Shown: one piece after another, positions 1-53,799 of the stretch
Layout of the letters: the number at the start of each line of letters is the position of its first letter
Position numbering within the stretch: position 1 is the stretch's first letter
Source: Roseomonas sp.
Lineage (GTDB): Bacteria > Pseudomonadota > Alphaproteobacteria > Acetobacterales > Acetobacteraceae
Assembly: GCA_020249865.1 (NCBI GenBank)
Contig: JADCEV010000009.1
Location: 1 to 53,799, forward strand
Direction of reading: 5' to 3'
Length of the DNA stretch: 53,799 bases
Position numbers and translations under genes: made by a program
Notes under the pieces: generated by a model
Told to the model about the DNA's origin: nothing
What the model saw: only the letters and a program-made list of their open reading frames with translations
The model's database searches: none

Positions 1-17
1 CTTCCTCATTCAACAGT

Positions 18-1544
18 TCAGAAGATGCCGGGCTTGCTGTCCAGCAGGCCACCGGCGGGCAGCGCCACATTCAGCGCGCTGAGTTCGCCCGCCTTCAGCT
101 TGGCCAGATCCTGCACCACTTCCAGGAAGCGGTTGGACTCGCGCGTCGAGATGATGCCATCCGTGATGGTTTGGAACTTGCGAATGTAATCCGCCCGGCC
201 AAAGGGCTTGGCGCCATTCGGATGGGCATTGGCCACACCAAGCTCATCCACCAGCTTCGATCCATCCTTGAACAGGATTTCCACGCGCCCGCCGAAGGAA
301 AGCTCATTCGGGTCGCGGGAATGGTATTTGCGGGTCCATTCCGCATCTTCCCGCGTTTCGATCTTGTGCCAAAGCCGCACGGTATCGGCCCGGCCCGCCC
401 GCTTCGGCGCGTAGCTGTCCACATGATGCCAGCGGCCATCCTGCAGCGCGACCGCGAAGATATACATGATGGAATGGTCCAGCGTCTCACGGCTCGCCTT
501 CGGGTCCATCTTCTGCGGGTCATTGGCGCCGGTGCCGATCACGTAATGGGTGTGATGGCTGGTATGGATGATGATCTTTTCAATCGCCTCCATATCCTTG
601 ATCTGCTCACGCATGCGGAAAGCGAGGTCAATCAGCGCCTGGGATTGGTATTCGGCCGAGTGTTCCTTGGTGTAGGAGTCAAGGATGGAGCGCTTCGGTT
701 CGCCCGCTTCCGGCAGCGGCACTTCGTAATAGACCGGGCCATAGACATCCTTGCGGTTGGACCGCCCGGCGAGCACCCAGGCAATCACGCTGTCTTCACC
801 CTCATAAATCGGCGAAGGCGCGCCTTCACCACGCATGCAGCGATCCACCGCTTCCACCGCCAACTTGCCGGCATGGGCGGGTGCATAGGCCTTCCAGGAT
901 GAAATCTCGCCCTTGCGGGATTGCCGGAAAGACACCGAGGTATGCAAAGCCTGCTGGATAGACTGGAACACCACTTCCTGCTTCAGGCCGAGCAGCGTGC
1001 CGATGCCGGCAGCGGCTGCGGGGCAAAGATGGGCGATGTGGTCCACCTTATGTTCATGGAGGCAAATCGCGCGCACCAGATCAATATGCAGTTCATAGCC
1101 GGTGGCCAGACCACGGATGAGATCGCGCCCGGATTTCCCCATGGCCTGCGCCACCGCCAGGATCGGCGGGATGTTATCGCCAGGGTGGGAGTAATCGGCG
1201 GCGAGGAAAGTGTCGTGCATGTCCAATTCGCGCACGGCGGTGCCATTCGCCCAGGCCGCCCATTCGGGGGAAACCGTGGTGGCAGATTTCACGCCGAACA
1301 CCTGCGCGCCACCGGCCTTCTTCGCATGGCCGAGCGCCATGCCGCGAGCAGAGACCACCGGGCGGCGGTTGATGGCGGCGATGGCGACCGAGGCGTTGTC
1401 GATGATCCGGTTGATGATCATCTCCTGCACCGGCTTTTCGACCGCGACCTTATCCACGGCGACTCCGGCCATTTTCCAGGCCAGTTGGTCTTCGCGCTTC
1501 AATAGCGCCTTGGATGGGTGAACTTTTACCGGGTGCAGTTTCAT
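18..1544 (-). CDS. MmgE/PrpD family protein (2-methylcitrate dehydratase-like)
   Basis: A 508-residue protein that resembles the MmgE/PrpD family along its whole length, including the motif [19 protein letters not shown]. Family members dehydrate 2-methylcitrate or isomerise related tricarboxylates in the cytoplasm. The substrate here cannot be read from sequence, because no methylcitrate synthase or lyase lies nearby. An upstream in-frame extension exists, but the ATG at 1544 has a GGGAG Shine-Dalgarno about 8 bases upstream and opens with [12 protein letters not shown], so it is preferred. The gene is transcribed divergently from the LysR gene at 1679, which suggests it is a target of that regulator. 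The neighbours on the other strand are amide and carbamoyl catabolism genes, so a role in the same catabolic programme is an inference only. Confidence 0.9.
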
Positions 1545-1639
1545 CTGGGGCTTCTCCCTTTGTTTCTGGCGGCTTGCCTGATGCGCTTCTTCTGCGCCCA
1601 TCCTGCGCCATCGTCCAATCCAATTGACGTGGCGCGCTG

Positions 1640-1654
1640 ATAGGTTTTCCGTAT
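1640..1654. promoter_or_regulatory. Candidate LysR-type operator (ATA-N9-TAT)
   Basis: The 134-bp space between the divergent PrpD and LysR genes contains ATAGGTTTTCCGTAT. This is a dyad of ATA-N9-TAT with the T-N11-A core typical of LysR-family binding sites. It lies 25 bp upstream of the LysR start, where an autoregulatory site that also controls the divergent gene would sit. The assignment rests on motif and position only. Confidence 0.4.
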
Positions 1655-1678
1655 GGGCGAAACCGCATTGGACCAAAG

Positions 1679-2605
1679 ATGGATTTTCGCCTGATCCGCC
1701 GCCTGGGGCATTTTCTGGCCGTGGCCGAGGAAGGTCATTTCGGTCGCGCCGCCGCGCGGCTTGGCATTTCGCAGCCGCCACTGACGGCGCAAATCCAATT
1801 GCTGGAACGCGAATTGGGCGTGAAGCTGCTGGAACGCTCCGGCAAGGGCGCGCGCCCAACGCGGGAGGGGGAAGCGTTGCTGCCACTCGCGCGGCGCATC
1901 GCCGGCAATGCGGCTGATCTTGAAAGCCTCGCGCGCGAATTGCGCATGGGCCATCACGCGCCGGTTTCCATCGCCTGCGTCACCTCGGCGCTATTCGATT
2001 ACCTGCCGCCCATCGTGCGCGCCATGCAGGCCGCGCGCCCGGAAGCCGCGATTGGCGTGCGCGAGATGGATACGGCCGAGGCCCTGGAAGCGCTCCGCCG
2101 GGGAGAGGTTGATCTCGCCTTGCTGCGTTCGGATCGTGATCGCGCGCCAATCAGGTTGAGACCTTTGGGGGAAGACAGGCTCGCCGCCGCCTTGCCGGAA
2201 GGCCATCCGATCCTGAGCGGGCCTGATCCCTTGCCGCTATCCGCCCTGGCCGAAGCGCCGATGCTGATGCTGCCGCGCGCGATCAGCCCGGCCTATTCGG
2301 ATGCCATGACGGCGGCTTGCCATGCGGCGGGCTTCACGCCGCGCGTGGTGCGGGAAGTGGGATCGGCCATGGCGCAGTTGGGTTTTGTGGCGGCGGGGCT
2401 AGGTGTGGCCCTGGTGTCAGAAGGGATGGCGCGGCTTAATCCGCCCGGCGTCGCCTTTCGCATCCTGGCTGGGCCCATTCGCGGCGTTGGCGTGGCGCTG
2501 GCCTGGAATGCGGAGCGGGAGAATGAGGCGACGAGCCTCGCGCTTGAGATCGCCGATGCGCAATTCCCGCCCGCAGCCCTGGCCCGCAACACTGGCCTGC
2601 GTTAG
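1679..2605 (+). CDS. LysR-family transcriptional regulator
   Basis: A 308-residue LysR-type regulator of standard length. The N-terminal winged helix-turn-helix is plain: [19 protein letters not shown] lies at about residues 21-39, followed by [12 protein letters not shown]. The rest is the periplasmic-binding-like effector domain. Such proteins bind DNA as tetramers and respond to a pathway metabolite. It is divergent from the PrpD gene and lies 39 bp upstream of the hydantoinase-like gene on the same strand. It probably controls one or both, with the ligand likely a pathway intermediate (inference). A candidate operator lies at 1640-1654. Confidence 0.93.
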
Positions 2606-2644
2606 CTTGATCCGCCATCCGGATCACACTTGCAGGAGTAGCCC

Positions 2645-4033
2645 ATGCCCGCCACCACCCCCTTTGATCGCGTCATTCGTGGCACGCTGGTGCTGCCTGA
2701 TCGCATCCTGGCCAATGGCTGGGTCGCCACGCGCGGCGAGGTGATCGCCGGCATCGGCGAAGGGCCATCTCCGGTTGCGGTTTCCGTGGAGGATTATGGC
2801 ACCCGCTACATCATGCCGGGCCTCGTGGATGGGCATATGCATACCTCCTCCTCCCGCGGGTGGCCGGGGATTGAGGGCGCTTCCAAAACCGCTGCCGCCG
2901 GCGGTGTCACCACCTGCGTTGACATGCCCTATGACGTGCCGCGCCCGGTGACGGATGCCGGCATTTTCAAGGAAAAGGTCGAATATGTGAACCGCCTGTC
3001 CCATGTGGATATGGCGCTTTACGGCACCATCCTGAAATCGGGCGGCGTGGATGCCATTGCGGGCTTGGCCGAAGCCGGCGCCTGTTCCTTCAAGCTTTCG
3101 ACCTATGAATATGACCCGGTGCGCTTCCCGCGCATTGATCACCCGACCATGGTCGCGGCCTTTCGCGAAATCGCCAAGACCGGGCTGATGGTCGCCGTGC
3201 ATAATGAGGATCAGGAAATCGTGGTGCGGCTGACCGAGGAAGCCAAGGCCGCCGGCAATACCTCCCCCATCTGGCATTGCCGCACCCGCCCGCCGCTTTG
3301 TGAGACCATGGCGGATCTGGAGATTTTCGAAATCGGGCTTGAGACGGGCGCGCATGTGCATATCGCCCATTCATCGCTGGCGCGCGGTTTTGAGATTGCC
3401 GAGGTGTTCCGCCGCATGGGCGGCAAGGCATCGGGCGAGGCCTGCCTGCAATACCTGTGCATGACAGAAGAAGACATCATCCGGCTTGAAGGCTTCGGCA
3501 AATGCAACCCGCCCTTCCGCACGGCCGATGAGGTGGAACGCATGTGGGGCGCCTTTGCCAAGGGGCAGGTTGCCTATGTCTCCACCGATCACGCGCCCTG
3601 GCCGCGTGATCGCAAGACCTATACGGGCGATATCTTCACGGTCGGCGCGGGGCTGACGGGGATGCAAAGCTTCGCCCCCGTGATGTTCACGCTCCTGAAG
3701 CAGCGCGGCCTGTCGCCAAGCCTGATGGCGCTTTATTGCGCCGAACGCCCGGCGCGCTTCCATGGGCTTTATCCGAAGAAGGGCGCTTTGCGCGTTGGGT
3801 CCGATGCCGATCTGCTGGTGATGGAAGAAGGCGATTTCACATTTGATGCGCGCGACATCCAGGATCAGGAAGATGCCAAATGGTCGCCTTATGATGGCAT
3901 GAAGGTGAAGGGCCGCGTTGCCGCCACCTGGCTGCGCGGGCAGCAGATTTGGGATGGCAAGCAGGTGCTGGCCAAGCCCGGCGCCGGGCGTTTCGTGCCG
4001 CGCCAACACAAGGAAACCTATGTCGGGGAATAA
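2645..4033 (+). CDS. Hydantoinase/allantoinase/dihydroorotase-type cyclic amidohydrolase
   Basis: A 462-residue metal-dependent amidohydrolase of the D-hydantoinase, allantoinase and dihydroorotase superfamily. Expected binuclear-site residues are visible: GHMH (H64, H66), candidate carbamylated K150 in CSFKLSTY, H186 in AVHNED, H242 in HIAHSS and D315 in STDHAPW. These enzymes open cyclic amides hydrolytically to N-carbamoyl products. Two N-carbamoyl-D-amino-acid hydrolase-like genes lie downstream, so a hydantoin-type ring is the most economical substrate, but allantoin or dihydropyrimidines remain possible. The start ATG follows GGAG (GCAGGAGTAGCCC). The 3' end overlaps the next small gene by 14 bp. 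Confidence 0.88.
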   Translation: MPATTPFDRVIRGTLVLPDRILANGWVATRGEVIAGIGEGPSPVAVSVEDYGTRYIMPGLVDGHMHTSSSRGWPGIEGASKTAAAGGVTTCVDMPYDVPRPVTDAGIFKEKVEYVNRLSHVDMALYGTILKSGGVDAIAGLAEAGACSFKLSTYEYDPVRFPRIDHPTMVAAFREIAKTGLMVAVHNEDQEIVVRLTEEAKAAGNTSPIWHCRTRPPLCETMADLEIFEIGLETGAHVHIAHSSLARGFEIAEVFRRMGGKASGEACLQYLCMTEEDIIRLEGFGKCNPPFRTADEVERMWGAFAKGQVAYVSTDHAPWPRDRKTYTGDIFTVGAGLTGMQSFAPVMFTLLKQRGLSPSLMALYCAERPARFHGLYPKKGALRVGSDADLLVMEEGDFTFDARDIQDQEDAKWSPYDGMKVKGRVAATWLRGQQIWDGKQVLAKPGAGRFVPRQHKETYVGE

Positions 4034-4313
4034 GGAAAAGCAGCGCCCGGAAGGGCATTGGATCAAGCGGCCACCGCGCCCTTCCAAACCCGCCGCACCA
4101 CCGCCGCGGCGCAAGCCGGGCCTGGTGCAGGCGATGATTGCCGGTTCGGTTGGCATCATGCTTGGGATGCTGAATGCCGCCGTGACCGGTGCAGGCGGCC
4201 TGCCCGATCCGGTACCGGCGATTGCCGCCGGCATTGGGCTTTGCATTGGCGCCATTGCCACTTGGCGCTTGTTTGGCGGCACGCGGCAGGATTTTCGGGA
4301 TTTGTTTTTCTGA
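4020..4313 (+). CDS. Small hypothetical membrane protein
   Basis: A 97-residue protein of unrecognised family. A basic, proline-rich N-terminus (residues 1-35) is followed by two probable membrane segments, one around VQAMIAGSVGIMLGMLNAAV and one around AIAAGIGLCIGAIATWRLF. The ATG at 4020 overlaps the end of the amidohydrolase by 14 bp, which suggests translational coupling. A longer in-frame extension upstream would lie inside the amidohydrolase and is less likely. The size and two segments might suggest a transport accessory for the nearby Bug binding protein, but no TctB signature is recognised and no function is claimed. Confidence 0.65.
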   Translation: MSGNKEKQRPEGHWIKRPPRPSKPAAPPPRRKPGLVQAMIAGSVGIMLGMLNAAVTGAGGLPDPVPAIAAGIGLCIGAIATWRLFGGTRQDFRDLFF

Positions 4314-4380
4314 AGCCTGGCTTGCCGGCGGGTAACGCTTGGCCCATGGAGGGCCTTCCATTTTCGCAGGGAGAAACGCG

Positions 4381-4878
4381 ATGAATTCCGCAGATTATTA
4401 TGTAAAGCACCTGGCGGTGGATTTGCCGCTCGCGACCGCTGACAAGATCGCCGATGTCACACTGGCAACGGGCCGCGCGGCAGGCATGCTGCCGCTGACG
4501 GTCGTTGTGCTGGATGCTGGCGGGCATGTTGTGGTGCAAAAGCGCGAAGATGGCTCGGGCATTCTGCGCGCCGAAATTGCGCGCGGCAAAGCCTATGCCG
4601 CGCTTGGCATGGGGGTTGGCAGCCGTATCCTGCGTGATCGGTTGAAGGAACGCATTGCCTTTCAGGCCGCTGTCGCTGCCGCTTCCGATGGTAGCTTCGT
4701 CCCCGTGCCGGGTGGCGTGCTGATCCTGAATGCCGCAGGTGCGGTGATTGGCGCCGTTGGTGTCAGCGGCGATGCATCAGACCGCGATGAACACGCGGCA
4801 TGCGAGGGCATCAAGGCCGCCGGGCTTGCTTCCCACCCCGATGCGGCGGTTGAGAATTGGCGCGATGCCGCACTTTGA
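4381..4878 (+). CDS. GlcG/HbpS family (DUF336) protein
   Basis: A 165-residue protein of the GlcG/HbpS (DUF336) family, recognised by PLTVVVLDAGGHVVVQKRED, the ARGKAYAALGMG segment, and the PVPGGVLIL to GAVGVSGD block near the C-terminus. Family members include heme-binding HbpS and GlcG of glycolate operons. They are small, cytoplasmic or secreted, and often accompany catabolic genes without an established catalytic role. The ATG at 4381 is preceded by AGGGAG at good spacing. The coding end overlaps the binding-protein gene downstream by 14 bp, which places both in one transcript. Confidence 0.88.
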   Translation: MNSADYYVKHLAVDLPLATADKIADVTLATGRAAGMLPLTVVVLDAGGHVVVQKREDGSGILRAEIARGKAYAALGMGVGSRILRDRLKERIAFQAAVAAASDGSFVPVPGGVLILNAAGAVIGAVGVSGDASDRDEHAACEGIKAAGLASHPDAAVENWRDAAL

Positions 4879-5857
4879 GATCAAGCGTCGCGCTGCGCTG
4901 CTGGGCGCTGGCGCGGCGCTGATCAATACGGCGGCGCGGGCGCAGGAGGTTTTTCCCGCCCGCCCGATCCGCATGATCATCCCCTTCCCCGCCGGCGGTC
5001 CCACCGATGTCTATGCGCGGCTTTATGCTGAGCGCTTGGGCCGCGAATTGGGTCAACCGGTGGTGACCGAAAATCGTGGCGGTGCGGGGGGCGCGATTGG
5101 GTCGCTTGAAGTGTCGCGCGCGCGGCCCGATGGCTATACGATCCTGTTTGGTACGGCTTCGACCCATGCGCTTTATCCGCTGGTCACGCGCCAGCCACAA
5201 TTTGATGTGGTGCGGGATTTCACGACGATTGCGGAACTGGGCGGCGGGCCGCTTTGTTGGCTGGCGCATCCTTCGCGCCCCGCCAGCTTCCGCGAATTTC
5301 TGGCCGCCGCGCGCAACGCCAATCCACCGCTTTCCTATGGCTCACCGGGCAGTGGGACCATGATGCATCTTGCGACCGAATTGCTGAAACAGCAGGCGGG
5401 CGGGGTGGCGCTGACCCATGTGCCGTATCGCGGCGCGGCGCCGGCCATGAATGATCTGGTGGGCGGCACTTTGGCGCTCGCGGTCAATACTTTCGGCGGC
5501 GGCTTGCCGCTGCATCAAGGCGGGCGCGCGCGCATGTTGGCGGTGGCAACCGCGCAGCGTTTGGAAGCCGCGCCCGATGTGCCGACGGTTTCTGAAGCAC
5601 TTGGCCTTGCCGGTTTTGAGGCCGTGCTTTGGCATGCGGTCTTCGCGCCCCCTGCCCTGCCCGCGCCGGTCCTGGAACGGCTTTCGGCGGCGACCAATGC
5701 TGCCCTCAGTGATCCGACCTTCCGTGCGAGCCTCGCCGCATCTGGCATCACCGCTTCCGCGCCCGGCACCCCCGCCAGCGCTGCCGCCTTCATCGCCGCC
5801 GAGACCAGGCGTTACGCGCCCGTGGTCGAGGCCATTCGTCCGGAGCTTGAACAATGA
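4865..5857 (+). CDS. Bug/TctC-family periplasmic substrate-binding protein
   Basis: A 330-residue solute-binding protein of the Bug (TctC) family. The leader KRRAALLGAGAALINTAARAQ resembles a twin-arginine or Sec signal with cleavage after ARA or AQ. The mature start FPARPIRMIIPFPAGGPTD is the Bug hallmark, and YGSPGSGTMMHL and THVPYRGAAPAMNDL are further family motifs. Bug proteins bind small carboxylates or amides in the periplasm for tripartite tricarboxylate transporters. No TctA or TctB permease lies in this window, so it is an orphan binding protein. It overlaps GlcG by 14 bp and the first carbamoylase by 4 bp (ATGA), so it probably serves uptake for this pathway. Confidence 0.92.
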   Translation: MPHFEIKRRAALLGAGAALINTAARAQEVFPARPIRMIIPFPAGGPTDVYARLYAERLGRELGQPVVTENRGGAGGAIGSLEVSRARPDGYTILFGTASTHALYPLVTRQPQFDVVRDFTTIAELGGGPLCWLAHPSRPASFREFLAAARNANPPLSYGSPGSGTMMHLATELLKQQAGGVALTHVPYRGAAPAMNDLVGGTLALAVNTFGGGLPLHQGGRARMLAVATAQRLEAAPDVPTVSEALGLAGFEAVLWHAVFAPPALPAPVLERLSAATNAALSDPTFRASLAASGITASAPGTPASAAAFIAAETRRYAPVVEAIRPELEQ

Positions 5858-6798
5858 CTCGCACATTGCGCCTAGCCGGCGCCCAAATGGGGCCGAACCA
5901 AAAAGCCGATAGCCGCGAAGCGATCCTGGCGCGCATGATCGCCTTGTTGGAACAGGCCGCCGCCGCCGGCGCGAAGATGGTGGTGTTCCCGGAATTGCCG
6001 CTGACCACCTTCTTCCCGCGCTGGCTTTTTACCGATCAGGCGGAATTGGATTCTTATTTTGAACGCGAAATGCCCAATCCGCGCGTGCAGCCGCTGTTTG
6101 ATCGCGCCCGCGCACTCGGGGTTGGCTTTTATCTTGGCTATGCGGAACTGACGCCGCATGGCAAGCGCTACAATACGGCGATCACGGTCGGGCAGGATGG
6201 CAGCGTGCTTGGCAAATATCGCAAAATCCATCTGCCCGGCACGGTGGAACCGCGCGTTGGGGATCGCTTCCAGCAATTGGACAAGCGCTATTTCGAATAT
6301 GGTGATCTCGGCTTTCCCGCCTTTCGCGGCCCGGAAGCCTGGGGGCGGCCCGTGCTTGGCATGTTGATCTGCAATGACCGTCGCTGGCCGGAAGGTTGGC
6401 GCTGCTATGGCTTGCAGGGGATTGAGCTGATGCTGATTGGCTATAACTCCGCCGCCTATGATCCGATGGGCGGCGATAGCGAAGACCAGTCCTTGCGCAC
6501 CTTCCATTCCACCCTCGCCGTGCAGGGCAATGCCTATATGAATGCGACCTGGGCGATTTCGGTTGCCAAGGCGGGCGTGGAAGATGGCTCGGGCCTCATT
6601 GGTGGTTCGGTGATTGTGGACCCGAATGGCCGCGTGGTGGCGGAAGCCAAGACGCTGGGTGATGAGATCATTGTTGCCGATGTGGATTTTGATGCCTGCA
6701 AGCAGGGCAAGGAGAAGATGTTCAACTTCGCCGCCCATCGCCGCCCGCAATGGTATCGCGCCATCATTGACCAGGTGGGGGCGGTACCGCCGGCGTAA
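5854..6798 (+). CDS. Nitrilase-superfamily carbamoylase paralogue 1 (altered active site)
   Basis: A 314-residue carbon-nitrogen hydrolase close to bacterial N-carbamoyl-D-amino-acid amidohydrolases. The triad is present: E47 in VFPELPLTTFFPRW, K124 in GKYRKIHLPG and C173 in LICNDRRWPE. The arginine pair R176-R177, known in D-carbamoylases to hold the substrate carboxylate, is kept. Aligned without gaps to its neighbour at 6857, two conserved histidines are replaced: H130 by Thr (LPGTVE) and H141 by Gln (FQQLDKR). It probably acts on a carbamoyl or amide compound that differs from the canonical substrate (inference). It starts inside the Bug stop codon (ATGA). Confidence 0.88.
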   Translation: MTRTLRLAGAQMGPNQKADSREAILARMIALLEQAAAAGAKMVVFPELPLTTFFPRWLFTDQAELDSYFEREMPNPRVQPLFDRARALGVGFYLGYAELTPHGKRYNTAITVGQDGSVLGKYRKIHLPGTVEPRVGDRFQQLDKRYFEYGDLGFPAFRGPEAWGRPVLGMLICNDRRWPEGWRCYGLQGIELMLIGYNSAAYDPMGGDSEDQSLRTFHSTLAVQGNAYMNATWAISVAKAGVEDGSGLIGGSVIVDPNGRVVAEAKTLGDEIIVADVDFDACKQGKEKMFNFAAHRRPQWYRAIIDQVGAVPPA

Positions 6799-6823
6799 TG
6801 CGCGCGGCGCAGTTCACGATCAC

Positions 6824-6839
6824 ACACATATATATGTGT
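6824..6839. repeat. Perfect 16-bp AT-rich palindrome between carbamoylase genes
   Basis: ACACATATATATGTGT is its own reverse complement over all 16 bases. It is the only AT-rich patch in the 58-bp gap between the two carbamoylase genes and ends 17 bases before the second ATG. It could be a repressor operator such as a GntR-type dyad, an internal promoter element or a short mRNA stem near the ribosome-binding site. The palindrome is certain, the role unknown. Confidence 0.7.
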
Positions 6840-6856
6840 AAGCAAAGGATCAGCGC

Positions 6857-7819
6857 ATGACCCGTTCCCTTGTTCTGGCCGCCGCGCAGCTGGGCCCGAT
6901 CCAAAAGGCCGAAGGCCGCGATGTGGCGGTGGGGCGGATGATCCGCCTGATGGAAAAGGCGCATCAGCGCGGCGCGCAAGTCGTGGTCTTTCCTGAATTG
7001 GCGCTGACCACCTTCTTCCCGCGCTGGTATGAGGAAGATCTGGCCAACGCCGATCATTGGTATGAAGCGGCCCTTCCATCCAATGAAACCGCGCCACTAT
7101 TCGAAGCCGCACGCAAATACGGCATCGCCTTTCATCTGGGCTACGCCGAGAAAACGCCGGAAGGCAGGCGCTTCAATACCGCGGTCTTCGTGCTGCCCTC
7201 GGGCGAGATTGTGCTGAAATACCGCAAGGTGCATTTGCCGGGGCATAAGGAATTCGATCCCGTCCGCCATGTGCAGCATCTGGAAAAGCGTTATTTTGAG
7301 CCGGGCGATCTTGGCTTTCCGGTGATCCGCGCGCCGGTTGCCGGCCAGCCCGTCAATCTTGGCATGATGATTTGCAATGACCGCCGCTGGCCGGAAGCCT
7401 GGCGCGTGATGGGCTTGCAGCAGGTGGAATTGGTCATGCTCGGCTACAATACGCCGTCACTGAATATGGAAAATCGCGGCTTTGAGGCGCATCATTTGCG
7501 CGTTTTCCATAGCCACCTCTCCATCCAGTCCGGCTGCTATCAGAATTCCTGCTTTGCGGTCGCGACAGCCAAGGCGGGTACGGAAGACGGGCATGAGCTT
7601 TTCGGCCATTCCATCATCGTGAACCCGCAAGGGGAGATCATGGCGCAGGCGACAAGCTGGGATGATGAGTTGATCGTGGCCGAAGCCGATCTCGGCAAAT
7701 GCGAATTGGGCCGCAAGACAATTTTCGATTTCGCGCGCCATCGCCGGCCGGAACATTATGGCCGCATCGCCGAACAGGTGGGCAGCGTGGCGCCGGCGGA
7801 ATGGAAGGGCGGGGCTTAA
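6857..7819 (+). CDS. N-carbamoyl-D-amino-acid hydrolase (D-carbamoylase-like)
   Basis: A 320-residue nitrilase-superfamily enzyme that matches D-carbamoylases from memory in length and motifs: E47 in VFPELALTTFFPRW, K124 in KYRKVHLPGHKE, C173 in MICNDRRWPE. It also has the histidines of this enzyme at H130 (PGHKE) and H141 (QHLEKRYFEPGD), plus FHSHLSIQSG and a C-terminal RHRRPEHYGRIAEQ. The family hydrolyses N-carbamoyl-D-amino acids to the amino acid, CO2 and ammonia. With the hydantoinase-like gene upstream it would form the classic two-step hydantoin route. It is a tandem paralogue of the preceding gene and ends 2 bp from the convergent dehydrogenase gene. Confidence 0.92.
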   Translation: MTRSLVLAAAQLGPIQKAEGRDVAVGRMIRLMEKAHQRGAQVVVFPELALTTFFPRWYEEDLANADHWYEAALPSNETAPLFEAARKYGIAFHLGYAEKTPEGRRFNTAVFVLPSGEIVLKYRKVHLPGHKEFDPVRHVQHLEKRYFEPGDLGFPVIRAPVAGQPVNLGMMICNDRRWPEAWRVMGLQQVELVMLGYNTPSLNMENRGFEAHHLRVFHSHLSIQSGCYQNSCFAVATAKAGTEDGHELFGHSIIVNPQGEIMAQATSWDDELIVAEADLGKCELGRKTIFDFARHRRPEHYGRIAEQVGSVAPAEWKGGA

Positions 7820-7821
7820 GG

Positions 7822-9087
7822 TCAGACGACGATAACGCTTGGGCCCGCCGGCAGAATACCGAAAGGGTCAAAGACCAAAGGCGCGGCGCGCGTGATCGCC
7901 GCCAGATCGAAAGCGCGATGCGGTGTGCCGAGGATGACCGCATCAGGCGGCGCGCCATCCGGCATTGAAAGAGCCACGCTGCGCGGCATGACCGATAAGC
8001 ATTTGGGCGCAGTGCCGATCACCGTATCATACCAGGCAAGCTCAGCCCGCGCGCCGTGCAGGCCGCGTAAAAGCTTGAGCGGTGCTGCGGCGCGCAAATC
8101 CGCGACATCGGGTTTATAGGTCACGCCCGCCACCAGCACGCGCTTGCCCGCCAGATCATCACCAAGTCGCGCGCGGATTTGTCCCATCACGCGCGCCACG
8201 CGCCCGCGATTGCGCACCATGGCCTTCGCCAACAGAACGGATGGGGCGCCCGCGCGCGCTGCCTCCATTTGCAAAAAGGCCGGGTCCACCGGAATGCAAT
8301 GCCCACCCGCGCCAAGCCCTGGCCAGAAGGGCGAAAAGCCGAAGGGTTTGGTCGCCGCTGCCGCCACCACGTCGCGCGTCGGCACACCAAGCGCGGTGAA
8401 AGCGGCGTGGAGTTCATCCATCAGCGCAATATTCACCAGCCGATAGGTATTTTCGAGAAGCTTGGCGCATTCCGCGACCTCGGGGCTTGCCACCACTTCG
8501 ACGCGATCCACCATATGCCGCCAAAAGGCCAAGGCGCGGCGGAGCGAAGCGGGATCGGGTGCGCCCAGCAGGCGCGGAATGCTGCGGCTTGGCGGCGCAT
8601 GCGGCCCTGGGTTTTCGCGTTCAGGCGAAACAGCCAGAAAGACATCCCGCCCGATGCGCCAACCCGCTTCTTCCAGTACCGAACGACAAAGGCCATTGGT
8701 CGCCCCCGGCTGGCAGGTGGAAACCAGACAAACAAGCGCACCCGGCTTCAGCCCGCGCACCACCATGCCAAGCGCTGCGCGCACGGCGATAAGGTCAGGT
8801 CGCCCGCGCGCATCAAGCGGCGTTGGGACACAAATCAGCCAGGTATCGGCGCCGGCAAGCTGAACCGGCTCTGCGCAAGTCCGAAAGCCGCCACGGCCGC
8901 CGGCATGGGCTTTCTCGGCAATCTCGCGCGCCTTGGGCGACGGGTCGAAGCCACATACATCATAGCCAGCGGCAGCAGCGCCCAGCGCCAAGGGCCGGCC
9001 AACATAGCCAAGGCCGAGCACGGCCAATCGCCCGCGGCTGAGGCTTGGCGTGGGGGCAAGGACCGGGTGTATCAGGCTCAGACTCAT
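7822..9087 (-). CDS. UDP-glucose/UDP-ManNAc-type nucleotide-sugar dehydrogenase
   Basis: A 421-residue nucleotide-sugar dehydrogenase. It has the NAD fold GLGYVG (residues 25-30), the CVPTPLD motif, the central ECAKLLENTYRLVNIAL helix with the conserved Lys and Asn, and the catalytic cysteine C264 in GAGGHCIPVDP. A C-terminal substrate domain carries GVTYKPDVADLR. Enzymes of this family oxidise UDP-sugars to uronic acids for capsule, LPS or exopolysaccharide. The DLR ending and HCIPVDP resemble the UDP-N-acetyl-hexosamine dehydrogenase branch (WecC/WbpA), but the substrate is not settled. It stands alone, with no glycosyltransferase next to it. The upstream region holds an AT-rich inverted repeat at 9123-9145. 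Confidence 0.9.
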   Translation of the reverse strand: MSLSLIHPVLAPTPSLSRGRLAVLGLGYVGRPLALGAAAAGYDVCGFDPSPKAREIAEKAHAGGRGGFRTCAEPVQLAGADTWLICVPTPLDARGRPDLIAVRAALGMVVRGLKPGALVCLVSTCQPGATNGLCRSVLEEAGWRIGRDVFLAVSPERENPGPHAPPSRSIPRLLGAPDPASLRRALAFWRHMVDRVEVVASPEVAECAKLLENTYRLVNIALMDELHAAFTALGVPTRDVVAAAATKPFGFSPFWPGLGAGGHCIPVDPAFLQMEAARAGAPSVLLAKAMVRNRGRVARVMGQIRARLGDDLAGKRVLVAGVTYKPDVADLRAAAPLKLLRGLHGARAELAWYDTVIGTAPKCLSVMPRSVALSMPDGAPPDAVILGTPHRAFDLAAITRAAPLVFDPFGILPAGPSVIVV

Positions 9088-9122
9088 AGTCTTATGATTG
9101 CATTACTCTTCAGAAAAACAAC

Positions 9123-9145
9123 CTATGGTTATGTTTTTACCATAG
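9123..9145. promoter_or_regulatory. AT-rich inverted repeat upstream of the UDP-sugar dehydrogenase
   Basis: CTATGGT and ACCATAG form exact 7-bp arms separated by 9 bases. The dyad lies 35 bp upstream of the dehydrogenase start, within a locally AT-rich stretch (about 9088-9145) in an otherwise GC-rich region. The 207-bp gap between this gene and upp therefore has a plausible promoter or operator on the minus strand. TTGTTT on the minus strand next to the dyad could be a -35 element. No protein can be assigned. Confidence 0.45.
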
Positions 9146-9294
9146 CAGCCAGCGCTGCCCCAGATAGGCAAGGCGCCGTCGGCCCCGAGGCCGATGCTAA
9201 ACCCTTGTTTTCAGGGCATCCCAGGCGGGAAAGCCTATTTCCTCCCCGGCGGATTCTCCCCTAAAGCAGCGCTTCCCGCGGGTTGGAGGCAATC

Positions 9295-9948
9295 ATGGCT
9301 GCGCTTTCAGGATCAGATAATGACGGCATGCTGACCGTGGTGGGGCATCCGCTGATCCAAAATCGCCTATCGCAAATGCGCGAAAAATCCTGTCCCGTGC
9401 CGACCTTCCGCGCCCTGCTGCGGGAAATAGCCATGCTGATGGGCGCTGCCGCGCTGGCTGATCTGCCGCTTGAAGCGCGCGAAATTGAAACGCCGCTGGA
9501 ACGCATGGCCGCGCCGAAGCTTGCCGGCATGCCGCCCATCTTCGCCCCGGTGCTGCGCGCGGGCATTGGCTTTTTGGACGGTATGCTGAACCTGCTGCCG
9601 GAAGCGGGTGTGGCGCATATCGGCGTCTATCGCGACCACAAGACGCTGGAGGCGCATGAATACTACTTCAAGGCGCCAGAGGATTTGGCCGAGCGTCTGG
9701 TGATTTTGCTTGATCCCATGCTGGCGACCGGCAATTCAGCCGTCGCCGCGCTGGATCGGCTGAAGGCGCGCGGTGCGACGCGCATTCGCTTCATCTGCCT
9801 ACTCGCCGCGCCTGAGGGGATCCGGCATGTGCGGCAAGCCCACCCCGATGTGCCCATCTGGACCGCGGCGATTGACGAAAAACTGGATGAGAATGGCTAT
9901 ATCCGCCCGGGGCTCGGCGATGCCGGAGATCGCGTCTTCGGCACGTGA
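9295..9948 (+). CDS. upp: Uracil phosphoribosyltransferase
   Basis: A 217-residue uracil phosphoribosyltransferase, which converts uracil and PRPP to UMP in pyrimidine salvage. Visible motifs are [15 protein letters not shown] at the N-terminus, [13 protein letters not shown], the PRPP-binding [16 protein letters not shown] and the uracil-binding C-terminal [16 protein letters not shown]. The ATG at 9295 has GGAGG five bases upstream and is preferred over the in-frame TTG at 9283. It is monocistronic here, with divergent and unrelated neighbours. Proximity to a hydantoinase-type cluster is not by itself evidence of pyrimidine catabolism. Confidence 0.96.
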
Positions 9949-10200
9949 TGGCGCGATGCAGGCTGGTCTTTCCCGCCCCCCGGCAAGCCCCGCGCGGCAG
10001 GGTTCGCATATTTGGTGGCCCGATTGGCGCGGCTGTTGGGAACAGACCGCAAGTATCGGGGCTCCAGCAGCGCTTCAGGGCATGGGCGCCCAAAGGCCAT
10101 GGCAGCGCGGCTTCAGCAAGACAGCCCCAGGCAAAATCGGTGCGGTTCAAGTTAAATCTTTTGATGTCGCACGGTTTTTCGCGTAGAAAATGGGCGTTTC

Positions 10201-10275
10201 TGGTGCCGGGTGAGGGATTTGAACCCCCGACCTTCTGATTACAAATCAGCTGCACTACCCCTGTGCTAACCCGGC
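10201..10275 (-). tRNA. tRNA-Thr (anticodon TGT)
   Basis: The minus strand folds as a complete cloverleaf. The acceptor stem GCCGGGT pairs with ACCCGGC, followed by A and an encoded CCA. The D stem is GCAC/GTGC, the anticodon loop TTTGTAA gives anticodon TGT reading ACA, and the T arm is GGGGG-TTCAAAT-CCCTC. The last base pair of the anticodon stem (G-A) is mismatched. Without CCA the gene is 10204-10275. The 252-bp stretch from 9949 to 10200 between upp and this tRNA shows no supported gene. Confidence 0.95.
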
Positions 10276-10367
10276 GCGCGGGATTGATGTAGCAGAGTGC
10301 GCTTATTCGGCAACTCGGCCCCGCGCCGAGTCGTGCCTTCTTTTTTCAGGACCCCTTCGACCCCCCG

Positions 10368-11405
10368 ATGCGCCGTATCGAACCTGAATTGACCCGCCCT
10401 GGTGCGCCTGACGGCGGAGGGCGGCGGCCGATAGGCTGGCGCGGCCCGCAGCGGCCAGGCCTGGGGGGGCGCGCTGTGCTGGCCTCGGTGCTCGCGCATC
10501 TGCTCTTTACCATCGTGATTTTTCTGGAAATCGACCCGCGCGCCCCACGCCATGGCGCGCTGGAAATTGTCGAGCAGGGATTTGACATTGTTTTCCAGGG
10601 CTCCCTGGAACCAGGCGCGCCGGTTGCGGTGCCGCCCTCTTCCGCGCCGCCGGCGCCGGCTTCTGTGCCGCCGCCACCGCCAAGCGCCATGATGGTGCCG
10701 CCCCCTCCGGCGCCACCCGCGCCGGAAGCGCCGCGCGCAGCAGAGCCGCCGCCCCCCCAAACGGTGCCGAGCCCGCCAAACCCGCCGCCGCCACCAAGAC
10801 CACTTGTTGAGGCTCCGGCGCCGCCGCCGCCACCACCGCCGCCGCCCCCGCCCGCCCCACCGCAAATGGCGGAAGCGCCACGGCCGGTCACGCCGCCGCC
10901 ACGCCCTGCCCCGGTGCCGCCCCAGCCTGAGACTCCGCAGCGCGCCGAGCCCGAACGCCCCGCCACGGAGCCGCGCCCGCCGCTTGATCTTTCACATTTG
11001 CCGCCGATCAGATTGGGGGAGCAGGGCTATCGGCCGCGTAACCAATTGGATTTCACGCTGCCGCCGGTTGGCAATTTGCAGCTTGGCATTCCCAATCTGC
11101 AGGTACGCGGTGCGGAGGATGCCGATGATTGGCAGCGCGAATTCTATCGCTGGCTGGCGCTTAATCTGCGCTACCCGCGTGATGCCGCGGAACTCGGCGA
11201 ACAGGGGCTGGTTGCCGTGCGCATCTTCACATCACCCGATGGTACGGTGCGGCGCGTTGAACTCCGCACCGCCTCACGTTCCATCACGCTCAATCACTAT
11301 TCGCAATCCGTCTTTCGCGGTGCGAAATTGCCCGCCTTCAAGCGCCCAACGTCAAACGAGATCGAGATTGATCTGCGTATCCATTATCGCCTGATCGGGC
11401 GCTGA
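10368..11405 (+). CDS. TonB-family energy transducer with long polyproline linker
   Basis: A 345-residue TonB-like protein. There is an N-terminal cytoplasmic stretch of about 35 residues, a single membrane anchor (about 36-54, AVLASVLAHLLFTIVIFLE), and a very proline-rich periplasmic linker (about 83-205) with an uninterrupted run of eleven prolines at 152-162. The globular C-terminal TonB domain (about 252-345) carries WLALNLRYPRDAAELGEQG and VRIFTSPDGTVRRVEL. TonB proteins transmit proton-motive force to outer-membrane receptors. No ExbB, ExbD or receptor gene is adjacent. Opposite-strand ORFs over the linker are compositional shadows of the CCG/CCN repeats. Confidence 0.88.
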   Translation: MRRIEPELTRPGAPDGGGRRPIGWRGPQRPGLGGRAVLASVLAHLLFTIVIFLEIDPRAPRHGALEIVEQGFDIVFQGSLEPGAPVAVPPSSAPPAPASVPPPPPSAMMVPPPPAPPAPEAPRAAEPPPPQTVPSPPNPPPPPRPLVEAPAPPPPPPPPPPPAPPQMAEAPRPVTPPPRPAPVPPQPETPQRAEPERPATEPRPPLDLSHLPPIRLGEQGYRPRNQLDFTLPPVGNLQLGIPNLQVRGAEDADDWQREFYRWLALNLRYPRDAAELGEQGLVAVRIFTSPDGTVRRVELRTASRSITLNHYSQSVFRGAKLPAFKRPTSNEIEIDLRIHYRLIGR

Positions 11406-11633
11406 TCAGGCGTGGCCGACCTGGCCAAAGCTGTCATCATGCGTGGTGCGCACCAGCGCGGCAAAAAGCCGGAGAGCGTCAGGGCCGCCGCGATCGCGCA
11501 ATGCGCCATCTTCCATTTCAGCGGCAAGCAGTTCGGCGTGTTCGGCCAGCGTATCGGCGGCGCGGCGCATGGCTTCGCGGGAAAGCACAAGCTGCACTTC
11601 GTCGGGAAGCATTTTCCAATCGGCGGTCTGCAT
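11406..11633 (-). CDS. Small hypothetical protein, 75 aa
   Basis: A 75-residue ORF beginning MQTADWKMLPDEVQLVLSRE, with a helical, Glu/Ala-rich middle and ending SFGQVGHA. No family is recognised. The stop abuts the convergent TonB gene with no spacer. The ATG at 11633 is chosen, but the upstream frame stays open to a TTG at 11720 and no strong ribosome-binding site favours either. The AT-rich stretch around 11690-11770 could carry its promoter. The heptad-like RRAADTLAEHAELLAAEME suggests an amphipathic helix. Confidence is limited by small size. Confidence 0.5.
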   Translation of the reverse strand: MQTADWKMLPDEVQLVLSREAMRRAADTLAEHAELLAAEMEDGALRDRGGPDALRLFAALVRTTHDDSFGQVGHA

Positions 11634-11810
11634 GGTTTTGGTCCATTCACACAGCCGTTTTGGCACGTTCAGGGCGTGGTCAACGCCATGAGACTCTTGT
11701 AACAGCGGAAAAGTTAACAAGAAGTAAGCGAAAGGGTAAATATCGGAAATTTATTTGCGATTAATTGACACATTGGGCGCGGCGCCCAGCGACCGCGCCC
11801 CGATGAATTA

Positions 11811-12578
11811 TCAGGTAAAGCTCAAGGCAACCTTACCAAGCGTGTCGAATTCGACCAGCACATCACAAGGGCCATCAAGCCAAATGGGCGGCGTGACCGA
11901 ACCGAGGAACACCACCTGCCCGGCGCGCAGCCCGCCAAATTCACGCGCGCAATCGGAACCGGCAAGCCAGGCCAAAGCCTCCATCGGGTGGCCCAATAAA
12001 TCAGCGCCGACCCCTTCGCCCCTTACGGTCCCTGCCACGGTCATACGCCCGCGAGTCGCGCCAAGATCAAGCGCGCGCCAATTCGGCGTGGGGGCACCAA
12101 GCACGCCCGCAGCATGAAACACCTGATCCGCAATCAGGCTTGGCGTGCCAAGCGCGGCCAAATCGCCGTAGCGTTTTTCGACAATCTCAATCGCCGGAAA
12201 CACCTCGGCCACCGCGGCGGCGACGCTTTCACGCGTATGCGGGCCATGGGGCAGGTCCTGCCCCAACCTGAGGCCCACTTCGCATTCGACGCCGGGGTTG
12301 AGGAAATCCGCGAACCGAACCGCTGCCGGCGTATTGCGCAGCCCTTCCTTCGGCACGAAGCCGCCGGCGGGGCCGGTCAGGCCGAGGATATTCTGCATTT
12401 GTTTCGTGGTGGCGCCGATTTTGAAACCAGCCGGCGGCACGGCGCCAAGCTTGGTGGCTACCTGGTATTGCAGCCTATAGCCTTCTGCCGGTGTCGCCGG
12501 GGCAGCGGCCCCCAAAGGCGCCAGAATCTGCTTCGCGCGGCGTGTGGCGAGGATGTGTTCGGCGGTGTCCTGGCTCAT
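11811..12578 (-). CDS. 2-keto-4-pentenoate hydratase/fumarylacetoacetase-fold protein
   Basis: A 255-residue protein of the FAH superfamily in the 2-keto-4-pentenoate hydratase (MhpD-like) branch. Motifs include GFKIGATTKQMQNILGL, VECEVGLRLGQDLP with the metal-binding acidic pair, FPAIEIVEKRY and the C-terminal RAGQVVFLGSVTPPIWL. The branch hydrates or decarboxylates 2-oxo acids from aromatic meta-cleavage, but no meta-cleavage dioxygenase is adjacent, so the substrate is open. The ATG at 12578 follows GGGAGG. A longer frame extends upstream into the creatininase-family gene and is rejected. It is the last gene of a three-gene minus-strand run. Confidence 0.88.
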   Translation of the reverse strand: MSQDTAEHILATRRAKQILAPLGAAAPATPAEGYRLQYQVATKLGAVPPAGFKIGATTKQMQNILGLTGPAGGFVPKEGLRNTPAAVRFADFLNPGVECEVGLRLGQDLPHGPHTRESVAAAVAEVFPAIEIVEKRYGDLAALGTPSLIADQVFHAAGVLGAPTPNWRALDLGATRGRMTVAGTVRGEGVGADLLGHPMEALAWLAGSDCAREFGGLRAGQVVFLGSVTPPIWLDGPCDVLVEFDTLGKVALSFT

Positions 12579-12600
12579 GTGAAGCCTCCCATTTTTTTGA

Positions 12601-13398
12601 TCAGCGCGGCCCCTGGGCGCGGCCTGGGGTCCATACCGCGTCAGGCTTGGCCCAAAGCGACGCATCGCGCAATTCCCGCGCGAGCCCTGCTGCCATGGCT
12701 TCGAAAATCGCCTTGCCCTTTTCTGGCGTGGCCGCACGGGCATCGCCCTTCACGCCGGTCACGGGCGCGCGCTCAGAGAATGACCAAAAGCGCGTCACCG
12801 CAAGCGCAGAGGTATCGAAATTGCCCGGCGAGACGGAATTGGCAAGCTGGTCCATCCGTACCTGGGAAGGATCAAGATGCAGCCAAAGGCTGGTTTCACC
12901 TTCGCATGCGTGCTGGATGCCAGGCTGCGCGGTAAGCGCTGCGGCAATTTCCTTGGGTGCGACGCGCGTGATGGAGGTGGTCAGCACCGGCACGCCAAAC
13001 TCATGCGCCATTTCGCGTGATGCGACCGCCAGGGGTTCGATGTTTCCGCCATGGGAATTGAACAGCATCAGCCGCGAAAACCCATCCGCCAGCAAGGACC
13101 GCATCACGCAGCGCAGCACGCCCGCAAAGGTCGCGTAATCCAGGCTGATCGTGCCGCCAAAGGGGAAGTGATGCTCCGACAGGCCCATCCACATGGGCGG
13201 CAGCACCACGGCGGGCAGATCGGCGCATAACTCAGCGGCGCGAATGGCGACCGAATGGCCGATGAAACTATCCGTCCATACCGGCAAATGCGGGCCGTGC
13301 TGTTCCAGCGCGGCCACGGGCAGGATCACCACGGCATTGCGTTCCGCGAGCGCGCGCAATTCCGGCGCTGTCATGCGTTCCCATCGGGTTTCGGTCAT
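12601..13398 (-). CDS. Creatininase-family amidohydrolase
   Basis: A 265-residue protein of the creatininase/MftE metal-dependent amidohydrolase family. It has the metal motif LEQHGPHLPVWTD (E32, H34, D43), SEHHFPFGGTISL, and FNSHGGN with H116. The position of the second Glu in true creatininases (NxHxE) is Gly here, as in the wider NGHGGN branch, so creatinine itself is not assumed. These are cytoplasmic enzymes that cleave cyclic amides, formamides or peptides. The ATG at 13398 follows GGAAGGGG and lies 4 bp from the stop of the AhpD-like gene, which implies co-transcription. Confidence 0.88.
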   Translation of the reverse strand: MTETRWERMTAPELRALAERNAVVILPVAALEQHGPHLPVWTDSFIGHSVAIRAAELCADLPAVVLPPMWMGLSEHHFPFGGTISLDYATFAGVLRCVMRSLLADGFSRLMLFNSHGGNIEPLAVASREMAHEFGVPVLTTSITRVAPKEIAAALTAQPGIQHACEGETSLWLHLDPSQVRMDQLANSVSPGNFDTSALAVTRFWSFSERAPVTGVKGDARAATPEKGKAIFEAMAAGLARELRDASLWAKPDAVWTPGRAQGPR

Positions 13399-13402
13399 GG
13401 GT

Positions 13403-13975
13403 TCAGCCCCTTCCCATGGCATAGAATTCGTCATTCGGGCGGAGATTGGTCACATTCGCCAGGCGGTTGGACATGCCGAAGAAGGCAGCGATGGCGGCGA
13501 TGTCCCAAATGGCCTCATCATCGAAACCCGCTGCGCGCAGCGCTTCGTGATCCGCATCATTCACTTCATTGGCGCGGTCAGTCACTTTAAGCGCAAATTC
13601 CAGCATGGCCTTCTGTTTCGCTGAGATATCGGCCTTGCGCCAATTGGCGGCGATCTGGTCCGCGATCAGGGCATTCTTGGCGCGGATACGCAGAATGGCG
13701 CCATGCGCCACCACGCAATATTGGCATTGATTGCGCGATGACACCGCGACCACGATCATCTCACGCTCCGCCTTGGAAAGCCCCTCGGCCTTGTCCATCA
13801 GCGTATCGTGATAGGCCATGAAGGCGCGGAATTCCGCCGGGCGATGCGCCAGCATCAGAAAGACATTCGGAATAAAGCCCGATTTTTCCTGCACTGTCAG
13901 GATGCGCGCGCGGATATCTTCCGGCAGGGCGGCGATATCGGGGATGGGGGTACGGGCGATGGGGGGCTTGGTCAT
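13403..13975 (-). CDS. AhpD-like/carboxymuconolactone decarboxylase-fold peroxidase-related protein
   Basis: A 190-residue protein of the AhpD/CMD fold, resembling the uncharacterised peroxidase-related enzymes. The redox signature is CQYCVVAHG, with C84, C87 and H91 arranged as in AhpD. The N-terminal IPNVFLMLAHRPAEFRAFMAYHDTLM is typical of the subgroup. AhpD-type proteins reduce peroxiredoxin partners, but no ahpC is nearby. It is first in the minus-strand run with the creatininase-like and hydratase-like genes. A protective role for that pathway is inference. The 254-bp upstream gap (13976-14229) shows no supported gene, only a weak AAGCGG/CCGCTT stem. Confidence 0.87.
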   Translation of the reverse strand: MTKPPIARTPIPDIAALPEDIRARILTVQEKSGFIPNVFLMLAHRPAEFRAFMAYHDTLMDKAEGLSKAEREMIVVAVSSRNQCQYCVVAHGAILRIRAKNALIADQIAANWRKADISAKQKAMLEFALKVTDRANEVNDADHEALRAAGFDDEAIWDIAAIAAFFGMSNRLANVTNLRPNDEFYAMGRG

Positions 13976-14229
13976 TTCGGGCCTATCCTTGCAGCCCCTG
14001 GAAGGGATGCTTCAAGCTGCATGCCCCATCGCCAGCGAATTCCAGCGGCGGGCCAATCATTGAAGGACAAGAGTAAGTGAGCATGTCCTGCACCCGTCAA
14101 GCCCTGAGGTGTTTGGCCCAATGAGGTTCGGCCAAGCGGAAGGCCGCTTGTCGCCTGGGGCGCTTCGATGATAGCGCTGATCCCAATCATTTCATTCCTG
14201 ACGAAAAGCCCGCGGAACCCCTTCAGCCC

Positions 14230-15198
14230 ATGACCCTTTCGGGATTTGTGTGCCTAGAAACGGATGGCCCCCTGCCGATTTTTCTCGGCAAAGCTGGGCA
14301 GGAAGTGGCATCGGCCAGACAGCAAAGGATATTGCTGATTGGTGGCTGCGGTTATGTCGGATCCTATTTGTTTCAACGCCTTCTTGCCCATGGTTACGGG
14401 GTCAGCGTTTGCGACAAGCTGACCCGTGGCAATCCCCTGGCGCTGCCGATCAAGGCGCTTGATTACAATGATCTGACGCCGGAGAGCCTGGCACCATTCG
14501 ATGCCGTGTTGTGGTTTGCCGGCCATTCCAGCGTTGGCCAATCCATCACCGATCCGCAGGGCGCGATCGCCAATAACTGCCTCAATCTTTTTTCCTTGGC
14601 GAAAAAACTGCCGACCAAGACCAGGCTGATCTATGCCTCAACGGCAAGCCTTTATCCGTTGGATGACGCCGGCGCCCCGATCAGCGAGGCGTCCCTGATA
14701 CGCATACCCGCGCAGAATGCCTATGATATTTCGAAATTCGCCTTTGATTATCTTGCTGAACATTTTCTTGACCGCTTCCATGGCCTTCGGATGGGTACCG
14801 TTTCCGGCCATAGCCCCAATCTGCGCCCGGAATTGATCTTCAATGCGATGAACCTTTCTGCCTTCAAGACCGGCACGGTGCGGGTGAAGAATGCCGCTGC
14901 CTTTCGGACCATCCTGTTCTTGAGCGATCTTTGGACACTGGTTGACCATTTGATGCGCCATGATGCGCCAAGCGGCCTTTACAATGCGGGCAGCATCACC
15001 GCTTCCATCGGTGAATTCGGCCAACAGATCGCCAAAGCCTGGGGCGCTGCCGTGATTGACGAGGGGGAGAGCCCCACCTATTCCTTCAAGCTTGATTGCA
15101 GCAAGGCCGAGGCGCTTTGTGGCCCAATGCGGGGGAGCGAGGCGCTTTTGGCTGAATGCCGCGCTTTCATTGCGGCGCAAGGATTGGACAGGCCGTAA
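14230..15198 (+). CDS. NAD-dependent epimerase/dehydratase (extended SDR) for sugar
   Basis: A 322-residue extended short-chain dehydrogenase. The dinucleotide motif is LLIGGCGYVGSY (about residues 35-46), there is a catalytic YDISK (Y165, K169) and an upstream Ser/Thr-rich YASTASLY strand. Such proteins epimerise, dehydrate or reduce nucleotide sugars. The stop codon abuts the ATG of the methyltransferase gene, so the three genes 14230-17262 form one operon for a modified sugar in a surface glycan. The true start is uncertain: the first ATG lacks a clear ribosome-binding site and gives about 30 residues before the Rossmann strand, so an internal GTG could be used. Confidence 0.85.
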   Translation: MTLSGFVCLETDGPLPIFLGKAGQEVASARQQRILLIGGCGYVGSYLFQRLLAHGYGVSVCDKLTRGNPLALPIKALDYNDLTPESLAPFDAVLWFAGHSSVGQSITDPQGAIANNCLNLFSLAKKLPTKTRLIYASTASLYPLDDAGAPISEASLIRIPAQNAYDISKFAFDYLAEHFLDRFHGLRMGTVSGHSPNLRPELIFNAMNLSAFKTGTVRVKNAAAFRTILFLSDLWTLVDHLMRHDAPSGLYNAGSITASIGEFGQQIAKAWGAAVIDEGESPTYSFKLDCSKAEALCGPMRGSEALLAECRAFIAAQGLDRP

Positions 15199-16452
15199 AT
15201 GACCCACCGATTTCTGACCGAATGCCTTTGTTGTGCTTCGTCAGATTTGCGCTGCGTTATTGATCTTGGCGTCCAGCCCCCTGCCAATAGCTATACATCG
15301 TCACCGCGAGAAGAATTGGCGCGCTACCCGCTGGGCCTGAACCTCTGTGCTTCCTGCTGGCATGCACAATTGACCTTTTGCGTGGATCGCCGCGCGATCT
15401 TCGATCATTACGCATATGTCAGCGGCACTTCCGGCACGCTTGATCGTTTCTTTCGCTGGTTCGGTGAAAGGCTTTCCGAATGCTATCCCAGCCAGTCAAG
15501 AGTGCTCGAGCTTGCTGCGAATGATGGATCGCTGCTCACGCATCTGAAGTCTCGGCATTTTGAAGTTGCGGGGGTGGATCCGGCGCGCAATATCGTTGAT
15601 CCGGCCAAGGCGCGCGGGCTGCCGATTACCTGCGGCTATTGGCCCGATGTTCAACATGAGGTTGAGGGGAAATTCGACGTCATCATTTGCATGAATGTGG
15701 TCGCCCATGTGGATGATCCGCTCAGCTTCGTCGCGGCATGCCGGGGGCGGCTCAATCCGGGTGGCGTGCTGATCATTCAGCCGTCACAGGCGCGCATGTT
15801 CGAAAACGGTGAATTCGATACGATTTATCACGAGCATATTTCCTTCTTCAATATGCGGTCCATGGCGAAGCTTGCGGAGAATGCGGGGCTCCATCTTTAC
15901 GGTGCAGCACTGGTTGCCGTGCATGGCGATAGCCCTGTCTATTTCCTGGGGCTGCCGGATAGCCCGCCGCCCGTCGAAAGGTTGATTGCTGCCTTCAGCG
16001 CGGGAGAATTCGGCATTCGCGAAAACCTTCCACGATACGAAGAAAAGATCGGGCTTTACGAGGCGCAAACCTATGTGCGTTTCGAACGCAAGGCCAAAGA
16101 AGTGCTGCATGACCTGGTGAAGACGGTCGAGGATTTTCGTGCCCAGGGTCACAAGATCGCCTTTGTTGGCGCAGCGGCCAAGGCGCTTACCGTCATCAAT
16201 GCCTGTGGCGTTAGGCCGGATCATTTCCTGGATGAGGCGCCGATGAAGATCGGGAAATACGCGCCAGGTATCGGCACGCTGATTGAACGCCTTGATACCG
16301 CGAAGTCCTTCACCGAACCGACGCTATTTGTCATCACTGCCTGGAATTTCAGGAAGGAACTGAAGGGCAAGCTGCTGGCTTACGGCGTGCCGGCGGGCTC
16401 GGCCTTCTATTCCTATTTTCCGCAGGCCGAATTGACCCGGGCAGAGGCTTGA
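15199..16452 (+). CDS. Three-domain sugar C-methyltransferase-like SAM enzyme
   Basis: A 417-residue methyltransferase with the architecture of TylC3/NovU-type sugar C-methyltransferases. An N-terminal zinc motif has C9, C12, C50 and C53, the central SAM fold has VLELAANDGSLL (about 102-113), the family hallmark YHEHISFF lies at 210-217, and a C-terminal Rossmann-like domain carries FVGAAAKALT. Known members methylate keto-deoxysugars at carbon. It begins immediately after the stop of the epimerase gene and ends immediately before the glycosyltransferase ATG. The operon therefore probably makes and attaches a branched or C-methylated sugar, or methylates a related acceptor (inference). Confidence 0.88.
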   Translation: MTHRFLTECLCCASSDLRCVIDLGVQPPANSYTSSPREELARYPLGLNLCASCWHAQLTFCVDRRAIFDHYAYVSGTSGTLDRFFRWFGERLSECYPSQSRVLELAANDGSLLTHLKSRHFEVAGVDPARNIVDPAKARGLPITCGYWPDVQHEVEGKFDVIICMNVVAHVDDPLSFVAACRGRLNPGGVLIIQPSQARMFENGEFDTIYHEHISFFNMRSMAKLAENAGLHLYGAALVAVHGDSPVYFLGLPDSPPPVERLIAAFSAGEFGIRENLPRYEEKIGLYEAQTYVRFERKAKEVLHDLVKTVEDFRAQGHKIAFVGAAAKALTVINACGVRPDHFLDEAPMKIGKYAPGIGTLIERLDTAKSFTEPTLFVITAWNFRKELKGKLLAYGVPAGSAFYSYFPQAELTRAEA

Positions 16453-17262
16453 ATGCGTTCGGTCATCTGTCATTTCTTCAATGAGGCCTATCTCCTGCCC
16501 TGGTGGCTGAAACATCATGTGCCGATCTTTGATCACGGGGTGATGATAGATCACGGGTCAACCGATGGTTCCGCCGATATCATTCGCCATTACGCGCCGC
16601 ATTGGCGGCTTGTTCATACGCGCCTCATGAAATTCAATGTTGCGCTCAATGATTTGGAAGTGATGCGCTATGAGGAGGAACTGCCAGGCTGGAAGATTGC
16701 ACTCAATGTCACGGAATTCCTGATCAACGCCATCCCGCTGCAGGATATCGAAAAATACTGCGTCGAGAAGGAATTCGATGGTTTCGGCTGTTCGGGTTTT
16801 GTGGCGGTGGACCTTGAGCCAGAGGAATTGCCACGCCATGAGAAAAACCTGCTACTGCAGAAGCCCTGGGCGATTGATGACAACAAGATCACCGGGGCGC
16901 AGCAAAGGGTCGATGCCGGGCTGACCTCAATCCCTGAGAGGAATCGTTTCTACCACCGGGATCACGTTGGCATGTATCTTCCAGGCCGGCATCGGTCCTT
17001 TCATCCGGCGTCAACCCGGCGAAACCCCAATGTGCTTGTGGTGCATTTTCGCTATTCGCCGTGGAACGCCGAAGCACTGAAACGCAAGATGCAGATACTG
17101 GATCGGGTTGATCCCAAGGATTTGGCGCGCGGTTGGGGCATCCAGCACGCCAGCAAGGCGGATCAATTGGAACGTGAGCGCCAGAAAGTCATGCCACTGG
17201 CGGAAGATTTGCGCGAACATCCCATCGCGTCACGTAGTGCCGCGTTCAAAAAAACGCTTTGA
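16453..17262 (+). CDS. Glycosyltransferase family 2-like protein
   Basis: A 269-residue protein of the Glyco_tranf_2_4 (GT2/GT92-like) type. The N-terminus reads CHFFNEAYLLPWWLKHH, then IDHGSTDGSADIIRHYAP, where D33 and D38 occupy the place of the nucleotide-sugar and metal-binding acidic residues. It ends in a basic region without membrane segments. It is the third of three abutting genes and probably transfers the sugar made or modified upstream. Downstream, 36 bp separate its stop from the first copy of the lepA-derived repeat at 17299. No terminator hairpin is visible in that gap. Confidence 0.82.
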   Translation: MRSVICHFFNEAYLLPWWLKHHVPIFDHGVMIDHGSTDGSADIIRHYAPHWRLVHTRLMKFNVALNDLEVMRYEEELPGWKIALNVTEFLINAIPLQDIEKYCVEKEFDGFGCSGFVAVDLEPEELPRHEKNLLLQKPWAIDDNKITGAQQRVDAGLTSIPERNRFYHRDHVGMYLPGRHRSFHPASTRRNPNVLVVHFRYSPWNAEALKRKMQILDRVDPKDLARGWGIQHASKADQLERERQKVMPLAEDLREHPIASRSAAFKKTL

Positions 17263-17298
17263 CGGGACTTTTCAATCGCAATTCCGCGCCGAATTCTC

Positions 17299-17337
17299 TC
17301 AGCTATCCATCTTCAGCGCGGCAATGAAGGCGCTTTG
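17299..17337. repeat. 39-bp direct repeat, distal copy of the lepA 3' end
   Basis: Exact match over 39 bases to 18472-18510, starting TCAGCTATCCATC and ending GGCGCTTTG. Flanking bases differ at both ends. It is a displaced copy of the last 13 codons of lepA including its stop (read on the minus strand). Within it AGCGC (17315-17319) and GCGCT (17330-17334) form a small dyad with a 10-base spacer, loosely like a recombinase core site. Confidence 0.95.
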
Positions 17338-17369
17338 GCAAGGTTATTGAAGCTTTCCAATTATCTTCT

Positions 17370-18392
17370 TTATTCTTTCACTGAGGTCGGAACAGCTTGG
17401 GGTGTTGAAACCAGGAGTACCACATCTTCGGTACGAAAGCGTATCGTACGCGACGATTTTGCAAGATAAGTAAAGGTAGCGGTCTGATAATTGAGCGAGC
17501 CTTCCAACATTGCGTCTGCGGACAATGCCAAGGGTGCTGGAAGCGCTCTCCGCGAGACTTCGGATAATGCCAATGCCACAGGTTGGGGTTTTGCTCCCCC
17601 GAATTTGGCCTCGATGTTATTGAATATCAGAGCGCCAAACGCAGATGATACTATTATGAAGAAGGTTAAGGCGTACAAGGAGTGAAAAGAAAAATTGTCC
17701 AAAGATGGGACATACCTATTTATTTTATCAAGAACCACATTTCCTACTACGAACATTATAACAAATACCACAAACACAGTATTTGTGGTTCCGGATTTCA
17801 GAGTCGCATAGAAGCAAATGATAGCAGTAGTCATGCCTATCAATTTCAGCAATTCAGTTATTTTTGGGAAATTTACGTCAAAATCCGTAATATCGATGAT
17901 GTAAAATACTCCAAATATTACAAACGGGGCCCATCCAATGGCAAAAAAAACCTGACGGTCGATCGCAATCATTGTGTACAGCAAAGTCGAAAGACAGAGA
18001 TGGTAGGCGACGACGATCAAGGAATTGATAAAAAACAAGAATTTCCAGAAAGATGCCTTGGGAAACAACTGCGCGCGCTCAAGATCGCGTGCCAACCACT
18101 TCGGTCCGAGAAACAGGGAGCGACCAGCAAAAAGATAAAAGCAGATCAAGAAAAATAGAAAGTGCGCACTCGCAATAAAATAATGCATATTGATAAACTC
18201 AAAATCAATGATTCCGTGCGTCGCAAGATTACTGTTCGTGACAAGGAACCCTGTTATATAAAAAATACCGGCAATAAATGGATACGCTGCTGCGCCAAGA
18301 TGTTTAAAAATACCTTTTGACGATTCTCCTAACGGAGAAAGAACGTTCGGATCCGCCGCGGTTACCACGGTTGATTCGTCCTTTGCGTTCAT
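17370..18392 (-). CDS. Unknown multi-spanning membrane protein, AT-rich, probable cargo gene
   Basis: A 340-residue protein of unrecognised family. About seven hydrophobic segments lie near residues 33-53, 70-90, 116-143, 148-168, 181-199, 205-222 and 238-258, followed by a hydrophilic C-terminal tail of about 80 residues that opens with KFGGAKPQPVALALSE and has beta-rich TATFTYLAKSSRTIRFR and TEDVVLLVST. The coding sequence is far more AT-rich than its neighbours, and it lies alone between the two lepA-end repeats, both signs of transfer. The ATG at 18392 follows AAGGGGAAGAG. An upstream ATG at 18446 with GAAGG is the alternative and would add 18 residues. Defence or stress cargo is a guess only. 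Confidence 0.8.
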   Translation of the reverse strand: MNAKDESTVVTAADPNVLSPLGESSKGIFKHLGAAAYPFIAGIFYITGFLVTNSNLATHGIIDFEFINMHYFIASAHFLFFLICFYLFAGRSLFLGPKWLARDLERAQLFPKASFWKFLFFINSLIVVAYHLCLSTLLYTMIAIDRQVFFAIGWAPFVIFGVFYIIDITDFDVNFPKITELLKLIGMTTAIICFYATLKSGTTNTVFVVFVIMFVVGNVVLDKINRYVPSLDNFSFHSLYALTFFIIVSSAFGALIFNNIEAKFGGAKPQPVALALSEVSRRALPAPLALSADAMLEGSLNYQTATFTYLAKSSRTIRFRTEDVVLLVSTPQAVPTSVKE

Positions 18393-18471
18393 CTCTTCCC
18401 CTTTGATGGTAACGGCATGCGATCCCAGTTTGGAATGGCTGAACATGGATGCCTTCTACAGTTACCCAATA

Positions 18472-18510
18472 TCAGCTATCCATCTTCAGCGCGGCAATGA
18501 AGGCGCTTTG
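18472..18510. repeat. 39-bp direct repeat, native copy at the lepA 3' end
   Basis: The native copy comprises the final codons and TGA stop of lepA (read on the minus strand). It is identical to 17299-17337, which lies 1173 bp away. The dyad AGCGC/GCGCT falls at 18488-18492 and 18503-18507. Confidence 0.95.
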
Positions 18511-20277
18511 CGGGATTTCCACCTTGCCGAATTGCCGCATGCGCTTCTTGCCTTCCTTCTGCTTTTCCAGAAGCTTGCGCTTGCGGGTGATGTCACCGCC
18601 GTAACACTTCGCCGTCACATCCTTGGAGAGCGCCGAGATCGTCTCACGCGCAATCACGCGCCCGCCAATCGCCGCCTGGATCGGGATTTTGAACAATTGG
18701 CGCGGAATCAGATCCTTCAATTTTTCGCAAATCTGCCGCCCGCGGCGTTCCGCCTGGCTGCGATGCGCCATGAAGGCCAGCGCATCCACAGGTTCGTTAT
18801 TCACCAGGATGGAAATCTTCACCAGATCGCCTTCGTCATAGCCATCCATCTGATAATCGAAGGAAGCATAGCCGCGTGAGACTGACTTCAGCCGATCATA
18901 GAAATCGAACACCACCTCATTCAACGGTATGCGATAGACCAGCATGGCCCGCGACCCGACATAGGTCAGTTCCACCTGCTGCCCGCGGCGTTCGTTGCAA
19001 AGGGCCAGCACGGCGCCGAGGTAATCATCGGGCAGCATGATGGTCGCCTTGATCCAGGGTTCTTCAATGTGATCAAGCACGCTGCCATCGGGCATATCGG
19101 CAGGGTTGTGCAATTCGAATATTTCGCCATTCGTCTTGTGCACCTTGTACACAACCGAAGGCGCGGTCGCGATCAGATCGAGATCGAATTCGCGCGAAAG
19201 CCGTTCCTGCACGATTTCCAAATGCAGAAGGCCGAGGAAGCCGCAGCGAAAGCCGAAGCCAAGCGCGGCGCTGGTTTCCGGTTCATAATGGAAGGACGCG
19301 TCATTCAGCCGGAGCTTGCCAAGGGATTCACGCAGCTTTTCGAAATCATCTGCATCCACCGGGTAAAGCCCGCACCACACCACGGGGATGGAGGGTTTGA
19401 AGCCGGCCAAAGCCTCTGCCGCCGGATTGCGATCATCCGTGATGGTATCGCCAACATTGGTATCGGCCACGGTTTTGATCGCAGCCGTCACATAGCCCAT
19501 CTCTCCAGGCCCAAGGCTTTCCACCGGCACCAGCTTCGGCGTGAAGACGCCGACCTGTTCAATGGTATGCACGGAACCGGATGACATCATGCGAATGCGC
19601 TGACCCTTGCGCAAATGGCCATCCTTCACACGCACCAGGATAATGACTCCAAGATAGGCATCATACCAGCTATCCACCAGCAAGGCCTTTGTGGTGGCGG
19701 CGGCATCGCCTTTCGGCGGCGGCAGGCGTTCCACAATCGCTTCCAGCACGCCTTCGATATTGAGCCCCGTCTTGGCGCTGATCATCACCGCGTCCGAAGC
19801 ATCAAGCCCGATCACATCTTCGATCTGCTGCTTCACGCGATCAGGCTCTGCCGCCGGCAGGTCAATCTTGTTCAGCACCGGCACAATCTCATGCCCTGCA
19901 TCAATCGCCTGATAGACATTGGCAAGTGTCTGCGCCTCAACCCCCTGGGACGCATCCACCACCAGAAGCGAACCCTCACAGGCGGCAAGCGATCGGCTGA
20001 CTTCATAGGCGAAGTCCACATGGCCGGGCGTGTCCATCAAATTCAGCACATAGATTTTACCATCCTTGGCAGGATAGGTCAGGCGAACGGTCTGTGCCTT
20101 GATGGAGATGCCGCGCTCCCGCTCCAGCTCCATATTATCCAGGACCTGTTCCTTCATTTCGCGCGCGGAAAGCGCCCCGGTGGCCTGGATCAGCCTATCG
20201 GCAAGCGTGGATTTGCCATGATCAATATGGGCAATGATCGAGAAATTGCGGATCAGCGAAAGCGGCGTGTCAGTCAT
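18472..20277 (-). CDS. lepA: Elongation factor 4 (LepA)
   Basis: A 601-residue translational GTPase of normal LepA length. The P-loop [10 protein letters not shown] is at about 16-25, GISI and DTPGHVDF are switch regions, NKID is the guanine-specificity loop, and the LepA-specific C-terminal domain ends with [17 protein letters not shown] and [16 protein letters not shown]4 binds ribosomes and back-translocates or aids assembly under stress. An upstream in-frame extension to 20355 is rejected, because [20 protein letters not shown] at 20277 is the canonical start. The MFS gene lies upstream on the same strand with 87 bp between. The last 13 codons and stop form the native copy of the direct repeat. 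Confidence 0.98.
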
Positions 20278-20364
20278 GATGGTCCCGGGGGTGCCGGCGC
20301 GGAGTAGCGCTGGCCTTTTCAAGGGCGGAGATAAGGCAGCAGGGCCGGAAGTCAAACACCCGCC

Positions 20365-21540
20365 TTAACCTGGGCGGGGTAGCAAGGGGGCTAACCTCCA
20401 CATTGCCCAGGCGCCAAGCAGCGGCCCGATGCCCAGCAGCGCAAAACCCGCCGACATGCCAAGCATTTCCATGGCCCGCGGCAAGGCCCAGATCGTGCCC
20501 GCGGTCAGCAAAAAGCCAAGCGCGGTCTGCACCGTCAGCATGGTGCCGACGTAATCGGGGGGCGAAAGGCTCACGATACAGGCGGAAAACTGCGCGGAAT
20601 CGGCCACCACGGTCAGCCCCCAGATGAAGGCAATCGCCAGCGCCAGCATGGGCCAGGCGCTGGCCGGGCCGATCAGCAGCGCGCAGGAACCCGAAGCCAG
20701 CATGCAGGCGCCGGCCACCTTGGCGCGATTCCAGCGATCAGCCGCCAGCCCCGCCAGGACGCAGCCCAAGGCGCCGGCCGCCACCACGGCGAAAACCCAG
20801 GGACCAATGGCGGGGCTTTCCAGCACAGCGGCCAGGAAAACCCCAATCCAGGCCCACATGGCATAGAGTTCCCACATATGGCCAAGATAGCCGAGATTGG
20901 CCAAGCGTAGCCCCCTGTTGCGCCAGGCTTCCAGCATCTGCGCCGGGCGAAAGGGCGGCCGGGCGCCAAGCAAAGGCCCCGGCTGAAACCCCAAGATCAG
21001 CGCCCCGCCAAGGGCGGCCAGCACCCCTGCCCCGACATAGGCCGCGCGCCAATCCAAGGCCCCAAACAAGGATGGCAGCGCATGGGGCAGCGCGGAACCG
21101 AGCGTCACCGCGCCCACCACCAGCCCAATCAGCAGGCCCAAATCCCCCTTGGCCCAGGAAGCGGCGAGCTTCATGCCAACCGGATAAACCCCCGCCATGG
21201 CCGCACCTGCGATGAAACGGAGCATCAGCGCCGCGCCCCCCGCCGGTGCCACCATTATTTGCGCCAGCGTCGCCCCCGCCGCCAGCAAGGCGCAGCCCAG
21301 AAACAACCAGCGCGCCGGCCAACGATCCGCCAATGAGAAAACCGCACTCACCAGCGTGCCAAAGACAAAGCCCAATTGGACAGAGGCCGTCAGCCAGGCG
21401 GCGCGGCTTGGCGTGATCAGCCCTGCGGCCAATAGCGCCGGCACTGCGGCGGTACCGGCAAACCAGACGGAGAGCGTCAGCACAATCGCGCCCACCAACA
21501 GCGCCATATTGCGGCGCTTGCTGCCGGGTGCGGTGATCAT
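20365..21540 (-). CDS. MFS transporter
   Basis: A 391-residue, strongly hydrophobic protein with roughly twelve predicted membrane helices, consistent with the major facilitator superfamily (CynX/NimT-like or YbfB-like appearance). Recognisable MFS features are the FSLADRWPARWLF loop after helix 2 and GLAADRWNRAKVAG after the seventh or eighth helix. The substrate is unknown. The ATG at 21540 is preferred; an open frame continues upstream to 21687 without further membrane segments. It is divergent from the ABC-transporter/Hyu operon starting at 21715 and co-directional with lepA. Opposite-strand ORFs here are shadows of the GC-rich frame. Confidence 0.87.
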   Translation of the reverse strand: MITAPGSKRRNMALLVGAIVLTLSVWFAGTAAVPALLAAGLITPSRAAWLTASVQLGFVFGTLVSAVFSLADRWPARWLFLGCALLAAGATLAQIMVAPAGGAALMLRFIAGAAMAGVYPVGMKLAASWAKGDLGLLIGLVVGAVTLGSALPHALPSLFGALDWRAAYVGAGVLAALGGALILGFQPGPLLGARPPFRPAQMLEAWRNRGLRLANLGYLGHMWELYAMWAWIGVFLAAVLESPAIGPWVFAVVAAGALGCVLAGLAADRWNRAKVAGACMLASGSCALLIGPASAWPMLALAIAFIWGLTVVADSAQFSACIVSLSPPDYVGTMLTVQTALGFLLTAGTIWALPRAMEMLGMSAGFALLGIGPLLGAWAMWRLAPLLPRPG

Positions 21541-21714
21541 GCCTGGCCATCCCCTGCGGCATGGTGTTTGGGTAGGATCAGACAAATAGCGCTGAGCATC
21601 TGCCAAACTGTCGCCCCTATGGGTGAGGTGGCGCATTTCTGGCTTTTCTTCCCTCTGGCCAATTGGCAAAGCCTGGGGCATGACCATGTCCGGCTCATAA
21701 CAGGGGAGTCTCCA

Positions 21715-22926
21715 ATGTCCACTTTCAGCCTTTCCCGGCGGCAGGCGCTGCTGGCTGCTCCGGCTCTGCTTGCTGCCCCCGCCATTGCGCAGGCGCAGCC
21801 GCGCGCCGTCAAGCTTGGCATTATCCAGCCCGTGACCGGCGCGCTGGCGCAGGATGGCGAATATGGTCGCCTGGGCGCGGAGCTTGCCATTGCCGATATC
21901 AATGCCGGCGGCGGTATCCGGGCATTGGGCGGCGCGCCGATTGAAATGGTGTTCGGCGATGCACGCTCCACCCCCGATGGCGGCGTGGCCGAGGTTGAGA
22001 AAATGCAGGCCGAGGGCGTGCTCGCGATTGTGGGCGGCTTCGCAAGCCCGATCTGCCTCGCCGCTTCGCAGGCCGCGTCGCGCTATGACCTGCCTTATAT
22101 TGTTGATGTCGGCGTGTCCGATCAGATCGTCTCTCGTGGCTTGACGAATACCTTCCGCTTCGGGCCTGGCTTTGGCACCGTGACGGCAACGGCCTTGGAT
22201 AATATGGTCGCGATCACTGATGCCGCCGGCAAGCCTTCACGCACCGCGGTGATTGTGCATGAGGATGGTTTGTTCGGGTCCGGCATGGCGCGCTTGCTCA
22301 ATGCCGAATTGCCCAAGCGCGGCTTTCAGGTGCTGGAGACGATTGCGCACCCAACCCCATCGCGTGACATGTCCAATGTGGCGCTGCGTATCAGGGCGCT
22401 CAATCCCGATCTGATCATCCCGTCATCCTATTACGCGGAATTCGTGCTGCTGTCGCAAACCTTGCAGCAGCGGCGCATTCGCCCGAAGGGTATCTATTGC
22501 ATCCTGAATGGCGCGGCTTCCAATTTCCGTTTCGTGCGGGAATTCCCGGAAGCGGCCAATCTGGTGATGGATTGCAACCATTGGGCCGATCCACGAAAAG
22601 CCAAGACCGCCGAATTGCGCCGGCGCGTGGAAGCGCAAAACCGCTTCTGGCTTTACAATGTGCCGCTGAATTATTCTGCCGTGATGCTGTTCGCTGATGC
22701 GCTGGAACGCGCGGGCCGGGCGGATCGTGGTGCGTTGATCCAGGCGCTGGCGGCAACGGGTGCTGGCTTTGATCGCCACATCATGCCCTATGGGCCGACG
22801 CAATTCGTCAATGGCCAAAATCAGGGCGGCAGGCCGGTGAATACCCAGGTGCAAAGCGGCGATATCAAGGTGATCTTCCCGCGCGATTTTGCGGACGCCC
22901 AGCCGACCTATCCCGTCACCGGCTGA
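21715..22926 (+). CDS. Branched-chain amino-acid-type ABC transporter substrate-binding protein
   Basis: A 403-residue periplasmic binding protein of the LivJ/LivK (Peripla_BP_6) family. The leader LSRRQALLAAPALLAAPAIAQAQ has a twin-arginine-like SRRQAL and ends AQAQ. The mature part begins VKLGIIQPVTGALAQDGEY, with INAGGGIRALGG and AIVGGFASPICLAASQAA typical of the fold. It delivers amino acids, amides or aromatic ligands to the LivHMGF complex encoded next. The ATG at 21715 follows CAGGGGAGT. The 174-bp divergent region with the MFS gene contains a 10-bp palindrome GCCAATTGGC (21658-21667) that could be an operator. It is the first gene of a nine-gene operon. Confidence 0.93.
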   Translation: MSTFSLSRRQALLAAPALLAAPAIAQAQPRAVKLGIIQPVTGALAQDGEYGRLGAELAIADINAGGGIRALGGAPIEMVFGDARSTPDGGVAEVEKMQAEGVLAIVGGFASPICLAASQAASRYDLPYIVDVGVSDQIVSRGLTNTFRFGPGFGTVTATALDNMVAITDAAGKPSRTAVIVHEDGLFGSGMARLLNAELPKRGFQVLETIAHPTPSRDMSNVALRIRALNPDLIIPSSYYAEFVLLSQTLQQRRIRPKGIYCILNGAASNFRFVREFPEAANLVMDCNHWADPRKAKTAELRRRVEAQNRFWLYNVPLNYSAVMLFADALERAGRADRGALIQALAATGAGFDRHIMPYGPTQFVNGQNQGGRPVNTQVQSGDIKVIFPRDFADAQPTYPVTG

Positions 22927-22927
22927 G

Positions 22928-23803
22928 ATGGGCTACCCGCCCGAAATATTGCTGGAGGCCGTGGCAAACGGCCTCCTGATGGGGGCCGTCTATGGGCTGG
23001 TGGCGCTGGGCCTCACGCTGGTTTATGGCGTGTTGCACATCATCAATTTCGCCCATGGCGCGCTGCTGACGCTGGCAATGTACGCGGCCTTTGTCGCGCA
23101 TGGCGCTTTTGGGCTTGATCCCTATGCGGCGATGATCCCCTTGGCGGGGCTTTTTTTCGTGTTGGGCTATCTGGTGCAACGCCTGGTGATCGGCCCCGCC
23201 AGCCGCGGCGATGATTCCAATATGCTGCTGGTCACACTTGGGCTTTCGATCATCATCGAAAACGCCATGCTGGCGATTTTCCGGTCGGACACCATGACGC
23301 TGCGGCTGCCCTATGCCATGTCCATGGTGGAGCTTGGCGATGTGCTGCTTTCAGTGCCGCGGCTGATCGGCTTTGGCGTGACGCTGCTGCTGGCGGTTTT
23401 GTTGTTTGTGCTGATGACGCGCACCGATACGGGCCGCGCCATTCGCGCTGTGGCGAAGGAACGCACCGGCGCGGCTTTGGTTGGCATTGATGTCGCGCAT
23501 ATCTATGCGGTGACCTTTGGCATCGGCACGGCCTGTCTTGCCATCGCCGCCTGTCTTTTGCTGCCGTCCTTCTATGTCTCGCCCCGTGTGGGCAATGCCT
23601 TTGTGCTGGTGGCTTTCACCATTGTGGTTCTGGGTGGCATGGGCAGCGTGACGGGGGCATTGCTGGGCGGGCTGTTCATCGGCGTGGTGGAAAGCCTTTC
23701 CGGCCTTTATTTCGGCGATAGCCTTGGGCAGATCGGGATTTTTCTGATCTTTATCCTTGTGCTGCTGCTGCGCCCGACTGGGCTGTTCGGGGCGCGCGCA
23801 TGA
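22928..23803 (+). CDS. ABC transporter permease, LivH type
   Basis: A 291-residue inner-membrane permease of the LivH family. It opens with ILLEAVANGLLMGAVYGLVA and carries ALGLTLVYGVLHIINFAHG, the conserved LivH signature. It ends in IFILVLLLRPTGLFGARA, typical of the family. About eight hydrophobic segments are evident. It pairs with the LivM-type permease encoded next, whose ATG overlaps its stop (ATGA). The start at 22928 lies one base after the stop of the binding-protein gene. Substrate specificity lies in the binding protein rather than here. Confidence 0.93.
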   Translation: MGYPPEILLEAVANGLLMGAVYGLVALGLTLVYGVLHIINFAHGALLTLAMYAAFVAHGAFGLDPYAAMIPLAGLFFVLGYLVQRLVIGPASRGDDSNMLLVTLGLSIIIENAMLAIFRSDTMTLRLPYAMSMVELGDVLLSVPRLIGFGVTLLLAVLLFVLMTRTDTGRAIRAVAKERTGAALVGIDVAHIYAVTFGIGTACLAIAACLLLPSFYVSPRVGNAFVLVAFTIVVLGGMGSVTGALLGGLFIGVVESLSGLYFGDSLGQIGIFLIFILVLLLRPTGLFGARA

Positions 23804-24759
23804 CCGCCCGCGAAACCCTGCCCATTCTGGGCTTTCTGGTGGCCGCCGTGCTGGTTTCGCTATTCGTGACCAGCAATGTGGTGCTGAATTTTCTGGTATT
23901 CACGCTGATCCTGGCGATTGCGGCGCAGGGGTGGAATCTGCTCGGCGGTTATGGCGGGCAATATTCCTTCGGCCATGCGGCGTTTTTCGGCATGGGCGCT
24001 TATGTGAGTGCCATTCTGCAACAGCGCTTTGGCGTGAATGCCTATCCGGCGGCGGCCTTTGGAATCGCTGCCGCCGCGCTGCTTGGCTATGCGATAGGTG
24101 CCATGGTGTTTCGCGCTGGGCTGCGCGGTTCCTATTTCGCGCTGGTGACGCTGGCCTTTGCCGAGGTGCTGCGCATCATGGCCAATGCAGCAGAGATCAC
24201 GGGCGGTGCGGCGGGCTTGCTGATCAGCCTCAATCTCGGGGCGGGCAATCTGCAATTTGCCAATCGCTCAAGCTTTTTGATTTTGGCTGCGGTGCTGTTG
24301 GCGCTTGCCATGCTGATCACGCTGGCTTTGGAGAAAAGCCGGCTTGGTGCGCAGCTTGTGGCGGTGCGGGAAAACGAAGCGGCGGCGGCGGCACTTGGCG
24401 TGGATATTCTGGCGGTAAAGCTGCGTGCCATCAGCCTATCCGCCGCACTGACAGGCGCGGCGGGGGCGCTTTATGCGCAGTACTTCCTTTATATTGACAG
24501 CAATATTGCCTTCGGCACCTGGATTTCGGTGGAGGCTCTGCTGGCGCCCACCATTGGCGGTGCGGGTACGGTCTTTGGCCCGCTGATTGGTGCGCTGATC
24601 CTGCAAGGCCTCAGTGAGGGGACGAAGATGCTGATCGGCAAAATCCCCGGCGTTGATCTGATCATCTTTGGTGCGCTGCTGATCCTGGTGGTGCGCTTTC
24701 CGTTGCACCGCATTCCGGGCGTCATCGCTGCGCGCTGGCGCGGCAAGGGGGCGCCATGA
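23800..24759 (+). CDS. ABC transporter permease, LivM type
   Basis: A 319-residue permease of the LivM family. The conserved region WNLLGGYGGQYSFGHAAFFG is diagnostic, and GAMVFRAGLRGSYFALVTL and a loop AVRENEAAAAALGVDILAVK (contact to the ATPases) are also present. The C-terminus LIFGALLILVVRFPLHRIPG matches the family. It overlaps the preceding permease and the following ATPase gene by four bases each, so stoichiometric translation of the complex is likely. Confidence 0.93.
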   Translation: MTARETLPILGFLVAAVLVSLFVTSNVVLNFLVFTLILAIAAQGWNLLGGYGGQYSFGHAAFFGMGAYVSAILQQRFGVNAYPAAAFGIAAAALLGYAIGAMVFRAGLRGSYFALVTLAFAEVLRIMANAAEITGGAAGLLISLNLGAGNLQFANRSSFLILAAVLLALAMLITLALEKSRLGAQLVAVRENEAAAAALGVDILAVKLRAISLSAALTGAAGALYAQYFLYIDSNIAFGTWISVEALLAPTIGGAGTVFGPLIGALILQGLSEGTKMLIGKIPGVDLIIFGALLILVVRFPLHRIPGVIAARWRGKGAP

Positions 24760-25517
24760 CAGGGCAAGGGCGGGACCCCGCTTTCCTCGCGGTGCGTGAT
24801 CTCACCAAGCGCTTTGGCGGGCTGACGGCGGTATCTGAAGCAACCTTCGATGTCCGGGAAGGTTCCATCACCGGGTTGATCGGCCCAAATGGTGCGGGCA
24901 AGACGACGCTTTTCGCCATGATCGCGGGCTTTGAACCACCAAGCGCTGGCCTGGTGTTGCTGGATGGTGAGGAAATCACCGGCCGCAAGCCACATGATCT
25001 GGCGAAGCTTGGCCTGGCGCGCACTTTCCAGATTGTGCAGCCTTTCGCTGGGCTTTCTGTGCGCGAGAATATCGCCGTTGGAGCCTTTCTGCGCCTGCCC
25101 AAGCGCCGCGATGCCTTGGCCTTGGCGGAAGAGGTAGGCCAGCGCCTTGGCCTTGGCCCGCAATTGGACAAACCCGCGGCGGCGCTCACGGTGGCTGGGC
25201 GTAAGCGCCTGGAAGTGGCGCGCGCACTCGCCACACGCCCGCGCATTCTGTTGTTGGATGAGGTATTGGCGGGGCTCAATCCATCGGAGCTGCGTGATTT
25301 TCTGCCGGTGCTGCAGGATATTCGCGCGGGTGGCGTCACCATCCTGATGATCGAACATGTGATGCAGGCGGTGATGAGCCTGTGCGAATATGTGCATGTG
25401 ATTTCCGGGGGGCGTATCATTGCCTCGGGCGAAGCGGCTGAGGTGGTGGGCAATCCCGCCGTCATTGAGGCCTATTTGGGCCATGGCGCGGCGCAAAGGT
25501 TGGCCGGCCATGCTTGA
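24756..25517 (+). CDS. ABC transporter ATP-binding protein, LivG type
   Basis: A 253-residue ABC ATPase of the LivG branch. The Walker A is GPNGAGKTT, the Walker B region RILLLDEVLAGL, the family signature loop VAGRKRLEVARALA, and the switch histidine lies in MIEHVMQAVMSL. The C-terminal block AYLGHGA is typical of LivG. The canonical LSGGQ is replaced by LTVAGRKR, a common LivG variation. It forms a heterodimer with the LivF-type protein, whose start codon lies within its last nine bases. Confidence 0.93.
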   Translation: MTGQGRDPAFLAVRDLTKRFGGLTAVSEATFDVREGSITGLIGPNGAGKTTLFAMIAGFEPPSAGLVLLDGEEITGRKPHDLAKLGLARTFQIVQPFAGLSVRENIAVGAFLRLPKRRDALALAEEVGQRLGLGPQLDKPAAALTVAGRKRLEVARALATRPRILLLDEVLAGLNPSELRDFLPVLQDIRAGGVTILMIEHVMQAVMSLCEYVHVISGGRIIASGEAAEVVGNPAVIEAYLGHGAAQRLAGHA

Positions 25518-26211
25518 AATCAAGGCGCTTGAAGCAGGCTATGGCGAAACGCTGATCCTGCGCGGCATTGATCTGAATGTGCCGGAAGGCGCCTTGGTTG
25601 CGGTGCTCGGCGCCAATGGCGCGGGCAAGACAACGCTGAATATGACCATCAGCGGTGTGGTGCGCCCGCGTGGTGGGGAAATCCGTTTCGCGGGGCAGAG
25701 CCTTGCCACGCTATCCCCGCCGGAGATTGTTTCGCTTGGCCTGATCCATGTGCCGGAAGGGCGCAAGATCTTCCCGAATTTGAATGTGCGCGAAGTGCTG
25801 GAACTTGGTTCCTATCGCCGTGCGCGGGCCAATCGCGCACGCAATCTGGAACGTGTCTTTGGCATTTTCCCGCGCCTGAAGGAGCGGACCCGCCAGGCCG
25901 CCGGCACGCTTTCAGGGGGCGAACAGCAAATGCTCGCCATCGGGCGCGGGCTGATGGCGGAACCGAAGCTGCTGATCCTGGATGAACCTTCACTCGGGCT
26001 TTCGCCCTTGCTGGTCGAGGAAATGTTCACGCTGATCCGGCGCCTGCATGCGGATGGGCTGACCATCATGCTGGTGGAACAGAATGTGGCGCAAAGCCTG
26101 GAAGTGGCGGATCAGGCGCATGTCTTGGAAAATGGCGTGATCAGCCTGAGTGGTGCCGCGCGCGATATTGCCGCCGATCCGGAATTGCGCCGTAGCTATC
26201 TTGGATTGTGA
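25510..26211 (+). CDS. ABC transporter ATP-binding protein, LivF type
   Basis: A 233-residue ABC ATPase of the LivF branch: Walker A GANGAGKTT, VPEGRKIFPNLNVREVLELG (LivF hallmark), signature LSGGEQQMLAIGRGL, Walker B LLILDEPSLGLSP and switch region MLVEQN. The ATG at 25510 overlaps the LivG gene by 8 bp. The long upstream open frame is a shadow inside livG. The HyuB gene begins 1 bp after its stop, which links this importer to cyclic-amide catabolism. Confidence 0.93.
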   Translation: MLEIKALEAGYGETLILRGIDLNVPEGALVAVLGANGAGKTTLNMTISGVVRPRGGEIRFAGQSLATLSPPEIVSLGLIHVPEGRKIFPNLNVREVLELGSYRRARANRARNLERVFGIFPRLKERTRQAAGTLSGGEQQMLAIGRGLMAEPKLLILDEPSLGLSPLLVEEMFTLIRRLHADGLTIMLVEQNVAQSLEVADQAHVLENGVISLSGAARDIAADPELRRSYLGL

Positions 26212-26212
26212 A

Positions 26213-27904
26213 ATGACCGAAGCTGTAACGACGCGCCTTGATGCCGTGACCCTGGCCGTGCTGAAGGGCCGGCTTGAACAAATCGCCGATGAGATGGATG
26301 CGACACTTTATCGCAGCGCCTTCAACCCGATCATCGCCGAAGCGCGCGATGCCTGCCATGGCGTTTATGATGCCATCACCGGTGATACGCTCGTGCAGGG
26401 CACCAAGGGCTTGCCGATTTTTGTCGGTGCCATGTCCTTTGCCGTGCGTTCTGTTATTCGCAAGGTGGCGGCGGAAGGCGGGCTGGAGCCCGGCGATACC
26501 TTCCTATTCAATGATCCCTATGATGGCGGGACCCATTTGAATGACTTCCGCCTGGTGCGGCCGATTTTCCGCGCGGGTAAGCTATTCTGCTGGGTGGCGA
26601 GTGTTGGCCATTGGCTCGACATCGGCGGCAATGTGCCTGGTAATTACAATCCGCGTGCTACGGAAAGCCATCAGGAAGGCGTGCGTTTCCCACCGGTGAA
26701 GCTGATCCGCGCCGGGCAGATGCAACAGGATATTCTGGATATTCTGGCCGCTAATTCACGCGTTCCGCAATCCAATTGGGGTGATTTGAATGGGCAGTTG
26801 AATGCGCTCGATCTTGGCGAAAAGCGGCTGCTTGAATTGCTGGATGATTATGGCGATGCGCGCATTGCCGCCGCCTTCGCGCAATTGGCGGACCGTGCCG
26901 AAGCGCTGATGCGTGCGGAAATCGCAGCCCTGCCCGATGGGCGCTACAATTTCGATGATTTTTTGGACAATGACGGCGTGAAGGATGAGGCGCTGCGGAT
27001 TGCGCTTGATTTGACCATTACGGGTGATCGGCTGATTTTGGATGTGTCGCGATCCTCACCGCCTTGTGCCGGTCCGCTCAATATCTCCGTCGCGACAACG
27101 GTGGCTGCCTGTTATGTCGCGTTGAAGCACGCTTTCCCCGATGTGCCCGCCAATGCCGGCGTGTTGCGCCCGGTGGAGGTGATTGCACCGCCAAGTACGT
27201 TGCTGGGTGCCGAGGCTCCACGCCCGGTTGCAGGCTATACGGAAACCATCCTTCGCCTGATTGGTGTGATCTTCGGTGCGCTGGGTAAGGCGCGCCCCGC
27301 TACGGCTACGGCGGCACCTTTCGGCACCATCAATGCGCTGGCGCTGTCCGGTCAGCGAGAGAATGGCACTCGCTGGGTGATGTTTTCCTTCTTCGGCGGC
27401 GGGCTTGGCGGCAACCCCGCAACCGATGGTTTGCATCACGCGAATAACCCGATCTCAACGGCGACAATCCCGCCGGTGGAAATTTTGGAAGCCGCCTATC
27501 CCGTGATGTTCACGCAATGGGCGCTTCGCCCCGATAGTGGTGGCGCGGGCGAGCATCGCGGCGGTGTTGGCGCGATTTATGAGATTGAGGCGTTGGCGCC
27601 TGGCCGCACGGAAGTCGCCTTGCTGGGTGAACGTGGGCGTTTCGCGCCTTTTGGTGTGGCGGGCGGCGCTGATGGCGCGCTTAATCGCTTCACCTGGGGA
27701 AGCGCGGGTGAAACACCGCCGATGGCAAGCAAGATTGTTGGCGTTTCCATCGGCCAGGGTGAACGCGTGCGGCTGGAAAGCCCAGGCGGTGGCGGTTGGG
27801 GCGATCCGGCAGCGCGGCCCATGGAGGCCATCGCGCGTGATATCCGCCTGGGCTATGTCAGCGCCGAAGCCGCGTTCCGCGATTACGGAAAGCGCGCATC
27901 ATGA
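26213..27904 (+). CDS. Hydantoinase/oxoprolinase B subunit (HyuB)
   Basis: A 563-residue protein of the HyuB family. Motifs are VLKGRLEQIADEMDATLYRSAFNP, EARDACHGVYDA, GDTFLFNDPYDGGTHLNDF, SVGHWLDIGG and the C-terminal GGGGWGDPAAR that closes most HyuB proteins. With HyuA it forms ATP-dependent N-methylhydantoinase, 5-oxoprolinase, or acetone/acetophenone carboxylase-type enzymes. The ATG at 26213 follows the LivF stop, and the 3' end overlaps hyuA by four bases (ATGA). The gene order B then A is reversed from the usual HyuA-HyuB order. Confidence 0.94.
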   Translation: MTEAVTTRLDAVTLAVLKGRLEQIADEMDATLYRSAFNPIIAEARDACHGVYDAITGDTLVQGTKGLPIFVGAMSFAVRSVIRKVAAEGGLEPGDTFLFNDPYDGGTHLNDFRLVRPIFRAGKLFCWVASVGHWLDIGGNVPGNYNPRATESHQEGVRFPPVKLIRAGQMQQDILDILAANSRVPQSNWGDLNGQLNALDLGEKRLLELLDDYGDARIAAAFAQLADRAEALMRAEIAALPDGRYNFDDFLDNDGVKDEALRIALDLTITGDRLILDVSRSSPPCAGPLNISVATTVAACYVALKHAFPDVPANAGVLRPVEVIAPPSTLLGAEAPRPVAGYTETILRLIGVIFGALGKARPATATAAPFGTINALALSGQRENGTRWVMFSFFGGGLGGNPATDGLHHANNPISTATIPPVEILEAAYPVMFTQWALRPDSGGAGEHRGGVGAIYEIEALAPGRTEVALLGERGRFAPFGVAGGADGALNRFTWGSAGETPPMASKIVGVSIGQGERVRLESPGGGGWGDPAARPMEAIARDIRLGYVSAEAAFRDYGKRAS

Positions 27905-29952
27905 GCGGCGCAATTGTCGGCGTTGATGTCGGTGGCACCTTCACCGATCTGTTTCTGTTTGATCCCGCGACAGGCCGTTTTCAGACCGCGAAAGTGCCAA
28001 GCCAGCGCGGTGATGAGGCTTCGGGTTTTCTCGCGGGCCTTCGCGCGCTTGGCGGTGCTGCCGGCATGGCGGCGGTGGTGCATGGCACGACGGTTGGCAC
28101 CAATGCACTACTGGAACGAAAAGGTGCGAAGCTTGGCGTGATCACCACGGCCGGTTTTCGCGATGTCTTGGAAATGCGCCGCAGAGATCGTCGCCACACC
28201 TGGGGGCTTTGGGGGGATTTCCAACCGATCGCTGAGCGCGATGTGCGGCTTGAAGTCCCGGAACGCTGCCTGGCTGATAGTAGCATCCACACGCCAGTGG
28301 ATATCGCTGCGGTGGAAGCAGCCGCGCGGCAATTACTGGCCGCTGGCGCCGAAGCTTGCGCGATTATTTTCATCAACGCCTATGCCAATCCTGGCAATGA
28401 ACAAGCGGCGGCGGAAGCGTTGCGGCGCATTTGGCCCAATCCGCATGTTTCGGTCTCCTCTGAGATTCTGCCGGAAATCCGCGAGTTTGAACGCGCTTCG
28501 ACCACGGCACTCAATGCCTATTTGCAGCCACTTGTGGCGGGTTATCTTGGTAAGCTTGAGGGTGCGCTGGCTGAAGAAGGTTTCGGTGGGCGGTTTCACA
28601 TCGTGCAATCCAATGGCGGGATCATGTCCACCGCGACCGCGCGGCGCTTCCCGGCACGCACGGCGCTGTCTGGCCCGGCAGCGGGGGTGATTGCGGCGGG
28701 TGCCATCGCCAAGGCAGCTGGCTTCAGCCATGTGATCACTTGCGATCTGGGTGGCACTTCCTTTGATGTATCGCTGATTGCTGATGGGCAGATGGCCCTG
28801 GCCGCGCAGGCGACGATTGATTTCGGCCTGGTCATCCGCTCCCCGATGATTGAAATCACGACCATTGGCGCGGGTGGCGGTTCCATCGCGGCAGTGGATC
28901 GCGGTGGCTTGCTGCAAGTGGGGCCGGAAAGCGCGGGCAGTCGCCCCGGCCCGGTCTGTTATGGCCAGGGCAATGATCGCCCGACGCTGACGGATGCGAA
29001 TTTGGTACTGGGCCGCATCAATGCCGCGCGGCCGATTGGCGGTGCGCTTGCCAGCCTTGATGTGGATGCCGCAAGGGCCGCGGTTGCACAGCATGTTGGC
29101 GCGCCATTGGGGTTGGATGCCATGGCGGCAGCGGAAGCCATTCTGCGTGTGGCGAATGCGAAAATGGCCGGCGCCATCAGGCTTGTTTCCATCGAACGCG
29201 GGCTTGATCCTGCGCGGTTTGTCGCACTTCCCTTCGGTGGGGGTGGCGCCTTGCATGTTGGTGCCTTGCTTACCGAGGTCGGCTTGAAGGCCGCTTTGGT
29301 GCCGCGCTTTCCGGGCGTCACTTCCGCGCTTGGCTGCATCATCGCCGATGTGCGGCATGATCAGGTGCGCACGCTCAATCTGGATTTGGATAGCCTCGAC
29401 CCCGCCGCGCTGGATGCGCATCTGGTGCGCGAAGCAAGTGCCGCAGTTGCAGTGGTGCGTGATGCCGGCCTGCCGGTGGAGGCGATTGAAACCATCTTCA
29501 CGCTGGATATGCATTACGCCGGGCAGACGCATACCGTTGCCGTACCCTTGCCCGTGACCGTGGCAGGCAATAGCACCGGCGTGACGCAGGGGATTGTGCG
29601 CCAGGCCTTTGAAGCCGCCTATCAACGCGCCTTCAGCCGCTTGCTGCCGGGATTGCCGGTCAGGATCGTGTCGCTCCGTAGCGCCGCGATTGGCCGGCGC
29701 CCGGCATTTGATCTGGCGGCACTCGCCCCTGGGCCTGACGCAAGCCTTGAAACAGCAGCGCGTGGCGCGCGGCAGGTGTGGTTTGATAGCGCCTGGCATG
29801 AGGCACGCATTTATGCGCGGCTCGATTTGCCGGTGGGCGCTGAAATCCCCGGCCCCGCCATTCTGGAACAACCCGATGCAACCGTGGTGGTGGATCCTGG
29901 CCTGGTGGCGCGGGTGGATCGCTTTGGCAATCTGATTATCGAAAGGGCGTGA
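27901..29952 (+). CDS. Hydantoinase/oxoprolinase A subunit (HyuA)
   Basis: A 683-residue HyuA family protein with an actin-like ATPase fold. The phosphate loop is GVDVGGTFTDLFLFD, followed by VHGTTVGTNALLERKG, ILPEIREFERASTTALNAY, the second phosphate motif CDLGGTSFDVSLI and ITTIGAGGGSIA. The C-terminal HyuA_C domain carries FTLDMHYAGQTHTVAV. The HyuAB complex uses ATP to open cyclic amides or carboxylate ketones. Exact substrate cannot be read. It is co-transcribed with the transporter, an isochorismatase-fold protein and a Mo-hydroxylase. It ends 2 bp before the next ATG. Confidence 0.94.
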   Translation: MSGAIVGVDVGGTFTDLFLFDPATGRFQTAKVPSQRGDEASGFLAGLRALGGAAGMAAVVHGTTVGTNALLERKGAKLGVITTAGFRDVLEMRRRDRRHTWGLWGDFQPIAERDVRLEVPERCLADSSIHTPVDIAAVEAAARQLLAAGAEACAIIFINAYANPGNEQAAAEALRRIWPNPHVSVSSEILPEIREFERASTTALNAYLQPLVAGYLGKLEGALAEEGFGGRFHIVQSNGGIMSTATARRFPARTALSGPAAGVIAAGAIAKAAGFSHVITCDLGGTSFDVSLIADGQMALAAQATIDFGLVIRSPMIEITTIGAGGGSIAAVDRGGLLQVGPESAGSRPGPVCYGQGNDRPTLTDANLVLGRINAARPIGGALASLDVDAARAAVAQHVGAPLGLDAMAAAEAILRVANAKMAGAIRLVSIERGLDPARFVALPFGGGGALHVGALLTEVGLKAALVPRFPGVTSALGCIIADVRHDQVRTLNLDLDSLDPAALDAHLVREASAAVAVVRDAGLPVEAIETIFTLDMHYAGQTHTVAVPLPVTVAGNSTGVTQGIVRQAFEAAYQRAFSRLLPGLPVRIVSLRSAAIGRRPAFDLAALAPGPDASLETAARGARQVWFDSAWHEARIYARLDLPVGAEIPGPAILEQPDATVVVDPGLVARVDRFGNLIIERA

Positions 29953-29954
29953 TC

Positions 29955-30566
29955 ATGGCAGGCGCCATTCCCATCAGCGAAACCGCTTTGCTGCTCTGCG
30001 ATTTGCAGAATGATTTTATTCATCCCGAGGGCGCTTATGCGCGTGGCGGGCAAGGTGATGAGACCATCGCAGCACTGCCCGCACGGCTTGCGCCGCTGTG
30101 TCAGACCATGCGCGCAAAAGATGGCTGGATCGCCTCCACCCATTTCACCCTGGTGCCGGGCAAGGGCGGTGAGCCCTTTATCGCTGAACATCTCAAGCAA
30201 ATGCGGCCCTTTTTGCGCAAGGGGGATTTTGCGCCAGCATCCTGGGGCCAGGCTTTGGTGGATGAATTGGCGCCATCCGATCTGATGGTCGAGAAAATCG
30301 GCTATGACGCTTTCTGGAATTCACGCCTGGAATGGGCCTTGCGCAAGGCCGGTATTCGCAAGCTATTGGTGGCGGGCATTGTCACCAATGGAGGCGTTGC
30401 TTCCACTGTGCGTGGCGCGCATGTGCGCGAATTCGACGTGACGGTGTTGGAAGATGGCTGCGCGGCGTTTTCCGCTGCGGTGCATCAGGCGGCTATTGAA
30501 GGGCTGCGCCCAGTGGCGCGCATCATCTCTATCGAACAGGCTTTGCAGGAAATAACGGGGAAGTAG
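29955..30566 (+). CDS. Isochorismatase-like hydrolase lacking the nucleophilic cysteine
   Basis: A 203-residue isochorismatase-fold protein with the N-terminal acidic motif LLLCDLQNDF (D16) and a Lys in MVEKIGYDAFWNS (K114). The loop that carries the catalytic cysteine in nicotinamidase, N-carbamoylsarcosine amidase and relatives is VTNGGVAST here, so the Cys position is Gly (G147). The DNA AATGGAGGCGTT confirms this. Gly at this place is known in isochorismatases, which do not use a Cys. The operon context suggests an amidase or hydrolase step after HyuAB, so the absent nucleophile is notable. The ATG at 29955 follows GAAAGG; a GTG at 29949 is the alternative. Confidence 0.88.
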   Translation: MAGAIPISETALLLCDLQNDFIHPEGAYARGGQGDETIAALPARLAPLCQTMRAKDGWIASTHFTLVPGKGGEPFIAEHLKQMRPFLRKGDFAPASWGQALVDELAPSDLMVEKIGYDAFWNSRLEWALRKAGIRKLLVAGIVTNGGVASTVRGAHVREFDVTVLEDGCAAFSAAVHQAAIEGLRPVARIISIEQALQEITGK

Positions 30567-30569
30567 GTC

Positions 30570-32885
30570 ATGGATAAGTTCGGCATTGGTCAACCGGTAC
30601 GGCGTAAGGAAGATGTGCGGTTGCTAACAGGGCGCGGCACCTATACGGATGACATGAACCGCCCCGGCCAGGCGCATGCGGTGGTGCTGCGTTCACCCCA
30701 TGCCCATGCGCGCATCCTTTCCATGGATGTCAGCGAAGCGCGCGTTGCCCCTGGCGTGGTGGCGGTACTGACTGGCCATGACGCGATTGCCGATGGTATT
30801 GGCGCGCTGCCGGTGCAGGTAGAAGTGCCCGGCAAGGACAAGCCGCTTTTCGCCCCCACGCGCCATATCCTGCAAACCGAACGCGTGCGCTATGTGGGCG
30901 ACCCGGTGGCGCTGGTAGTCGCCGAAACCCGTGATCAGGCAATGGATGCCGCTGAGCTGATCCAGATTGATTATGAAACCCTGCCGAGCATCACGGAAAC
31001 CGGCAAGGCGCTTGAGGCTGACGCGCCGGTGATTTGGGAAGACCAGGGCAGCAATCTGTGCGTTCATTGGGATAGCGGCCGCGCCGCGGAAGCGGATGAG
31101 GCTTTTACTAAGGCCGCGCGCATCGTCTCAGTTGATCTGGTGCAGAACCGCATTGTCGGCAATCCGATGGAACCGCGTGTTGCCCTCGGTGATTGGGATG
31201 GGGAACGTTGGACTCTGGTCTCGCCATCCCAGGGCGCGGTCAAGGTACGCGATAATCTCGCGAAGCTGGTCTTCAATGTGCCGCTCGAGAAAATTCGTGT
31301 CATTTCGCCCGATGTGGGTGGTGGCTTTGGCTTGCGCGGCAAGCTGTTTCCGGAAAGCGCCATGGTGCTGTGGGCGGCGCGGAAGCTAGGCCGGCCGGTG
31401 AAATGGCGCGCGGGCCGGACGGAGACCTTTCTGTCAGACCCGCATGGGCGTGACCATGTGACGCATGCCGAAATGGCCTTTGATGCAAACGCCAAGGCGA
31501 TTGGCGTGCGTATCCGCACACTCGCCGCCATGGGTGCCTATTTGCTCGATTTCGGCCCCCGCGTGCCAACCATGGCGGGTGGGCGCATCAATGGCACGGT
31601 CTATGACCTTCAGGCGCTGAATGTGCAGGTGCGCTGCGTCTTTACCAATACGGTGCCGACCGATGCCTATCGCGGCGCCGGCCGGCCTGAAACTGCCTAT
31701 GTGCTGGAAAGATTATTTGATCAGGGCGCTGCGGCTTTCGGCATTGGGCGGGAAGAAATTCGCCGCCGCAATTACATCCGCCCGGATCAAATCCCCTATC
31801 GCAATGTCGCCGGCAATGTGATCGATTCCGGGCGTTTCGCGGAAACCCAGGATATGGCGCTGAATTTGGCCGATTGGCAGGGTTTTGCCGCGCGCCGTGC
31901 GGTAGCCGCCAAGCACGGCAAGCTGCGCGGCATCGGGCTTGGCTATTTCATTGAAGCCTCAGGCGGACAGCCTTTTGAATGGGCGCGTGTGGCGCTCACG
32001 CCTGAAGGCCGCGCCAAGCTCACCGTTGGTACTTTCAGCCATGGCCAGGGGCATGAAACGGCCTTTGCGCAAATCCTCTCGGAAAAACTCGGCCTGCCCT
32101 TTGATGCCATTGATCTGATCCAGGGAGATTCGGATGTGGTGCTGAAGGGTGGTGGTACGGGCGGGTCGAGATCTTCGCAAATGGGCGGGGTTGCCACCAG
32201 CCGCGCAGCCGCGCTGGTCATTGAAAAGGCCAAGCGCATCGCCGCGCATCTGCTGGAAGCCGGTGTGGCGGATATTGAATTCCTCAATGGCCGCTTCAGC
32301 GTTGCGGGGACGGATATCGCCGCAAGCTGGCCCGCGGTGATCGCCGCCGCGCATGACCCTGCGCGCCTGCCGCCGGGTGAAACGCCGGGCCTTGACGAAC
32401 AACTGACCTATACGCGCGATACGGAATGCAACTTCCCCAATGGCTGCCATGTTGCGGAGGTGGAGATTGACCCCACCACTGGCGAAGTCACCATCGCCAA
32501 TTACGCAGCGGTGGATGATGTTGGCGTGCCGATCAATCCCATGCTGGTGCATGGCCAATGCCATGGCGGCATCATGGCCGGCATTGGTCAGGCCATGCTG
32601 GAACATGCGCAATATGATCCGGAAAGCGGCCAATTCCTCACCGCAACTTTCCAGGATTACTGCATGCCGCGCGCGGGCGATGCGCCTTCCTTCAACCTCG
32701 ATCTGAATGTGGTGCCTTGCCCGTCCAATGATCTCGGCGTGAAGGGCGCTGGTGAGGGCGGCGCTTGTGGTGCGCCGCCGGCGATTATCTCAGCGGTTTG
32801 TGATGCGCTGGGGGTTGCGCATATTGATATGCCGATCACGCCGGAAGCGGTCTGGCGTGCCTTGCGGGCGCAGCGGGCAGCCTGA
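30570..32885 (+). CDS. Molybdenum hydroxylase large subunit (CO dehydrogenase/xanthine dehydrogenase type)
   Basis: A 771-residue large subunit of the xanthine oxidase family, of the form II CoxL-like type. It carries GQPVRRKEDVRLLTGRGTY, VRYVGDPVALVVAETRDQA and VGGGFGLRGK. The loop AYRGAGRPE (366-374) lacks the Cys of true CO dehydrogenase (form I AYRCSFR). It also has GQGHETAFAQILSEKLG and the catalytic Glu of GVKGAGEGG (E729). Such subunits bind Mo-cytosine dinucleotide and hydroxylate N-heterocycles or aldehydes. The usual FAD (CoxM) and 2Fe-2S (CoxS) subunits are not in the window. It is the last gene of the operon. Confidence 0.93.
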   Translation: MDKFGIGQPVRRKEDVRLLTGRGTYTDDMNRPGQAHAVVLRSPHAHARILSMDVSEARVAPGVVAVLTGHDAIADGIGALPVQVEVPGKDKPLFAPTRHILQTERVRYVGDPVALVVAETRDQAMDAAELIQIDYETLPSITETGKALEADAPVIWEDQGSNLCVHWDSGRAAEADEAFTKAARIVSVDLVQNRIVGNPMEPRVALGDWDGERWTLVSPSQGAVKVRDNLAKLVFNVPLEKIRVISPDVGGGFGLRGKLFPESAMVLWAARKLGRPVKWRAGRTETFLSDPHGRDHVTHAEMAFDANAKAIGVRIRTLAAMGAYLLDFGPRVPTMAGGRINGTVYDLQALNVQVRCVFTNTVPTDAYRGAGRPETAYVLERLFDQGAAAFGIGREEIRRRNYIRPDQIPYRNVAGNVIDSGRFAETQDMALNLADWQGFAARRAVAAKHGKLRGIGLGYFIEASGGQPFEWARVALTPEGRAKLTVGTFSHGQGHETAFAQILSEKLGLPFDAIDLIQGDSDVVLKGGGTGGSRSSQMGGVATSRAAALVIEKAKRIAAHLLEAGVADIEFLNGRFSVAGTDIAASWPAVIAAAHDPARLPPGETPGLDEQLTYTRDTECNFPNGCHVAEVEIDPTTGEVTIANYAAVDDVGVPINPMLVHGQCHGGIMAGIGQAMLEHAQYDPESGQFLTATFQDYCMPRAGDAPSFNLDLNVVPCPSNDLGVKGAGEGGACGAPPAIISAVCDALGVAHIDMPITPEAVWRALRAQRAA

Positions 32886-32893
32886 TTGAGTGT

Positions 32894-32923
32894 GCTGCCC
32901 ATTCACCTTAGTTCATGGGCAGC
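32894..32923 (+). terminator. Hairpin after the Mo-hydroxylase gene
   Basis: GCTGCCCAT and ATGGGCAGC form exact 9-bp arms with a 12-base loop, 9 bp after the end of the long operon. The following bases (CCACTAAAAACTTG) lack a strong T tract, so it may act as a terminator with a factor or as a 3' stabilising stem. Confidence 0.5.
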
Positions 32924-32944
32924 CCACTAAAAACTTGTTTGATC

Positions 32945-32988
32945 GCATTTTCCGGGCAGCCAAGTGAGTCCACTTGGCTTGAAAATGC
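32945..32988. terminator. Long nested hairpin, likely bidirectional terminator
   Basis: Outer arms GCATTTTC and GAAAATGC and inner arms AGCCAAGTG and CACTTGGCT nest around a 4-base loop, with a 5-base and a 1-base internal bulge. It abuts the stop codon (TAA at 32989-32991, minus strand) of the binding-protein gene and lies between convergent genes. The AT outer stem gives runs of T on both strands. Confidence 0.65.
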
Positions 32989-34584
32989 TTAGCCAACAGG
33001 CCGCACGCCCCAGGGATAGGGCATGCTGCCCTGCGCAAGCCCGGTGATGCTGCGCCGCCAGGCGCTGCGGATGCGGAATTGGCCAAGCGGGATGGTGGCA
33101 ACATCATCCTGCGCCAGCTTGTTGATCTCATCCGCCAGCGCCTTTTGCCGCGCGGCATCCGGCGCATCAAACCAGGCCTGGATGCGTTCCTGCATCGCTG
33201 GGCTGTCATACCAGCCGAACCAGCCGGTCGCGCCCGGCCCCTTCACCAATGAACTCACCGCCGGGTTCAAATAGGCCAGTGACGATCCATAGGTGTGGAA
33301 AATGCTCCAGCCGCCGCGATCGGTGGGTTCGGTGCGCACGCGCCGCTGCACCACCGTGCCCCAATCGGTTTCCGCCAATTCCACATTCATGCCAATGCGG
33401 CGCAGCCGATCCGCCGTGACTTGCCCATGCGGGCCGATCAGCGGGAAATCGGTCGGGTTGATGATGACCACCTTCTCCCCGTTGTAGCCGCTCGCTTGCA
33501 GCGCCGCGCGGGCGCGATCCAGGCTGCGCGGCGGGGCGTTAAGCTCCGAGAGGTTCTCAACGCCATAAGGCGTGCCGCACGGAAACAGGCTGCGGCATTC
33601 CTGCCAGATGCTGCGATCATCACCGAGCGTGGAACGCATGTAATCCGCCTGATCCACGGCCAGCGCCACCGCCTGTCGCACGCGCAGATTATTGAAGGGC
33701 GCTTGCAAATGGTTAAGGCGCATGATGCTCATCAAGCCCGTGGGGTTCAGGATGCCCACTTCGATATTGCGGTTGCGCTGCAATGTCGGCACAAGATCGG
33801 CCAAGGGCTGTTCCAGCCAATCAATCTCACCTGATTGCAGCGCGGCCGCCGCGGTCGCGGGGTCGGGCAGGATATGCCATTCAATGCGCGGGAAATGCGC
33901 AACCTTGCCACCGGACGCCCAATCGGATGGTTCATCACGCGGGCGATAGCGGTCATTCCGCATATAAACCACGCGACTGCCAGAGACGAATTCATCGCGC
34001 ATGAAGCGATAAGGGCCGCTGCCGATAACTTCGCTGATTTGCGTGCCGGCATCGGTCCGCGCCAGACGCTCCGGCAGGATGAAGGGCACATTGGCGTCCG
34101 GTTTTGCCAGCGCATCCAACAAAAGCGGGAACGGGCGCTTCAGGCGAATCTCCAGCGTGCGATCATCCGCGGCGCGCCATTCATCCACCTGCGCGGCCAG
34201 GATTTGCCCGAAAGGATCACGCCGCGACCAACGCGCGAGAGATGCGGCGCAATCGGCTGCGCGCACAGGCTCCCCATCATGGAAGAACAGCCCTTCACGC
34301 AGGCGGATGCGCCACACCCGGCCATCGGCGGAAACCTCATGCCCTGCGGCCATCTGCGGGCGGGCGCGCTGCTGGCCATCCACGGCGTAAAGCGTGTCAT
34401 AGACATGATAGCCGTGCATTTGCGTGACAATGGCGCTGGTCCAAATCGGATCAAGCGCGGTCAGATTGGCCTGCGGCACGAAGCGCAGCGTGGCGCTGCG
34501 CGTGGGTTGCGCCAACACCGGCGCGGCAAAGCCCGAGGCCCCGGCAAGCGCCGCGGCCCCTTGCAGCAAATGACGACGTTTCAT
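32989..34584 (-). CDS. Oligopeptide/dipeptide-type ABC transporter substrate-binding protein
   Basis: A 531-residue binding protein of the DppA/OppA (SBP_bac_5) family. The leader KRRHLLQGAAALAGASGFAAPVLAQ resembles a twin-arginine signal. It then carries FVPQANLTALDPIWTS, RARPQMAAGHEVSADG, VWRIRLREGLFFHDGEPV and SGPYRFMRDEFVSGS, all typical. The family collects peptides, nickel, glutathione or opines. No permease or ATPase accompanies it, so it is an orphan that may pair with a transporter elsewhere. It lies 21 bp downstream of the gamma-glutamyltransferase gene on the same strand, which makes peptides or gamma-glutamyl compounds attractive ligands (inference). Confidence 0.92.
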   Translation of the reverse strand: MKRRHLLQGAAALAGASGFAAPVLAQPTRSATLRFVPQANLTALDPIWTSAIVTQMHGYHVYDTLYAVDGQQRARPQMAAGHEVSADGRVWRIRLREGLFFHDGEPVRAADCAASLARWSRRDPFGQILAAQVDEWRAADDRTLEIRLKRPFPLLLDALAKPDANVPFILPERLARTDAGTQISEVIGSGPYRFMRDEFVSGSRVVYMRNDRYRPRDEPSDWASGGKVAHFPRIEWHILPDPATAAAALQSGEIDWLEQPLADLVPTLQRNRNIEVGILNPTGLMSIMRLNHLQAPFNNLRVRQAVALAVDQADYMRSTLGDDRSIWQECRSLFPCGTPYGVENLSELNAPPRSLDRARAALQASGYNGEKVVIINPTDFPLIGPHGQVTADRLRRIGMNVELAETDWGTVVQRRVRTEPTDRGGWSIFHTYGSSLAYLNPAVSSLVKGPGATGWFGWYDSPAMQERIQAWFDAPDAARQKALADEINKLAQDDVATIPLGQFRIRSAWRRSITGLAQGSMPYPWGVRPVG

Positions 34585-34605
34585 GGGCGTTTCCTTTGTT
34601 ATGGT

Positions 34606-36180
34606 TTACGCTTCGGCGATCGCCGCACTCCAGGGACTCATCACATCGGTGATGCCAGTGCGCAGCCCATCCGCGCCGATGCGGATCAGATTGGGGCAGG
34701 CGAAATTCACCGGCAGCACGGCGTGTTCCACCTCCGTCACCGTATCTTCCGCGGCCAGCGCCGCAAGCGTTTCCGCGCCCAGCCTGATATCGGCGGTGAC
34801 GCCTTCGGGTGCCGAGACATCAAGGCGCGGATGATGCGCCGCCTGTTCCGGTTCCATGCCGAAATCGGACACGAAGGACAGCATCTGGAAGACGGAAGCC
34901 ATGATGCGCCGCCCGCCGGAAGCACCCGTGGCAAGCACGGGCTTGTCACCCTCGGCGGCAATGACGGGGCACATATTGGTCAGCGGCCTTTTGCCCGGTG
35001 CCAGCGCATTGGCGACTTCGGGGCGCGGGTCGAACCACATGACGCCATTGTTCATCAGCACGCCCGATTTCGGCAGCACCACGCGGCTGCCCATGCTGGA
35101 TAGCAGCGTGGTGGTCATGGCGACCATCATGCCGTTCTTATCCGCCACCGTGAGATGAGTGGTGCAGGATTCGGCTGCTTTCGGTTCCGCATCCCCCAAC
35201 CCCGCCAAGCGCTCGGCATAGGCTGCGCGCATCACACGGGCCAATTGCGCATACCAGGCGGCAGAGGGCGCCTTGCCCGAGAAATCCGCCCCCCTCATGC
35301 CTTCCAGTACGCGCATCAGCGTCGGTGCCGCCGTCAGCCCATTGGCCAGGAACAACCGCTTGCCGCGCCAGGCGGCTTCAAGCGCCGGCAGCACGCGCGC
35401 CTTGCAATGCGCCAGATCCTCGGCGCTGACAAAGGCGCCCATGTCCTTGCAATCGGCGGCAATGGCAGCGGCAATATCGCCGGTGTAGAAATCAGCGAGG
35501 CCGGCATGGGCCAAGCGCTCCAGCGTGGCGGCCAGATTGCCCTGCTGGAAGAAGCCCGGTGAGCCCTGATACGGCGCCACAGGCGGCAGCCCGCCCGGCA
35601 GATAAATGCGCGCGGATTCCGGGTATAGCTTCAGCACGGACGCCGAATTGGCCACTTTCAGCGTGGTGAACCAATCCTGCGCCAGGCCGCGCTTGGCCAG
35701 CGCCACTGCCGGCGCCAGCACGTCCTTGATGGGCATGCGGCCATGGCGCGCATGCAATTCCATATAGCCCGCAACCGCTGAGGGGATGGCGAAGGAAAGC
35801 GGGCCATGCACATTGCGGTCTTCCAATACCTCCGGCCAGGTAAACAAATCCGCCTTCATCTTGCCGGTCATGGGGAAGGCGGAAGGCTTCAAGCCGCGCG
35901 GGGAAACCGGGCCGAAATCAAAGGTCTCGGCCGCACTGCCAGGGGACATGACTTGCGCGAAGCCAATGCCACCCAGGCCGCTATTCCAGGGTTCCAGCGT
36001 CGCCAACGCAAAGGCTGTCGCCACCGCCGCATCCGCTGCCGTGCCGCCGGCTTCCAGAATGGCGACTCCCGCTTCCGCGGCGCCGCGCGCCTGGGATGCC
36101 ACCATGCCCTTGCGGCCAGAGGCTGCGGGCTTCGTGACGTGCCAATGCTGAGAGGTGTGACGCGGCGGGGTCCAGGCCAT
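34606..36180 (-). CDS. Gamma-glutamyltransferase family protein
   Basis: A 524-residue Ntn-hydrolase of the gamma-glutamyltransferase family. The autoprocessing and nucleophile threonine is T340 in ESCTTHLTVAD, splitting the chain into a large (about 339) and a small (about 185) subunit. MVASQARGAAEAGVAILEAGGTAADAAVA and ATGASGGRRI are also conserved. No obvious signal peptide is seen, unlike the secreted enzyme of E. coli, so a cytoplasmic location is possible. Members cleave glutathione, gamma-glutamyl amides or cephalosporins. The orphan oligopeptide-type binding protein lies directly downstream. Confidence 0.9.
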   Translation of the reverse strand: MAWTPPRHTSQHWHVTKPAASGRKGMVASQARGAAEAGVAILEAGGTAADAAVATAFALATLEPWNSGLGGIGFAQVMSPGSAAETFDFGPVSPRGLKPSAFPMTGKMKADLFTWPEVLEDRNVHGPLSFAIPSAVAGYMELHARHGRMPIKDVLAPAVALAKRGLAQDWFTTLKVANSASVLKLYPESARIYLPGGLPPVAPYQGSPGFFQQGNLAATLERLAHAGLADFYTGDIAAAIAADCKDMGAFVSAEDLAHCKARVLPALEAAWRGKRLFLANGLTAAPTLMRVLEGMRGADFSGKAPSAAWYAQLARVMRAAYAERLAGLGDAEPKAAESCTTHLTVADKNGMMVAMTTTLLSSMGSRVVLPKSGVLMNNGVMWFDPRPEVANALAPGKRPLTNMCPVIAAEGDKPVLATGASGGRRIMASVFQMLSFVSDFGMEPEQAAHHPRLDVSAPEGVTADIRLGAETLAALAAEDTVTEVEHAVLPVNFACPNLIRIGADGLRTGITDVMSPWSAAIAEA

Positions 36181-36219
36181 GATCGGGTTTCCTCGAGTTT
36201 TTGCGCCCCTAGCCTTGCG

Positions 36220-36250
36220 CCGGCAGGGCGTTCCGGCAAGCCCCTGCCGG
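36220..36250. other. Stem-loop in the GGT/malate synthase intergenic region
   Basis: CCGGCAGGG (36220-36228) and CCCTGCCGG (36242-36250) are exact 9-bp arms with a 13-base loop. The stem sits in the 160-bp divergent region between the gamma-glutamyltransferase and malate synthase genes, about 90 bp upstream of the malate synthase ATG. It may be a 5' leader structure or a protein-binding site. No further assignment is supported. Confidence 0.4.
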
Positions 36251-36340
36251 TTTGCCCCGGCGCCCCTTTCCTTTTATGGGAGCCAACCTTGATCCAGGGG
36301 CGGGCTGTGGTGTCCGCCCCCATCCGCGGGGAGCGTTGGA

Positions 36341-38485
36341 ATGTCTGCATCAAAGGGGCTTTTTGTTGCCCCCATTCTGAAGAATTTCATTGAAACCGAA
36401 GCCCTGCCCGGCACGGGCGTGGAGCCCGCGCGCTTTTGGGACGCGATGGAACGCACCCTGCGGGAGATGGCGCCGAGCAATGCCGCGCTGCTCGCCAAGC
36501 GCGATGCGCTGCAAGCGAAGATTGATGCCTGGCACCGCGCCAACCCCGCCAAGCCGATTGACCAGGCGGCCTATACCGCCTTCCTCAAGGAAATCGGCTA
36601 TCTGCTGCCGGAACCTGCGCAGGTGACGGTCGGCACCACGGATGTGGATGCGGAGATCGCCTCCATGGCCGGGCCGCAGCTTGTCGTGCCGGTTTCAAAT
36701 GCGCGCTATGCGCTGAATGCCGCCAATGCGCGTTGGGGCAGCCTGTATGATGCGCTTTATGGCACGGATGCGATTCCGGGCAGCCCATCTGGCAAGGGCT
36801 ATGACCCGGAACGTGGTGCCAAGGTGATTGCCTATGCGCGCGGTGTGTTGGATAGCGCCGTGCCGCTCGCCAAGGGGTCCCATAGCGATGCCACGGGCTA
36901 CCGGATTGAAGGCGGTGCCTTGGAAGTGACGTTGAAGGATGGCAGCAAAACGGGCCTCGCGCGGCCTGGCCAATGCGTGGGCTATCTGGGCGAAGTGCAT
37001 GCAGTGTCTTCGCTGCTTTTCGTCAATAACGGCCTGCACATCGAAGTGCGCCTTGATCGCGCGCATCCCATCGGCAAGACCGATGCGGCGGGCATTGCCG
37101 ATGTGGTGCTGGAAAGCGCGCTGACCACCATTCAGGATTGCGAGGATTCCGTCGCTGCCGTGGATGCGGAAGACAAGGTCGCGGTCTATCGCAATTGGCT
37201 TGGCCTGATGCGCGGCGATCTGGAAGCGAGTTTTGAGAAGGGCGGCAAGACCATGATCCGCCGCCTCAATCCGGACCGCGTGTTTCAGCGCCCGGCGGGT
37301 GGCGCCATTACACTGCATGGCCGTTCGGTCATGCTGGTGCGCAATGTCGGCCACCATATGATGATTGATGCGGTGAAGCTGGATGGGGCGGAAGTGCCGG
37401 AAACCATTCTGGATGCCTTCTGCACATCGGTAATTGCCATGCATGATATTCGCGGCAAGCGGCTGAATTCGCGCGCCGGTAGCGTTTATATCGTGAAGCC
37501 GAAAATGCATGGTCCGGAAGAAGTGGCCTGGGCGGATACGCTTTTCGCCCGCGTGGAAGATGCGCTGGGCTTGAAGCGCGCCACACTCAAGATGGGCATC
37601 ATGGATGAGGAACGCCGCACCACAGTGAACCTGAAAGCTTGTATCGCAGCGGCCAAGGATCGCGTGGTGTTCATCAATACGGGCTTCCTGGATCGCACCG
37701 GCGATGAAATCCACACGGCTATGGAAGCGGGTGCTGTCATTCGCAAGAATGACATGAAGGGTGCCGCCTGGATCAAGGCCTATGAGGATTGGAATGTGGA
37801 CACGGGCCTTGCCTGCGGGCTGCGCGGGCGCGCGCAGATCGGCAAGGGCATGTGGGCCATGCCGGACGCCATGGCGGCGATGCTGGATCAGAAAATTGGC
37901 CACCCCAAGGCGGGCGCTTCCACCGCCTGGGTGCCATCACCCACAGCCGCCACCTTGCATGCGCTGCATTATCATCAGGTGAGTGTTGCCGATCGACAGG
38001 ATGAAATCACCAAGGGCGGCCGCCGTGCCAAGCTGGATGATATCCTGACCGTGCCGCTGGCGCGTGATACGAACTGGTCCCCCGCCGATGTGCAGGCGGA
38101 ATTGGACAATAACGCGCAAGGTATTCTCGGCTATGTGGTGCGCTGGGTGGATCAGGGGGTTGGTTGTTCCAAGGTGCCGGACATCAATGATGTCGGCCTC
38201 ATGGAAGACCGCGCGACTTTGCGCATCAGCAGTCAGCATATCGCCAATTGGCTCCGCCATGGCGTGGTGAGCGAAGCGCAAGTCATGGAAACCATGAAGC
38301 GCATGGCGGCGGTGGTGGATCGGCAGAATGCCGGCGATGCGGCCTATCGCCCCATGGCGCCGGGCTTCGATGGGCCGGCCTTCAAGGGCGCTTGCGATCT
38401 GGTGTTGAAGGGCCGCGAACAGCCCAATGGCTATACGGAATTTGTGCTGACGGCGCGGCGGCGGGAAGCCAAGGCGGCGGGGTAA
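36341..38485 (+). CDS. glcB: Malate synthase G
   Basis: A 714-residue malate synthase of the monomeric G type, which condenses glyoxylate and acetyl-CoA to malate. Strong matches include [78 protein letters not shown] and [10 protein letters not shown]. Length is standard. The ATG follows GGGGAG. It is isolated here from isocitrate lyase and glycolate oxidase genes. It may assimilate glyoxylate from the hydantoin, allantoin or glycolate-type catabolism implied by neighbouring clusters (inference). A 10-bp hairpin follows the stop. Confidence 0.97.
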
Positions 38486-38492
38486 TTTCTGC

Positions 38493-38522
38493 GCGCCGCT
38501 TGTCTTTCCGGGCAAGCGGCGC
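38493..38522 (+). terminator. Strong GC hairpin after malate synthase
   Basis: GCGCCGCTTG and CAAGCGGCGC are exact 10-bp arms with a 10-base loop, starting 8 bp after the malate synthase stop. No T tract follows, so it may stabilise the 3' end or act with Rho rather than as a classic intrinsic terminator. Confidence 0.5.
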
Positions 38523-38574
38523 AAGCATGATGCGAAGCGGGCGCGGTTCTGCGCCTGGGCAGGAGGAACGCATC

Positions 38575-39366
38575 ATGGATTTTTCAGGCAAGGTCGGCAT
38601 TGTGACAGGCGGCGCCAATGGCATTGGCGCGGCAATGGCGCGTGGTTTTGTGGCGCGCGGCGGCAAGATCGTGATTGTGGATCGTGACACTGCCGCCGGT
38701 GAGGCTTTGGCGGCATCCCTTGGCGCAGCCGCGCTGTTTCGCGCCGCTGATGTTACCAAAGCTGCCGATGTCGCAGCCTATGTGAAGGCCGCGCAGGACC
38801 GCTTCGGCGCGATTGATTGCTTCCACAATAATGCCGGCATTGAAGGCCGTGTCGCGCGCCTCGCGGAATATGAGGAAGCGGTGTTTGATCAGATCATGGC
38901 TGTCAATGTGAAAGGCGTGTTTTTGGGCCTGCGCCATGTATTGCCGGTGATGATTGCCGCCGGGCGCGGTGCGGTGGTGAATACAGCCTCCATCGCGGGG
39001 CTGGTCGGCTCACCCGGCATGGCCGCCTATTCCGCTTCCAAGCATGCGGTGAATGGGCTGACGAAGAGTGTCGCGGGAGAAGTCGGGCCGCATGGCATTC
39101 GCGTCAATGCCGTCTGCCCCGGCCCGATCGCAACACGGATGATCGAAGAAGTCTCCCGTCAGGTTTCGCCCAATAATCCGAAGAGTGTCGAGGAACGCTA
39201 TGCGGCGGGCATACCGCTGCGCCGCTACGGGACAGCGGAGGAAGTTGCCAATCTGGTGCTGTTTCTGCTGTCGGACCTCGCCAGCAATATGACAGGCGGT
39301 GAATATACCGTGGATGGTGGGCGTACGGCTTCGCCCGCGGGGGTTTCGGGCAGCACCACGCAATAG
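38575..39366 (+). CDS. Short-chain dehydrogenase/reductase (classical SDR)
   Basis: A 263-residue classical SDR. The cofactor loop TGGANGIG is at residues 11-18, with NNAG, the catalytic S139, Y152 and K156 in NTASIAG and YSASKHA, and the C-terminal block MTGGEYTVDGG. An acidic residue (D36 in IVIVDRD) after the second strand points to NAD rather than NADP. Substrate unknown. The ATG at 38575 has a perfect AGGAGG at suitable spacing; a longer frame upstream lies inside glcB and is rejected. It converges with the dioxygenase gene across a hairpin. Confidence 0.92.
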   Translation: MDFSGKVGIVTGGANGIGAAMARGFVARGGKIVIVDRDTAAGEALAASLGAAALFRAADVTKAADVAAYVKAAQDRFGAIDCFHNNAGIEGRVARLAEYEEAVFDQIMAVNVKGVFLGLRHVLPVMIAAGRGAVVNTASIAGLVGSPGMAAYSASKHAVNGLTKSVAGEVGPHGIRVNAVCPGPIATRMIEEVSRQVSPNNPKSVEERYAAGIPLRRYGTAEEVANLVLFLLSDLASNMTGGEYTVDGGRTASPAGVSGSTTQ

Positions 39367-39369
39367 GGG

Positions 39370-39389
39370 GGCGCGGGATCTGCCGCGCC
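39370..39389. terminator. Bidirectional hairpin between SDR and dioxygenase genes
   Basis: GGCGCGG and CCGCGCC are exact 7-bp arms with a 6-base loop in the 24-bp gap between convergent stops. TTT follows on the plus strand. Confidence 0.55.
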
Positions 39390-39390
39390 T

Positions 39391-40254
39391 TTACCCAAGC
39401 CGCTTGAGCGCAAAATCATAGGTAAGCTTGCGCCAGATTGATGGCATCTCCTTGCCGTCGGGGCCCTTTCCCGGCGGGTGTTGCGTGAATTCGGCGATCA
39501 ATTCCTGCTTGACGCCAAAGACGGCATCACTATCCAAATAGGGGTCGCCCGCGACAAAAACATGCGTCACCAGGGTTTCATGCCCCGGTGCCGCAATCAT
39601 GAAATGCACATGCGCCGGGCGCATCGGGTGGCGGCCTGTCGCACGCAGCAGCTCCCCAACCGGGCCATCATCCGGCACGGGATAGGAAGTGGGCGTCAGC
39701 GTCCAGAAATGAAAGCGCCCTTCGCTATCGGTGCGAAAGCGCGCGCGCAGATTGGCATCTGGCTGATCGGTGCGCTGCACATCGTAATAGCCATCCTCAT
39801 CCGAATGCCAGATATCCACGATGGCGCCGGCAATGGGGCTGCCGCCAGCGGTTGAAACGCAGCCAGACACATGCAGCGCTTCGCCCTTCATGGCGCGCGC
39901 AACCTCTGCGCCCAGCGGCAATTCCGGCGCGCTTTCAACATAGAACGGGCCGAGCACAGTGGTGGGCGTGGCGCCTTCCGGCATCCGGTGATTGATCGCA
40001 TCAACCAGCATGGAAACGCCAAGCGTATCCGACAGCAGGATGAATTCCTGGCGCTTGCCATCACACATATGCCCGATGCGTGTCAGGAAATTGATCGCGG
40101 TTTGCCATTCTTCAAAGCTTGGCTCCACATCGCGGACAAAGGCATGAAGATGCTTCACTAGGCTTTGCGCGACCTGCCGCAGCCGCGGATCCTCAGCGCC
40201 AGCGAGCCGTTGCAATACGGCATCGGTGATGGAGTTTTCATCAAAATCACGCAT
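39391..40254 (-). CDS. Intradiol ring-cleavage dioxygenase (hydroxyquinol/catechol 1,2-dioxygenase-like)
   Basis: A 287-residue intradiol dioxygenase. The ferric-iron ligands are visible: a Tyr in DEDGYYDVQ (156/157), Y191 in TSYPVPDDGP, and H215 and H217 in RPAHVHFMI. An N-terminal helical dimerisation domain precedes the beta-sandwich. The PDDGPVGELLRATGRHP stretch resembles the hydroxyquinol 1,2-dioxygenase branch, but catechol or chlorocatechol cannot be excluded. It cleaves the ring to a maleylacetate or muconate in the cytoplasm. The ATG at 40254 is preferred over one at 40272. It lies downstream of ftsY's 3' end on the same strand. Confidence 0.9.
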   Translation of the reverse strand: MRDFDENSITDAVLQRLAGAEDPRLRQVAQSLVKHLHAFVRDVEPSFEEWQTAINFLTRIGHMCDGKRQEFILLSDTLGVSMLVDAINHRMPEGATPTTVLGPFYVESAPELPLGAEVARAMKGEALHVSGCVSTAGGSPIAGAIVDIWHSDEDGYYDVQRTDQPDANLRARFRTDSEGRFHFWTLTPTSYPVPDDGPVGELLRATGRHPMRPAHVHFMIAAPGHETLVTHVFVAGDPYLDSDAVFGVKQELIAEFTQHPPGKGPDGKEMPSIWRKLTYDFALKRLG

Positions 40255-40306
40255 CGGAGATTTCCCTGTCATTCCCTGTTTGATCGGGTGGGCCGCAACA
40301 AATGGA

Positions 40307-41392
40307 CTAATCAAGCCCCATCAGGCCGCGCGCGAAATCCCGCGCCGCGAAGGGGCGCAAATCCTCGGCCTTTTCACCAACGCCCACCACATGCACGGGC
40401 AAGCCGAATTCCTGCGCCAAGGCCACCACCACGCCCCCCTTGGCCGAACCATCCAGCTTGGTCACGGCAAGCCCGGTGACATCCACCATTTCCTTGAACA
40501 CCTTCACCTGCTGCACGGCGTTCTGCCCGGTGGTGGCATCCAGCACCAGCAGCACGGAATGGGGCGCTGCCTCATCCACGCGCCTGATCACGCGGATGAT
40601 CTTGCGGAGTTCTTCCATCAGCGCGGATTTATTGTGCAGCCGCCCGGCGGTATCCACCAGCAGCAGATCAAGCCCATCAGCCCGCGCTGCCGTCAGCGCA
40701 TCAAAGGCAAGCCCCGCAGCATCGGCGCCTGGCTTGGATGGTGCGAAAAACCGCGCGGAGGTCCGCCCAGCCCAGACCTGCAATTGCTCTACCGCAGCGG
40801 CGCGGAAGGTATCGCCGGCGACAAAGCCAATTTTCAGCCCCTGTTCAGCGTAATGGCGGCCAAGCTTCGCAATGGTCGTGGTCTTGCCGGTACCATTCAC
40901 GCCCACCACCAGCACCACATGCGGCGCACGGGCGGGGATCACTTCAAGCGGTTGCGCCACCGGTTCCAGAATGGCGGCGATTTCATCCGCCAGCGCGGCC
41001 TTCACTTCCTCATCGGTCACTTCCTTGCCGAAGCGCGTGCGGCGAAAGCCTTCCACAATCCGGCGCGACGCCGCGACACCCAGATCAGCGGTGATCAGGG
41101 TTTCCTCCAACTCCTCCAACGCCTCATCATCCAGCCGCCTTTTGTGCAACAGAGAGACGACGCTATCCGTAAGCTTGGCGGTGGAACGCGATAGCCCTGC
41201 CTTCAGCCGCGCGAACCAGCCGGTTTTGGCAGGCGCTTCTGCCTCAGGCGGCAGGGTTTCGGCAGGTGGCGCTAGGGCTTCAGGCAGTGGCGCGTCCTGC
41301 ATCGGCGCTGGCGCATCCGCCTGTGGCTGTTCAGGCGCTGGCTGCGGCGCGCTACCGCCACGCAAACGGCCAAAGAAATCGCGCAGCGCCAT
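40307..41392 (-). CDS. ftsY: Signal recognition particle receptor FtsY
   Basis: A 361-residue SRP GTPase receptor. A short acidic, proline-rich N-terminal A domain (about 1-55) precedes the N helical bundle and G domain with GVNGTGKTTTIAKL, GDTFRAAAVEQL, LLVDTAGRLH and TKLDGSAKGG. It targets nascent membrane proteins with Ffh and 4.5S RNA. Its ATG shares one base with the mtaB stop (TAATG), continuing the dapF-mtaB-ftsY order common in alphaproteobacteria. Confidence 0.97.
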   Translation of the reverse strand: MALRDFFGRLRGGSAPQPAPEQPQADAPAPMQDAPLPEALAPPAETLPPEAEAPAKTGWFARLKAGLSRSTAKLTDSVVSLLHKRRLDDEALEELEETLITADLGVAASRRIVEGFRRTRFGKEVTDEEVKAALADEIAAILEPVAQPLEVIPARAPHVVLVVGVNGTGKTTTIAKLGRHYAEQGLKIGFVAGDTFRAAAVEQLQVWAGRTSARFFAPSKPGADAAGLAFDALTAARADGLDLLLVDTAGRLHNKSALMEELRKIIRVIRRVDEAAPHSVLLVLDATTGQNAVQQVKVFKEMVDVTGLAVTKLDGSAKGGVVVALAQEFGLPVHVVGVGEKAEDLRPFAARDFARGLMGLD

Positions 41393-42648
41393 TAGGCTGC
41401 CTCCGCCAAAAGCCCATCGGCATCAGCACCGATCACACGCAGCCGGCGGATTTCCCCCGGGCGGCCCGCAGCGCCCAGCAAGCGGAGCGGTGCGAAATAT
41501 GCCGTATGGCCGCGATCGGGATGTTCCAACAAAACCTGTTCCTCCTGCCCCAAGCGCGCCGCGTAGTAACGCGCCGCCGCCGCCGCCCCGGCTTCGCGCA
41601 GCCGCGCCGCGCGGGCCCGACGCTCTGGCAACGGGCTTTGCGGCATGCGCGCCGCCGGCGTGCCTGGACGTTCCGAATAGGGGAAAACATGCAGGAAAGA
41701 GAGGTCGCACTCCGTCACAAGATCAAGACTTTCCTGGAATTGCGCTTCGGTCTCCGTCGGGAAACCTGCGATCAAATCAGCGCCAAAGACGATATCGGGC
41801 CGCAGCCGCCGCGCCTTCGCCGCCAGCGCAATCGCATCCGCGCGCAAATGCCGCCGCTTCATGCGCTTCAGGATCAAATCAGACCCGTGCTGCAGCGAAA
41901 GGTGCAAATGCGGCATCAGGCGGGGTTCTTCGGCAATCAGGCGCCAGAGGTCTTCATCAACCTCCACCGGATCAAGCGAGGAAAGCCGCAGCCGCGGCAA
42001 TTCCGGCACCAGCGCCAGCACGCGGCGGATCATTTGCCCAAGGGTCGGGCTGCCGGGCAAATCTGGCCCGTAGGAGGTCACATCAACCCCGGTCAGCACC
42101 GCTTCGCGATATCCTGCCGCCACCAGGGCGCGCAGCTGCTCCACAATCACGCCAATCGGCACGGACCGCGAAGGCCCGCGCCCAAAGGGAATGACACAAA
42201 AGGTGCAGCGATGATCGCAGCCCTGCTGCACCTGCACGAAAGCCCGCGCGCGGCCGGCGAATTCCGTCACCAGATGCGCTGCCGTTTCGCGCGCGGCCAT
42301 GATGTCTGTCACCAGCGCAGGCGGCGCATCCAAGGCGGCCCAGGTTTCGGGCTTTAGCTTATCGGCATTGCCGATCACGCGTTCCACCCCTGGCAGGCCG
42401 GCCCATTTATCGGGCGCGATTTGCGCTGCGCAGCCGGTCACGATGATGCGCGCGCCGGGATTGTCGCGATGCGCCTTCCGGATCGCCTGCCGCGCCTGGC
42501 GTTCCGCCTCCGCCGTGACGGCGCAGGTATTGACGATAATGGCATTGCCCTGGCCGGCCTTGCTGGCCAGGTCGCGCATCGCCTCACTCTCATAGGTATT
42601 GAGCCGGCAGCCGAAACTCAGCAGCCGAGGGGCTTCCGAAGCACTCAT
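41392..42648 (-). CDS. mtaB: tRNA (t6A37) methylthiotransferase MtaB
   Basis: A 418-residue radical-SAM methylthiotransferase. The N-terminal UPF0004 domain carries SFGCRLNTYESEAM, NTCAVTAEAERQARQ and VTGCAAQI, which hold the auxiliary cluster cysteines. The radical-SAM motif is CDHRCTFCVIPFGRGPSRS, and a C-terminal TRAM-like region ends the chain. It thiomethylates t6A37 to ms2t6A in tRNAs that read ANN codons. It overlaps dapF by 4 bp and ftsY by 1 bp. Confidence 0.95.
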   Translation of the reverse strand: MSASEAPRLLSFGCRLNTYESEAMRDLASKAGQGNAIIVNTCAVTAEAERQARQAIRKAHRDNPGARIIVTGCAAQIAPDKWAGLPGVERVIGNADKLKPETWAALDAPPALVTDIMAARETAAHLVTEFAGRARAFVQVQQGCDHRCTFCVIPFGRGPSRSVPIGVIVEQLRALVAAGYREAVLTGVDVTSYGPDLPGSPTLGQMIRRVLALVPELPRLRLSSLDPVEVDEDLWRLIAEEPRLMPHLHLSLQHGSDLILKRMKRRHLRADAIALAAKARRLRPDIVFGADLIAGFPTETEAQFQESLDLVTECDLSFLHVFPYSERPGTPAARMPQSPLPERRARAARLREAGAAAAARYYAARLGQEEQVLLEHPDRGHTAYFAPLRLLGAAGRPGEIRRLRVIGADADGLLAEAA

Positions 42649-43472
42649 GCGGTCAAAGCCTTGGGGTCAACCTGCCCGGTAAAGGCCGTGGCGACGGGGC
42701 CGGTCATCAGCACATGCCCATCCTGGCGCCATTCCATGAAAAGATCACCGCCGGGCATGGAAATCCGCGCCGAGCGCCCGGTCAGCCCACGCCGATGCGC
42801 ATTGACCATGGCGGCACAGGCGCCGGACCCACAGGCAAGAGTCAGCCCCGCGCCGCGTTCCCAGACGACAAGGCGCAAATGATCCGGCGCCATCACCTGC
42901 ACAAAGCCGATATTGGCGCGGTCAGGGAAGATCGGGTCATGTTCCAGGCGCGGGCCGATATCGCTGATCGGCAAGGCATCCAGATCAGGCACAAAAAACG
43001 TCGCATGGGGGTTGCCCATGGAACAGGCCGCCGGGTCCGCCACCGGGCCACAAGAAAGCGGCACATGCAGCGTATCCACCTCCTGCGCCAGCGGCACATC
43101 CCGCCAGCCGAGCCGCGACGGCCCCATATCAACCTGCCAGAGCCCATCGGGCCGGGCTTCACTCGGCAAATCGCCGGCAATGGTGCGCACCACCACCCGC
43201 GCCTTGCCGGTTTCAGCAGCGATCAGGGAAGCGATGCAGCGCGTGGCATTTCCGCAGGCGCCAGCTTCCGACCCATCCGGATTCTGAATGCGCATAAAGA
43301 CATCAGCACCCGCTGGCGGTGGCTCCATGATGATCAGCTGGTCGCAGCCAATGCCGCGCCGACGATCCGCCAGCGCCACCATCTGGGCACGCGTCAGCCC
43401 CAGCGGTGCGGCGCGGCCATCCAGCACCACGAAATCATTGCCGAGCCCATGCATCTTGCGGAAGGAAAGCAT
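42645..43472 (-). CDS. dapF: Diaminopimelate epimerase
   Basis: A 275-residue DapF, which interconverts LL- and meso-diaminopimelate for lysine and peptidoglycan. Both active-site cysteines are present: C73 in GACGNATRC and C214 in LACGSGACA. The N-terminus FRKMHGLGNDFVVLD is canonical. The stop overlaps the mtaB start (ATGA). The cheZ gene lies 61 bp upstream on the same strand. Confidence 0.97.
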   Translation of the reverse strand: MLSFRKMHGLGNDFVVLDGRAAPLGLTRAQMVALADRRRGIGCDQLIIMEPPPAGADVFMRIQNPDGSEAGACGNATRCIASLIAAETGKARVVVRTIAGDLPSEARPDGLWQVDMGPSRLGWRDVPLAQEVDTLHVPLSCGPVADPAACSMGNPHATFFVPDLDALPISDIGPRLEHDPIFPDRANIGFVQVMAPDHLRLVVWERGAGLTLACGSGACAAMVNAHRRGLTGRSARISMPGGDLFMEWRQDGHVLMTGPVATAFTGQVDPKALTA

Positions 43473-43533
43473 GGGCGGGGATATAGGCCGCCGCGCGCCG
43501 AACCGGAACCCGCTTATGGGTCAGGTGAAAGAT

Positions 43534-44154
43534 TTACCCGTTCAGCAGCCGGTCAATCTCATCCTGCGCCAGATCGGGGCCCGCCGCTTTCGGGTCTGCC
43601 ACGGTTTGCACCACCCCCTTCAGCTCCACCTTGGGGCGGGCTGCATTCGGGCCGGGCTGGGCGTTTTCAGGCAGGATATCTTCCAGGATGGATTCCACCT
43701 GCTGCAAGTCACGGATGGCGCGGCGGATGCGCTGGCCGGTCAAATCCTGGAAGGAACAGGCCTCAAAGATCGCATTCACCCTTTCGGTGATGGCAGGCAG
43801 CGCATCCGGGCTGCCGGAGCCCTTTTCCAGCCATTCCTGAATGGCCTCAGCGGCTTCCAGGATGGTATTGGCGGCGGCTTCGGTCGCCTGCACCACGGCC
43901 TCAAGCTCCTGCCCGGAGGTCCGATTGCCCGGTTGCGGGGCGGAAATCATGCCGGCGATTCGTTCATGAACGGAGGAGATCTGGCTGGCCAGGTTTTCCT
44001 CGCTCATGCCCAGAAGCTGCACGCTGGCGGAGACCTCGGCGCTCACTTCCGCGATGCGGCGATCCATAAAGGCGCGCAAGTCGCCGAAAAGGGGCTCCAT
44101 GGCGGCCCTGAGCACTTCCGGGTCCGGCAGCGTATCCGCGCGCGATTGCGACAT
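43534..44154 (-). CDS. cheZ: Protein phosphatase CheZ (alphaproteobacterial type)
   Basis: A 206-residue, mostly helical protein with the CheZ dephosphorylation motif SFQDLTGQRIRR (Q136, D137, Q141). The long hairpin helices in front hold the acidic EAVVQATEAAANTILEAAEAI. A flexible proline-containing linker leads to a C-terminal peptide AQDEIDRLLNG, the CheY-binding tail. CheZ removes phosphate from CheY. No other chemotaxis gene is in the window. The ATG at 44154 is chosen; the open frame upstream into the rpmI leader is not typical CheZ. A gene merely containing CheZ-like motifs cannot be excluded. Confidence 0.85.
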   Translation of the reverse strand: MSQSRADTLPDPEVLRAAMEPLFGDLRAFMDRRIAEVSAEVSASVQLLGMSEENLASQISSVHERIAGMISAPQPGNRTSGQELEAVVQATEAAANTILEAAEAIQEWLEKGSGSPDALPAITERVNAIFEACSFQDLTGQRIRRAIRDLQQVESILEDILPENAQPGPNAARPKVELKGVVQTVADPKAAGPDLAQDEIDRLLNG

Positions 44155-44254
44155 GAGACTTCGTCCTGAATCCAATGGGCGGCCAAACCGCCAGGTGATC
44201 ACGGGGACATTAAACACCCACAAAGGTGAAATCTCCGTTTCTGTGGCGCGGGTC

Positions 44255-44283
44255 TTGTGTGGAAAACTTCCGGGCGCTATAGC
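44255..44283 (+). promoter_or_regulatory. Candidate sigma-70 promoter for rpmI-rplT
   Basis: TTGTGT (44255-44260) and TATAGC (44278-44283) are spaced by 17 bases, a near-consensus sigma-70 arrangement in an otherwise GC-rich leader. Transcription would start near 44290, leaving a leader of about 110 bases before rpmI. That leader has a stem (CCCTTCCCGCC around 44329-44339 with GGCGGAAGGG at 44369-44378, one bulged C) ending about 20 bases before the ATG. Confidence 0.5.
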
Positions 44284-44399
44284 CCCGCCTCCCGCGCCGT
44301 GGCCCCATGGACATGCCCGGCCGGAACCCCCTTCCCGCCGCATGGTGCGGCCCCGGCAACGGGTGCAAGGCGGAAGGGCTGACCCCATAGGAGGGCCAA

Positions 44400-44606
44400 A
44401 TGTCCAAGATGAAGACGAAATCAAGCGTGAAGAAGCGCTTCCGTCTAACCGCGACCGGCAAGGTCAAGGCAGGCGGTGGCTTCAAGCGCCACATGCTATC
44501 TTCCAAGGCTTCCAAGATGAAGCGCCAGAACCGCGGGACCTTCGTGCTGGACAAGCAGGATGGCGATACCGTGAAGCAATGGCTGCCCTATGGGCTGGAC
44601 CGGTAA
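44400..44606 (+). CDS. rpmI: 50S ribosomal protein L35
   Basis: A 68-residue L35, basic and canonical: [36 protein letters not shown]. The ATG follows AGGAGGGCC. It lies 15 bp upstream of rplT. The usual upstream infC is absent here; instead a structured leader and the divergent cheZ gene precede it. Confidence 0.97.
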
Positions 44607-44621
44607 AGGGAGGATCGCAGA

Positions 44622-44981
44622 ATGGCTCGTGTCAAACGCGGCGTTACCAAGCACGCCCGCCACAAGAAAATCCTCAAGCTTTCTGAAGGTTATGTCGGCC
44701 GGTCCGGCACCGCCTATCGCCCCGCCTTGGAGCGGGTGGAAAAGGCGCTGCAATATGCCTATCGCGACCGTCGCAACAAGAAGCGCGATTTCCGCGGCCT
44801 TTGGATCCAGCGCATCAATGCGGCCGTCCGTGAACATGGCCTGACCTATTCCCGCTTCATCGCCGGCATCAAGGCGGCGGGGATTGAGATGGACCGCAAG
44901 GTGATGGCGGCACTCGCTTTTGACGAACCGGCGGCCTTCGCGGCGCTGGTGGAAAAGGCGAAGGCGGCCGGCGCCGCCTGA
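44622..44981 (+). CDS. rplT: 50S ribosomal protein L20
   Basis: A 119-residue L20 with [39 protein letters not shown] and [22 protein letters not shown]20 is an assembly protein for 23S rRNA and a known translational autoregulator of rpmI-rplT in other bacteria. The ATG follows GGGAGG. Two hairpins separate it from pheS. Confidence 0.97.
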
Positions 44982-44987
44982 TTACCG

Positions 44988-45009
44988 CCGCCCCGGTGAT
45001 CCGGGGCGG
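44988..45009 (+). terminator. GC hairpin after rplT
   Basis: CCGCCCCGG and CCGGGGCGG are exact 9-bp arms with the loop TGAT, 6 bp after rplT. No T tract follows. It may pause or attenuate transcription into pheS together with the next stem. Confidence 0.5.
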
Positions 45010-45025
45010 AGACCCAGCATCACGC

Positions 45026-45063
45026 AAGGGCCGCTTCCTGGTTGAACCGGGGATGCGGCCCTT
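45026..45063 (+). terminator. Hairpin upstream of pheS, candidate attenuator
   Basis: AAGGGCCGC and GCGGCCCTT are exact 9-bp arms around a 20-base loop that can itself pair (GGTT with AACC). It is followed by TTGTT, 21 bp before the pheS start. This resembles an intrinsic terminator between rplT and pheS and could serve as an attenuator. No Phe-rich leader peptide was seen. Confidence 0.55.
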
Positions 45064-45084
45064 TGTTCATGTGGACCTGCCATC

Positions 45085-46164
45085 ATGACCGATGATCTTG
45101 CTGCCCTTAGGGCCGAAACCGAAGCCGCGATTGCCGCCGCTGCCGATCCGCGTGCGCTGGATGCGGTGCGTGTCGCCGTTTTGGGCAAATCCGGCAGCCT
45201 GACCGCACTGTTGAAGGGGCTTGGCACGGTTGCGCCCGAAGCGCGTAAGGAACGCGGTGCGGCGCTGAACCAGGTGAAGACCGCGATCGAGGCCGCTTTG
45301 GAAGCGCAACGCGCCGTGGTGGAAGCCCGCGCGCTGGATGCGCGCTTGGCTGCGGAACGCATGGACGTGTCCCTGCCGCCGCGCCCCTTCGCGCCGGGTA
45401 CGGCGGCAGAAGGCGGCATTCACCCCATCGCACGCACCATGGAAGAACTGACCACACTTTTCGGCGCCATGGGCTTCAAGGTGGCGGAAGGCCCCGATAT
45501 TGAAAGCGATTGGCATAATTTCGGCGCGCTCAATATCCCGGATCACCACCCGGCGCGGCAGGATCACGATACTTTCTATGTGCCCGCAGTTGATGGGCGT
45601 CGGCCGGTGCTGCGCACGCATACCTCACCGGTGCAAATCCGCACCATGCTGACCGAAGCGCCGCCCATTCGCGTGATCGTGCCTGGCCGCACCTATCGCG
45701 CCGATCATGACGCGACGCATTCGCCGATGTTCCATCAGGTGGAAGGTCTGGTGATTGATCGCAACATTCATCTTGGCCATTTGAAGGGCTGCCTGATTGA
45801 TTTCCTGCGCGCCTTTTTCGGCATTGCCGATTTGCCGGTGCGTTTCCGCGCTTCCTATTTCCCCTTTACGGAACCTTCCATGGAAGTGGATATCGGCTGG
45901 AGCCGCAAAACCGGCGAATTGGGCAAGGGCGGTGATTGGCTGGAGATTTTGGGCTCTGGCATGGTGCACCCGAAGGTGCTGGCGAATTGCGGCATTGATC
46001 CGCGCGAATGGCAGGGCTTTGCCTTCGGCATGGGGATTGAACGCATTACCATGTTGAAGCACGGCATCCCTGATCTCCGCCCCTTCTATGAAGCCGATAT
46101 CCGCTGGCTGAGGCATTACGGCGCCGATCCGCTTTCCCCGCCATCCCTGGTGGAAGGAGTGTAA
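45085..46164 (+). CDS. pheS: Phenylalanyl-tRNA synthetase alpha subunit
   Basis: A 359-residue class II synthetase alpha chain. The N-terminal coiled coil is followed by [21 protein letters not shown], the tRNA/Phe-binding [10 protein letters not shown], motif 2 [20 protein letters not shown] and motif 3 [19 protein letters not shown]. It forms the alpha2-beta2 enzyme with pheT, whose ATG lies 4 bp downstream of its stop. The start has only weak ribosome-binding sequence. Confidence 0.97.
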
Positions 46165-46168
46165 GGCG

Positions 46169-48640
46169 ATGAAATTCACCCTTTCCTGGCTGAAGGCGCA
46201 TCTTGATACCGCAGCGACGCTGGATGAGATCCTGACGGCGCTGAACACCATCGGGCTTGAAGTTGAAGGTGTGGAAGATCGCGGCGCAGCACTCGCGAAT
46301 TTCCGCATCACCCATGTGGTGGAAGCCGAACAGCACCCCAATGCAGATCGGCTGCGCGCGCTGAAGGTTGATACGGGCGATGGCAAGCTGCTGTCCGTCG
46401 TGTGCGGTGCGCCCAATGCGCGTGCCGGCATGAAGGGTGTGGCGGCTTTGCCTGGCGCCTTCATTCCCGGCACCGGGATTACGTTGAAGGCGGGCGAAAT
46501 TCGCGGCGTGAAATCGGAAGCGATGATGCTCTCCGCGCGCGAAATGGGCCTTGGTGATGATCACACCGGCATTGTGGATTTGCCGGCAGAGGCGCCGCTT
46601 GGCGAAGCCTATGTGCGCTGGGCGGGGCTGGATGACCCGATCATTGAAATCAGCGTCACGCCCAATCGTGGTGATGCGCTTTCCGTGCATGGTGTCGCGC
46701 GGGATTTGGCCGCGGCCGGGCTTGGGCGTTTGAAGCCGCTGCCCACACCGGCGATCAAGCCTGCCTATGTTTCGCCCTTGTCGTGGGAAATCGCTGATCC
46801 GCGCGCCTGTAATTACGTGCTGGGCCGCGCCATTCGTGGCGTGAAGAACGGCCCTTCGCCGAAATGGTTGCAGGATTGGCTGACTGCGATTGGCCAGCGC
46901 CCGATCAATGCGCTGGTGGATGTGACCAATCTGTTCACCTTCGGCCTTGGCCGGCCCTTGCATGTGTTTGATGTGGCGAAGGTGCATGGCAAGACACTGA
47001 CGATGCGCATGGCGCGTGAAGGCGAAAGCCTGCTGGCGCTGAATGGCAAGACTTATGAATTGACGCCGGAAGATGGCATCATCGCCGATGCGGCCGGGCC
47101 GGAGGCGCTTGGCGGCATTATCGGTGGCGAGGCTACCGGCTGCGATGAAGCCACCACCGAATGCTTCATCGAATGCGCGATTTTCGACCCCGTGCGTATC
47201 GCGTTGTCAGGTCGGCGCCATGATGTGCGCACCGATGCCCGCGCGCGCTTCGAACGCGGCGTGGATCAGGCTTTGCCGCGCCTCGCACTTGATCTCGCCA
47301 CACAGGCGATGATCGAGATTTGCGGTGGCGAAGCCAGTGAAGTGGTCGGGGCCGGCCCCGAACCCGCCTGGCAACGCCAAGCGAGCCTGCGCTTTGAACG
47401 GCTTGCAAGCTATGGCGGCGATGATGTGGCGCCAGACCGCGCGGTGGAAATCCTGCAAAGCCTGGGCTTCACCGTGGCAGCGCGGGATGCGGCGCGCGTC
47501 ACCGTCAACGTGCCAAGCTGGCGCAATGATGTGGCGGGCAAGGGTGCCTTGGCTCAGGCGGCTGAATTGTCGCCAGAACGCGCCCAGGCGGCAGCCGAAG
47601 GCTGTGCCGAAATAGAACCCGAATGCGATTTGCTTGAAGAAGTGCTGCGCATTCGTGGCCTGAATACCATCGCGCCGGTATCACTGCCGACCAGCGGGAT
47701 TATCCCCGCGCCAGCCTTCACGCCGAAGCAGGCGCGCGCATCGCTGGCGCGGCGCGTGCTGGCGGCGCGCGGCATGCAGGAAGCGGTGACCTTCGCCTTC
47801 ATGGAATCCAAGACCGCCGCGCTGTTTGGTGAAACGCCCGCGGCACTCCGCTTGGAAAACCCGATTGCGGAGGATTTGGACCAGATGCGCCCAACGCCGG
47901 TCGCATCCTTGCTGCTGGCAGCCGGGCGCAATGCGGCGCGCGGTTTTGCTGATGTCGCGCTCTGTGAAATCGGCGCAGCCTATCAGGATGTAACGCCGCA
48001 AGGTCAGGCGGCGGTGGCTGCAGGGGTGCGCCATGGCGCCACACCGCGCCATTGGGCGGAAGCCTCACGCAGCGTGGATGCGCTGGATGCCAAGGGCGAT
48101 GCCATGGCGGTGCTGGCCGCACTCGGCCTGCCCATGGCGGCCCTTTCCGTCACCGCCGATGCGCCGGGGTTCTATCATCCCGGCCGTTCCGGTCAGGTGC
48201 GCCAGGGGCCGAAGACCGTGCTGGCACGCTTTGGCGAAATCCATCCGCGGATTCTGACCGCGCTCGATCTGCCCGGCCCAGCAGTAGCGTTTGAGGTGTT
48301 TTTGGATGCCATCCCGGAACCCAAGCGCCGCAAGAAAGGCGCGCCTGATTTGCCGGCCTTCCAGCCGCTGCGGCGCGATTTCGCCTTCCTGGTGGATGAG
48401 GGCGTGGCCGCCGAGGCGCTGGTGCGCGCCGCGCGCGGGGCGGAACGCACCCTGATCACCGATGTCGCGCTGTTTGACCGTTATGCGGGGGATAAGCTGC
48501 CGGCAGGCAAGGTCAGCCTTGCCCTGCAAGTGACCATCCAGCCGCGTGAGGCCACGCTGACCGATGCGCAAATAGAAGCCGTGGCGGAGAAGATCGTCGC
48601 GGCAGTCGGCAAGGCGGCAGGGGCGGTGCTGCGCGCGTGA
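46169..48640 (+). CDS. pheT: Phenylalanyl-tRNA synthetase beta subunit
   Basis: An 823-residue beta chain of usual overall architecture: tRNA-binding OB domain (HVVEAEQHPNADRLRALKV), B3/B4 editing region (VDVTNLFTFGLGRPLHVFD), B5, and a C-terminal ferredoxin-fold anticodon domain (RRDFAFLVDEG, SLALQVTIQPREATLTD). One oddity is an insertion of about 28 residues (roughly 459-486, Ala/Glu-rich with SPERAQAAAEG) inside B5. It separates PSWRNDVAGK from DLLEEVLRI, which are adjacent in ordinary PheT. It may be a lineage feature of this group. Confidence 0.97.
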   Translation: MKFTLSWLKAHLDTAATLDEILTALNTIGLEVEGVEDRGAALANFRITHVVEAEQHPNADRLRALKVDTGDGKLLSVVCGAPNARAGMKGVAALPGAFIPGTGITLKAGEIRGVKSEAMMLSAREMGLGDDHTGIVDLPAEAPLGEAYVRWAGLDDPIIEISVTPNRGDALSVHGVARDLAAAGLGRLKPLPTPAIKPAYVSPLSWEIADPRACNYVLGRAIRGVKNGPSPKWLQDWLTAIGQRPINALVDVTNLFTFGLGRPLHVFDVAKVHGKTLTMRMAREGESLLALNGKTYELTPEDGIIADAAGPEALGGIIGGEATGCDEATTECFIECAIFDPVRIALSGRRHDVRTDARARFERGVDQALPRLALDLATQAMIEICGGEASEVVGAGPEPAWQRQASLRFERLASYGGDDVAPDRAVEILQSLGFTVAARDAARVTVNVPSWRNDVAGKGALAQAAELSPERAQAAAEGCAEIEPECDLLEEVLRIRGLNTIAPVSLPTSGIIPAPAFTPKQARASLARRVLAARGMQEAVTFAFMESKTAALFGETPAALRLENPIAEDLDQMRPTPVASLLLAAGRNAARGFADVALCEIGAAYQDVTPQGQAAVAAGVRHGATPRHWAEASRSVDALDAKGDAMAVLAALGLPMAALSVTADAPGFYHPGRSGQVRQGPKTVLARFGEIHPRILTALDLPGPAVAFEVFLDAIPEPKRRKKGAPDLPAFQPLRRDFAFLVDEGVAAEALVRAARGAERTLITDVALFDRYAGDKLPAGKVSLALQVTIQPREATLTDAQIEAVAEKIVAAVGKAAGAVLRA

Positions 48641-48761
48641 GATCTTGTCACTTCCAGAATGTCCCAGTGAGCCGTTGGTGTGCCCGAGACCCAATCGGTT
48701 ACGCTTGAGAAAATTTCTTGCGATCTCGCAACATAATTCAGGCGCCCGGCTGTGGCAAACC

Positions 48762-49766
48762 TCAGCGCGGCTCAACCACGGAGAGAAAAAGGCTCAGACT
48801 GCCTTGGTCCAGGATCTTTTCCACGGTTGTCGGCTTTGCTCGACCGTCACTGTCTATGACGCGAAGCGGGTAACGCGCCGCCAAGCCATCCAGCGTTTCT
48901 CGCGGATTGGCGCAGCGATCCGCCCTGAAATCGAGGATGATTTTCAGGGAAGGGCTGCGATCCATCAGGCCCCGCATGCCCTGTAGCGCATTCTGTTCAA
49001 GGGCGCCTGCGGATACAAGCACCAGATCAGCCGAGCCAGGCTCAAGCCCATCAAGCGTCATGGCAGGGGCGATGCAGCTGGCCGCCTGATCACGACGAAA
49101 CTGAACCGCTTGATTTGCAACGGCAGGAGGGCCCGTCAAGGAAACCGGCAATTCCTTGGCGGCCGCGGCCTGGCCGGCGGCGATGACCCGATGCGGAACA
49201 ACAATGCTGTCCCGGCCATTCACGTAAAGGTTACGTCGCAAGAGTTGGAAAAGCCAGGGATTGTATTCCAAGGCGATCACACGCCCCTGCGTACCCACCA
49301 ATTCACTCATCAGCAACGCATAATAGCCATAACCTGCTTCAAGGTCATAGGCCGTTTCACCACGATCAAGATTTCTGCACAAAAATGCCGTGATCCAATA
49401 TTGCCAAAGCCCGTCCAGCATCAGATGCGGCGCGAGAGAGGTATCTTCGGCATCCACATATAGCTTGTAGCGTCCAAGGATGCGGCAAAGCACTGTTCCA
49501 TCGGGTAGCGGCACAGTGTGTATCCTGTCGCGCACGGCTGCTTCAAAATCGCGGCGATAGGCAGTTTCGATCAAGGCCTTGACCGAAGCGATGTCGCGCC
49601 TGCCGGAGACCGAGGCAAACCCTTTCACAGCGGCTTGCAGGCGCGCGACTTCGGAACGGAGATGAAATATATCCTGCCTGCCCCCGAGAGAAGACCCGCT
49701 ACCTGTCATGCGATTGATGATCCTGCGCAGAAAACCAGGCGAATGAGGGGAGGCAGGATCCTGCAC
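48762..49766 (-). CDS. FkbM-like SAM-dependent methyltransferase with degenerate motif
   Basis: A 334-residue protein with an N-terminal coiled-coil-like stretch (LRSEVARLQAAVKGF) and a Rossmann methyltransferase core: YDLEAGYGYYALLMSELVG, then GRVIALEYNPWLFQLLRRNL, with LDGLEPGSADLVLVS further on. It resembles FkbM-type O-methyltransferases. Ordinary members read DVGANIGYY at motif I; here it is DLEAGYGYY, which drops a glycine and the asparagine, so SAM binding may be altered. The GTG at 49766 is the first start; an ATG at 49710 is possible. Neighbouring pheT converges. The 121-bp gap after pheT (48641-48761) shows no supported gene. Confidence 0.72.
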   Translation of the reverse strand: MQDPASPHSPGFLRRIINRMTGSGSSLGGRQDIFHLRSEVARLQAAVKGFASVSGRRDIASVKALIETAYRRDFEAAVRDRIHTVPLPDGTVLCRILGRYKLYVDAEDTSLAPHLMLDGLWQYWITAFLCRNLDRGETAYDLEAGYGYYALLMSELVGTQGRVIALEYNPWLFQLLRRNLYVNGRDSIVVPHRVIAAGQAAAAKELPVSLTGPPAVANQAVQFRRDQAASCIAPAMTLDGLEPGSADLVLVSAGALEQNALQGMRGLMDRSPSLKIILDFRADRCANPRETLDGLAARYPLRVIDSDGRAKPTTVEKILDQGSLSLFLSVVEPR

Positions 49767-49871
49767 GATGGTGAAATATCCGTTGCGACAAATAGCGTTG
49801 TATTTAGTAGCGTCCCGAGGGTAGCATGATCAAGGCAGGAATGAGCCTCCACCCCAGAAAGGAAGCCGCGG

Positions 49872-50843
49872 ATGAGCAGTTTTCGTCGTCGCAGTCTTTT
49901 TGTGACTGCTTCCCTTTTGGCTTCCCCTTTTGTGACGAGAGGGCTGCACGCCCAGGCGCCAAGCCCACAACCATTGCCGACACCCGGTTTTTACCGTTTC
50001 AAGGTCGGCTCCTTTACCGTCACTACGGTGCATGATGGGTTTTTCGCACGCCCCTTGGAGGGTTTTGTGCGCAACGCCCCCTTGTCTGATGTCCAGGCGG
50101 TGCTGCGCGATGCCTTCCTGCCGCAGGACCGGCTGGTCATTCCCTTCACTGTCACCTTCCTTGATACCGGCCGCGATTTGGTGGTTTTTGACAGTGGCAA
50201 TGGCGTCACGGCCCCAGGGGCGACCAATGGCCGGATGATTGCCAATATGCGCGCCGCCGGCATTGATCCGGCACGGGTAACCCGCGTGGTGATGAGCCAT
50301 TTCCATGGCGATCACGTAAATGGCCTGCTGAATGCCGAAGGTGCTGCAGCCTTCCCCAATGCAGAGGTGATCGTGCCGGAGGCGGAGATTGCCTGGTGGG
50401 GCGATACCAGCAATGAAACGCGCAGCCCCGAAGGCCAACGCGCCACCTTCGCCAATAGTGCGCGGCGCCTAGGCCCCTATGCCGCACGCCTACGCCGCAT
50501 TGGCCCGGATGCTGAGGTCATTCCAGGCGTGCGCTCGGTCGCGGCCCATGGCCATACCCCGGGCCATACCTGCTATCATGTCGCCGATGGCGCGGATCAG
50601 ATGATGTTTGTGGCCGATACCACGAACCGCCCTGAGCTGCTGGCGCGTCGCCCCGATTTCCATATTGTCTTCGATTTCGATGCGGTCGCCGCGGAAGCGA
50701 CGCGCCGGCGCATTTTTGACCGTGTTGCGACGGATCGCATCCGCATCACCGGCTACCACTTCCCCTTCCCCGCCAATGGTTACTTGGCGAAGGAAGGTAA
50801 TGGCTACCGCTTTGTCGCGGCGGATTGGTTGGGCGCCGTCTGA
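49872..50843 (+). CDS. Exported MBL-fold metallo-hydrolase
   Basis: A 323-residue metallo-beta-lactamase-fold protein. The metal motif is HFHGDH (143-148), with the following His in AHGHTPGH, Asp in MMFVADTT and a late GYHFPFP histidine. The N-terminal FRRRSLFVTASLLASPFVTRGLHAQ looks like a twin-arginine signal, so it probably acts in the periplasm. The fold includes lactonases and arylsulfatase-type enzymes; the substrate is unknown. The ATG follows AGGAAG. It converges with the suf genes. Confidence 0.88.
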   Translation: MSSFRRRSLFVTASLLASPFVTRGLHAQAPSPQPLPTPGFYRFKVGSFTVTTVHDGFFARPLEGFVRNAPLSDVQAVLRDAFLPQDRLVIPFTVTFLDTGRDLVVFDSGNGVTAPGATNGRMIANMRAAGIDPARVTRVVMSHFHGDHVNGLLNAEGAAAFPNAEVIVPEAEIAWWGDTSNETRSPEGQRATFANSARRLGPYAARLRRIGPDAEVIPGVRSVAAHGHTPGHTCYHVADGADQMMFVADTTNRPELLARRPDFHIVFDFDAVAAEATRRRIFDRVATDRIRITGYHFPFPANGYLAKEGNGYRFVAADWLGAV

Positions 50844-50850
50844 CACACGG

Positions 50851-51219
50851 TTAGACGTGAAAGCTTTCACCGCAGCCGCAGCGGCCCTTTTCATTCGGGT
50901 TGGTGAAGGTGAAGCCGGCTGACATGGTCTTCACCTCATAATCCATCACGGTGCCAATCAGGAACAGCGTGGCCTTGCGGTCCACGAGCACGGTCACGCC
51001 CTTATCGGTGACGCTTTCATCACCCGCGCTTGGCGCATCCACCCAGGAAAGGTCATAGGCAAGGCCGGAACAGCCCTTGGTCTTTACTGCGATGCGCAGG
51101 AACTTGCCCTGTTCGCCCTTGGCGTAAAGCCCCTTCAAACGCTCCGCCGCGCCATCGGTCAGCGACATCAGGGGCGGCAGGGCGCGCCGTGCGGGTTTGG
51201 CTTCGATGCTCACATTCAT
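50851..51219 (-). CDS. sufA: Iron-sulfur carrier SufA/IscA family
   Basis: A 122-residue A-type carrier with its three conserved cysteines: C50 in KTKGCSGLAY and C114 and C116 in CGCGESF. It receives clusters from the Suf scaffold and delivers them to apoproteins. It is the last gene of the suf run on this strand, 9 bp beyond the sufT stop. The N-terminal tail of about 20 residues is slightly long but unremarkable. Confidence 0.93.
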   Translation of the reverse strand: MNVSIEAKPARRALPPLMSLTDGAAERLKGLYAKGEQGKFLRIAVKTKGCSGLAYDLSWVDAPSAGDESVTDKGVTVLVDRKATLFLIGTVMDYEVKTMSAGFTFTNPNEKGRCGCGESFHV

Positions 51220-51228
51220 GCCATCACC

Positions 51229-51612
51229 TCAAAACATATTGAGCGCGAGCCGCGCATCTTCGCTCATGCGGGAATGATCCCAGGGCGGATCCCAGACCAC
51301 TTCCACGAGCACATCGGAAACGCCTTCCACCCCGCGCACGGCTTCTTCCACTTGGTTCGGCAATTCCTGCGCGGAAGGGCAGGATGGCGTGGTGAGCGTC
51401 ATTTCCACCTTCACCTTGCCGTCATCAGCGATCTCAATCGCGTAGATCAGGCCAAGTTGATAAATATCAACTGGAATTTCCGGGTCAAACACGGTGGAAA
51501 TGGCGTTGATCACCGCGTCTTCAGAAACCGGCTGTGCGGGCGGCTTCACTTCCCCTTCGGGCGTCCAGGCGGCATGGACCGGGGCTTCGGTCTTGGTGGT
51601 GTCGTCACTCAC
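51229..51612 (-). CDS. sufT: SufT (DUF59/MIP18-family) Fe-S maturation protein
   Basis: A 127-residue DUF59 protein with AVINAISTVFDPEIPVDIY, QLGLIYAIEI and the conserved TPSCPSAQELP cysteine. SufT-type proteins aid maturation of Fe-S proteins. The GTG at 51612 is chosen because GGAGG lies six bases upstream and the resulting start overlaps the sufU stop by 8 bp; the frame's earlier TTG lies deep in sufU. It sits between sufU and sufA. Confidence 0.9.
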   Translation of the reverse strand: MSDDTTKTEAPVHAAWTPEGEVKPPAQPVSEDAVINAISTVFDPEIPVDIYQLGLIYAIEIADDGKVKVEMTLTTPSCPSAQELPNQVEEAVRGVEGVSDVLVEVVWDPPWDHSRMSEDARLALNMF

Positions 51613-52084
51613 TGCTCGCCTCCGTCGCGCCGGCAAGGGCCGCGTTCAGCGTATGCCAGGCAAGCGTTGCGCATTTCACCCGGCTTGGAAATTCATGCAC
51701 GCCAGAAAGCGGCGTCAGCCTTTCCATCGCATCTTCCAAGGAAGCCGCGCAGGCGGGGCATTGGCCAGTCATCGCCAAATCGCGAAAGGCGGTACCAAGC
51801 GCCTGAGCCTCATCCGGGGTTTTACCCTTCACCGTTTCGGTCATGAGCGAGGCGCTTGCCATGGAAACCGCGCAGCCGCGGCCCTGAAACGCGGCGTCGG
51901 CAATATGCCCATCCGGCGTCATTTTCAGGAAAAGCTCCATGCGGTCACCGCACATTGGGTTATCCCCGCGCGCGGTGCGGTCCGCATCTTCCAGCCGGCG
52001 GAAATTGCGCGGCTTGCGGCCATGATCCAGGATCACTTCCTGATACAGGTCACGCAAATCGCCGAAGAAATCACCGCCGCTCAT
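51605..52084 (-). CDS. sufU: SufU-type zinc-dependent sulfur acceptor/scaffold
   Basis: A 159-residue SufU (NifU-like) protein. The zinc and sulfur residues are present: C45 and D47 in NPMCGDR, C71 in GRGCAVSMASA and C138 in VKCATLAW. SufU takes sulfur from SufS. An extra CPAC pair (C109, C112) is present that the best-known SufU lacks. The ATG overlaps the sufS stop (ATGA); the longer upstream frame is inside sufS. Confidence 0.93.
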   Translation of the reverse strand: MSGGDFFGDLRDLYQEVILDHGRKPRNFRRLEDADRTARGDNPMCGDRMELFLKMTPDGHIADAAFQGRGCAVSMASASLMTETVKGKTPDEAQALGTAFRDLAMTGQCPACAASLEDAMERLTPLSGVHEFPSRVKCATLAWHTLNAALAGATEASSE

Positions 52085-53307
52085 GCGAAGAACTCCCGCG
52101 CCTTTACCAGTGCGCCGGCGAGGTAATCCACCTCCTCCGGCGTGGTATAAAGCCCGAAGGAGGCGCGTGCGGTGCCCTGTTCCACGGCAAAGCGCGCATG
52201 CAAAGGCTCCGCGCAATGCCGCCCGGCGCGGATGCAAATACCGGCGCGATCAAGCAGCGTTGAAAGATCATGAGGATGGGCGTTATCGAGCGAGAAAGCA
52301 AAAACCCCGCCGCGATCCTGCGCTCGGCCAAGCAGCGTCAGCCCCGGCACATCCGAGAGTTTCCGCATGGCATGATCCACCAAGGCGCGTTCATGCGCTT
52401 CAATGGCGGGCATGCCGATGGCGTTCACATAATCAATCGCGGCATGCAGCCCAACCGCTTCAATGATGGCGGGCGTGCCGGCTTCAAACCGCGCGGGCGG
52501 CTTGGCCCAGGTGGATTTTTCGAAGCTGACGCTTTCAATCATGTCGCCACCGCCCAGGAAGGGCGGCATGCGATCCAGATGTTCAAGCTTGGCCCACAGC
52601 ACGCCAATGCCCGTTGGCCCGTAGAGCTTATGGCCGGTGAAGCAGTAGAAATCGCAGCCAATCGCCGCAACATCCACGCGCCGATGCACCACGGCCTGGG
52701 AGCCATCCAGCAGCACTTTGGCGCCATGCGCGTGTGCCAGCGCCACCACGCGTTCAACCGGTGTCACCGTCCCCAGCACATTGGACATATGCGCAAGCGC
52801 CACCAGCCCCACCTTGCCATCGGCAAGCTTGGCGGCCAGGTCTTCCATGTCCAATTCGCCAGAATCCGTCACGCGGCAAACGCGTAGGGGATTGCCGCGC
52901 TCATCGCGCAGCATTTGCCAAGGCACGATATTGGCGTGGTGTTCAAGCTCAGAGATCAGTACCGCCTGATCCGGGCCCATGACGCCACGGCCCCAGCTAT
53001 GCGCGACCAGATTGATCGCTTCCGTGCTGTTGCGCGTGAAAACCACTTCCTGCGTATCGGGCGCATTGATGAAGCGCGCCACCGCACCGCGCGCGGCCTC
53101 AAAAGCATCGGTCGCGACTTCGGAAAGCCGATAGGCGCCGCGATGGACATTGGCGTAAGCCGTTTCCATGCAGCGCGTCATCGCCTCAATCACCACGCGG
53201 GGCTTTTGCGCACTGGCCCCTGAATCGAGAAACACGAGCGGCTTGCCATGCTGCGGCTGGGACAGGATCGGGAAATCCTGCCTGATGCGCTGGACATCAA
53301 AACTCAT
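52081..53307 (-). CDS. sufS: Cysteine desulfurase SufS
   Basis: A 408-residue PLP-dependent group II desulfurase. Schiff-base K227 lies in FTGHKLYGPTG, and the persulfide cysteine is C365 in AGRHCAEPLH. LEHHANIVPWQ is also typical. It moves sulfur from cysteine to SufU. The ATG at 53307 gives MSFDVQRIRQDFPIL; the ATGA overlaps sufD. The upstream extension is rejected. Confidence 0.97.
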   Translation of the reverse strand: MSFDVQRIRQDFPILSQPQHGKPLVFLDSGASAQKPRVVIEAMTRCMETAYANVHRGAYRLSEVATDAFEAARGAVARFINAPDTQEVVFTRNSTEAINLVAHSWGRGVMGPDQAVLISELEHHANIVPWQMLRDERGNPLRVCRVTDSGELDMEDLAAKLADGKVGLVALAHMSNVLGTVTPVERVVALAHAHGAKVLLDGSQAVVHRRVDVAAIGCDFYCFTGHKLYGPTGIGVLWAKLEHLDRMPPFLGGGDMIESVSFEKSTWAKPPARFEAGTPAIIEAVGLHAAIDYVNAIGMPAIEAHERALVDHAMRKLSDVPGLTLLGRAQDRGGVFAFSLDNAHPHDLSTLLDRAGICIRAGRHCAEPLHARFAVEQGTARASFGLYTTPEEVDYLAGALVKAREFFA

Positions 53308-53799
53308 GATGCCGTCCCATGCCGAACCCACCAGCCATCCACGGCTTCGGTGAGCGCTTCGCGCAGCAGATCATCTTCCAGCCCTTCAAAGGCTTCATGC
53401 AGAAAGGCCTGCACCAGCATGGACCGCGCCTGATCCGCCGGCACGCCGCGGGAGCGCAGATAAAACAGACTATCCGCATCCAAGGCGCCGATGGTGGCAC
53501 CATGACTGCACTTCACATCATCGGCATAGATTTCAAGCTGCGGCTTGCTGTCCATTTCCGCTTCTTCTGAAAGCAGCAAAGCCTGGTTCATCTGATAGCC
53601 ATCGGTCTTTTGCGCTTCACGCCGCACCAGGATCTTGCCCTGGAAAACCCCGCGCGATTGGCCTGCCAAAACGGTCTTGCATGTCTGCCGACTGGCGCAA
53701 TCAGGTGCTGCGTGATCAAGCGCGGTGGTGGTATCCACCAGCGCGCGTCCTGCCGTCAATTGAGCCGTGTTCATATGGCAGGAAGCCTTCGGCCCGGTC
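53304..53799 (-). CDS. sufD: Fe-S cluster assembly protein SufD, C-terminal part (cut by window end)
   Basis: The open frame runs off the right edge, so only the C-terminal 164 residues are visible. It shows the SufB/SufD beta-helix core FQGKILVRREAQKTDGYQMNQ, then YADDVKCSHGATIGALD and FYLRSRGVPADQARSML, typical of SufD. SufD with SufB and SufC forms the scaffold. The stop overlaps the sufS start (ATGA), so the minus-strand order is sufD-S-U-T-A, with sufB and sufC probably further upstream. Confidence 0.93.
   Translation of the reverse strand, partial: TGPKASCHMNTAQLTAGRALVDTTTALDHAAPDCASRQTCKTVLAGQSRGVFQGKILVRREAQKTDGYQMNQALLLSEEAEMDSKPQLEIYADDVKCSHGATIGALDADSLFYLRSRGVPADQARSMLVQAFLHEAFEGLEDDLLREALTEAVDGWWVRHGTAS

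Follow-up and report, generated by a model that had tools for sequence, protein, structure and literature searches.

At one place in the genome of a Roseomonas sp. (Acetobacteraceae), the 3' end of lepA stands twice in the same direction, with an AT-rich stretch that encodes a membrane protein between the two copies (Table 1). The locus raises the question of whether this stretch was inserted there and, if so, by which route. The DNA analysed, called the window below, is the whole 53,799-nucleotide stretch of contig JADCEV010000009.1 (assembly GCA_020249865.1). An earlier note on this DNA had read the locus as site-specific integration into the lepA 3' end, with that end regenerated.

Table 1. 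Features of the lepA 3' junction (window positions)
Feature	Position	Strand	Basis
lepA (elongation factor 4), insertion target, frame intact	18472..20277	-	LepA_C 1.9e-50, GTP_EFTU 2.6e-54; ATG at 20277 chosen by eye
Proximal repeat copy, functional lepA end (12 codons + stop)	18472..18510	-	Exact repeat; normal lepA upstream, in continuity with relatives
Inserted AT-rich DNA, 1134 bp	17338..18471	-	GC 43.0% vs 61.5% in the window; missing from relatives' sites
Cargo gene, 340 aa (more likely start), several predicted transmembrane segments, frame intact	17370..18392	-	ORF; hydropathy; no Pfam or NCBIfam match
Distal repeat copy, lacking the remainder of lepA, carrying the ancestral right flank	17299..17337	-	Exact repeat; sequence beyond it matches lepA-downstream sequence in G033, G034, G007 and G027 (G027 more diverged)
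Glycosyltransferase family 2-like gene, neighbour at the ancestral lepA 3' junction	16453..17262	+	PF13704 1.8e-06; follows lepA in G033, G034 and G027; partial in G007

The two copies agree at 39/39 bases, in direct orientation and with a spacing of 1173 bp, where about 3e-14 exact direct repeats of that length would be expected by chance from the size and composition of the window. The earlier note was right that the lepA end had been copied exactly and that the flanks differ on either side of the copies, and it miscounted the content, which is 12 sense codons plus TGA and not 13 codons plus stop. No third repeat-like place was found in the window at up to 15/39 mismatches. The exact 21-base lepA end occurs twice in the genome, both times inside the window, and a search of the genome with the lepA gene revealed one extra copy of its end, the sole one among the 5 of 110 first-look candidates that were scored. 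The window's 39 bases differ from those of both nearest sisters (G020 and G033) at 3/39 positions, while its two copies are identical to each other; an apparent excess of divergence over the sequence just upstream (for G033, 3/39 against 7/361) had a P of 0.04 and was too weak to use. The only other exact direct repeat of at least 25 bp in the window is 26 bp long (5999-6024 and 7002-7027) and is shared by two adjacent, similar genes, nitrilase-like by eye, which look like an old tandem gene duplication.

The inserted unit amounts to 1173 bp, that is, one 39-bp copy and the 1134 bp between the copies. This intervening DNA is AT-rich, as had first been noticed (Table 1), and no 1134-bp stretch in the window is lower in GC than the one that begins at 17339. 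It holds one long open reading frame on the lepA strand, which spans 17370-18446 when counted from the first ATG; the later ATG is the more likely start because GGGGAAGAG, ribosome-binding-like by eye, precedes it. The predicted protein has hydropathy peaks from residue 33 to residue 257, and the description of a single membrane protein gene held up, as the opposite strand has only two small overlapping frames (64 and 158 aa), for which Pfam gave nothing above noise (best E 0.1). The cargo gene is foreign-looking by composition: its GC3 is 45% against 63-70% in four neighbouring genes, and its codon score is 0.415 against 0.64-0.76 in six neighbouring genes, four of which were used to build the index. 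The gene is probably expressed by read-through from lepA, since it lies on the same strand and 79 bases past the lepA stop; promoter and terminator scans returned 4 hits (2.3 expected) and 2 hits (2.2 expected), respectively.

Searches for relatives of the cargo, in genome samples that overlap among relatives, family, class and phylum, returned little. At a threshold of E 0.001, no match to the protein turned up in 98 other genomes (34 of the same genus) or in the 384 other genomes of the class sample; the family sample gave one match among 396 others at E <=0.01 (G836, E 0.0058, 70 residues). In the phylum sample, 57/397 other genomes matched at E <=1 (best 0.001), with 18-50% identity over at most 168 residues. 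Within a small preselected set of open reading frames from 19 phylum-sample loci, the best scores (phmmer 9.4e-6, blastp 1.8e-4) both belonged to L066, with 30% identity over 120 residues. We judge these matches to be transmembrane noise, with a distant relation possible. Pfam and NCBIfam gave no match, PADLOC and PHROGs yielded just short stretches at E 0.23 and 0.27, and PDB just E 0.19; no match at E <=1 was found among plasmids and phages, and no relative among viral contigs and genome contigs. At the DNA level, the insert had no match among plasmids, and its best match in the fetched loci of relatives covered 28 bases (E 0.04).

Whether the unit is an insertion was addressed with same-genus relatives, in which the lepA 3' side could be read at 19 loci (20 regions were fetched, one without a lepA end). 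The alignment of this flank, which the earlier note had asked for, revealed empty sites: in G033, G034, G007 and G027, a single lepA end is followed directly, with no insert, by the flank that lies beyond the distal copy in the window and by the glycosyltransferase gene. When the window's two flanks were joined and compared with G033, 390/400 bases aligned on the left and 638/695 on the right. The support from G007 is a match over 219 of the 355 bases present on its contig, and the spacer after lepA is more diverged in G027. A fifth relative, G020, keeps the empty-site flank, and its glycosyltransferase gene is internally deleted, with remnants of both gene ends left (L033). By lepA without its last 39 bases, G020 (95.7%) and G033 (95.4%) are the nearest relatives. 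In 5/19 relatives (L035, L037, L039, L042 and L045), no more than about 1 kb of contig follows lepA, which may reflect strain variation at the junction.

None of the 19 loci has a second copy of the lepA end at up to 11/39 mismatches within the 339 to 17237 bases available downstream of each. Across the family, a 21-base lepA-end pattern matched 146/397 genomes, and two copies occurred only in the window's own genome, a count that informs on those 146 genomes and not on the other 251. A scan of genome contigs with the pattern gave 16 stretches with one match each, all from metagenome-assembled genomes (MAGs) labelled Roseomonas sp. (9), Alphaproteobacteria bacterium (3), uncultured Rhodospirillales bacterium (2) and Asaia bogorensis (2); they coincide with the contigs of 16 relatives and add no independent cases. 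A gene order conserved across the family with both copies, which the earlier note had set against its own reading, is thus ruled out, as relatives with the same flanking gene carry one copy and no insert. Other inserts at lepA 3' ends, which that note had suggested looking for, were seen neither at the 19 loci nor in the 145 other family genomes that the pattern matched. From the one-copy, insert-free sites of the relatives it therefore follows that a 1173-bp foreign-looking piece was inserted between lepA and the glycosyltransferase gene.

An assembly artefact, or a circle misplaced in the contig, could mimic such an insertion. The assembly is a draft of 154 contigs, all 16 named same-genus records found are MAGs, and contigs of five of the 19 relatives break off about 1 kb or less after lepA. 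Such a join could, however, arise only if the cargo had a lepA end on its flanks or formed a circle with one, and completeness and contamination of the genome are rated at 100% and 0.19%, so that we consider this explanation very unlikely.

How the piece arrived is less certain. Integrases that use gene ends recombine a circle with the chromosome by a single crossover, which gives this anatomy and regenerates the target gene. Our preferred reading, to which we assign a probability of about 0.48, is that a circular, att-bearing cargo recombined into the lepA 3' end and left an integrase-free unit. A circle with the 39-bp lepA end as an attP-like site would have undergone a single crossover with the chromosomal, attB-like lepA 3' end, catalysed by a site-specific recombinase whose gene lies elsewhere or has since disappeared. 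The product would read lepA, repeat, cargo, repeat and old flank, with lepA regenerated. In its present state, the unit would be att-flanked and of CIME type, immobile unless a lepA-targeting recombinase arrives. We favour this att-type integration because the exact 39-bp repeat terminates precisely at the lepA stop codon, because relatives have one-copy sites without the insert, and because the composition is foreign and the cargo is missing from 98 relatives and 384 class genomes.

Further support comes from known systems, as lepA is a prophage target and CIMEs are a recognised class. According to the excerpted text of PMC5704250, CIMEs (cis-mobilizable elements) are decayed ICEs or IMEs that have lost their integration and transfer genes and keep attL and attR. 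The present unit is similar in that a direct repeat bounds the cargo on each side at a conserved gene's 3' end, one repeat restoring that end, with an empty site in relatives and no integration or transfer genes seen inside; it differs in being only 1.17 kb long with one gene, and no parental ICE or IME and no lepA integrase was found in the searched data. Prophages of Latilactobacillus curvatus with group VII integrases integrate in lepA (PMC10688831, excerpt), a likeness at the level of the gene, and they differ as integrase-carrying phages of a Firmicute host. In the partly covered literature, lepA was found as an integration site only in this one Firmicute, as a prophage site, and the excerpt of PMC4494060 uses lepA as a marker gene only. 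The targeting of lepA and integrase-free, att-flanked units are thus already known. The small size and the single gene without known relatives are unusual here, and the mechanism is inferred.

Several observations weaken att-type integration. No recombinase family matched inside the insert, as the earlier note had also held, and of the four tyrosine recombinase (PF00589) matches in the genome, two (open frames of 327 and 346 aa) were taken as Xer by size only, while the other two adjoin tRNA genes on other contigs (L096 9321-10541 and L097 8581-9921). The tRNA genes beside these two integrases are tRNA-Leu(taa) and tRNA-Asn(gtt), respectively, the latter followed by a gene that looks primase-like by eye. 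The serine-recombinase family has two matches in the genome. On lepA contigs of the genus, many of them short, the nearest PF00589 among the matches listed was 44 kb away (G011), which also counts against this reading. Core sites of tyrosine recombinases consist of inverted-repeat arms around a short spacer; the best dyad in the 39-bp repeat scored 5, a value reached by 617/2000 shuffles.

In viral contigs, a 30-base pattern had 0 matches. Two 21-base lepA-end patterns had one match each in viral contigs (L099 and L100), which we dismissed as chance since the translation is not that of lepA. Fifteen phage records carry a lepA C-terminus; 12 of these are unannotated, and the one inspected had nothing annotated. 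No related ICE, IME or phage integrase at the same att site emerged, either by the viral-contig patterns or, across the genus, among the matches listed for the 44 kb around lepA. The lack of a second lepA-end duplication (1/146 genomes, 0/19 loci) also tells against att-type integration, as does the identity of the two copies even though the sisters differ at 3/39 bases, because an attP that had travelled would be expected to differ from the host copy more often; exact identity suits every model with a locally made copy. Of what the earlier note had proposed, the insertion with regeneration of the lepA end is borne out by the empty sites, and site-specific recombination is not established, with no attC-like motif, terminal inverted repeat or dyad above shuffles, no recombinase match inside and no second case in the loci and genomes covered. 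A bolder reading, in which a minimal 1.17-kb non-autonomous cassette (the membrane protein gene and one 39-bp lepA end) would enter and leave the lepA 3' end with a recombinase acting in trans, we regard as unlikely.

The surroundings of lepA bear on a different route. Several gene orders follow lepA across the 19 loci, where genes were named by eye on the basis of protein starts or DNA matches, with the exception of a glycosyltransferase-methyltransferase-epimerase module, which was named by family search. This module follows lepA in the window, G034 and G027, as far as the contigs reach in G033 and G007, and in altered form in G020. A gene like that at 13403-13975 of the window follows lepA in G015, G009, G030, G028 and G008, an ABC-transporter-like set in G025, G018 and G026, and another gene set common to both in G023 and G002; in G004, G010, G005 and G024, the neighbours are different or unread. 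Flanks diverge between the neighbour groups soon after the lepA TGA. The glycosyltransferase module (13990-17298), located between lepA and the gene at 13403-13975, occurs in some members of the genus and not in others. No Rfam RNA was found in 16000-20500. Moreover, lepA itself probably recombined here in its last third, as this part resembles G033 and G020 much more closely than the preceding two thirds do: outside the repeat, the last 583 alignment columns hold 11 (G033) and 12 (G020) differences, and the first 1200 hold 70 and 65. The drop is absent against G005, G025 and G007.

These observations suit homology-anchored illegitimate recombination, in which linear DNA carrying lepA and the cargo would have paired by homology inside lepA and been joined illegitimately at its far end to the host lepA, 39 bases short of the end of that gene. 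On this view, the distal copy would be no more than a stump of the old lepA, which accounts for a repeat that stops at the stop codon and for the missing recombinase, none being needed. This explanation carries real weight because lepA neighbours vary, which makes lepA-anchored swaps seem common, swaps that leave no second lepA end at any of the 19 loci, and because lepA shows a recombination sign that fits it better than att-type integration. The route itself, in which one end integrates by homology and the other is joined illegitimately, is documented (PMC3240628, excerpt); an exact 39-bp duplication would not be a required outcome of it. Against it, the donor with lepA and cargo is unseen (the cargo occurs in 0/34 other same-genus genomes), and the recombined part of lepA resembles G020 and G033, both without the insert. 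The donor would also have to equal the host over 39 bases, yet the nearest sisters differ at 3 of them. We regard this route as the main rival of att-type integration and as less likely than it.

Two further explanations start from the ends of the insert. A foreign fragment may have been captured at a staggered break whose 39-nt overhangs were filled in, giving a target-site duplication without a transposase. Capture would predict identical copies whatever the source and ends without terminal inverted repeats; it would leave to luck that the duplication ends at the stop codon, with 36 bp from the distal stop to the neighbouring gene, and no Ku was found in the genome, which makes classical end-joining unlikely, in a search whose control matched 1/14 control genomes. 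We consider such capture quite improbable. The other explanation, an integron-type cassette or a transposon relic, draws on the presence of one gene of about 1 kb on the same strand as the gene upstream. Integron cassettes carry an attC with GTTRRRY and RYYYAAC boxes, and neither box occurs near the junctions (17240-17420 and 18400-18560). Relics of insertion sequences have terminal inverted repeats and a short target duplication; here, only 4/20 end bases pair as an inverted repeat, and, to our knowledge, a target duplication of 39 bp is far too long for any transposon. A cassette or relic is therefore hardly credible.

Overall, the 3' end of lepA, a conserved translation gene, has received a clean insertion for which empty sites are available, and the membrane protein that it encodes is intact and lacks recognised relatives. 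Should the unit prove mobile, it would represent a single-gene cargo unit of very small size whose att sites are gene ends; otherwise, it would show in well-resolved form how foreign genes gather on the 3' side of a conserved gene.
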